From Pirellulales bacterium (GTDB taxonomy: Bacteria > Planctomycetota > Planctomycetia > Pirellulales > Thermoguttaceae): a stretch of 38,295 bases of DNA. The stretch covers positions 1 to 38,295 of the forward strand of contig JAFGRD010000080.1 of assembly GCA_016935315.1 (NCBI GenBank). Reading direction: 5' to 3'. Below, in pieces: positions 1 to 38,295 of the stretch. Every line of letters begins with the position of its first letter. Within the stretch, counting starts at the first letter, position 1. The position numbers and the translations under genes are program-made. The notes beneath the pieces are model-generated. The model ran no database searches, was not told where the DNA came from, and worked only from the letters and a program-made list of their open reading frames with translations.

Positions 1-87
1 CGCAAGCAAGCTGAACCGCCGTGGTACGGACCCGTATGCCCGGTGGTGTGGGAGGGGAGCGGCCGCGAGGCCGCCCCCTATCCCGAT
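1..87 (+). mobile_element. 3' end of a group II intron (domains V and VI), 5' part outside window
   Basis: Bases 15-47 fold as a domain V-like hairpin: lower arm ACCGCCG (15-21) with CGGTGGT (41-47, one G.T pair), an internal bulge, and upper arm TACG (25-28) with CGTA (33-36) closed by GACC. The lower arm contains CGC at 17-19, a known alternative to the AGC catalytic triad. A GGTGGTGTGGGAGGGG-like linker typical of bacterial group II intron 3' ends follows. Bases 50-84 then fold as domain VI: GGGG (54-57) and GCGGCC (59-64) pair with GGCCGC (69-74) and CCCC (75-78) around a GCGA tetraloop, and GGG (50-52) pairs with CCC (82-84). A80 is left near-bulged as the likely branch-point A, so the intron would end at about T87 (CCCGAT). 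The reverse transcriptase gene would lie upstream, outside the window. Recognition is from structure and remembered consensus, not a covariance search. Confidence 0.8.
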
Positions 88-95
88 CGGGAAAC

Positions 96-120
96 GCTTC
101 AGCCATATGGCGGCTGAGGC
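96..120. repeat. Intergenic hairpin
   Basis: GCTTCAGCC (96-104) pairs with GGCTGAGGC (112-120), nine pairs with one G.T, around a 7-nt loop. It lies just after the inferred intron end and about 100 nt beyond the stop of the minus-strand gene 226-1512. Read on the minus strand it is followed by only three Ts, so it is a poor terminator. It shares the TTCAGC/GCTGAA motif with the next two elements. Confidence 0.6.
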
Positions 121-126
121 CACTTG

Positions 127-152
127 TAGCTGAATTCGCGAGCATTCAGCTA
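127..152. repeat. Perfect 9-bp intergenic hairpin
   Basis: TAGCTGAAT (127-135) and ATTCAGCTA (144-152) are perfect reverse complements around an 8-nt loop that itself contains the palindrome TCGCGA. There is no T tract on either side, so it is not a standard intrinsic terminator. It abuts the structured repeat at 153-212 and may be part of the same element, although the other copy (3374-3436) has no matching hairpin upstream. Confidence 0.65.
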
Positions 153-212
153 TCGCAGGAATTCAGATTGGCGCAGTGCTGAATGGCCCCCAATCCGAAG
201 TCTTGCGACTTC
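153..212 (+). repeat. Structured intergenic repeat, copy A
   Basis: The order is box 1 TCGCAGGAATT (153-163), 2 nt, stem GATTGG (166-171), 18-nt loop, stem CCAATC (190-195), 1 nt, then box 2 (197-212), itself a hairpin of GAAGTC, TTGC loop and GACTTC. Copy B at 3374-3436 has the same order and linker lengths, and one stem pair changes compensatorily between copies (T168-A193 here, C3389-G3416 there). The element ends 13 nt short of the stop of the minus-strand gene 226-1512, so relative to that gene it is inverted, while copy B is in the same sense as its neighbour. Position beside a stop codon in both orientations fits an interspersed REP-like element better than a terminator. Confidence 0.65.
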
Positions 213-225
213 AGCTGCCACGACG

Positions 226-1512
226 CTATCTCGCCCGGATACAGTAGACGTTTTCCAGGCCCACCAGGAACATACTCCCGCGGGCGACGGCGGGTGAGGG
301 ATGGTTGCCGTCGCCCAGATCGTTTTCCGCCAGCACCTTGAACTCCGGGCCGGATTGAATGACGAAGCTCTTGCCGGCGTTGGCGTAGTAGATCCGCCCG
401 TTGCCGTCCACAACGGCGCTGGCCCAAGTGGTCGAAATGCCGGCGAGTCGTTTGGCGTAGACCTGCCGCCCGTCGGTCAGCCGCCAGCATTTCAGGACTC
501 CCGGCATATGGAGCCGGTAGACGTAGTCGCCCACGATCACCGGCGAGCCGATCCCTTCCGGCACCTGATCGATTTTCCAGCGGAGATGCGTCTCGGAGAC
601 GTCCCCGCGGCCCGTGGGATCGACGGCCACGCCCGGCCCGCCGCGGCCGCTGTCGCAGTAGACGAGACGGCCGTCACAAACCGCCGAGGTCGTGTCGCCC
701 GCGCCCCAGCACCACCAGATCGGCTCACCGCAGTCCGGGTCGAGGCTCTGCACGGCGCGGGAGGAAGCGCTGCCGCCGGACGCCGCGATAATCAGTTGTG
801 TCCTGCCGCGGACCGGCACCAGAACCGGCGTGCTGTGGCCGAAGCCGGTCTCCGGCAGCGCTTGCTGCCATCGCACGCCGCCCGTGGCCTTGTCGAACGC
901 GATCAGCTTCGAGTCGCTGGGCTTGGCCATGGCGCAGAGCAACAGGAGCGTATCACGATACAGGATCGGGCTGCTGCCCAGCGTCACGTCGAACGTGTAG
1001 GGTACGATCTCTTGGCGCCAGGCGATCTTCCCCTGGAAGTCCAGTGCGGCGATCACCGACGAGCCGAACGCGCAGTAGACGAGACGGCCGTCGGTCGTCG
1101 GCGTCGGGCAGGCATAGCCGCCGCCCGGCCCGCTGCGGAAGTCGGTCCGCAACCACGGCCCCGAGGGCACTTGGCGATCCCACAACAGTCTGCCGTCGCC
1201 GGCCGCATAGCAGAGCACGTGGTGCTCCGGAATGACTTCCTCGCGGCGTGCCACCGACTCGGGCCACCGGGCCGTGCAAACGAAAACGCGGTCGCCCCAG
1301 ACGATCGGACTTGCGTGCCCTTGTCCCACCAGCGGGGTCTTCCAGGCAACGTTCCTGGCGCCGTCGCCGCCCCACTCGATCGGCAGGTTCTTCTCATCGG
1401 TGCGGCCCATGCCCGTGGGCCCGCGGAACTGGGGCCAGTCGGCCGCCCCTCCAAGGAACATGATCGCCACCGCGACAACGACCGCATCGATTCGTCGACC
1501 TGATTGTTTCAT
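226..1512 (-). CDS. Secreted PQQ-like beta-propeller repeat protein
   Basis: A 428-residue protein with an N-terminal signal sequence (basic MKQSGRR followed by a hydrophobic run to about residue 24) and the WPQFRGP motif at about residues 26-32 that opens very many planctomycete PQQ-like propeller proteins. Repeated blade motifs follow, such as LIAFDKATGGVRW, VYCDSGRGG, IYYANAGKS and the terminal VYCIRA, spaced about 40-50 residues apart, giving a BamB/quinoprotein-like seven- or eight-bladed fold. No haem-binding CxxCH is seen, so it is probably not a true quinoprotein dehydrogenase but a scaffold or binding protein in the periplasm. The only clear ATG near the signal sequence is the chosen start. 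A TATAAT box lies at 1579-1584 on the same strand. It is divergent from the gene at 1700. Family assignment is firm, function unknown. Confidence 0.9.
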   Translation of the reverse strand: MKQSGRRIDAVVVAVAIMFLGGAADWPQFRGPTGMGRTDEKNLPIEWGGDGARNVAWKTPLVGQGHASPIVWGDRVFVCTARWPESVARREEVIPEHHVLCYAAGDGRLLWDRQVPSGPWLRTDFRSGPGGGYACPTPTTDGRLVYCAFGSSVIAALDFQGKIAWRQEIVPYTFDVTLGSSPILYRDTLLLLCAMAKPSDSKLIAFDKATGGVRWQQALPETGFGHSTPVLVPVRGRTQLIIAASGGSASSRAVQSLDPDCGEPIWWCWGAGDTTSAVCDGRLVYCDSGRGGPGVAVDPTGRGDVSETHLRWKIDQVPEGIGSPVIVGDYVYRLHMPGVLKCWRLTDGRQVYAKRLAGISTTWASAVVDGNGRIYYANAGKSFVIQSGPEFKVLAENDLGDGNHPSPAVARGSMFLVGLENVYCIRAR

Positions 1513-1578
1513 GCCAAGCCTCCCTGTAACGTACCGTACGGGAATCCACCGTCCAAAGCCCCTTCGGTTCGGGACCCG

Positions 1579-1607
1579 ATTATACGCGATCGGCAGCGGG
1601 AATGAAA
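1579..1607 (-). promoter_or_regulatory. Putative promoter of the PQQ-like propeller gene
   Basis: The minus strand reads a perfect TATAAT at 1584-1579, about 67 nt before the ATG at 1512. The hexamer 17 nt upstream (TTTCAT) is a poor -35, so the call rests mainly on the -10. It lies back to back with the plus-strand promoter at 1630-1657. Confidence 0.45.
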
Positions 1608-1629
1608 TCGACCCGTACGGACCGAAGAA

Positions 1630-1657
1630 TTGACTTGCGAAACGGCCGAGTTAGAAT
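1630..1657 (+). promoter_or_regulatory. Putative sigma-70-type promoter
   Basis: TTGACT (1630-1635), a 16-nt spacer and TAGAAT (1652-1657) each match the consensus at five of six positions. The predicted start of transcription is near 1664, giving a leader of about 36 nt before the ATG at 1700, with GGAGG at 1687-1691 inside it. Confidence 0.6.
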
Positions 1658-1699
1658 GGCCACAACGATCCGGACTGCCAAAAACTGGAGGACCCGGCC

Positions 1700-3367
1700 A
1701 TGAAAACGCCGATCGTGTGGGTGCTCGTTGTCGCCTGTGCATTTTCGTCCGCTTGGATCGCCACCAAGGCCCACGCCCGCCAGGTGCCCCTGCTCGAGGT
1801 CAGCCAGGGCCAGTTGCCCAACGACACAGCCAGCGACGGGCTGACGAAGCTGGTGATCGTGGAGTATCCCGCACTGGGCGGCCGGGCGCTGAAGGTCGTC
1901 TATTACGCGGGCGACAGCTTTGGCGACCGGCAGGCCCGCGTGTCCAACTGGAAGGAGTTCATCACGCTTGAATTCGACGCCTTCAATCCGGCCGAGGAAG
2001 ACGTCCGCGTGACGTTCACCGTCACGCACCGGCGGACCACGAGTTACCAGACCCGGGTCGATGTGCCGATTACCCTGAAGCCCGGCAAGAACTCCGTGCG
2101 GACCGGCATCGACGAGATGGTCAACGTCAACGGCTCGACGCCGGACCTGGGCAACGTGCGTCGCTGGTACTTTGCCTGCGAGTTGGGCAAGACGCCGACG
2201 CTGTACTTCGGAGACGTTTTCCTGATAGGCGACGATGCTCCCGGGCCCACCTCGTCAACCGGAGGACCCGCCGCCGGTCCGCCCGCCGCCTACAAAATCA
2301 CGGGCCAGATCGGCGGCATGCCCGTGGAGCTGACGGCGACCCCCGTGGGCGGCGCGGCGGCGGTGGGCATAACGTCGCCGGGCGGCCCAGCCCCAGCGCC
2401 GATTCAAACCGACCCGGCTCGCCTGGCCCGCATCCGTGCCGCCAAAATGCCCGAAATCACCCGGCCCGTGATGTTCGATACGCCGGAGGCCGACGCCATC
2501 TGCTCGGCGCTGGAGGTTTTTCCGCCGGACAACCCGTGGAACCATGTCGTCGAGAACTGGCCGCTGCATCCGAACTCGGACGCCATCATCACGTCGATCG
2601 GCCGACAGAAGCCTTTTCGCTACAACCCCGACATGGGCTACATCCTCGTGCCGCCCGACCAGAAGCGCGTTGAAGTCAAGCTGGGCGATTACCCGGCCGA
2701 GTCGGATCCCGGGCCTTACCCCGTGCCCGACAATGTCCCCATCGAAGGCTGGCCCGTGCAGTATCAGCGCAGCTCGGAAACCCCGCCGACCCTCTCGGAG
2801 GTGCAGCGGCGCCCCGCCCAGTACGAAGGAGACCGCCATGCCATCGTCCTGGACCCGGTCGAGAGGAAGCTGTACGAGTTTTTCATCATGGGCAGGACGG
2901 ACGCCGGCTGGGTGGCGGCCCAGGCGTCGGTTTTCGACTTGAAGACCAACGCGTTGCGGCCGTCGGGCTGGACCTCGGCCGATGCCGCCGGGCTGCCCAT
3001 CTTCCCGGCGGTGGTTCGCTACGACGAGCTGAAGCGGGGGATCGTGGAACACGCCATGCGCGTGACCGTCACCAAGACCCGCCGCGAGTTCGTCGCCCCG
3101 GCCACGCACTATGCCAGCTCGCACGACAACCCCGAATATCCGCGGATGGGCGAGCGGCTGCGTCTGAAGGCCGAGTTCGACGTCTCGCCCTACTCGCCGG
3201 AAGTCCAGGCCATCCTCAAGGGTCTGAAGAAGTACGGCATGTTCGTCGCCGACAACGGCATCGACTGGGCGATCTCCGTGGCGCCCGACCCGCGGATCCC
3301 CGAGCTGCACGCCGAGCTTCGTCGCATCCAAGGTGCCGCCTTCGAGGTCGTCGTGCCGCCGCCGTAG
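1700..3367 (+). CDS. Secreted protein of unknown function, two-domain
   Basis: A 555-residue protein with a clear signal peptide (MKTPIVWVLVVACAFSSAW, cleavage probably after AHA at about residue 27). Residues 30-175 look like a beta-sandwich of carbohydrate-binding type (alternating strands, ending in YFGDVFLIGDD); a Pro/Gly/Ala-rich linker covers about 180-250; residues 250-555 form a second domain with the blocks FPPDNPWNH, YNPDMGYILVPP, HAIVLDPVERKLYEFF and KKYGMFVADNG. The C-terminal blocks recall uncharacterised secreted bacterial proteins that I cannot tie to a reaction. GGAGG at 1687-1691, 8 nt before the ATG, supports the start. The gene is monocistronic by layout: its own promoter precedes it and a structured repeat starts 6 nt after its stop. 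Confidence 0.85.
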   Translation: MKTPIVWVLVVACAFSSAWIATKAHARQVPLLEVSQGQLPNDTASDGLTKLVIVEYPALGGRALKVVYYAGDSFGDRQARVSNWKEFITLEFDAFNPAEEDVRVTFTVTHRRTTSYQTRVDVPITLKPGKNSVRTGIDEMVNVNGSTPDLGNVRRWYFACELGKTPTLYFGDVFLIGDDAPGPTSSTGGPAAGPPAAYKITGQIGGMPVELTATPVGGAAAVGITSPGGPAPAPIQTDPARLARIRAAKMPEITRPVMFDTPEADAICSALEVFPPDNPWNHVVENWPLHPNSDAIITSIGRQKPFRYNPDMGYILVPPDQKRVEVKLGDYPAESDPGPYPVPDNVPIEGWPVQYQRSSETPPTLSEVQRRPAQYEGDRHAIVLDPVERKLYEFFIMGRTDAGWVAAQASVFDLKTNALRPSGWTSADAAGLPIFPAVVRYDELKRGIVEHAMRVTVTKTRREFVAPATHYASSHDNPEYPRMGERLRLKAEFDVSPYSPEVQAILKGLKKYGMFVADNGIDWAISVAPDPRIPELHAELRRIQGAAFEVVVPPP

Positions 3368-3373
3368 CGGAAT

Positions 3374-3436
3374 TCGCAGGAATTTCGACTGTCGCGCCGC
3401 CCCAAAGGGGCACAAGTCTGAAGCCTTGCGAACTTC
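3374..3436 (+). repeat. Structured intergenic repeat, copy B
   Basis: Same architecture as 153-212: box 1 TCGCAGGAATT (3374-3384), 2 nt, stem GACT (3387-3390), a 24-nt loop, stem AGTC (3415-3418), 1 nt, box 2 GAAGCCTTGCGAACTTC (3420-3436). Inside the loop sits a second hairpin, GCCCC (3399-3403) and GGGGC (3407-3411) around AAA. Compared with copy A the loop sequence is different but the outer stem is kept, with a T-A to C-G change at the third pair. It begins 6 nt after the stop of the gene ending at 3367. The rest of 3437-3495 shows nothing further. Confidence 0.65.
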
Positions 3437-3495
3437 GTTGGCTGCCTGGCTGAAGCGTTACTGAGGCAAAAAAGTTGCCAAACCCGACCAGGGAG

Positions 3496-3524
3496 TTGAC
3501 ATCCGGCCACGGGGCGGATTAATC
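3496..3524 (+). promoter_or_regulatory. Putative promoter of the SGNH/TPR gene
   Basis: A perfect TTGACA at 3496-3501 is followed after 16-17 nt by ATTAAT/TTAATC (3518-3524), a weaker -10. It lies about 135 nt upstream of the ATG at 3659, leaving a fairly long leader in which I see no recognisable riboswitch. Confidence 0.5.
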
Positions 3525-3658
3525 TGGAGCCAGACGTCGCATTTCCCCACGGTCGCTTCCAGGCCGAGCGGGCGCGCGGGCAGTGGCGCCCCAGGGTAGC
3601 CGCTTAAGCAGGCGATCAGCAGATTGTTGGGGAAGCTGAACCGGCGCAGGCAACTGAG

Positions 3659-6358
3659 ATGTCATCCGCGTCACCGAAGTCGTCGAGCGGCAAGGGGCCC
3701 CATGGCCCGGCGGCCGCAGCGAACGCCTCGGCGTGTTCGCCACCGCCGCGGCTCGTGAAGAGCCGCCGCCGCAAATGGCTCTTCCGGCTAGCGGCGATGA
3801 CCCTGGTTCCCGCGGCCGTCTTCCTCCTGTTCGAAGGCGCTTTGCGGTTTTTCGACTACGGTCATCCCACCGATTTCTTCATCCCCGGCGGCGAGCACGC
3901 CACGTGGACGACGAATCAGCAGTTCGGCTGGCGCTTCTTCCCTCCGGCGATTGCCCGATCCCCCGAGGCGTGCGAGCTGGCCGACAAGAAGCCGAGCGAC
4001 GGCTTTCGGATCTTCGTGCTGGGAGGCTCGGCAGCGATGGGAATACCCGATCCGGCCTTTGGCCTCGGCCGGATCCTCGAAGTGATGTTGCAGGAGCGGT
4101 TCCCCGACGCGGAATTCGAGGTGGTCAACGCGGCCATGACGGCCGTCAACTCGCATGCCGTGTTGCCCATCGCCCGAGACTGCGCTGCTCACGATGCCGA
4201 CCTGCTGGTGGTCTACATGGGCAACAACGAGGTCTATGGGCCCTATGGACCGGGAACCGTGTTCTGCGACTTCTCCCCGAGCCTGTCGGTGATTCGGACC
4301 AGCATCTACCTGAAGTCGACCAAGACCGGCCAACTGCTGGAAAACCTGGTCCACCCCGCCAGCCAGGGCGCGGAGCACCGCACGCATTGGAAGGGCATGG
4401 AGATGGTCTGCGGCAACCGCGTCGCGGCCGACGATCCCCGCCTGCAAAGCGTCTATGGCCACTTCCGAGAGAATCTCCGCGATTTGTGCGACGTGGCCGA
4501 CTGCTCGGGAGCCGGGCTGATCCTCTGCACGGTCGCAACGAACCTGGCGGACTCCGCGCCGTTTGGAGCCGAGCATCGGGCGCACCTGAGCGAAGCCGAG
4601 CGGGCAGACTGGGAGGCGGCCTGCAAGGTGGGGATTGCCCTGGCCGAAGCGAACAGCGAGGCCCAGGCCCTGGAGCATTTCCTCAAGGCCGCGGCCATCG
4701 ACGACCGTCGCGCCGATCTGCAGTTCCGCATGGGCCGATGCCTGCTGGCACTGGGGCAATCCGACGAAGCTCGACGGCATTTCACGCTCGCCCGCGACCT
4801 CGACGTCCTCAGGTTTCGCGCCGACACGCCAATCAACGCGGCGATTCGCGAGGTCGCCGCCGAGAAGGCCGCCCAAGGAGTCCATCTGGTCGATATCGAG
4901 CGGGCGTTTGAGCTGCAGAGCGGCACGCCCGCGGGGCCTCCCGACCGAGGGCTGTTCTACGAGCACGTCCATCTGACCCCGGAGGGCAACTATCTGCTGG
5001 CCAAGATGGTATTCGAGCAGGTGGTGACCCTGCTGCCGGATGGGATACGAAGTCACGGTTCGGATGTCGTCGCGGCACCGTCTGCCGAGCGATGCTTCTT
5101 GCGGCTGGCCCTGACCGACTGGGACCGCTATCGGATGGCCGCGGTAATCGCCGACCTGCTGAGCCGACCACCGTTCACGGCTCAGATCGACCATCAGCAG
5201 CAGTTGGCCAGGCATCGACGGAGCCTGGCCGGGCTGGCGCGCCAAGGCTGCTCGCCGGCCGCCCTGCGGGATGCCTGCCGCGTCTACGAGGCGGCCTTGG
5301 AGGGGGCTTGTCCCAGCCCGGCGCTTCGCCAGAACTACGCCACGCTGCTGACCGCACGCGGCGACTGCCAGGGCGCGGCCGAACAGTGGCGGCTGTTGCT
5401 GGCGCGGTTTCCCGACATGGCAACCTGGCACGTGGAGCTGGGCAAGGTGTTGCAGGGCCAGCGCGAATGGGCGGCCGCGATCGCCGAGTTTCAGGCCGCC
5501 ATGCGCATCAACCCCTATTGCGATGCGGTGGCGCTCTACAACATCGGCACGGCCCTGCTTGAACAGGGCGAGCCGGAGCAGGCCGCCGTGCAACTCCGCC
5601 GGTCGCTGGCCGTCGACCCCGAGTTGGCCCGCACGCACAACAATCTCGGCCTGGCCCTGCTCGACCAGGGCAAGCCGAAGGAGGCCATCGACTGCTTTCG
5701 CAAGGCCCTCGATCTGGAACCGGACATTGCCGACGCGCACAACAACCTCGGGTTGGGCCTGGCGGAACAGGGCGATCTTACCGAGGCGGAAAAACACTAC
5801 CGGGAAGCGCTGGCCATCGACCCCGGCAATCGAAATGCGCATCACAACCTGGCGTCGCTCCTCGGTCTGCAGGGAAAGGGCGATGCGCTGATCCAATTGC
5901 ACCGGCAGGCAGCGGAGTTTCCTCCGCAACAGGGCGACGTCCAAGTCGCCCATGACGTGGCGGTGGCGCTGACCAAAAGCGGGCGGGTGGCCGATGCGAT
6001 CAGGCAGTACCGCGCTGTTCTCGGCCTGGATCCCGACTACGTCCCGGCGCTGAGCAACCTGGCCCGCATCCTCGCCACCCACGATCGCCCCGACTTCCGC
6101 GACGGGCCGGAAGCCGTGCGCCTGATGGAACGTGCGTGCCGCGGATCTAAGGGCGAAGACCCTAAGCTGCTCGACACCCTGGCCGCGGCCTACGCCGAGG
6201 CCGGCCGCCTCGAAGACGCCGTGGCCACGGCGACCCGGGCCCTGCAACGAGCCCGGGCCGAGCATCACGTGCAGCTCGTTCCCATGATCGAGCATCACCT
6301 GTCGCTGTACAAGCAAGGCAAGCCTTTTCATTGGCCATGGAGCGCCGCCCGGCGGTGA
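3659..6358 (+). CDS. Membrane-anchored SGNH hydrolase with C-terminal TPR repeats
   Basis: An 899-residue protein. Residues 1-40 are a basic, Ser/Pro-rich cytoplasmic tail; 41-63 form one transmembrane segment; about 110-450 are an SGNH/GDSL-type hydrolase domain; 540-880 hold around eight TPR units, several with the canonical AHNNLGLGLAEQGD / AIDPGN pattern. SGNH blocks seen: GGSAAMG with nucleophile Ser124, MGNNEVYG with Gly188-Asn189, and EHVH with His438. The usual Asp three residues before the His is Glu435 here. A short TPR-like insertion (about 320-380) interrupts the hydrolase domain. The single helix and charge pattern place the catalytic and TPR parts outside the cytoplasm. Such proteins are expected to be esterases or acyl-transferring enzymes held near partners by the TPRs, but the substrate is unknown. 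The ribosome binding site is weak, so the start is moderately certain. Confidence 0.85.
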   Translation: MSSASPKSSSGKGPHGPAAAANASACSPPPRLVKSRRRKWLFRLAAMTLVPAAVFLLFEGALRFFDYGHPTDFFIPGGEHATWTTNQQFGWRFFPPAIARSPEACELADKKPSDGFRIFVLGGSAAMGIPDPAFGLGRILEVMLQERFPDAEFEVVNAAMTAVNSHAVLPIARDCAAHDADLLVVYMGNNEVYGPYGPGTVFCDFSPSLSVIRTSIYLKSTKTGQLLENLVHPASQGAEHRTHWKGMEMVCGNRVAADDPRLQSVYGHFRENLRDLCDVADCSGAGLILCTVATNLADSAPFGAEHRAHLSEAERADWEAACKVGIALAEANSEAQALEHFLKAAAIDDRRADLQFRMGRCLLALGQSDEARRHFTLARDLDVLRFRADTPINAAIREVAAEKAAQGVHLVDIERAFELQSGTPAGPPDRGLFYEHVHLTPEGNYLLAKMVFEQVVTLLPDGIRSHGSDVVAAPSAERCFLRLALTDWDRYRMAAVIADLLSRPPFTAQIDHQQQLARHRRSLAGLARQGCSPAALRDACRVYEAALEGACPSPALRQNYATLLTARGDCQGAAEQWRLLLARFPDMATWHVELGKVLQGQREWAAAIAEFQAAMRINPYCDAVALYNIGTALLEQGEPEQAAVQLRRSLAVDPELARTHNNLGLALLDQGKPKEAIDCFRKALDLEPDIADAHNNLGLGLAEQGDLTEAEKHYREALAIDPGNRNAHHNLASLLGLQGKGDALIQLHRQAAEFPPQQGDVQVAHDVAVALTKSGRVADAIRQYRAVLGLDPDYVPALSNLARILATHDRPDFRDGPEAVRLMERACRGSKGEDPKLLDTLAAAYAEAGRLEDAVATATRALQRARAEHHVQLVPMIEHHLSLYKQGKPFHWPWSAARR

Positions 6359-6629
6359 GGACGCGGCGGGGTGACAGACGAAGGGGCGGCTTCTGCGTGG
6401 TGTCGAGGGCACGCCGCCATTTGCCTTCCGATTGGCGGAGGCGAATATGCCGCCATCGTGGAGAATCCGCAGGAGTCTCGGCCATCGTTGGGTCGTCGGC
6501 TCGCCGAAATGCTGGATCCGTTCCCGGAGGGCTTCGCGCGAAGAAGGAAAGACGGCAAAACCATTCGCGGGAAGACCTGATGCCATATTGCCTGGTCTGA
6601 TACGTTCTACGCGCGTTTTACGCCCACTC
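6359..6629. other. Intergenic stretch without a convincing gene
   Basis: This 271-nt stretch lies between convergent genes. Short open frames exist on both strands (for example 6371-6580 plus) but none has a ribosome binding site, recognisable motif or hydrophobic pattern. No terminator with a T tract was found for the gene ending at 6358. Confidence 0.4.
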
Positions 6630-7034
6630 CTAAAGGCAACCGCGCCAGGCAAGGTAGACGATCAGCAACAGGAGCAGAATACAGTGCAGTAGCTGTACAG
6701 AACGCATTATTAGATGCCCGACCGCATTGGCCTTTTCCTCGTACCAGCGAACGAAACGCCAACTGCCTGAGTACGGGGGAAACAACGTGTCCTTGTCCGC
6801 TTGGTTCCTTGCGTGATTGTTTACGTTCGTCTCGATCTGACCAAGGACAAGGGTGGCGAGCACGTATACGGCAAGGCCCCCAATCAAGTGCTGCCGGAAT
6901 CCTGATACATCGGCCAAGTCGCGGGCAAAGAACAATAGCATTCCCAGAAGCATCATAGCCGCAAGAGTTGCCAGAAATCGCGAATTGTTGATAAGGGACG
7001 AAAAGAGGTTCCTAGGGTCCGATTCGTTCGTCAT
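6630..7034 (-). CDS. Small three-helix membrane protein, unknown function
   Basis: A 134-residue protein starting MTNESDPRN. GGAGGG at 7039-7044 (minus strand) lies 4 nt upstream of the ATG and decides this start over a longer reading that begins at 7229. Three hydrophobic segments are seen: about residues 20-40 (LATLAAMMLLGMLLFFARDLA), 48-66 (GGLAVYVLATLVLG) and 108-130 (QLLHCILLLLLIVYLAW), with a soluble stretch between helices 2 and 3 rich in Asn, Lys and aromatic residues. I do not recognise the family. The gene is noticeably lower in GC than its neighbours and uses many A/T-ending codons, which suggests recent acquisition. It is convergent with 3659-6358 and divergent from 7357-9885. Confidence 0.7.
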   Translation of the reverse strand: MTNESDPRNLFSSLINNSRFLATLAAMMLLGMLLFFARDLADVSGFRQHLIGGLAVYVLATLVLGQIETNVNNHARNQADKDTLFPPYSGSWRFVRWYEEKANAVGHLIMRSVQLLHCILLLLLIVYLAWRGCL

Positions 7035-7279
7035 AGCGCCCTCCGTGATTGTCAGAATGGAAAAGTGCCAGGAATCGCAACGCTGAGTCAGACAGTCTTC
7101 TTCGGCGAGAAGGTATCGGAACAATTCCAGGGCATCACGCCCTTGCTTTGCTCGATTGGCGTCGGCATCGACGGCCGATCGGTTCTGGATCATGCCCCGA
7201 TTCCATCTCCCAAAGCCTGTCCATGGCAAGTGCCGGCAGGGTGGCCGGCCTCGCTTCGGCCGTGTTCTCTGCGTTCTGC

Positions 7280-7308
7280 TTGCCCGGGGACGGCCGGAGG
7301 CTTATGCT
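7280..7308 (+). promoter_or_regulatory. Putative promoter in the 7035-7356 gap
   Basis: TTGCCC (7280-7285), 17 nt, TATGCT (7303-7308), each with four of six consensus positions, about 49 nt before the ATG at 7357. The same -35 hexamer with the same spacing recurs at 27686. The rest of this 322-nt divergent gap holds no gene or repeat that I can see. Confidence 0.4.
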
Positions 7309-7356
7309 TGAAGACCGTGGGGATACGCCGTCGTTGAAGAAAACGAGGAGACTGCC

Positions 7357-9885
7357 ATGGGTTGCTGCGTTTCGGTACTGGCCGTGTTGCTGAGCATCGG
7401 GATTGCAGGGCCGTCCAGCGGCGGAGCCGAGGAATCGGCCGGCTGGCGGAAGCTGGACGAGAACCCGGTGCTGGGTGGGGACCTGGGCACCTGCTTCGAC
7501 GTCTGCGTGTTGCGGGAAGACGCGAAGTTTCGCATGTGGTTCTCCTGGCGCCCCAGGGCCAGCGTAGCCCTGGTGGAAAGCCGCGACGGTGTGCACTGGA
7601 GCGAGCCGGTTGTCGTGCTGGGGCCCAATCCGAAAACGGATTGGGAGGAGCGGATCAACCGCCCGGCCGTGCTCAAACGTGGCGACACGTACCACATGTG
7701 GTACACGGGCCAGAGCCGCGAGCGATCGTGGATCGGCTATGCGACCAGCCCGGACGGCGTCCACTGGACGCGCAGCAGCCCCCGGCCCGTGCTCTCGGCC
7801 GAGCCGGGCTGGGAGCAGGAAATCGCCGTGATGTGCCCGCACGTTTTGTGGGACGAGCAGCAGCAGATGTATCGCATGTGGTATTCGGGCGGCGAGCAGA
7901 ACGAGCCCAACGCGATCGGCTACGCCACCAGCCGCGATGGGATCCGATGGACGCGGCACCGGGACAACCCAATTTTCCGCGCGGACACCGACGGCACGTG
8001 GGAGAGGCACAAGGTGACGGCATGCCAGGTGATTCGCGAAGGCCCGTGGCACGTGATGTTCTACATCGGCTTCGCCGACGAGCACACGGCGCAGATCGGC
8101 ATCGCCCGCTCGCGCGACGGCATCAGCGACTGGCAACGACACCCGGCCAATCCGATCCTCCGCGCGCGGGTGAATCGCGACGCCTGGGACTACGACGCGT
8201 GTTACAAGCCGTACGCGATCTTTCACGACGGGCGGTGGATGCTCTGGTACAACGGGCGGAAGGGGGGCGTGGAGCAGATCGGCCTGGCGACGCACCCGGG
8301 CCGTCGGCTGTGGCCCGAGCCGGACGCGACTGCTGCCGGGCCCGCCGCCGAGCCGGCCGTGCTGGAGGCGGATACGTTTCGCCGTTACGTGGACGATTTC
8401 AACCGCCACGACGAGGAGCTGTACGTCCAGCACATCGACAACGCCGCCGCGTGGCAGTTTCTGCGCAAAAACGTTCCACTGCTGGAGTGTCCGGACAAGG
8501 AGTTGGAAAAAACCTACTACTTCCGCTGGTGGACCTATCGCAAGCACATCAAGCAGACGCCCGACGGATTCGTGATTACGGAGTTTCTGCCGGCGGTTGA
8601 TTGGGCGGGCAAGCACAACACGATCAGTTGCGCGGCCGGGCACCATTTTTACGAGGGCCGCTGGTTGCACACGGGCAAGTACCTTGACGACTACGCCCGG
8701 TTTTGGTTCCGGCGCGGCGGCGAGCCTCGGCGATACAGTTTCTGGGCGGCCGACGCCCTTTGGGCCCGCCACCTGGTCCACCCGAATCGCGAGCTGCTGG
8801 TCGATCTGCTGCCGGACCTGACGGCCAGCTATCAGGCTTGGGAAGACAGCCGCCGCGATGCCAACGGGCTGTTCTGGCAGATCGACGATCGCGACGGCAT
8901 GGAGGTCTCGATCGGCGGCAGCGGCTACCGGGCGACGATCAACAGCTACCAGTACGGCGACGCCCTGGCGATCGCGAACATCGCCGAGCTGGCGGGCAAT
9001 CGGCCGGCCGCCGCCTGCTATCGCGATAAGGCGGAACAGATTCGGCGGTTGGTCCAGGAGCACCTTTGGGACGAGGAAGCGGGGTTCTACAAGGTCGTGC
9101 CGCGGGCGGCGGCCGGCAGTGCATCGAGTGCGTTGCCGCGGGCGGACGTCCGCGAGCTGCACGGCTATACGCCCTGGTATTTCGGTCTGCCCGGCCCCCG
9201 GCAGGCCGTGGCGTGGCGCCCACTGATGGATCCCGAGGGGTTCTTCGCGCCCTACGGGCCGACGACGGCCGAGCGGCGGCATCCGAGGTTCGCCGTTTCC
9301 TACCAGGGCCACGAATGCCAATGGAACGGGCCGAGCTGGCCCTACGCCACCTCGGTGACACTGACCGCCCTGGCCAACCTCTTAAACGGTCCGCCGCAAG
9401 AGCACATCGGCGCGAAGGACTATTTCGAGTTGCTGAAGATCTACGCCCGATCGCACCGGCTGAAGCGAGACGACGGCCGCGTCGTGCCTTGGATCGACGA
9501 GAACCTGAACCCGCTGACCGGCGACTGGATCGCGCGCACCCGGCTGAAGACGTGGCGGGACGGCGATTGGTCGCCGGGCAAGGGTGGCAAGGAGCGGGGC
9601 AAGGACTACAACCATTCGACGTTCTGCGACCTGGTGATCAGCGGCTTGATCGGTCTGCGGCCCCGGGCGGACGACACGATCGAAGTCCACCCGCTGGTCC
9701 CGCCGGACACGTGGGACTACTTCTGCCTGGACAACGTCCGCTATCACGGCCACACCTTGACCGTCCTTTGGGACAAGACCGGCCGGCGGTACGGCGGCGC
9801 GGCCGGACTGCGGGTGCTCCGCGACGGCCGGGAGATCATCCGCTCGCCGGAGATCCAGCGTCTGACGTTCTCCGCGGAAGAGTGA
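7357..9885 (+). CDS. Secreted glycoside hydrolase: five-bladed propeller fused to an (alpha/alpha)6 GH63/MGH1-like domain
   Basis: An 842-residue protein with a short signal sequence (hydrophobic run to about residue 22). Residues 25-325 carry repeated DG(V/I)HW or DGIRW motifs and MW(Y/F) strands (VESRDGVHW, MWYTGQS, MWYSGGE, LWYNGRKGG), as in the GH32/43/130-type five-bladed propeller. Residues 340-842 resemble the GH63 / mannosylglycerate-hydrolase-like (alpha/alpha)6 barrel, with YFRWWTYRKHI, DGMEVSIGG (Asp513, candidate acid), GHECQWNGPSWPY (Glu653, candidate base; Trp656 onward) and a terminal beta-sandwich with the usual HPL(V)P block. GAGGAG precedes the ATG. It opens the co-directional carbohydrate block. 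The catalytic residue choices are by analogy, and the substrate is unknown; the propeller half may bind rather than cleave. Confidence 0.85.
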   Translation: MGCCVSVLAVLLSIGIAGPSSGGAEESAGWRKLDENPVLGGDLGTCFDVCVLREDAKFRMWFSWRPRASVALVESRDGVHWSEPVVVLGPNPKTDWEERINRPAVLKRGDTYHMWYTGQSRERSWIGYATSPDGVHWTRSSPRPVLSAEPGWEQEIAVMCPHVLWDEQQQMYRMWYSGGEQNEPNAIGYATSRDGIRWTRHRDNPIFRADTDGTWERHKVTACQVIREGPWHVMFYIGFADEHTAQIGIARSRDGISDWQRHPANPILRARVNRDAWDYDACYKPYAIFHDGRWMLWYNGRKGGVEQIGLATHPGRRLWPEPDATAAGPAAEPAVLEADTFRRYVDDFNRHDEELYVQHIDNAAAWQFLRKNVPLLECPDKELEKTYYFRWWTYRKHIKQTPDGFVITEFLPAVDWAGKHNTISCAAGHHFYEGRWLHTGKYLDDYARFWFRRGGEPRRYSFWAADALWARHLVHPNRELLVDLLPDLTASYQAWEDSRRDANGLFWQIDDRDGMEVSIGGSGYRATINSYQYGDALAIANIAELAGNRPAAACYRDKAEQIRRLVQEHLWDEEAGFYKVVPRAAAGSASSALPRADVRELHGYTPWYFGLPGPRQAVAWRPLMDPEGFFAPYGPTTAERRHPRFAVSYQGHECQWNGPSWPYATSVTLTALANLLNGPPQEHIGAKDYFELLKIYARSHRLKRDDGRVVPWIDENLNPLTGDWIARTRLKTWRDGDWSPGKGGKERGKDYNHSTFCDLVISGLIGLRPRADDTIEVHPLVPPDTWDYFCLDNVRYHGHTLTVLWDKTGRRYGGAAGLRVLRDGREIIRSPEIQRLTFSAEE

Positions 9886-9909
9886 TAAATAATTGTGACA
9901 GGGGGGAAT

Positions 9910-9942
9910 CGCGTTTCGTCGCGGTTGCCGCGTCCATATAAT
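9910..9942 (+). promoter_or_regulatory. Putative promoter of the GH2-type gene
   Basis: A perfect TATAAT lies at 9937-9942, about 70 nt before the ATG at 10013. The -35 region is poor (TTTCGT at 9914-9919, 17-nt spacing). That -35 sits in the loop of a short inverted repeat CGCG (9910-9913) and CGCG (9920-9923), a possible operator. The upstream gene ends in tandem stops TGA-TAA at 9883-9888. Confidence 0.5.
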
Positions 9943-10012
9943 GGAGACTTGAATCCATTCCGCCACCTGGGGTGCCACGGCACGCCCACCCGCCAACAAA
10001 CGGAGCAATGAA

Positions 10013-13000
10013 ATGTTGCAGCCACGCCCTGTTTTGCTGACCGCTCTCGTTGCGTTCCTGCCGTTCTTTCCCTGCCCGTTGCCGGCCACCGATGCGGCCG
10101 GCGCGGAATTCGTCTGGCTGGAGGGCGAACGACCGTCGGCGACAAACATCGAGGTTCAGCGATCCGGCTGGGGCAACACGCAGTTCCTTTCCGAGGGCAA
10201 CTGGCTGCACTGCAGCATCGAGGCGGGCAAGGTCGACGGCGAGGTGCCCGATGAGGGTGTCAGCCTGAAGTATGCCTTCGGGGCCCCGAAAGACGCGACC
10301 TATCAGGTATGGAGCCGGGTCGGTTTCGAGTTCGTCCGTTCGTCTTTCGACTGGCGGATCGACGGTGGGCCGTGGAAGCGGGTTGCCCCGGACCAGCTCA
10401 CGACGGACTTGATGGAGATCGCCAACTGGTGCGAGGTCGCCTGGCTGCACTTGGGGGACCAGCCCCTGAAGGCCGGGAGCCACACGTTCGAGTTCCGCCT
10501 GCCCAAGCTGAAGAATGACGAAGGGAAGACGCAGCGGATCCTGTTCGCTTGCGACGCGGTTTGCCTAACGGTCGGCCAGTTCGCGCCGAACTCGAAATTC
10601 AAGCCCGACGAAGACGGTCGCGACGAGCGGGATCGACAGGCGTCGGAGACGGTCTTCAAGCTGCCCGGGCCGTCGGCCCCGGCGGCGCGGGCCTCGGTTT
10701 CGCTGGCCGGCTTGTGGGAGATCTGCCGCCACGACGAGCAGATGCCCGGGGCGGTCGCCGAACCGATTCGCGACTTGCCCAGGGCGCCTCACTGGAAAGC
10801 CATCTCCGTGCCGGGCGACAAGAACCAGTTGCGCCCCGACCTGTTGTTTGCCCATCGGCTTTGGTACCGCACGCGGGTTGCGGTGCCCGCCTCGATGGCC
10901 GGCCGGGCGTTCCACCTGGATTTTCCGTACAACAACCTGAACACGACCGTGTACGTCAACGGCGTGCTCTGCGGTTTCCAGAAGAATCCGTTCGTGCGAT
11001 TCCAGATCGACGTAACGCCCGGCATTCGCACCGGTGAGGTGAACGAGATTTGGGTGGGAATTCGCGACGCCTACTACGGCCGGTCGGCCGACCCCGGGCG
11101 TCCCTTGAAGCTCCGCAAGACGTTCAACATTCCCCTGAGCTATCTTAGCGAGGGTTTCCAGGACCTGGACTATCCCGTCTGGAATTGTCCGCAGTCCGGC
11201 ATCCTCGGCACGCCGACGCTGGTGGCCGCCGGCGGCGTCTACACGGCCGACGTGTTCGTGAAACCGTCGGTGGCCGGAAAGCGCTTGGACGCCGAAATCA
11301 CGCTCCGCAACACGTCCGCGCGGGACGCCGCGGGCGAGATTCGCTGGGAAGCGGTGGAGGAGAAGACGGGGGCCGTGGCACAGGCGTTCGCGCCCGCGCC
11401 GATCCGGGTGCCCGCCGGCAAGGACCAGGTGCTCAACGTTTCCGGCGCTTGGGAAAACCCCAAGCTCTGGTGGCCGGACTCACCGCACCTGTACCTGTTG
11501 CGCACCACGGTCGTCGTCGAGGGAAAGCCGGTCGACGTGCAGCAGACGCTGTTCGGCTTTCGCGAGTGGCGCGTGGAGGGCCCCCAGTTCACACTCAACG
11601 GCGTTGTCTGGCACATGTGGGCGGACCTGGTGGGCGTGCAGTCCAGCCCCGAGGCCTGGCTGGAGGCCTACCGGCGCACGAATCAACGCACGACGCGGCT
11701 GAGCACCGCCGGCCAGGCGAGCCACGATTCACGGTGGCTGGGCATGGAGCCCCAGGAGGCGCTGGAGTTCTGCGACCGCCACGGCGTAGTGGTCCGCCGC
11801 AACACGACCTTGGACGGCGAGAGGATCGGCAACAATTTCAGCGAGAGCGATCCGGAGACGCGCCGCCAGCAGGGTGGTTCGGAGTTGAAGCTGGCGCTGA
11901 TGAAGAACTGGCGCGACCAGTGTGTCGCCCAGGTCAAGGGCGAGCGCAACCATCCCTCCATCCAGATTTGGACGATCGAGAACGAGTTCGCCTTCATCAA
12001 CTTGATCAACCTGCTGGGCAACTCGCCCAACATGGATCGCTACGAAGAGGAGATCACCAGAACGCACGACGCGGTCATGGCGGTCGACCCGACGCGCTCG
12101 GTGATGATCGACGGCGGCGGGGCGACCAAGGCCAACACGCTGGGCGTCCACGGCGATCACTACGTGGCAACGCTCGATACGCGGTATCCCGACCTGGCCT
12201 ACGAGCCGTTTGTCGAAGGCGGCGGGCGCGGCCGCTGGAAGTGGGACCAGCAGCGCCCGCGATTCATCGGCGAGGATTGGTACGCCACCGGCATCAACCC
12301 GGCCGACTATGCGATGTGGGGCGGGGAGGTCGCCTTCCAGGGCAAAGCCGCCACGCGCGACGCCGTGGCCTTGATCTACCGAATGCTCAACGAGGGTTAC
12401 CGCTGGGGCGGCCACTACGCCGCCTGGCACTTCTGGCTCGGCGGCGAGGGCGGTCCCGCCCAGTGGGGCGCCAACCAACCGCGGGCCGTGTTCGTGCGGC
12501 AGTGGGACTGGACGTTCGGATCGCAGCAGCGCGTCGGGCGGACCTTCGGCATCTTCAACGATACCCAATACGCCGACCCCATCACGTTCACGCGCCGGCT
12601 GGTGCTCGACGGCACAGAGGTCTACGCAAAGAACACGACCCACCGCGTGGCGCCCGGCACGGCGGAGAAGTTCGAGGAGACGATCTCGCTGCCGTCGGTT
12701 GCCCAGCGCCAAGAGGCCGAGCTGCAATTGGCGCTAAGCGTCGGCGGCAAAGAGGTCTATCACGACACCAAGGCGGTTTCCATTCTGCCGAAACCGGCTG
12801 CCGGCGGGATTCCCTCGGGAGCGCTGGCTGTCTTCGATCCGGCGGGTCAGGCGCGGGCGCTGCTGGACGATCTCGGCGTGCCGCTGCGAAGTGTTGCGTC
12901 GCTCGATGCGTTGCCGGCCGACGCCAAGGTGCTGCTGGTCGGGCGCGACGCCATCGAGGAGGATCAGAGCACGTCGACCCGATTGGCCGTGTACGCCTCG

Positions 13001-15190
13001 CAGGGACGCTCCGTGGTCGTCCTCGACCAGTCCAGCCCGCTGAAGTACCAGGCCGTTCCGGCCGAAATGAAGCTGGCCCCGCGAACCAAGCGAAGCGACT
13101 TCGGCGAGGAAGTACCGGCCGCCGACGGCCGCACGGCGTTTATTGAGGACGCGTCGCACCCGGGTTTTGAAGGCCTGAAGAACAAGGACTTCTTCACCTG
13201 GGGCCCGGACCACCTGGTGTTCCGCAACGCGTACCTTAAGCCCACGCGGGGCGCGAAGAGCCTGGTGCAATGCGGGCCGCGGCTGGAGTATTCGGCGCTG
13301 GTCGAGGTGCCGGTGGGCAAGGGGGTGATGTACCTCAGCCAATTGGACCTCGGCGCCAAGCTGGAGGTCAATCCGGTCGCGCGGCAACTGCTGCTGAACC
13401 TGATCCGCGCCGGCTTGGATTACCGGTTGGAGTTTGCCGAGGTGGCCACCGTGATTACCGACCTGCAGTTGGGCAAGGCCGTCGATGCCGTGGGCTTGCG
13501 GTATTCCAAGGCGGCGGACCCTCTGGCGACGATCCGGGATACGGCGAATAAGATCGCGATCGTTTCTGCGACGCCGGAGCACCTCGCGCAATTGGCCGTC
13601 GAGGAGCCGGCGCTGAGGGCGTTCTGGAAGCGCGGCGGGACGCTGATGCTCTGCGGGCTGACGCCGGAGGGCCTGGCCGACTTCAACCGGATTGTCGGCG
13701 TCGATCACGTCCTCCGGCCGTTTCAGCGGGAGCGGGTGACCTTCCCGCCGGTGCGAAACCCGCTGACGGCGGGCCTGACCGTGGGCGACATCGTGATGTT
13801 GTCCGGGAAGCGCATCTTCGGCTGGACGGCCGACGAGTACGTTGCCTCGGACGTTTACACGCACGTGGTCGACCTGGAGGACATGGCCCCGTTCGCCAAG
13901 AGCGGCTTCTTCGCCATGGACAACATCGTCAACGGCTTCGTCGGCTCCGACGGCTGGCCGCTGATCATCGACTTCGAGTATCCGACCGACGGCAAACCGT
14001 ACGAGATCCACTTGGACCTTCCCAGGGAAGAGACCATCGTGGAGTACACGCACGATCAGTCGGTCAACTACAACCCCACGACGCGCATTGCCTTGTTGTT
14101 CGACGGGAAAGACCGCGTCGAATTCGATCTGGACACCAGCGGGGACGCGGCGACCTTTGCGATCGAGCCACCCCGCCGGGCCCGGCGCGTCACGGTGCAA
14201 CTGCTGCAGTGGCAGTCCGATCCCAACAAGCGGCCGATTGTCGGTATCGACAATATCGCCTTGAAAGTGCAACGCAGCCCGCAGTGGAAAGCCACCGTCA
14301 AGCCGATGCTGAATCTGGGCGGCATGGTGCAATACGTCAAGGGCGACGGCGGCGTCGTGCTGTGCAATCTGAACTTCCTCGACAGCGAAGCGGTGCCGAT
14401 CAACCAGGCCAAAAAGCGGACGATTTTGGCCACCGTGCTGCGCAATCTCAGGGCGCCGTTTACCGGCGGGCGAACCGTGCTGGCCGGGGGCGACCTGGCC
14501 TGTACGCCGCTGGACATCCATACCAAGGCAACCACCTACAAGGACGGGCGGGGCTGGTTCGGAGACAAGAACCGGACGTTCGAGGCGCTGCCCTCCGGCG
14601 AGCATGATTTCGCCGGCGTGCGCTACAACGTCTACGAAATGCCCACGTCCCCCGTGCCCCAGGTGCTGATGCTCGGCGGCGACGGGGTGCCCGGCAATCC
14701 TCCGGCGGAGATCAAAGGTATCCCAGTGGGCTGCAAGGCCGACGCGTTGTTCTTTCTGCAGACGGCCCGCGTGGACCGTCGCCTGAACGACCGCCAACGG
14801 CGGGAGGGCAGGCAGTTGGAGATGTTCCGTTACATCGTCCACTATGCCGACGGCAGCGAGGCGGTGGTTCCCGTGATCAGCGAGGTTCACATCGAGGACT
14901 ATCGGCAACAGAAGCCGCAAGCGTTGCCCGGCGCACAGTTGGCCTGGACGCGGCCCTATGCCGGCAGCGACACTTCGGCCGCCGCCTACGCCATGCAGTG
15001 GAACAATCCGCGCCCGGACGTGGAGATTGCCAGCATCGACATGGTCTATGGCCCCGAGCGATGCGGCGTGCCCTGCCTGATTGCGGTGACGGCCGCGACC
15101 GCCCAACAGCCAGGGCGTTTGGGGAATACAATGCCGGTCAAGAGCAGCATCACCGCACAAACCCCGAAGGGGTTTTACCTGCTACAATAG
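10013..15190 (+). CDS. Very large secreted GH2-type glycoside hydrolase with C-terminal GATase-like domains
   Basis: A 1725-residue protein with a signal peptide (to about Ala27). Approximate order: 30-200 beta-sandwich carbohydrate-binding-like domain; 225-390 GH2 sugar-binding jelly roll (LWYRTRVAVP, VYVNGVLCGFQKNPF); 400-510 Ig-like; 515-880 TIM barrel; 940-1145 and 1165-1290 two Rossmann-like glutamine-amidotransferase-like folds (VLLVGRDAIEED; FWKRGGTLMLCG); 1290-1725 further beta domains. The GH2 signature NHPSIQIWTIENE gives acid/base Glu658, and RFIGEDW gives the candidate nucleophile Glu754, so the barrel looks active. The GATase-like parts lack a Cys-His-Glu triad and are probably structural, as in beta-galactosidase trimerisation domains. 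The start at 10013 has CGGAG 7 nt upstream; the ATG at 10008 is out of frame. Substrate class (galactoside, glucuronide, mannoside) cannot be told. Confidence 0.85.
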   Translation: MLQPRPVLLTALVAFLPFFPCPLPATDAAGAEFVWLEGERPSATNIEVQRSGWGNTQFLSEGNWLHCSIEAGKVDGEVPDEGVSLKYAFGAPKDATYQVWSRVGFEFVRSSFDWRIDGGPWKRVAPDQLTTDLMEIANWCEVAWLHLGDQPLKAGSHTFEFRLPKLKNDEGKTQRILFACDAVCLTVGQFAPNSKFKPDEDGRDERDRQASETVFKLPGPSAPAARASVSLAGLWEICRHDEQMPGAVAEPIRDLPRAPHWKAISVPGDKNQLRPDLLFAHRLWYRTRVAVPASMAGRAFHLDFPYNNLNTTVYVNGVLCGFQKNPFVRFQIDVTPGIRTGEVNEIWVGIRDAYYGRSADPGRPLKLRKTFNIPLSYLSEGFQDLDYPVWNCPQSGILGTPTLVAAGGVYTADVFVKPSVAGKRLDAEITLRNTSARDAAGEIRWEAVEEKTGAVAQAFAPAPIRVPAGKDQVLNVSGAWENPKLWWPDSPHLYLLRTTVVVEGKPVDVQQTLFGFREWRVEGPQFTLNGVVWHMWADLVGVQSSPEAWLEAYRRTNQRTTRLSTAGQASHDSRWLGMEPQEALEFCDRHGVVVRRNTTLDGERIGNNFSESDPETRRQQGGSELKLALMKNWRDQCVAQVKGERNHPSIQIWTIENEFAFINLINLLGNSPNMDRYEEEITRTHDAVMAVDPTRSVMIDGGGATKANTLGVHGDHYVATLDTRYPDLAYEPFVEGGGRGRWKWDQQRPRFIGEDWYATGINPADYAMWGGEVAFQGKAATRDAVALIYRMLNEGYRWGGHYAAWHFWLGGEGGPAQWGANQPRAVFVRQWDWTFGSQQRVGRTFGIFNDTQYADPITFTRRLVLDGTEVYAKNTTHRVAPGTAEKFEETISLPSVAQRQEAELQLALSVGGKEVYHDTKAVSILPKPAAGGIPSGALAVFDPAGQARALLDDLGVPLRSVASLDALPADAKVLLVGRDAIEEDQSTSTRLAVYASQGRSVVVLDQSSPLKYQAVPAEMKLAPRTKRSDFGEEVPAADGRTAFIEDASHPGFEGLKNKDFFTWGPDHLVFRNAYLKPTRGAKSLVQCGPRLEYSALVEVPVGKGVMYLSQLDLGAKLEVNPVARQLLLNLIRAGLDYRLEFAEVATVITDLQLGKAVDAVGLRYSKAADPLATIRDTANKIAIVSATPEHLAQLAVEEPALRAFWKRGGTLMLCGLTPEGLADFNRIVGVDHVLRPFQRERVTFPPVRNPLTAGLTVGDIVMLSGKRIFGWTADEYVASDVYTHVVDLEDMAPFAKSGFFAMDNIVNGFVGSDGWPLIIDFEYPTDGKPYEIHLDLPREETIVEYTHDQSVNYNPTTRIALLFDGKDRVEFDLDTSGDAATFAIEPPRRARRVTVQLLQWQSDPNKRPIVGIDNIALKVQRSPQWKATVKPMLNLGGMVQYVKGDGGVVLCNLNFLDSEAVPINQAKKRTILATVLRNLRAPFTGGRTVLAGGDLACTPLDIHTKATTYKDGRGWFGDKNRTFEALPSGEHDFAGVRYNVYEMPTSPVPQVLMLGGDGVPGNPPAEIKGIPVGCKADALFFLQTARVDRRLNDRQRREGRQLEMFRYIVHYADGSEAVVPVISEVHIEDYRQQKPQALPGAQLAWTRPYAGSDTSAAAYAMQWNNPRPDVEIASIDMVYGPERCGVPCLIAVTAATAQQPGRLGNTMPVKSSITAQTPKGFYLLQ
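15159..15176 (+). terminator. Terminator-like hairpin inside the 3' end of the GH2 gene
   Basis: AAACCCC (15159-15165), loop GAA, GGGGTTT (15169-15175) and one more T: a seven-pair stem whose 3' arm runs into a short T tract, 14 nt before the end of the ORF. A TACAAT box at 15183-15188 follows, overlapping the stop, and could start a new transcript for the oxidoreductase at 15215. The T tract is short, so at most partial termination is expected. Confidence 0.35.
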
Positions 15191-15214
15191 ACCATCGCAC
15201 AACAGGAGCTCACC

Positions 15215-16519
15215 ATGCCCCCTCGACTGACACGAAGACGTTTCTTGTACCGCGGTCTGGCTGCCGCCGGCTCCGCGATCGCGGCCCCGTATGTGCTGCC
15301 GGCTTCGGCGCTGGGGAAGAACGGGGCGACGGCGCCCGGCGACCGCGTCTGCATGGGTTTCGTCGGCTTGGGCGGCCAGGGCGGCGGACATCTGTTCGGC
15401 GGCGCCTGGACCTATCTGCCCGGCGGATACCTGGGACGGGACGACGTGCAGGTGCTGGGCGTCTGCGACGTGCAGCGACAACGGGCCGAAGAGGCCAAGG
15501 GGCGCGTCGGGCGGCACTACGCCGAGAGGTCGGGCCAGGGCAGCTACGCCGCGTGCCGGGCGTACGACGACATCCGCGAGTTGGTCGCCAGTCCCGATAT
15601 CGACGCCGTGTTGATCGCCGCCGCCTACCATGCGGCCGCCACGAACTCGCTGGTCGCGCTGCGGGCCGGCAAGGACGTCTACTGCGAGAAGCCCACCAGC
15701 GTGACGATTCGTGCGGGCCGCGCGGTGGCCGAGACGGTGGCCGCCTACGGCCGCGTGTATCAGGCCGGAACGCAGCAGCGATCGGAATACGAGGGCCGCT
15801 TTCGCCGGGCGGTCGAATTGGCTCGCGGCGGCCGGATCGGCCGGCTGCAGCGGGTCTACGCCTACCAGGTCGGCGGCGGTCTGGCCCCGCCGCCCTCGAC
15901 CGACCGTGGCGGTGCGGTGCCGGAGGGCGTCAACTGGGAAGCCTACGTCAACTGTCTGCCCTGGTTCAACTACGACGGCAACACCGGCGCCCATCGGTTC
16001 GGCTGGGGCGACATCAATTGGGGCCAACACCATTACGACATCGCCCAATGGGGCGCCGGCGCCGATCAGACCGGCCCCGAGGAGATCCGGCTGGACGACG
16101 GCAAGCCGGTGTTCCGCTACGCCAACGGGGTCGAGATCCACGGCTGCCCGCCGCCCGGCAAGGGTTGGGACGAAGGCGGCGCGACTTTTGTCGGCACCGA
16201 GGGATCGGTCACCGTGCATCGCAACGTGCTGGTTTCCGATCCACCGGCGCTGCTCCGCGAGGCGCCCGTGCCCAACGATGCGGGCGTGTACTACTCCGAC
16301 AGCCATTCCGGCAACTTCCTGGAGTGCGTGCGGACACGCCAACAGACGATCTGCAACGCGGAGAGCACGCATCGCGCTTCCAGCCTGCTGTTGTTGGGCG
16401 GCATCGCGATGAAGATCGGCCGCACCCTGAAGTGGGATCCGGTGAAGGAGGAGTTCCCCGAGGCGCCGGACGCCAACCGGCTGCTGGCGACGGCGGCGCG
16501 CGAACCGTGGCGGTATTGA
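15215..16519 (+). CDS. Tat-exported Gfo/Idh/MocA-family oxidoreductase
   Basis: A 434-residue protein beginning with a twin-arginine signal (TRRRFLYRGLAAAGS, cleavage near ALG at about residue 34). A Rossmann motif GLGGQGGG follows at about 48-55, then the family signature EKP with catalytic Lys159 (CEKPTS) and the C-terminal alpha/beta dimerisation domain with HYDIAQWG. The family oxidises or reduces sugar carbons with NAD(P); Tat export implies folding with the cofactor in the cytoplasm and action in the periplasm, a combination common in planctomycetes. GGAG lies upstream of the ATG, 24 nt after the GH2 stop. By context it could process a sugar freed by the neighbouring hydrolases; the substrate is inference. 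Confidence 0.92.
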   Translation: MPPRLTRRRFLYRGLAAAGSAIAAPYVLPASALGKNGATAPGDRVCMGFVGLGGQGGGHLFGGAWTYLPGGYLGRDDVQVLGVCDVQRQRAEEAKGRVGRHYAERSGQGSYAACRAYDDIRELVASPDIDAVLIAAAYHAAATNSLVALRAGKDVYCEKPTSVTIRAGRAVAETVAAYGRVYQAGTQQRSEYEGRFRRAVELARGGRIGRLQRVYAYQVGGGLAPPPSTDRGGAVPEGVNWEAYVNCLPWFNYDGNTGAHRFGWGDINWGQHHYDIAQWGAGADQTGPEEIRLDDGKPVFRYANGVEIHGCPPPGKGWDEGGATFVGTEGSVTVHRNVLVSDPPALLREAPVPNDAGVYYSDSHSGNFLECVRTRQQTICNAESTHRASSLLLLGGIAMKIGRTLKWDPVKEEFPEAPDANRLLATAAREPWRY

Positions 16520-16567
16520 GCAAACGTGCATTCCCGGAGTCCACCCGGCATTCAGGAGAATCCTACC

Positions 16568-18535
16568 ATGCGATATGCGAAGTTGACGTCGTTTTCGAGA
16601 TCGGGCCTGATGACGATTGCCGCGATGGGGCTCTGCTGCGTGATGGCCGCTCGCGCCGCGGCGCAATCGGCCGAGGATCGCCTGTTGCAGGTCCTGGCTT
16701 CGGATGCCTCGGTGGCCGACAAGTGCAATGCCTGCCGCGAGCTGCAAACGGCAGGCAGCGAGAAATCGATTCCTGCCCTGGCGGCGTTGTTGACCGATCC
16801 GGCCGTCTCGCACACGGCACGCATCGCCTTGCAGACCATGTCCTCCCCGGCCGTCGACGCCGCGCTGCGAGACGCGGTGGGCAAGACGAGCGGGCTGACC
16901 AGGTCGGGTGTCATCGACAGCCTGGGCGAGCGTCGCGACGTGGAGGCCGTGGCGATCCTGGCCGCTGCCCTGGCCGATGACGAGCCGCACGTGCGAGCCG
17001 CCGCTGCCACCGCACTGGGAAAGATCGGGACCCCGGCAGCCGCCGAGGCCCTGGTCGCCGCGCACGCCAAGGCCCGGGACGACGACCGGATCGTGTGCGG
17101 CCAGGGACTGGCCCGTTGCGCGAAGCGACTGAACGCCGCGGGCAAGCGAGACGAGGCCGCGGCGATCTACGCGCAACTTTCGCAGCCGACCGAGGCCCAG
17201 GTCGTGCGGATGGCTGCCTGGCGCGGCCGCCTGCGAGCGGCCGGTGCGGAGGCAGCGCAGGCGGTCGCCCGGGCGTTGGCCGACGACGACCCGCTGGTCC
17301 GGCAAGCGGCGGCGGGCCAATTGCAGAACCTGTCGGTTGCCGCGTTGCGCGAAGTGGCCGCCGGAATGTCGGCGCTTCCCGCCGAGGGCCAGACGGCCAC
17401 ACTGGCCGCGATTCGCGTTCGGCAGGACAAGTCGTTGGCCTCGGTCGTGCTGCGGGCGGCCGGCGCCGACGACCCGGCGGTTCGTATCGCCGCGATCCGT
17501 GCGCTGGGCATCGTCGGCGACGCGACCGCCCTGCCGTTGCTGATCGAATCGTCGGCCAAGGGCGACGCGGCAGGCCGAGCAGCCAGGCAGAGCCTTGAAA
17601 CCATTTGCGACCCGCAAGTGGACGAGCAGATCGCCCAGCGGCTTCGCGCCGAGAAGGACCCGTCGCGGCGCGCGGTCTGGATCGGTCTGGTCGAGGCCAG
17701 GCGGCCCGCCGGCGCGGTGGGCTGGCTGTTGAAGGAGGCCACAAACGATCATCCGGAGGTTCGCGGCCGCGCGATGGCCGCCTTGGCCAATCTGGCCGGG
17801 CCGAAGGACGTTGCCGCAATGGCGTCCGCGGTCTTGCACGCGGACAGGGGCGCCGAACGCGACAACGCCGAGAAGGCCGTGATGCTCGTCTGCCAACGGA
17901 TACCGGATGCCGAGGGACAAGCCGCGCCCGTCATCGGGGTGTTCAAGGAATCTGCTCCGGCCGATCAGGCTGCCCTGCTGCCGTTGTTGGGGCGCATCGG
18001 CGGCCCGCAAGCGAAAGAGGAAGTCGAGGCTGCTCTGTCCTCAAGCGACGCCGCACGGTACGAAGCGGGAGTGCGGGCGATCTGCAACTGGCCGGACGCC
18101 TCGGTGGCCGGCGAGCTGCTGGAGCTCTCGGAGAAGGCGGAATCGGCGACGCATCGCCTGTGGGCCTTGCGGGCGTTCATCCGCGTGATCGCCCTGCCCA
18201 ACGCGATGCCGGACGCCCAGAAGCTGGTTCTGCTGAAACAGGCCATGCAACGGGCCGAGCGCGACGAAGAACGCAACCTGGTCTTGCAACGGGTCTCGGC
18301 CGTGCGGACCGTCGAGGCGCTGCGTTTCCTGCTGCCCTACCTGGACCAGCCGTCGCTGGTGCAGACCGCCGGCAAGTCGATTACGGAGCTGGGGCGCCAC
18401 ACGGAACTCCGCGAAGCCAACCGGTCGGAGTTCATCCCGGCGCTGGAGAAGGTTATCGCAACCAACCAGGACCACGCAACCTTGGAGCAGGCGAGGCGAT
18501 ATCTCCAGGCGGCGCAGACGCCCGCGAGTCCATAA
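16568..18535 (+). CDS. Secreted HEAT-repeat protein
   Basis: A 655-residue protein starting MRYAKLTSF with a signal peptide ending at AAAQS (about residue 34). AGGAG at 16554-16558, 9 nt upstream, fixes this start over an in-frame ATG at 16526. Alternating two-helix units of about 30 residues continue to the end (for example EPHVRAAAATALGKIGTPAAAEAL and DPAVRIAAIRALGIVGDATALPLL), typical HEAT/armadillo-like repeats, perhaps 16-18. No catalytic motif. Such proteins act as scaffolds; 48 nt after the oxidoreductase and before the FG-GAP protein it may organise the secreted enzymes of this block. Confidence 0.88.
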   Translation: MRYAKLTSFSRSGLMTIAAMGLCCVMAARAAAQSAEDRLLQVLASDASVADKCNACRELQTAGSEKSIPALAALLTDPAVSHTARIALQTMSSPAVDAALRDAVGKTSGLTRSGVIDSLGERRDVEAVAILAAALADDEPHVRAAAATALGKIGTPAAAEALVAAHAKARDDDRIVCGQGLARCAKRLNAAGKRDEAAAIYAQLSQPTEAQVVRMAAWRGRLRAAGAEAAQAVARALADDDPLVRQAAAGQLQNLSVAALREVAAGMSALPAEGQTATLAAIRVRQDKSLASVVLRAAGADDPAVRIAAIRALGIVGDATALPLLIESSAKGDAAGRAARQSLETICDPQVDEQIAQRLRAEKDPSRRAVWIGLVEARRPAGAVGWLLKEATNDHPEVRGRAMAALANLAGPKDVAAMASAVLHADRGAERDNAEKAVMLVCQRIPDAEGQAAPVIGVFKESAPADQAALLPLLGRIGGPQAKEEVEAALSSSDAARYEAGVRAICNWPDASVAGELLELSEKAESATHRLWALRAFIRVIALPNAMPDAQKLVLLKQAMQRAERDEERNLVLQRVSAVRTVEALRFLLPYLDQPSLVQTAGKSITELGRHTELREANRSEFIPALEKVIATNQDHATLEQARRYLQAAQTPASP

Positions 18536-18598
18536 CGTAGATTTCCGGGAGCCCGATGCGGCCTTCCCCAAGACCTCAACCCCTCAGGAGCCATGACC

Positions 18599-19786
18599 AT
18601 GCGAACCGCAACACTCTCACTGATTCTGGCCGGCTTGTGCGCTGCGGCGGCCGTCGCACAGACACCCTCGGCGACGTACAAAAAGCTGCAATTGACGGAC
18701 AAGTTCTATTGTGAGGGCGCGTACTACGCCGACTTCAACCGGGACGGCAAGACGGACGTGGTTTCCGGCCCCTACTGGTACGCCGGGCCCGACTTCCAAC
18801 AGCGCCACGAGATCCGTCCGGCGCAAGAGTTCGATCCCAAAGGCTACTCCGACAACTTTCTGACCTACACGGGCGATTTCAACGGCGACGGCTGGACCGA
18901 CGTCTTATACGTGCCCTGGCCGGGCAAGGACGCTTCCTGGTACGAAAATCCGGCCGGGAAGGAGGGGCCTTGGACGGCGCATCCCGCCTTGAAAAACGTC
19001 GGAAACGAATCGCCCATTTGGGGCGACGTCAACGGCGACGGGCGGCCCGACCTGGTCTACAACATCGACGGCTTTCTGGGCTATGGCACCTGGGACCCCG
19101 CCAGGCCCGACGAGCCGTGGGCGTTCCACCCGGTCAGCACCAAGGGCGGATACCAGCAATACACGCACGGCGTGGGCTTCGGCGACGTCGACGGCGACGG
19201 GCGCGTCGACATCCTGGAAAGCGTCTGCTGGTGGCAGCAGCCGGCCGACCCGCAGCCGGGCCGGCCCTGGATCCGCCACGACTACAAGTTCGCCGACGCG
19301 GCCGCCCAGATGCTGGTCTACGACTTCGACGGCGACGGGCTCAACGACGTGTTCACCGCCTGGCATTGCCATCACTACGGCCTGGTCTGGCACAAGCAGG
19401 TGCGCGACGACGCCGGGAAGATCAGTTTCCAGCAGCAGGTGATCTTGCCCTCGGAACCCGATCTCAACTCGAGCGACCTGCGGATCAGCCAGTTGCACGC
19501 CTTCGACCTGGTCGACATCGACGGCGACGGATTGATGGACGTGCTGACAGGCAAGCGATTCTGGGCCCACGGCCCCGAGGGAGACAAGGAACCCAACGCG
19601 CCGGCCGTCGTCTACTGGTTTCAATTGCAGCGCGACGCCGACGGAAGCGCTCGGTTCACTGCGCACCAGATCGACGACGATTCGGGCGTGGGCACACAGG
19701 TTGCCGCGGCGCACCTGAACGCCGACAAGACGCCCGACGTGATCGTCGGCAACAAGAAGGGCACGTTCGTGTTTCTCAGCCAGTAG
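18599..19786 (+). CDS. Secreted FG-GAP/VCBS repeat protein
   Basis: A 395-residue protein with a signal peptide ending near AAVAQ. It carries six calcium-loop motifs of the form DxxxDGxxD: DFNRDGKTD, DFNGDGWTD, DVNGDGRPD, DVDGDGRVD, DFDGDGLND and DIDGDGLMD, spaced as in an integrin-like FG-GAP propeller. AGGAG at 18586-18590 favours the ATG at 18599 (8-nt spacing) over 18593 (2 nt). Such propellers bind ligands or sugars extracellularly and need calcium. The gene lies 63 nt after the HEAT protein and 27 nt before the SGNH/propeller gene, so an operon is likely. Confidence 0.9.
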   Translation: MRTATLSLILAGLCAAAAVAQTPSATYKKLQLTDKFYCEGAYYADFNRDGKTDVVSGPYWYAGPDFQQRHEIRPAQEFDPKGYSDNFLTYTGDFNGDGWTDVLYVPWPGKDASWYENPAGKEGPWTAHPALKNVGNESPIWGDVNGDGRPDLVYNIDGFLGYGTWDPARPDEPWAFHPVSTKGGYQQYTHGVGFGDVDGDGRVDILESVCWWQQPADPQPGRPWIRHDYKFADAAAQMLVYDFDGDGLNDVFTAWHCHHYGLVWHKQVRDDAGKISFQQQVILPSEPDLNSSDLRISQLHAFDLVDIDGDGLMDVLTGKRFWAHGPEGDKEPNAPAVVYWFQLQRDADGSARFTAHQIDDDSGVGTQVAAAHLNADKTPDVIVGNKKGTFVFLSQ

Positions 19787-19813
19787 GGCGTCGAGAGACG
19801 AGGGAGTACGATC

Positions 19814-22735
19814 ATGACGGCAGCCGGTTCACTGCGCGGTGTTCTTGGGGGTTGCCTTCTCTGCGTGCTGGCGTGCGCGCCGCCGGCGGTCGATGCGGCG
19901 CCGCCGTTGCGGATTCTGGCGTTGGGCGATTCGATCACCCAGGGGCGCGGGTCGCAGAGCCGCGGCGGGAAAGACTGGACGCCCACCTACAGCTACCGCT
20001 ATCCGCTCTGGAAGATGCTTGTGGATGAAGGCGTCGCGTTCGACATGGTCGGCTCGCTCGACGGCGGCTTCGAGGGCGATCCGGACTGGAAGGACTACCA
20101 AGGGCGGGCGTTCGACCGCGACCATGAGGGCCATTGGGGCTGGAAGACGACCGATGTCGCCGCCAAGCTGCCCGGGTGGATCGAAGGCTCTACGCCCGAC
20201 ATCGTGACGATCCTGCTGGGATCCAACGATGTGCGCGGCGATACCCGCGAGGAGAAGCTGGCCAGCGTCGAACGCGTCCGCCAAGCGATGGAGAAGATCG
20301 TTGCCATCTTGCGCAGGAGGAACCCGCAGGTGGTAATCCTGCTGGGCCAGTGTTTTCAAGAGTGGGAACCGTTTGCCGACATGCGCGAGGCGATGGTCGA
20401 ACTGGCCCAGAAGCAGAACCGCCCGGAATCGCCCGTCGTCGTGGTGGATCATTCGCGCGGTTGGATCAGCAATCCGCAGACCGACGGCACGCACACGGTC
20501 GATTGGGTGCATCCCAATCCTGCCGGAGACGAGAAACTTGCTCGCAACTACTTCGCGGCAATGAAACCCTACTTGCACCGGGAAGAGGACGAAACGCGTT
20601 CATTCGATTCGCCCAGGTTGCCGGCCGAGTGCTCCTGGCTGGGGAACAGTTTTCCGGGCGCTGATGCCTGGATCCAACAGGATATTCGCGCCCTGACCGT
20701 CACACCCGACGGCACGGTCCTGACGAACGTGGAATGGGAAGAAGGCGGCGGCAACGTGGGCGAGTATCGCGACGGCCGGCTGGTCCGCTACGCCAGGCAC
20801 ACCCACGGCTGGGGCGCGCTGGGCGGCGAGGCGATTGCCGCGAATGCCGGGTACGTCTACCTTGGCGGGCTGTTTCACAACGAAGGTGGGCATCTGCAGG
20901 ACGAGGGCACCTGGCCACCCAAGGGAAAAAAGTGGCTCGGCATCTCGCGCCGCCAGCGCCGGGACATGACCCAAGCCGCACCATTTCCCGGCGGCAAGGG
21001 CGGCAAGGGAGACACGCTGCGAGGCTGCTTTCTTCCCGTGGTCGAGGTGCCCGACCAGACAAGCGGCCATCTGGCCGGCCTGGCCGCCAGCGACACGCGG
21101 CTCTACGTCGCCAATCCGCACGATCGACGGATCGAGTTGTTCGATGCCCAGTCGATGCAGCCGGTGACGCATTGGCCGTGCGATCGTCCGGGGCCGCTGC
21201 AGTTGGACGCTGCCGGTGCGCTCTGGATGCTGGAGCCGGCACAAGAGGGCGAGGCCGCGCGACTGGTGAAGTTCACCGCCGCCGGCGGCGTCGAGCCCGT
21301 GCCTATCGCGTGGCCGGCAGAGTCGCGGCCGGTCGCCTTCGGCATCTCGCCCCGGGGCGAGTTGTACGTGGCCGACGATGGGCCGGCACAGCAGATCCTG
21401 GTGTTCCGCGTAGCCGGCGGAGAGCCAATCCGTGCGATCGGCCGGCCCGGCGGCATCTACTCGGGTATCCCGGGCGCGTTTGGCGACCTGAAGTTCAACC
21501 GGATTTCGGCCCTGGGGCTGGACGCCGTGGGCAATCTGTACGTGGCCCACGACGGGCAAAGCGGAGGCGGCGGCACCGTGCTGGAATGCTACTCGCCGGC
21601 GGAAAAGCTCCTCTGGCGGCTGTTCGGTTTGACCTTCGTCGACATGGCCGACGCGGACCCCGTGACGGACACGGACGTGTTCACCAAGGAAGAACACTTC
21701 CACATGGACTACGCGAAGCCGCGAGGCACCGAGTGGAGCTACGCCGGCTACACGGTTCATCGCTTCAAGTATCCTCAAGACCCCCGGCTGCACGTCTGGA
21801 GCGCTGGGGCCTGGGTGCGCCAGATCTGGGGCCGACGTATCCTGCTGGTCAACGACATGAACGGCGAGCACCTGCAGGTCTATCGGTTCCAGCCCGAGAC
21901 CGAGGGCGAGATCGCGATCCCCAGCGGCATGTTCGCCAAGCGGCACGTGCCGCAGCGCAACTCGTCCGGCTGGCCGCCGCATCAGCCGGCTCACGGCGAG
22001 TGGATCTGGCGAGACGCCAACGGGAACGGGGCGTTCGACGCCGGCGAATTTGCCCAAAACGGCGGCGAAGACGCGCCGGCATCGCAGGGATGGTGGGTGG
22101 ACGCGCAGGGCAACGTCTGGCTGGCCACCCAGCGACAGGGCATTCGGTTTCTGCCCGTGCAAGGGGTCGATGGCCAGGGGAATCCGAACTGGGACTTCGC
22201 GAAGATGCGGGTCTTCCCGCACCCGAAAGGCTTCGACGAGGTCAAGCGTCTGCGTTACGACCCGGCAAGCGACGTGCTCTATGTCGGCGGGACCACGGCG
22301 GAGCACAAGAACCAGCACTGGAAGCCGATGGGGCCGGTCATCGCGCGATACGACCGCTGGCGGGAAACGGGCGGCCGCGCGCCGCGGCGCTGGACGCTCG
22401 TGGCTCCCTATGTGCAAGGTTCCAGCGGGCACACGAGTTGCGAGCCGATGGGCTTTGACGTGGCTGGCGACTATCTGTTCGTGCCGTACACGGGAGCGTC
22501 GCGCGAGGACAAGGTGGCAACCGGTCGCGTGGAAGTGTTTCGGGCCGACGACGCCTCGCCGGCGGGCCATTTCGAGCCGTCGGCGGACGTCGGCGAAATC
22601 GGTCTGCAGGATGTTCGCGAATGCCTTCGCGCCCACCGCCGGGTGGACGGTGAGTACCTGGTCTTCCTGGAAGACGACTACAAGGCCAAAGTGTTGATGT
22701 ACCGCTGGAAGCCGGGCGGCCGAGGGCACATCTAG
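19814..22735 (+). CDS. Secreted SGNH/GDSL esterase fused to a beta-propeller
   Basis: A 973-residue protein with a signal peptide ending at about VDAAP (residue 30). Residues 32-255 are an SGNH esterase domain: GDSITQG with Ser40, LLGSNDVRGD with Asn138, and the DWVH catalytic pair Asp230/His233. This resembles secreted carbohydrate esterases of the CE3 or rhamnogalacturonan-acetylesterase type. Residues 290-970 are NHL/six-bladed-propeller-like, with repeated LYVADDG, LYVAHDG, DPRLHVWSAG and VWLATQRQG strands. An esterase joined to a long propeller is expected to deacetylate or de-esterify a bound polymer. Its TAG stop shares the tetranucleotide CTAG with the stop of the convergent kinase gene. 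Last gene of the co-directional block. Confidence 0.88.
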   Translation: MTAAGSLRGVLGGCLLCVLACAPPAVDAAPPLRILALGDSITQGRGSQSRGGKDWTPTYSYRYPLWKMLVDEGVAFDMVGSLDGGFEGDPDWKDYQGRAFDRDHEGHWGWKTTDVAAKLPGWIEGSTPDIVTILLGSNDVRGDTREEKLASVERVRQAMEKIVAILRRRNPQVVILLGQCFQEWEPFADMREAMVELAQKQNRPESPVVVVDHSRGWISNPQTDGTHTVDWVHPNPAGDEKLARNYFAAMKPYLHREEDETRSFDSPRLPAECSWLGNSFPGADAWIQQDIRALTVTPDGTVLTNVEWEEGGGNVGEYRDGRLVRYARHTHGWGALGGEAIAANAGYVYLGGLFHNEGGHLQDEGTWPPKGKKWLGISRRQRRDMTQAAPFPGGKGGKGDTLRGCFLPVVEVPDQTSGHLAGLAASDTRLYVANPHDRRIELFDAQSMQPVTHWPCDRPGPLQLDAAGALWMLEPAQEGEAARLVKFTAAGGVEPVPIAWPAESRPVAFGISPRGELYVADDGPAQQILVFRVAGGEPIRAIGRPGGIYSGIPGAFGDLKFNRISALGLDAVGNLYVAHDGQSGGGGTVLECYSPAEKLLWRLFGLTFVDMADADPVTDTDVFTKEEHFHMDYAKPRGTEWSYAGYTVHRFKYPQDPRLHVWSAGAWVRQIWGRRILLVNDMNGEHLQVYRFQPETEGEIAIPSGMFAKRHVPQRNSSGWPPHQPAHGEWIWRDANGNGAFDAGEFAQNGGEDAPASQGWWVDAQGNVWLATQRQGIRFLPVQGVDGQGNPNWDFAKMRVFPHPKGFDEVKRLRYDPASDVLYVGGTTAEHKNQHWKPMGPVIARYDRWRETGGRAPRRWTLVAPYVQGSSGHTSCEPMGFDVAGDYLFVPYTGASREDKVATGRVEVFRADDASPAGHFEPSADVGEIGLQDVRECLRAHRRVDGEYLVFLEDDYKAKVLMYRWKPGGRGHI

Positions 22736-25700
22736 GCTGAACCGGCGTCGGCGTCTGCTTCCTGTTGCCGCGGGAGCGAGAAGTAGAACGTGGTTCCCTT
22801 CCCCGGGCCTTCCGATTCGCACCAGATGCGGCCGCCGTGGACTTCGACGATCTGACGGACCAGGGCCAGGCCGATGCCGGTTCCCTCAGCGTTCGGGTCG
22901 AGCTGGTCGAACAGGCCGAACACCTTCTCCTGGTAGCGAGGATCGATGCCCATCCCGTTGTCGCGAACGTAGCAGACCGTCTCGGCGTCGTCCTGCCGGG
23001 CGCCGATTTCGATGCGAGGTCGTGTCTGGTCGCCCAAGTATTTCAGGGCGTTCTCCAGCAGATTCTGCATGACCTCCTGGAGACGCTTGGGATCTCCGTA
23101 GAGCGTCGGGAGCGCGGGGGCGACGTCGAGTTGGACGCCCTTGGCGGCAACAGCCTCCGCAAACATCGGCAGGAGGTTCTCGACGAGATCCGCCAGCGGG
23201 ACCTCTTCCGGCGGATTGACCACGCGGCCGACGCGAGACAGCTCGAGCACGTCGTCCAGCAGATGGATCATCATGTCGGTGGAAGCGGCGATCCGCTGCG
23301 CTTCCTGCCGCACCTGCTGCTGGTCTCCCTGGGCCAGGTCTTCTTCCAGCGCGCCGACGAGCCATTTGATGCTGATCAGCGGAGTCCTCAGGTCGTGAGA
23401 CACGGTGTAGGCAAAACGCTCCAGTTCCGCGTTCTGCTTTTTCAGGTGAGTGATCAACTCCTCTCGCTCGGCCTCGGCCTGCTTGCGCTGGGTGAGATCC
23501 TCGTAGACGGCGACGACCTCGCCGGAGGGGAGCCGATAGACGAAATTCTCGCGCCACCCGGCGACGCGTTCGTCCCGGTACCAGGAAACGGGGAAGTGTT
23601 CGGGCTCTCCGGTGCGCCAGACGCGACGCAAGACGTCGAGCAGGCCGAACTGCGCAACGCCCGGAAAGACCTCGGTGATCCGTTTGCCGAGCAGGTCGTC
23701 TCGGCACACTTGTTCGATGCGTTCTCCGGCCCGGTTGAAGTCGACGAACACGAAATCGGCGCCGTCGTCCACGGCACGGTAGACGGCCAGGGCGCGGCTC
23801 ATTCGCTGTGCGAGCTCCCGATAGCGCACCTCGCTTTGGCGAAGCGTCTCCTCGGCTCGCTTGCGTTCCGTGATGTCCAATGCGGTAAAGGTCACCCCGG
23901 CGGCAGGGTTGTCGGCTTCCAGAGGTGTGGATCGCAGCAGGACGTCGATAGTCGTTTCGTCTTTTCGTTTCCAGCGAGTCTCCACCGATCCGGTTCCCGC
24001 GTCTCGAATCTGGCGGTATTTCTCTCGGCCGACGTAGTCGAAGTCCTCTTGGGTCACGTAGAGCATCCGGGCGCTCTGCTCGAGCAGCTCCTCCCGGCGG
24101 TAGCCCGTCATTTCGCAGAGGCGATCATTGACGTCCTTGATGACCCGGTCGGTGACCACGCCGATTCCCGTCGGCGCCGCCCGAAAGATGCTCTTCAGCC
24201 GTGCCTCGCTTCGCCGCAGCGCCCGGGCGGCCCGCGTGCGTTCGGTGATGTCCGTCACGGTGGCCAGCAGGACCGACTGCCCGCCCAGGAGGGAAATCGC
24301 GTCCAGCGTAATCTCGCAGTCGATCAGCGCGCCGTCCTTGCGGCGGTGCTGCCAGTAGAATCGTTGCGAAGTGTCCGCCCTGGCCGCCGCGATATAGGCG
24401 CGGACCGCGACCTCGGAACTGCGGCCGTCCGGCTGTACTTCGGGCGAGAAGTCCACCGGTGAATGACCGATAATGTCCTCCCGCGAGCAGGCCCAAAGGC
24501 GGCAGGCTTGCTCGTTGCAGTCCAGGTAGACGTCGGTCATGAGATAGAAGCCCTGGCTGCGGCTCTGGAAGATCGTTCGGTATTTCTTTTCGCTCTCTCG
24601 GAGCGCCTCCTCGGCCCGCTTGCGCTGGGTGATATCCTGTGCCGCTCCATAGAGGGCAGTCACGCGTTGGAGGCCGGCGTCCCAAATGGGACGGGCATAG
24701 TTCCTCACCCATCGCACGTCGCCGCCCTTGGTGACGATCCGCGTTTCAAACTCCGTGTCCTTCCCCCCCATGATCCGCCGGTGGTTCTCTACGACCATCG
24801 GTTGGTCGTCCGGGTGAATGTTGCTTAACGGGTCGGACGACGCGCGAAACTCTTCGACCGTGTATCCCGTGACCCGCTCAAACGACGCACTCATCCAGTC
24901 GAGGGTTATTTGCCCGTTCGGCCCGATGCGGAAGATGTAGACGAAGTCGCTGGTCATGTCGGCAAACACGCGATGCTGTGCTTCCGAGGTCCGCAGCGCC
25001 TCCTCCGCCTGTTTGCGCTCGGTGATGTCTTGCACCGTGCCAGTCATGTGCAGCGGGCAATGCTCGGCGTCCCGTTTCAATTCGCCGCGACCGCTGAGAA
25101 ACCGGATTGTGCCGTCGGGCCAGACGCTGCGAAACTCCAGGTCGTCGGGCTCCTCCCCGGCCAGACAGGCCGCGATCCAAGCCTGCATTGCGGGCCGGTC
25201 CTCGCGATGAATCAGGTTGAGAAACGACTCGACATTCAACGTGAAGGTGTCCGGCGAGACGCCGTAGATGCGATACGCTTCGTCGGACCAGGTGAGTCGG
25301 CCCGCCAGATCGTAGCGCCAACTGCCAATGTGGGCGATGCGTTGGGATTCCGACAGGAGATGCTCTTTCTCGCGCAGCGCTTCTTCCACCCGTTTGCGCT
25401 CGGTGATGTCCGTGGCGATGTGGATCACTCTTTGCAGGCGGCCTTCCTTGTCGGTTACGGGCGTACAGGAGACCAGGTACACGCCGCCAAAAGCCTCCAT
25501 CTCCATTTCGATCACTTCGAGCGAGCCGCTCTCCCGCATTGCCACCATCGGACAGCCATCGGGGGGGCCGGTGACGCCGGGACAGCGGAAGACCTCGTAG
25601 CACTTCTTCCCGAGCAGTTCCGCTTCCGTCTTTCCAGCCGCTTGGCACACGGCACGATTGGCGGCCAGAAGGCCGTGCTCCGGATCCAGAATCACCGCGG

Positions 25701-25866
25701 GATGTCCGATCGCGTGGAAGATGCGCTCCCACTGCACCTGGACTTGTTCCAACTCCGCCACCCGCTCCGGGAGACCCGGGGCATGGCAGTTGCCCACCGA
25801 AGCCTCACCCAAACCGGGGATCTCGTCACGCGGTTTCTGCCAATGGTCTTTAGAGCGACTTGTCAT
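22732..25866 (-). CDS. Histidine kinase with six PAS domains
   Basis: A 1044-residue soluble sensor kinase starting MTSRSKDHWQ. Six PAS domains, most ending in a DITERK/DITQRK-type motif, occupy roughly 33-155, 157-285, 290-415, 417-540, 543-665 and 668-800. A HisKA domain follows with SHDLRTPL (phospho-acceptor His824), then a HATPase with NLLENALKY, DNGMGID and GTGIGLALV. There is no transmembrane segment or receiver domain. PAS1 carries a cysteine-rich insert (Cys-Tyr-Glu then PPDGCP), which may bind a cofactor or metal or sense redox. The start is set by the ATG at 25866, which overlaps the end of the CheV-type gene by 17 nt, so the two are translationally coupled. An upstream frame extension to 26025 lies inside that gene and is ignored. 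Confidence 0.9.
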   Translation of the reverse strand: MTSRSKDHWQKPRDEIPGLGEASVGNCHAPGLPERVAELEQVQVQWERIFHAIGHPAVILDPEHGLLAANRAVCQAAGKTEAELLGKKCYEVFRCPGVTGPPDGCPMVAMRESGSLEVIEMEMEAFGGVYLVSCTPVTDKEGRLQRVIHIATDITERKRVEEALREKEHLLSESQRIAHIGSWRYDLAGRLTWSDEAYRIYGVSPDTFTLNVESFLNLIHREDRPAMQAWIAACLAGEEPDDLEFRSVWPDGTIRFLSGRGELKRDAEHCPLHMTGTVQDITERKQAEEALRTSEAQHRVFADMTSDFVYIFRIGPNGQITLDWMSASFERVTGYTVEEFRASSDPLSNIHPDDQPMVVENHRRIMGGKDTEFETRIVTKGGDVRWVRNYARPIWDAGLQRVTALYGAAQDITQRKRAEEALRESEKKYRTIFQSRSQGFYLMTDVYLDCNEQACRLWACSREDIIGHSPVDFSPEVQPDGRSSEVAVRAYIAAARADTSQRFYWQHRRKDGALIDCEITLDAISLLGGQSVLLATVTDITERTRAARALRRSEARLKSIFRAAPTGIGVVTDRVIKDVNDRLCEMTGYRREELLEQSARMLYVTQEDFDYVGREKYRQIRDAGTGSVETRWKRKDETTIDVLLRSTPLEADNPAAGVTFTALDITERKRAEETLRQSEVRYRELAQRMSRALAVYRAVDDGADFVFVDFNRAGERIEQVCRDDLLGKRITEVFPGVAQFGLLDVLRRVWRTGEPEHFPVSWYRDERVAGWRENFVYRLPSGEVVAVYEDLTQRKQAEAEREELITHLKKQNAELERFAYTVSHDLRTPLISIKWLVGALEEDLAQGDQQQVRQEAQRIAASTDMMIHLLDDVLELSRVGRVVNPPEEVPLADLVENLLPMFAEAVAAKGVQLDVAPALPTLYGDPKRLQEVMQNLLENALKYLGDQTRPRIEIGARQDDAETVCYVRDNGMGIDPRYQEKVFGLFDQLDPNAEGTGIGLALVRQIVEVHGGRIWCESEGPGKGTTFYFSLPRQQEADADAGSA

Positions 25867-26836
25867 GGATCGCCTGCGTCGTACCGCGGGTGCGGATGAC
25901 TTCGGCCAGGGTTTGGACCAGATCGCGGTAGTTGCCCTTGGCGATCTGGGCGTCGGCACCCACCTGAAGCCCCTTCTTCTCGTTGTCCTTCGAGACGATC
26001 GAGGAGAACAGCACCACCGGGACATCGCCGAGAACGGGATGCTCGCGAATGCTCCGAGTCAGGCTGAATCCATCCATCTGCGGCATCTCCACGTCGCTGA
26101 TCACACCGGCAAGTTTCTCTCGGATGGTCTCCGGCGTCAAGCCGGCGGCCAGCTCGCAGAGATGCTCCCAGGCCGCCCGGCCGTCGTGGAAGCCCCGGTA
26201 GTTGGGGCAACCGGATAGGCGCAGCTCGTTTTGCAGCAGCTTGTGGGTCGTGGCCGAGTCTTCGGCAAAGACGACGGGGCCGAAGAGAATCGACTCCAAC
26301 GGCCCGGCGGCCGTCTGCGGCTGCTCGGGGTCCAACAGCGACTGGCCCGTCATTCCCACAGCCATACCGATCGCCTCGAAGTCGAGCATCAACACCATCC
26401 GGTCCTCAAGCGGGACGATGCTGGTGACCGGCGCGCTGGAGGTGTCGAACCGCGGCATCGGCTGGACATTGGCCCAGGACGTGCGGATGATCGTGTCCAC
26501 GGCATGGACGCGGAAGGCGATCAGTTGCTGGTTGAACTCCATGATCAGCATTCGATCGCTTGGGCGGGCCTGCGTCGTCTCGTCGTCGGCTCCAAAGAAC
26601 TCCGCCAGGTTGACCAGTTCGACGACTCTGCCGCGGATGTTGACCGAGCCTTCCACGGCCCGATGGCACTCGGGCAACCGGGTCGGCGGAACGGCTTCGA
26701 GGACCTCGCGGACCTTGGCCACGTTCACCCCGTACCAGCCGCCGGCCACCTCGATGATCAGGATCTCCAACTCGTTGGTGCCTGCCTCCAACAGGATTCC
26801 CGTATCGACTCCGCACTTCATTGTGCTGGCTGCCAT
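25850..26836 (-). CDS. cheV: CheV-type chemotaxis adaptor (CheW domain + receiver)
   Basis: A 328-residue protein. Residues 20-165 are a CheW domain (WYGVNVAKVREVLE, VEGSVNIRGRVVELVNLAEFF, MLIMEF), and residues 185-315 a receiver domain with acidic pocket Glu192/Asp193, phosphorylation site Asp248 (GVISDVEMPQMDG), and a switch region FSSIVS. This is the CheV architecture that couples chemoreceptors to CheA and tunes signalling by phosphorylation. No CheA or receptor gene is in the window; the adjacent six-PAS kinase could be an alternative phosphodonor. GAGGG precedes the ATG at 26836 by about 8 nt. Symbol given on architecture; orthology is not proven. Confidence 0.88.
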   Translation of the reverse strand: MAASTMKCGVDTGILLEAGTNELEILIIEVAGGWYGVNVAKVREVLEAVPPTRLPECHRAVEGSVNIRGRVVELVNLAEFFGADDETTQARPSDRMLIMEFNQQLIAFRVHAVDTIIRTSWANVQPMPRFDTSSAPVTSIVPLEDRMVLMLDFEAIGMAVGMTGQSLLDPEQPQTAAGPLESILFGPVVFAEDSATTHKLLQNELRLSGCPNYRGFHDGRAAWEHLCELAAGLTPETIREKLAGVISDVEMPQMDGFSLTRSIREHPVLGDVPVVLFSSIVSKDNEKKGLQVGADAQIAKGNYRDLVQTLAEVIRTRGTTQAIHDKSL

Positions 26837-26973
26837 TGATCTTACCCTCTCGGGATTGTGCGTACGGAGACACCTTGCGCGGACGCCCGCGCAACGGATT
26901 CCTTTGACAACCATAGCTGGCCGAATTCCAGCGAGGGAATCCGCCCGCCCGCCGGCGGGGTCGGTCGGCGGAA

Positions 26974-27582
26974 TTATCCGCAAACGGGCGGGTCGGGCGG
27001 ATTCTTCGGATCGGTCGTGTTGTGCGGGCCGGCAACTGCCGCCGCCATCATCCGTCGGGTGAAGCGGCCGGCCAGCCACAAGGCGAAGACCACACCGCAC
27101 TCGGCCAGACACAGTAAGAACGTGTGGAGCACCCAGTGCTCCCATTGTCCGATGACTCCTGCGGCGACTACTGCGACCAGCGCGAGCACCAGCCCCGGAG
27201 CGGCGATCGAGCCGAAGAAAGTCATGGGAAGGACCAGCACCAAGAACACGGCCCGATGCCACGTGTGGCGGACGCCGGCCCGCGAAAGCGTTCGCACGCT
27301 CATCCACCATGCCGTGCCACAGGAAATCCAGCAATAGGCGTACAGCAGCGCGAGCGACAAGCCGAATTCCGAGACCCCCGCTCGGGCGGCCTCGGCCAAC
27401 GCCGTGACGAGGTGGACCAGGACGAACAGGCTGAGGAAGTCGGCGATGCTGAACTGGGTCGGGCACTGCCGGCTGCGGGCCGCTCTGTCCAGCGGACGCA
27501 GAATCCAGACAATCGAGAAGACCACGGTCGAAACCAGGCCTCCGAACAGTAAGAATGCAGGCACCGCCAGAAGCTCGTCCAT
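26974..27582 (-). CDS. Multi-pass membrane protein, unknown function
   Basis: A 202-residue protein with five or six hydrophobic segments: about 8-28, 48-68, 78-100, 120-155 (probably two helices) and 165-190, and a short polar C terminus ending PPDPPVCG. No motif that I recognise. The ATG at 27582 (MDELLAVPAF) is chosen because the longer reading adds an Arg/Asp-rich stretch with no ribosome binding site; AGG just upstream is weak. It lies 137 nt upstream of the CheV-type gene on the same strand and could belong to the same transcript, which would make it a candidate membrane partner of that sensory pair. Confidence 0.65.
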   Translation of the reverse strand: MDELLAVPAFLLFGGLVSTVVFSIVWILRPLDRAARSRQCPTQFSIADFLSLFVLVHLVTALAEAARAGVSEFGLSLALLYAYCWISCGTAWWMSVRTLSRAGVRHTWHRAVFLVLVLPMTFFGSIAAPGLVLALVAVVAAGVIGQWEHWVLHTFLLCLAECGVVFALWLAGRFTRRMMAAAVAGPHNTTDPKNPPDPPVCG

Positions 27583-27685
27583 CACCTGTCGGTCGTCCCT
27601 GTCGGATCGCTTGCAGGTCGTCGCCCGGATTCGGCCGGAAGGCAAACGGTCGCAAACCGCAAACCGTGGCAGCATGAGATTGATC

Positions 27686-27714
27686 TTGCCCCATTCCCCT
27701 CATCTTGCTACATT
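27686..27714 (+). promoter_or_regulatory. Putative promoter of the methyltransferase gene
   Basis: TTGCCC (27686-27691), 17 nt, TACATT (27709-27714), four of six matches in each box, about 40 nt before the ATG at 27755. The same -35 and spacing occur at 7280. Confidence 0.4.
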
Positions 27715-27754
27715 CCCGCGGCCAATACAAGGCACCGGCCTCGGCCCGGGAGAA

Positions 27755-28738
27755 ATGAACGTGAGTGATCGCATCGCGCGCCCCGCACCCGCGACGCCGG
27801 CAATGGCGTTTGCCGACCCGACGGCAGAAGGCTATCGATGCTATCTGTGCGGAGGGCAGACGTTTACGCGGCTGCACGCCTGGCCGGTGGGCGATAGGTG
27901 GAATCCGGCCCGCATTTCCATCGCCGTCTGGCAGTGCGGCTGCGGCATCGTGTTTCTCTATCCGGTGCCCGGGCCCGAGCAGCTTCCCGACTGCGGCGAC
28001 TGGTGGTCGAAGCGGCGCAAGCGCCCGCGCCGGAATCTGACGTACAAGAGGATCCGCGCGGCCGTTTCCCACGCCTTGGTGGGCAGCCCGCGATATCGAT
28101 TCGTGAAATACACCCGCAAGGCGATCGCGTCGGGAAAACTGTTGGACGTCGGCTGCGGCGACGGGCGCTTGCTGCAAGTGGCCGGGCCGCACTACGACTG
28201 CGTGGGCCTTGAGCCGTCGCCTATCGCCGCCGAGCAGGCCCGCCGCAAAGGGTTTCCCGTGCTCCAGACCGCCTTCGAAACGGCTCGCCTCCGGTCGCGA
28301 TCGTTCGACGTGGTCACGCTCGATTCGGTGATCGAACACGTCCGCAATCCACTTCACGTATTGCGCAAGGCGAACCGGATTCTCAAGCCCGGGTGCGTGA
28401 TTGCCCTGAAGACCAACAAGTTCAACGGCCCGGCCTATCGGATGCACGGCCGCGGGTGGTACGGTTTCCGCCACGGCTACCACACGTTTCTGTTCACCGG
28501 CAAGACACTGAGCCGAACGCTGGAGGCGGCCGGGTTCGAGGTGCTCAAACGCCCCAAACGCGATCGACTGCTCGACGACATCCTGATTCTCTGGGGGCGC
28601 AAGGTGCGCGAGGTGGAGCCGGCAAGCGCCGCCGCCGACCCGTCCTGCTCCGCCTCCGGCGAATCCTCACCGTCAGGATTGCCCAAACCATGTGGCCGAG
28701 ATCTTTGCCGAAGCCCCGCCGATGGACGCTTGCCCTGA
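27755..28738 (+). CDS. Class I SAM-dependent methyltransferase
   Basis: A 327-residue protein. The SAM-binding motif LLDVGCGDGRLL lies at about residues 129-140, followed by LEPSP (motif II region), FDVVTLDSVIEH (motif III/IV) and LKPGCVIALKTN. This is the Methyltransf_11/23 pattern of bacterial small-molecule or glycan methyltransferases. A CYLCG pair near residue 29 may be part of a small N-terminal zinc-like element, of which only one Cys pair is evident. GGGAGA precedes the ATG at 27755 (MNVSDRIA). Its last 49 nt overlap the next gene, so they are almost certainly co-transcribed and coupled. Adjacent to a membrane glycosyltransferase, methylation of a cell-surface glycan or lipid is a reasonable inference. 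Confidence 0.88.
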   Translation: MNVSDRIARPAPATPAMAFADPTAEGYRCYLCGGQTFTRLHAWPVGDRWNPARISIAVWQCGCGIVFLYPVPGPEQLPDCGDWWSKRRKRPRRNLTYKRIRAAVSHALVGSPRYRFVKYTRKAIASGKLLDVGCGDGRLLQVAGPHYDCVGLEPSPIAAEQARRKGFPVLQTAFETARLRSRSFDVVTLDSVIEHVRNPLHVLRKANRILKPGCVIALKTNKFNGPAYRMHGRGWYGFRHGYHTFLFTGKTLSRTLEAAGFEVLKRPKRDRLLDDILILWGRKVREVEPASAAADPSCSASGESSPSGLPKPCGRDLCRSPADGRLP

Positions 28739-30159
28739 TAGCGGGGCTGACGATCTGGGGGCTGACCGACGTCCGCCGCCGTGGCTACGCCCATCCGGAG
28801 AACCCGGCCAAACACCGGACCGACCTGACCGTCTATACGGAAGCGGGGGCGGCGTTTTTCGACGGCCGGGCACCCTATGAGGTGGCCAATCCCCGGGGCT
28901 GGCGATATCTCTATCCGCCGATGTTTGCACTGCTGTTGGCCCCGTTGCACGCCCTGGCGTCGCAAGACCAGGTGACCGTCTGGTTCTTCGTCTGTCTGCT
29001 GATCTGCTGGGGCTGCTTTCGCGAGTTGCGTCTGATCCTGCGGGAGCTGTGCGAAAGCGATCCGCGACTGGCGGCCGGCTGCCGCCGCTGGTTTCCATGG
29101 CTGGGTGTCTGTGCGCTGGCGACCGGCCTGCTGCCGACACTGAATTGTCTCCAGCGGGGGCAGGTCGGCGTGCTGAAGCTCTACCTGCTGTTTTTGGGGC
29201 TGCGGCTGATCGTGCGCGGGCGCGGCTGGCGAGCCTGGATCGCCGGCGGCACGGTGCTGGCGATGCCTGTGGTGCTGAAGATCGTCCCCGTGCTGCCGGT
29301 GGCGTTGCTGTTGTTTGTCCAACTGGCGGCGGCAAGGAAACGGCTGCCGGAAGACCCATCGCCCGCGGTGGCACGCCGGCGGCTGGCCGGCTCCACGTTG
29401 GGCGTGGCGCTGGGGCTGGTGCTGTTTTTCCTGCTGGTGCCGGCCGCGCTGATCGGCTGGAAGGCCAACCTGCAACATCTCGGCACCTTCTCGCAGATTG
29501 TGCTGGCGCGGCAGGACGATTCGGGCCGTGACCGCCTGGCGGGCGTCGAGACGCACACGGTGCGCAACCAGAGCTTCAGCAACGCGGTCTATCGGTTCGG
29601 CAACTTCGCGGCCCACATGCTCTCCGGCGGCCCGGACGATCGGCTGGTCGTCGAGCCAAACCCGCCGGCGATGGCCATGGACGCCCCGATCGTCGGGCGG
29701 CTCGTGCTCGGCGTGCGGCTCGGGCTGCTGGCGGCGCTGGCGGCGTTGGGATGGCGGCTGGGCCGCCCCGACGACGCGCTGGGCCTGGCCTTGGCGTTCG
29801 CCCTGGCGTGCGTGGCGATGCTGGTCGTCTCGCCCATTTCCCGCGGCCACTACTTCATGCTGCTGGCACCGGCCGTGCTGCTGCTGCCGTTGTGGCTCGA
29901 TCGGCAGGCCATGCCGCGGGCGGCAACGGCCATGGCCGTGGTGCCGGCCGTGCTGTCGGTCCTGCACTACCTCCTGCTTGACCAGGCCGGCCGCGTCGGA
30001 TTGTTGGGTCTGGGGACGACCGCCTGGCTGGTGGCGGTCATCGTGCTGGGGCTGGTCGCGGGACCGCCGCGTAGCCATCTTGCCGGGTCAGCGGAGGCTC
30101 CAGCCGCCGCAACGAGACGGCCACAATTCTCCCGTGGGCCCTCGGAAAAGGCTGCCTGA
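28690..30159 (+). CDS. GT87-type polyprenyl-phosphate-dependent membrane glycosyltransferase
   Basis: A 489-residue, very hydrophobic protein with about ten transmembrane segments. The first extracytoplasmic loop has the pattern YTEAGAAFFDGRAPYE then GWRYLYPPMFALLLAPL, characteristic of GT87/DUF2029 (mannosyltransferase-like, GT-C fold), with an acidic Asp/Glu close to the first helix as expected for catalysis. These enzymes transfer sugar from polyprenyl-phosphate donors on the outer face of the membrane. The ATG at 28690, 10 nt after AGGA, is chosen; the open frame upstream lies inside the methyltransferase gene in another frame and carries no motif. The C terminus (RSHLAGSAEAPAAATRR) is polar. 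Confidence 0.85.
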   Translation: MWPRSLPKPRRWTLALIAGLTIWGLTDVRRRGYAHPENPAKHRTDLTVYTEAGAAFFDGRAPYEVANPRGWRYLYPPMFALLLAPLHALASQDQVTVWFFVCLLICWGCFRELRLILRELCESDPRLAAGCRRWFPWLGVCALATGLLPTLNCLQRGQVGVLKLYLLFLGLRLIVRGRGWRAWIAGGTVLAMPVVLKIVPVLPVALLLFVQLAAARKRLPEDPSPAVARRRLAGSTLGVALGLVLFFLLVPAALIGWKANLQHLGTFSQIVLARQDDSGRDRLAGVETHTVRNQSFSNAVYRFGNFAAHMLSGGPDDRLVVEPNPPAMAMDAPIVGRLVLGVRLGLLAALAALGWRLGRPDDALGLALAFALACVAMLVVSPISRGHYFMLLAPAVLLLPLWLDRQAMPRAATAMAVVPAVLSVLHYLLLDQAGRVGLLGLGTTAWLVAVIVLGLVAGPPRSHLAGSAEAPAAATRRPQFSRGPSEKAA

Positions 30160-30185
30160 TCGCGGCCGGCCGGGGCGTCGCGTTC

Positions 30186-30213
30186 TTGCATGCTGCTGCT
30201 TGGGGGTCATAAT
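30186..30213 (+). promoter_or_regulatory. Possible promoter of the small anchored protein
   Basis: CATAAT (30208-30213) matches the -10 at five of six positions; TTGCAT (30186-30191) 16 nt upstream is a weak -35. About 42 nt before the ATG at 30256. Confidence 0.3.
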
Positions 30214-30255
30214 TGCCTGGGTAAGGGCTCTTAGAAGAACGGCAAGACCCAGGGC

Positions 30256-30621
30256 ATGATTCGAAAACGCTGGTTACGCACCCTGTTGATGCTCGTGCTG
30301 GGCCTGCTGGTGATTCGGCTGGCGGTCTACTGGGGCTGCGGCCGACCCAAGGGGCTCACGCCGCCTGCCCCCTCGGCGCCGAAGGCCCCAGGCTGGACCG
30401 CCAAACCGACCAGACCGAGCGAGCCACCCGAGCCGCCCGACGCGACCCAATTGCCCTTCTTCCCGGCCGACGCCCTGCGCGACCCCGCGGACGACGATTC
30501 TCCGGCCAAGTACGGCTGGCCGGCCGACTTCAAGATGCCGTCGCGGATCGTCATCGAAGACGTCCCCGAGGTGCCTGAGCGGATCAAAGGTCCCTCGCCG
30601 CCGTTCGAGGTGACCGAGTGA
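30256..30621 (+). CDS. Small membrane-anchored proline-rich protein, unknown function
   Basis: A 121-residue protein. A basic start (MIRKRWLR) and one hydrophobic helix (about 9-29, LLMLVLGLLVIRLAVYWGC) place it in the membrane. Residues 33-60 are Pro/Ala/Lys-rich, and the remainder is acidic and polar, ending PPFEVTE. No domain is recognised. It follows the glycosyltransferase by 96 nt on the same strand. Low-complexity composition and the absence of a good ribosome binding site keep the call moderate. The following 30622-30780 shows nothing. Confidence 0.6.
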   Translation: MIRKRWLRTLLMLVLGLLVIRLAVYWGCGRPKGLTPPAPSAPKAPGWTAKPTRPSEPPEPPDATQLPFFPADALRDPADDDSPAKYGWPADFKMPSRIVIEDVPEVPERIKGPSPPFEVTE

Positions 30622-30780
30622 GAGGTGAGTGGGGAATGCCGGCAAGAGCCGTCGGCGTCGAGCGGGAGAAGCGGGCGCCGTCGTTCTTTCAACCTTGGTG
30701 TGTGCCACGTCGATTTGTGCGGGGATAGACCCCGGGGCTCGCTGGTGGCACGCCCGTCGGATCAGCACTTGACTCTTCGC

Positions 30781-32136
30781 TCAGTCGGTCGGCCGATCCG
30801 GCACCTGGCGTGTTTTCCAGTAGAGCGGCATCCCGAGGGCAGCTATGCCCAACGACGCGACGGCGATCATCGGCTTGTAGGTCACCGCCCCATAGATCAA
30901 GAACACGCACACGCAGCAGAAGACGAGCGTGGTGATGGGATACCCGGTCACCCGGTAGGGGCGATCCACCCGTGGCTCTTTGCGCCGCAGAACGAAGACG
31001 GCCAGACTCGTGGCCAGATAGAAGAGGTAGACGGCCGCAGCCGTATAAAGGATTGCAGTGACGAACGAGCCCAACAGCACGATCAAGCCGACAGCCAACA
31101 CTCCCTGTAACAGCAGAGCACGCAACGGTGTGCCCGTCCTCTGATCCCACCTGCCCAGGCCCTGAAACACCCGATGATCGGCCCCGACGGCGTACGAAAT
31201 CCGCGCGCCGGTGAAGATCAATCCGTTGACGGCCCCCAGTGCTGAGATACAAACCAGCAGGCTGATCAAGCGACCGCCCATCTTGGGAAAGACCGTCGAA
31301 ACAGCATCGGTAGCCACCGCCTCCGAGGCAGCCAGGCCGTCGTAGCCCAAGGTGTAGAGGAATGCGGCGTTGAGCATCAGATACAGTACTGTGACTGCGG
31401 AGGTTCCCAAGACCAGAGCCCGCACAATGTTCCGCCTCGGGTTGTTCACTTCGGCAGCCACATAGGCCATTTCGTTCCAACCGCCGAACGTGAACATCAC
31501 GAGGATCAGAGCCACGCTCAGGGGGAATTCATAGCTCACTCCGGTGCTTGCTGCTGTGCGGGGAGCGATCACGGCGACCGCAATGATCGCCAACAGCCCG
31601 AGCGCCTTGACTACGGTCAGCAGATTCTGTGTCCACTTTCCCTCCCGCACCCCGAGCACGTTGATGGCCGTCAAGATGCCTACGGCACCGCAAGCGTAAA
31701 TCTGTTGCGTTGGCAGGCCGGAAGAACCTGGAAACGGGTCAAAGATGACCTGCGCATAGGTTGCGAACGCGAACGCCATCACCGCGATATCGCCTGGGCG
31801 AACCACTGCCAACTGAATCCAACCGAACAGGAAGCCGGCCCACGGGCCATAGGCGCGACTGAGATAGACATAGTCGCCACCCTGCTGAGGATAGGCACTG
31901 GCGAGTTCCGCATATCCCAACGCACCAAACAGCGACAGCACGCCGCCGACGGCCCAGATTAGCAGGACACCCCACCAACAGACCGCTCCCTGCGCAATCG
32001 TCGGGGCCATCTGGTAAATCCCCGCCCCGATGATGATGCCCACGATGATGCAGGTCGAATCGAACAGCGTGAGCTGGCGCTTTGGGGCGGCGGGCGTGTC
32101 GGGTCGATCGGCAGGCTGAGGCATGACAGATACCAT
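30781..32136 (-). CDS. APC-superfamily amino acid permease
   Basis: A 451-residue protein with about 12 transmembrane helices. The first helix carries the APC signature [17 protein letters not shown] (helix-1 unwound GIIIGAGI), followed by [34 protein letters not shown], the classical helix-2/3 signature of amino acid/polyamine/organocation transporters. It would import an amino acid or related cation; specificity is not visible. The start is uncertain: ATG at 32136 or at 32124 (MPQPADRP), neither with a clear ribosome binding site. Its GC content is slightly lower than that of the surrounding genes. It is divergent from infA and convergent with the small anchored protein. Confidence 0.9.
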
Positions 32137-32219
32137 ACGCTGAGCGGGCGCCCGTGAAAAGCCCCGGCGGCCTTGCCGTTGGGGGCCGGGGCTGGACGGG
32201 GCGACGAAAAATGGTAAAT

Positions 32220-32225
32220 TACAAT
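32220..32225 (+). promoter_or_regulatory. Possible -10 of infA
   Basis: TACAAT in an unusually AT-rich patch (about 32204-32230) that stands out in this GC-rich window, 49 nt before the infA ATG. No good -35 at 16-18 nt; TGGACG at 32193-32198 has a 21-nt spacing. Confidence 0.35.
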
Positions 32226-32273
32226 GATACCGGTGGTGTATCGCCGGTGCGATCCCGCCCCCCGGAGTCGAGT

Positions 32274-32495
32274 ATGGCTAAGAAAGAAGAAGCGATTGAA
32301 GTTGAAGGCGTCGTTACCGAGGCCTTGGCCAACACGCGATTTCGCGTACAGTTGGACAATGGCCATAAGGTGATCGCACACGTGGCCGGCAAGATGCGCA
32401 AGCACTTCATCCGCATCGTGCCCGGCGATAAGGTCACCGTCGAGCTCTCCCCGTACGATCTGACCAAAGGCCGCATCACCTACCGCGAGCGGTAG
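32274..32495 (+). CDS. infA: Translation initiation factor IF-1
   Basis: A 73-residue protein with the complete S1-like OB fold of IF-1: [35 protein letters not shown], and [22 protein letters not shown], which align closely with the E. coli protein including the ribosomal A-site-contacting basic segment [10 protein letters not shown]-1 binds the 30S A site with IF-2 and IF-3 during initiation. GGAG at 32264-32267, 6 nt before the ATG, supports the start. It stands alone, outside any ribosomal operon, as an apparent single-gene unit. This is the most firmly identified gene of the window. Confidence 0.97.
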
Positions 32496-32807
32496 CCCCC
32501 CAGCGGTCACGCCCCCCTTTCGTGTCGGTCGCCCTCTTGCTTTCGGGTTGTGTATTCCAGCCGTCGCGAGGGCCGCCGGGTCTCGGTTCCAAGATCTCTG
32601 CCCACCGGCCGAATAACCCCTGGCAGTGTCGCGGAAGCGTGGTTTCCTCCGTCGCTAGGGGGGCCGGACCGAAAAGAGCCGCTCCTGGCGGCGTCGGGCG
32701 ATGCGCCGGCCAGACAGAAGTTTGTCCGACGAGAGCCTAGTCCGGGGCCACGTTTCGAGCTAGACTTGCACAACATACGTGGACAGACGTGCCTGTGAAA
32801 GTGAACA
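32496..32807. other. Intergenic region without a recognisable gene
   Basis: More than 300 nt between infA and the next gene. It is GC-rich, with short open frames on the plus strand (for example 32522-32740) that have neither ribosome binding sites nor family motifs. No convincing promoter, terminator or structured RNA was found. Confidence 0.4.
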
Positions 32808-32816
32808 AAGGAGGAG
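32807..32816 (+). promoter_or_regulatory. Ribosome binding site deciding a GTG start
   Basis: AAAGGAGGAG at 32807-32816 is an almost perfect Shine-Dalgarno, ending 8 nt before GTG at 32825. It lies inside the longer open frame that begins at another GTG (32789), making that upstream start unlikely. Confidence 0.75.
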
Positions 32817-32824
32817 AACCCATC

Positions 32825-34534
32825 GTGCAAAGAGCAAGAACCCTCGTATCGGTGTTGGCCGTTGTCGGCTTGCTGGTCGCCCCGAGCGTCTGCCCGGCCC
32901 AAGCCACCGCCCTGAAGCCGGTTGTAACCGTCTCGTTCTCCGGCTACGACGCCCTGTTCGAAGACATCGGATTCGTCGGCCAACTCGGCGACAACCCCGC
33001 CTTGGCCCAGGGCCTCGAGGGGATGCTGGGTATGTTTACCGGCGGCAAGGGGGTTGCCGGGCTCGACAAGGCCAAGCCTTGGGGCCTGGTCGTCCAGACC
33101 GACGGCATGCAGTTTCCCGCCGTCGTCTTCGTGCCGGTCAGCGACATGAAACAGTTGCTCGAAGTCGTGGCGCCCTTCGCCGGCGAGCCCGCGGACGCCG
33201 GCGGCGGCGTGCTGAAGCTCGAGTCGCCGGGGGGCAACGGCAAGCCGGTCTTCGTCAAGGAGCAAGGCGGCTGGGCCTTTCTGGCCGACAAGGCCGAATC
33301 CCTGGCCTCCGTGCCGGCCGATCCGCTGCAACTGTTGGGCGGGCTCCAGCAGAAGTACGATGTGGCCGTGCGGGCGTCGATCCAGGCCGTTCCCGCTCCG
33401 CTGCGCGACCAGATTGCCGCCCAGGTAAAAGCGGGCGCCGAGATGGCCAACATGCGGCAGCCCGGCGAAAGCGACGACCAGTACGCCATTCGCACCGGCA
33501 TGACCCGGCAGGCCCTCGACCAGTTCGTCGACACGGTCAACGACCTGGACGAGTTGCTGGTGGGCTTGGCCGTCGACGGCTCGGCCGGGACCGTTTACCT
33601 CGACGTCCAGATCACGGCGGTCGCCGGCACCAAGACGGCGGCCCAGTTCGCCGAGATGGCCGAGACGACAACCGACTTCGCCGGCTTCGACCTGCCCGGT
33701 GCCGCGCTGACGGGCAATTGGGCCGGCGTGCTGTCCGACACTGACGTGGCCCAGGCGAAGACCGCCATTGCCGGCATCCGCACCTCGGCGCTGAAAGAGC
33801 TGGCCGACCAGGAGCTTTCGGCCGCCGAGCGCCAGATGGCCGAGCAGGCGATCAATGATCTGCTCGACGTGGCCGACAAGACGATCGACGGCAAGAAGGC
33901 CGACGGCGGGGTGGTGCTGATCCTCAAGCCCGGCGCTACCACGCTGGTCGCCGGCGGCATCCTCGCCGAGGGGTCCAAGCTGGAGAAGACCGTCAAACAA
34001 CTGGCCAGCCTGGCCGTCGAAGAAGCGCCCGAGCTGGGCGACGCGTTGAAGCTCGACGCGGAGACGCACCAGGGCGTCCGCTTCCACACGTTCAGCATGC
34101 CCACGCCGGAGCCGGACCTGGCCAAGGTCATCGGCGACCAGTTCAACCTGGTGCTGGGCGTGACCGACACGAGCGTCTATCTGGCCGTTGGCGCCGACGC
34201 CGCGGCGACGCTGAAGCAGGTGATCGACAAGTCGGCTTCTGAGGCCGGCAAACAGATCCCGCCGATGCGGCTGTCCATAGCGGCCGGCCCGATCGCCCAG
34301 TTCGTTGCCGCCGTGGCCGAGGGCTCCGACAAAGAGATCCCCACGATGATCGCCGGAATCCTCAGCCAGGTCGGCGATAAGGACCACGTGACGCTGACCA
34401 CCACCGGCATTCCCAACGGCGCCAGCACCCGGCTGGAGCTGGAAGAAGGACTGCTGAAGGCGATCGGCCAGGCGATCCAGAAAGCGGCGATGGGCGGCGG
34501 CCCCGGTGGACCTCCGGGCGGCAGCCCGTTCTAA
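32825..34534 (+). CDS. Large secreted protein of unknown function
   Basis: A 569-residue protein starting at GTG (MQRARTLVSV) with a signal peptide ending at CPAQA (about residue 26). The mature part is regular alpha/beta, with the block KPWGLVVQTDGMQFPAVVFVPVSDMKQLL near residue 80 and a similarly built second half (LAKVIGDQFNLVLGVTDTSVYLAVGADA near 440), suggesting an internal duplication. It ends in a Gly/Pro-rich tail (GGGPGGPPGGSPF). The pattern recalls a secreted family that I associate with planctomycetes, without known function. No enzyme motif was found. A strong ribosome binding site implies high expression. It is convergent with the esterase gene, 26 nt apart. Confidence 0.8.
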   Translation: MQRARTLVSVLAVVGLLVAPSVCPAQATALKPVVTVSFSGYDALFEDIGFVGQLGDNPALAQGLEGMLGMFTGGKGVAGLDKAKPWGLVVQTDGMQFPAVVFVPVSDMKQLLEVVAPFAGEPADAGGGVLKLESPGGNGKPVFVKEQGGWAFLADKAESLASVPADPLQLLGGLQQKYDVAVRASIQAVPAPLRDQIAAQVKAGAEMANMRQPGESDDQYAIRTGMTRQALDQFVDTVNDLDELLVGLAVDGSAGTVYLDVQITAVAGTKTAAQFAEMAETTTDFAGFDLPGAALTGNWAGVLSDTDVAQAKTAIAGIRTSALKELADQELSAAERQMAEQAINDLLDVADKTIDGKKADGGVVLILKPGATTLVAGGILAEGSKLEKTVKQLASLAVEEAPELGDALKLDAETHQGVRFHTFSMPTPEPDLAKVIGDQFNLVLGVTDTSVYLAVGADAAATLKQVIDKSASEAGKQIPPMRLSIAAGPIAQFVAAVAEGSDKEIPTMIAGILSQVGDKDHVTLTTTGIPNGASTRLELEEGLLKAIGQAIQKAAMGGGPGGPPGGSPF

Positions 34535-34560
34535 GCGGACGTCTCCCTCCACGGAACCCA

Positions 34561-35577
34561 TCAGGCGGCGCCGGCCCCATCCAGGGCCCGCGCCGCCTGC
34601 TTCTTTGCCCGTGAACATGTTGCGGAAGGAGTCACCACATAGTCCACGAAGGAGTGCGCCGTGCCGACGTTGGTCAGGTCCGCCTTGTCCACGGGAAATG
34701 TGCTCGTCCCTTCTGACAGTCGTCCCGTTCTTGGTCTGTCCTTCAGGTAGCCCAGCGACACCAGGAACTCGTCCATTCGTTGCGTCGTCCGTTCCAGCCA
34801 CGGTGCACGGTTGAAGAACCCATGGGGCTGACCCTCGGCGGTGAACAACTCGGCCCGATGGCCCAATTCCTTCGATTTCTCCATGAACTCGTCGCCCATG
34901 GGGGCCAATCGATCTGCCGTGCCGAAGAAGATCAACGTCGGCGGGCTGTCCTTGGTCAAGTGCAGTGTGGGGGAAATGGCTTTGCCCAACGCCGCGTCGT
35001 GGTCGATCCGCGCCATCAATTGCGGGATACCGGCAAACCGCAGCACCGGGTTGAACAGGACCAGGGCATTGGGCTGGGACGAAATCTCGGCATCTTCATC
35101 TTCGGACTCCAGGCCGGGCGTAAGTGCCGTGCAGGCAGCGATATGGCCACCCGCCGAGCCACCGGCAGCCACGACGCGTTCGGGATCGATGCCGAGTTTG
35201 GCGGCGTTCTGACGCATCCACCGCACGGCGCTCTTGGCATCTTCCACGCATTCCTTGGGTGTCACCCCGTGCCGGGATTTCACGCGGTAGTCTGCCCGTG
35301 CAGCCACCATCCCACGATTGGCGAGGTGGTTCGCTTGGGGCTCGAACTGCGTGATCCTACCGTTTTGCCACCCGCCGCCGAAGAAGAACACGATGCCGGG
35401 CCGCCGGTCGCTATCCTTCCAGCCGGGCGGGTAGTGGACGACCAATTCCAGGTCGGCCTGCTTGGTCTTCCTGTAGACGAAGGACTCGGTGTTTTGCTGC
35501 TCCGCGGCTTGTGCAGCCGCCCGATCCAGCAGGACACCGGAAAGCGCTAGAGCCCATATCGTGATTGATGTCCGCAT
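34561..35577 (-). CDS. Secreted alpha/beta-hydrolase (esterase/lipase, BD-FAE type)
   Basis: A 338-residue protein with a signal sequence (cleavage near AQA, residue 24). Hydrolase elements: oxyanion GGGW at about 67-70, nucleophile elbow GGSAGG with Ser141, Asp222 (FGTADRLAP) and His252 (EGQPHGFF), the complete triad of the xylan/feruloyl-esterase-like family. GAAGAG precedes the ATG. The core ends at about residue 280 (LGYLKDRP); the last 55 residues have no matching element in the family and end KKQAARALDGAGAA, which may mean read-through past a lost stop. Downstream of the nucleoside-hydrolase-like gene by 71 nt, on the same strand, so likely one operon. Confidence 0.88.
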   Translation of the reverse strand: MRTSITIWALALSGVLLDRAAAQAAEQQNTESFVYRKTKQADLELVVHYPPGWKDSDRRPGIVFFFGGGWQNGRITQFEPQANHLANRGMVAARADYRVKSRHGVTPKECVEDAKSAVRWMRQNAAKLGIDPERVVAAGGSAGGHIAACTALTPGLESEDEDAEISSQPNALVLFNPVLRFAGIPQLMARIDHDAALGKAISPTLHLTKDSPPTLIFFGTADRLAPMGDEFMEKSKELGHRAELFTAEGQPHGFFNRAPWLERTTQRMDEFLVSLGYLKDRPRTGRLSEGTSTFPVDKADLTNVGTAHSFVDYVVTPSATCSRAKKQAARALDGAGAA

Positions 35578-35648
35578 GATCTCTTCCTTTCTGTGGCGAA
35601 AAAAGTCGTCGCCCGAATCGCTTGCCGTGTGCGATCATGTCGTGAATG

Positions 35649-36803
35649 TCAGTTCAAAGGCATCTGGCGTAGCAGACTATTCGTGGCCTCGCCCATGGCA
35701 CGGACATGTTCCTCGTCGGGCTTCCGGCGAAAGATCTTGACGTTGCTCGGCTCGGGCGTGGGCGACCAGCGGATCACTCCGGCGTCATCCACTTTGCAGG
35801 CGATCGACACCATCTCCAGGGATTGCCGCTTCAACCCGCCTGCTTGCTCCTGGGCGACGAACCGCCACCCTTCGGAGGTCTCTGCCAAGACCCTACCGGC
35901 GGCCATCACGAGCGAGGCCGTCGACCACATGTTCCGCCGGCCTGCCAGGACTTTGTCCCACGACGGGCCCTCTCCCAACGCCAGCAACAATCTGATGACG
36001 TCGCCTCGGGCATGGTAATTGAAGGCGTAGTCGAAGTAGGCGCGAAGGGGTTTGGGAAGTCCATCAAATAGCCGCCGATGGCTGACGAGCCAGAACGTGT
36101 TGTGCGGGGCAAGTCCCATCGGGCCGTGCTCCCCGGTACACGGATACCACAGGATGGGAAGCCCACTTCGCATGAGGCCGATCCAGGCGTGGACGTCCAG
36201 ATCGACGTTCCACTCGGCACCCGGCTCTCCGGTTGTCGCCCCAGCGTTGACCAGGACCGCTCGGACTTTCTGCTGCAGCAGCTTCGGCTCCCGGTTCCAG
36301 GCCGCCGCAACCACTCGGGCAGAACCCATCACGGAGACCAGCGCAGGCTCTGGGCAAAGACGCAGCGAACTGAGCAATAATTCGATCCCCGTCTGCTCGC
36401 AACGTGGACGATCCTCCGCCGTATCCGACGGCGACCGCAAAGGGTCTATGGGGCCGGCGGCGACGGGCACCGCCTGGCCGGTGAGATAGTTCAACTGGAC
36501 CACCGGAACGAACCCCGGATCGTGCTGCCCGACGAATCTGCGGCTGGGATCAAGAATGACCGCCCGAAGATCCAGCTCAGGCAAGGCGTAGACCGTGGCG
36601 AGATCGACATGGTCATCCGGGTCTTGAGGCGGGCTGTAGAGGTCCGTCGTGTGAATCAGCGGGATCCTGCTTGCCGGGCGCTCGTTCTCCCCGGCAGCGA
36701 GAGTTGAGGTCGCGACATGTTCGAGGACACTCAACGAACCGAGGCCGGTCCCGACGCCGAGCAAGAACCGGCGACGAGACGCCATCTGTGATTGGTCTGT
36801 CAT
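35649..36803 (-). CDS. Tat-exported nucleoside-hydrolase-like protein
   Basis: A 384-residue protein starting MTDQSQMASRRRFLLGVG, whose SRRRFLL is a twin-arginine signal with a hydrophobic stretch to about Ala37. The mature N terminus has HTTDLYSPPQDPDDHVDLATVYAL, related to the calcium-binding aspartate cluster of nucleoside hydrolases (D..D...DD), and the order of strands continues in that fold (DLRAVILDPS, VSVMGSARVV, AVLVNAGA). The cluster is divergent, so N-glycosidase activity is uncertain and a DUF1593-like sugar-binding or hydrolase role is possible. GTG at 36818 sits directly against GAGGAG, so ATG 36803 is preferred. It shares a promoter region with the divergent deacetylase. Confidence 0.75.
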   Translation of the reverse strand: MTDQSQMASRRRFLLGVGTGLGSLSVLEHVATSTLAAGENERPASRIPLIHTTDLYSPPQDPDDHVDLATVYALPELDLRAVILDPSRRFVGQHDPGFVPVVQLNYLTGQAVPVAAGPIDPLRSPSDTAEDRPRCEQTGIELLLSSLRLCPEPALVSVMGSARVVAAAWNREPKLLQQKVRAVLVNAGATTGEPGAEWNVDLDVHAWIGLMRSGLPILWYPCTGEHGPMGLAPHNTFWLVSHRRLFDGLPKPLRAYFDYAFNYHARGDVIRLLLALGEGPSWDKVLAGRRNMWSTASLVMAAGRVLAETSEGWRFVAQEQAGGLKRQSLEMVSIACKVDDAGVIRWSPTPEPSNVKIFRRKPDEEHVRAMGEATNSLLRQMPLN

Positions 36804-36931
36804 CAGGGTTTTTCTCACCTCCTCGTGCGATGGAATTTCCCTTGAGTCCGCTCCGGCTGCAGCAGCCGTTGCCCCAGTTCCGGGTGGGCAAAGTCGCGAA
36901 AGGATGGTCTCCCAAGGGTCAGGGCAACCTC

Positions 36932-36966
36932 CATTCTACCCATCGGGATCGGCCGGTGGTAGAATG
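36932..36966. promoter_or_regulatory. 9-bp inverted repeat with two opposed TAGAAT boxes
   Basis: CATTCTACC (36932-36940) and GGTAGAATG (36958-36966) are perfect reverse complements separated by 17 nt. Each arm contains a TAGAAT box, the left one read on the minus strand and the right one on the plus strand, so the element could serve as a bidirectional promoter or as an operator between the nucleoside-hydrolase-like gene (36803) and the deacetylase (37051). Confidence 0.55.
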
Positions 36967-37050
36967 TGCGGAGACAAGAGGGACCACGTGCGAATGTACG
37001 CTTCGGCGGAGAGGAAGTAAAGACTCCGAAAGACCAAAAAGGGACCGATC

Positions 37051-37842
37051 ATGCACCCTACCCGTCGAGAGTTCCTCGGGGCCGCAGGCGCGACGGCGGT
37101 GAGTCTCGCCTTGCCGCTGCGTGTATCGGGCGGCGAACCGAAGCCAAAGAGCCACATCGTCACGCTCAGCTTCGATGACGGCTTCAAGAACTCGTCGATC
37201 AAAACGGCGGAGATCTACGAGAAGCACAAGCTGTCCGCCTGCATCAATGTCGTTGCCTCGGCCCACCGGAAGGACTTCCGCCCGCCAGATTACCACGATG
37301 TCCCTCGGGGCGACTTCGCACTGTGGAACGAGTTGCGGGCCCGAGGTCACGAAGTCATGCCCCATAGCTTCCAACACGCCAACCTGCAACAGTTCTCCTT
37401 CGAGGAAGGCAAGGACCTGATACGGCGGTGTCTGGATGTGTTCTCCCGGAAACTCAAAGGTTTTGAACCGAAGAAGGCCGTTTACAGCTTCGCCTACAAC
37501 GCCTCCACGCCCAAGTTGGAGGCATGGCTGCCGACTCAGGTCATGGCTTTCCGGACGAGCGGTGGAGCGATCAACCCCTGGCCGCGCCGGGGGCAAGTCA
37601 AGCTTACTTGCACGAGCTTCGGACCCGGCAACTGCGAACACGCCATCGACCGGGAGATCGACAAGCTATTGGCCCAGCAATCAGGCTGGATGATCTTCAA
37701 CACCCACGGTCTGGACGACGAGGGCTGGGGGCCGATTCGAGCCGCCTACTTGGACCGCCTGCTTGAACGTCTGGTCGGCGTCGCGTCGGTGGACGTGCTT
37801 CCCGCGGGCGCCGCCCTGTCGAAGTACGTCGACCAAGCCTGA
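37051..37842 (+). CDS. Tat-exported NodB-type polysaccharide deacetylase
   Basis: A 263-residue protein with a twin-arginine signal (TRREFLGAAGATAVS). NodB-domain motifs: LSFDDGF with metal/catalytic Asp42/Asp43 and HSFQH with His108/His112, the zinc-binding pair; further along, YSFAYNAST and a C-terminal MIFNTHGL (motif 5-like His). This is the carbohydrate esterase family 4 fold that removes N- or O-acetyl groups from chitin, peptidoglycan or xylan. AGGGA lies about 6-10 nt upstream of the ATG. It is divergent from the nucleoside-hydrolase-like gene. The substrate is not visible, but export and the neighbouring esterase suggest an extracellular polysaccharide. Confidence 0.9.
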   Translation: MHPTRREFLGAAGATAVSLALPLRVSGGEPKPKSHIVTLSFDDGFKNSSIKTAEIYEKHKLSACINVVASAHRKDFRPPDYHDVPRGDFALWNELRARGHEVMPHSFQHANLQQFSFEEGKDLIRRCLDVFSRKLKGFEPKKAVYSFAYNASTPKLEAWLPTQVMAFRTSGGAINPWPRRGQVKLTCTSFGPGNCEHAIDREIDKLLAQQSGWMIFNTHGLDDEGWGPIRAAYLDRLLERLVGVASVDVLPAGAALSKYVDQA

Positions 37843-38166
37843 TTTGCCGCGCACTCGATACTGCGGGCATATTGACCGACGAGATGAACTGAGGTCGAAG
37901 GTTCAAGCCGTCTCCGGACCGTGTTTTCCGCAATTCACAAAAAAGGGCGGACGGTTGCAGGGGTACGTCGACGTCTACTTCGAGGAGGAAGACGACCGGT
38001 TTCCCTTCGCAAGACAGATATCTGCGATTCGCGCGCAAGTACTTCTGGTCGAGGTCGAATAGAGGGGCCGTTGCAGTGGTGTCACTGTCGTGCCACCCAG
38101 CCGCTCCGGCTGCCGGGGACTCGAATTGTTTCGCATACTTTCGGCCCGGCGAGAAACAGGCCCGTT
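37843..38166 (+). other. Non-coding stretch with two hairpins, possible small RNA
   Basis: No convincing gene follows the deacetylase. A 34-residue frame ending at 38062 (LQGYVDVYFEEEDDRFPF...) looks protein-like in composition but lacks a normal start and could be a gene remnant. Two hairpins are seen: CAGTG (38074-38078)/CACTG (38083-38087) with a GTGT loop, and CAGCCG (38098-38103)/CGGCTG (38107-38112) with a CTC loop. A tRNA-like string at 38115-38126 has no paired T stem. The strong terminator at 38167 makes a small RNA transcript plausible. Confidence 0.35.
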
Positions 38167-38207
38167 GACGCAAACCGCTTTGGCATATGGGGTTGCGTCG
38201 GTTTTTT
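38167..38207 (+). terminator. Strong intrinsic terminator
   Basis: GACGCAAACC (38167-38176) pairs with GGTTGCGTC (38191-38199), nine pairs with one bulged A, followed by GG and six Ts (38202-38207). This is the clearest rho-independent terminator of the window. The nearest upstream gene, the deacetylase, stops 325 nt earlier, so it may end a separate transcript or a long 3' UTR. Confidence 0.75.
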
Positions 38208-38295
38208 ACCGCCTGGGTTGCTCCCCAAACGGCCGAAAATGGGGCGGAAAACGCGTCGTAAGTCCTGTGGTGACAACCGGTTGGAATTATTGAGC

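Follow-up and report, generated by a model that had tools for sequence, protein, structure and literature searches.

A GTAG-type REP family in head-to-head doublets, most likely orphaned, in the genome of a Pirellulales-like planctomycete

The two hairpins in the window (contig C122:1-38295, the whole stretch of 38,295 nt that was analyzed) are copies of a scattered DNA repeat of the REP kind. The window belongs to the draft genome of a Pirellulales-like planctomycete (G000), which comprises 7.10 Mb in 172 contigs with a completeness of 95.28%. Our analysis established the copy number of the repeat, its architecture, its maintained hairpin, and its extragenic placement. We consider it probable that the repeat is a GTAG-type REP family in head-to-head (REPIN-like) doublets, which spread as a non-autonomous single-strand DNA element and is most likely orphaned and decaying. 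An earlier note on this DNA had proposed a REP-like family in this genome, and the proposal is borne out by a GTAG tag, a short palindrome, about 100 copies, a mostly extragenic placement, and head-to-head pairs.

The REP unit consists of a GTAG foot, an 8-bp stem, and a GCAA loop. One variant, which we named G-type, reads on the other strand as GTAG, CTGAAGTC, GCAA, GACTTCAG, and A; the other, named T-type, carries a G-C to T-A exchange (CTGAATTC...GAATTCAG) and forms the left-hand half of the doublet. The GTAG foot was nearly invariant in an alignment of 32 units (A1), from which we built a covariance model (R1). Scanning the whole window with R1 at E<=0.1 yielded matches at 126-150, 194-218, and 3364-3388 and nothing beyond these; the degenerate right REP of copy 2 gave no match at that threshold. 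The features are as follows, of which the outer arm, the apparent duplication, and the right REP of copy 2 were read from the sequence.

97-109, plus strand: outer arm of copy 1, CTTCAGCCATATG, a flank present beside part of the G000 copies
126-218, plus strand: copy 1, a head-to-head doublet with a T-type REP on the left and a G-type REP on the right; R1 matches at both ends
126-150, plus strand: left (T-type) REP of copy 1, GTAG foot and hairpin; R1 33.6 bits
151-166, plus strand: apparent partial duplication of the loop and 3' arm of the left REP of copy 1
194-218, minus strand: right (G-type) REP of copy 1, its GTAG foot reading GCAG; R1 36.8 bits
226-1512, minus strand: gene adjoining copy 1, PQQ-type beta-propeller (BamB-like); PF13360, E 2e-21
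1700-3367, plus strand: gene adjoining copy 2, an ORF of 555 aa
3364-3440, plus strand: copy 2, a head-to-head doublet with a degenerate right half
3364-3388, plus strand: left REP of copy 2; R1 28.8 bits
3415-3439, minus strand: right REP of copy 2, degenerate, GTAG foot lost

The 11-nt box TCGCAGGAATT that the two copies had been reported to share was found at 153-163 and 3374-3384, and the second hairpin box, GAAG...CTTC, at 197-212 and 3420-3436. The linkers, described as identical in length, measure 33 nt and 35 nt, and the unit begins further left than had been seen, with the left REP of copy 1 at 126-150; the box at 153-163 sits inside the 151-166 segment. An extra copy of the loop and 3' arm is also apparent in the T-type REPs of three other loci (L028, L030, and L035), and these hairpins, like that at 126-166 in the window, seem to have been lengthened as if by tandem slip.

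The 11-nt box spans the variable loop and is a poor search handle. It matches the 7.10-Mb genome exactly at 12 places, and its reversed pattern at 0; by reading, 6 of the 12 matches lie inside the repeat (the two window copies and L003, L004, L008, and L009) and the other 6 look like chance. A two-box search in the spirit of the one proposed earlier (CGCAGGAATT, 30-60 nt, TCTGAAG) recovered only 2 places in the genome. When up to 3 mismatches were allowed, the right-hand half, TCTGAAGTCTTGCGACTTCNGCTAC, was found at 76 places and its reversed control nowhere, which supplies the further copies in the genome on which the earlier note had made its proposal depend. The wider pattern GTAGC-N6-CGCAAG-N6-G matched 45 places compared with 4 for its reversed control, and all 45 were judged by eye to be variants of one stem, CTGAAKTC with a GCAA loop. 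R1 gave 141 matches in G000 at E<=1 and 107 at E<=0.01 with stricter filters. That 6 of the 12 exact box matches appear fortuitous would be expected if the resemblance between the two window copies were itself due to chance; however, that reading is refuted by the approximate and wider-pattern counts and their controls, and the R1 matches, the stem covariation, and the cross-genome pair test described below also speak against it, so that its probability is negligible.

To describe the arrangement of the copies, we used 116 of 133 R1 matches, omitting one duplicate (L038 2972, identical to L008), one match in L282 (1236, 31.1 bits), and 15 matches of 24.6 bits or less, several of which are partners of singles. 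The 116 matches form 93 elements, namely 70 singles and 23 dimers, the latter being undercounted because weak partners fell below the cut. Every dimer (23/23) is head to head with the GTAG feet pointing outwards, and in 15 dimers the two REPs are 25-28 nt apart. With typing and stem counts confined to matches of length 25, 19 of the 21 typed dimers pair a T-type with a G-type REP and 2 are T/T. The same orientation prevails in other genomes, where 76 of 82 close pairs among the matches listed, from at least 100 stretches, were head to head. The Y and Z REPs of the Escherichia coli BIME also make up an element of two REP types in opposite orientation; this design is common to the family described here, and the stems and loops of the BIME are different.

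An arm like CTTCAGCCAAATG lies outside 36 of 76 G-type REPs (0.3% in the control) and, at a greater distance, outside 7 of 38 T-type REPs; thus, part of the G000 copies are longer than a plain doublet. Such arms would be the terminal inverted repeats if the element were a MITE of a DDE transposon with the REP hairpins internal to it. Against this origin, the outer arm is absent from more than half of the copies and, by reading, was not seen in copies from other genera (L045-L049), and we regard it as very improbable.

Whether the hairpin is maintained as a fold was judged by covariation against column shuffles and slid partners. In G000 (133 matches, 121 distinct rows), 90.3% of the REP stem cells were paired; shuffling the columns lowered this share to 84.5%, and sliding the partners brought it to 48.9% or less. 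Two-sided changes numbered 48 against 20.3 (sd 3.6) expected, a value reached by 0 of 500 shuffles; the alignment had been fitted to the structure, and much of this signal is the inherited G/T split. A cleaner test used the pattern GTAGCNGAANTCGCAAGANTTCNG, in which four free letters are not forced to pair, on a collection of species genomes. Among the matches listed from other genomes, 108 of 120 had both free pairs complementary, compared with about 7.5 by chance, matches from one genome not being independent. The first free pair was TA in 48, GC in 39, CG in 22, AT in 2, and another combination in 9 of the matches listed; the second was TA in 57, CG in 39, GC in 20, AT in 1, and another combination in 3. 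Both compensatory changes and G-U pairs are present in the REP stem.

These results uphold the earlier claim of a maintained fold for the 8-bp stem inside each REP, but not for the stem in the linker to which the claim had been attached. The reported T-A to C-G change is real in the two window copies (GATT/AATC versus GACT/AGTC), but there is no excess pairing over 22 dimers: 39 of 88 linker cells were paired against 37.6 when shuffled (P 0.39) and, when the window copies were removed, 32 of 80 against 32.6 (P 0.62). Nor did the left and right REPs of 21 dimers pair with each other (241/336) better than each REP paired with itself (275/336). When folded as DNA, a single perfect G-type REP reached a z score of -5.2 and the dimer of L029 reached -4.5; copy 1 of the window gave -2.8, with -2.5 for its left REP as a hairpin, and copy 2 folded poorly (-1.09). 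In G000, the stem is perfect in 22 of the 76 G-type REPs and in 4 of the 38 T-type REPs.

The placement of the elements relative to genes was determined using a home-made, codon-usage-based gene caller. The elements are strongly extragenic: 65 of the 93 are intergenic, 18 overlap a gene end, and 10 lie inside a gene, compared with 640, 192, and 3796, respectively, of 4628 random positions. By gap type, 44 elements lie in tandem, 16 in convergent, and 17 in divergent gaps, with 45.3, 14.8, and 16.9 expected by gap length from a baseline of only 29 gaps. Such a distribution is more in line with spread into unoccupied intergenic DNA than with a function at 3' ends.

Both copies touch stop codons, as had been observed earlier, copy 1 by ending 7 nt beyond the TAG stop of the ORF at 226-1512 (minus strand) and copy 2 by containing, at 3365-3367 within its own GTAG, the stop of the ORF at 1700-3367, which had no Pfam match at E<=0.001. 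Ten predicted gene ends, including that at copy 2, fall inside elements, and in each case the stop is a TAG or TGA of the element itself. When GTAGCTGA is entered from the foot, TAG or TGA is met in two of three frames; the stop codons beside both copies are thus accounted for by the sequence of the element. An alternative is that the hairpins are selected as RNA, either as 3'-end elements (terminators or mRNA stabilizers) or as cis-regulatory RNAs of the neighboring genes. The compensatory changes and G-U pairs of the REP stem would agree with this, as would the closeness of many elements to stop codons and the good folding of both window copies as RNA (z -2.8 to -3.5 on one strand or the other). 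However, no terminator-like site, with a GC-rich stem and then a run of T, was detected at either copy in a terminator scan, in keeping with the earlier judgment that this is not a terminator, and the gap types revealed no gene-orientation bias on their small baseline; an Rfam scan returned no family at gathering score. Selection as RNA is therefore improbable.

Matches to R1 at E<=0.01 were found in 10 of 60 genomes, including G000, with counts of 123 in G015, 107 in G000, 58 in G005, 36 in G055, 26 in G044, 18 in G036, 15 in G022, 3 in G034, and 1 each in G001 and G040; the other 50 genomes had no match at this threshold. A laxer scan gave 137 matches in G015 and 41 in G055. The titles listed for the GTAGCNGAANTCGCAAGANTTCNG matches include Planctomycetaceae, Pirellulaceae, Gemmataceae, Verrucomicrobia, Poribacteria, KSB1, and a few other metagenome-assembled genomes, whose binning we do not vouch for, and the REP family is spread over many lineages. 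Many R1 matches share one score in G005 and G015, and the scores in G000 are scattered; together with the small number of perfect stems, this scatter suggests that the family is decaying in G000.

The earlier note had recommended a search for a REP-associated transposase, and ours identified none linked to the stem family of the window. A PF01797 search of G000 revealed one HUH-Y1 gene (C97:248-448), whose motifs (NHVH; YVIEGQ) are close to, but not exactly, the class 3 signature of Quentin et al. and whose scores fall below the NCBIfam cut-offs for both IS200 and REP-associated transposases. This gene, at a contig end (L041), lies in a long frame whose translation contains recurring short motifs (such as GSGTECGSGTE), giving the impression that another palindromic repeat is read through. 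A profile of 13 planctomycete IS200-like proteins (A3) matched one 36-residue fragment in G000 (C14:19883-19990, E 7e-5; L387 1498-1605, minus strand), which resembles the N-terminus of an IS200-like Y1 transposase; no more of the enzyme was detected in that stretch, and no REP was found in the 3.1 kb around it. Judging from its sequence, the fragment is probably a relic of a Y1 enzyme. The gene beside it reads, by eye, like a MoxR-type ATPase. We found no intact matching GTAG-associated enzyme gene in the G000 draft, and in G015, which has the most copies of the window's REP, the only A3 match was a weak one.

The search was extended to Y1 loci of related genomes, sampled as the best 30 from each of three scans plus 60 hand-chosen regions; one of the scans comprised 18 loci in 17 genomes, with G076 giving the same Y1 places as G044. 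Across 118 Y1 sources from G000 and related genomes, which overlap in part and omit most of L052-L081 (covered by pattern instead), R1 at E<=1 placed a REP at only two places, L083 (the same as L227) and L321. These were rejected as transposase-adjacent REPs, lying 1284 nt and 773 nt, respectively, from the Y1 domain; with 137 REPs in the 9.1 Mb of G015, about 0.8 would be expected by chance over approximately 53 kb of its Y1 loci. The Y1 gene of L321 (1260-2100) has different repeats at its sides, CAGCCCAGGGC... and GCCCTTTCAGGGC..., possibly its own REP type. A pattern match near a Y1 gene in L239 was discounted, having neither GTAG nor the loop. A home-made Y1 profile found no Y1 ORF in the GTAGCNGAANTCGCAAGANTTCNG stretches listed, which number at least 100.

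Hairpins of similar design do occur beside other planctomycete Y1 genes. Of 125 distinct Y1 domains, 53 were assigned to a WxxGY group by a crude motif rule, and a perfect hairpin of GT[AG]G, 8 bp, and a 4-nt loop was present within 600 nt of 9 of these 53, compared with 2 of 61 class 2/3 domains. The tags GTAG and GTGG together accounted for 21 such hairpins versus 3 for eight control tags combined. Nine IS200-like Y1 loci are flanked in this way (L061, L062, L064, L080, L081, L098, L329, L330, and L357), and in L062, L080, and L081 identical hairpins stand on both sides in inverted orientation. Eight of the nine flanked genes carry Y...Q..HH and one (L080) carries Y...Q..QH; those of L061, L080, and L081 score above the NCBIfam IS200 cut-off and score below, or do not match, the REP-transposase model. 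These hairpins share the geometry of the window's REP, but their stems differ, and we take them as a lead and not as a link. It is possible, though on balance doubtful, that the GTAG REPs of Planctomycetota are served by IS200-like TnpA (class 1, Y...Q..HH) and not by the class 2 RAYTs of Proteobacteria, in which case the window's repeat would be an orphan two-type doublet and the C14 relic a remnant of its enzyme. Under this reading, the ability to recognize GTAG would either have originated in both Y1 classes or have been transferred between them.

The family can be set beside several known systems. Both the PVC group and R. baltica were reported by Di Nocera et al. (2013; PMC3733652) to carry GTAG repeats. 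The window's family resembles the GTAG REP superfamily described in that paper in its GTAG foot, short stem-loop, many copies, mostly extragenic placement, and favored head-to-head dimers; its CTGAAKTC stem with GCAA loop counts as a difference, and it may be one of the families of Di Nocera et al. GTAG REPs are characterized by a small-looped stem of 6-9 bp adjoining the foot, here 8 bp and GCAA, and by a linked RAYT gene, whereas the window's REP stands beside none of the sampled Y1 genes. According to the same paper, a RAYT flanked by the same REP is found in most but not all hosts, and loss of the REPtron is allowed for (PMC3733652).

REPINs likewise consist of inverted REP doublets, with a spacer that lets the doublet fold into one long hairpin, and REPs exist mainly as doublets where the ratio of singles to doublets is below 2, according to Bertels and Rainey (2011; PMC3116915). 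In G000, the ratio is 70:23 at the cut used, higher than that limit but with doublets undercounted. Unlike those REPINs, the G000 doublets have differing halves, singles predominate, and no RAYT is linked. Quentin et al. (2018; PMC6006769) give CnGA as the class 3 foot and five tnpA-REP subclasses flanked by REPs; the single Y1 gene of G000 resembles TnpA-Y1 class 3 by motif. The same authors describe subclass 1.2 (Y...Q..HH) as occurring mostly in Cyanobacteria and Bacteroidetes and as generally without typical terminal IS200 structures (PMC6006769). Many planctomycete Y1 genes carry the signature of this subclass; in contrast to that description, GTAGC hairpins flank some of the Y...Q..HH genes, with stems unlike that of the window.

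For the GTAG-type REP family proposed here, an HUH-Y1 transposase would, by analogy, recognize the foot and hairpin on exposed single strands, cut at the GTAG foot, and move or copy the doublet into intergenic DNA. The enzyme has most likely been lost or lies in the unassembled part of the genome. With no intact GTAG-associated enzyme and mostly mismatched hairpins, the family is thus most likely an orphaned, decaying population. Weighing against this explanation are the distance of the nearest Y1 genes (approximately 0.8 and 1.3 kb, none having the window's REP at its side), the single weak IS200-like match in G015, the excess of singles over doublets, and the poor DNA fold of copy 2.

A literature search for REP together with Rhodopirellula found no paper combining both terms, and our data add a well-sampled REP family from a phylum whose REPs, as far as we have searched, have been described in little detail; they also show cleanly, across genera, whether the fold is maintained. 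The GTAGC hairpins beside IS200-like Y1 genes make an evolutionary link between IS200 transposases and REPs testable, and a genome rich in REPs, in whose draft no intact matching enzyme was found, informs the question of whether a resident transposase is required for REPs to be retained.
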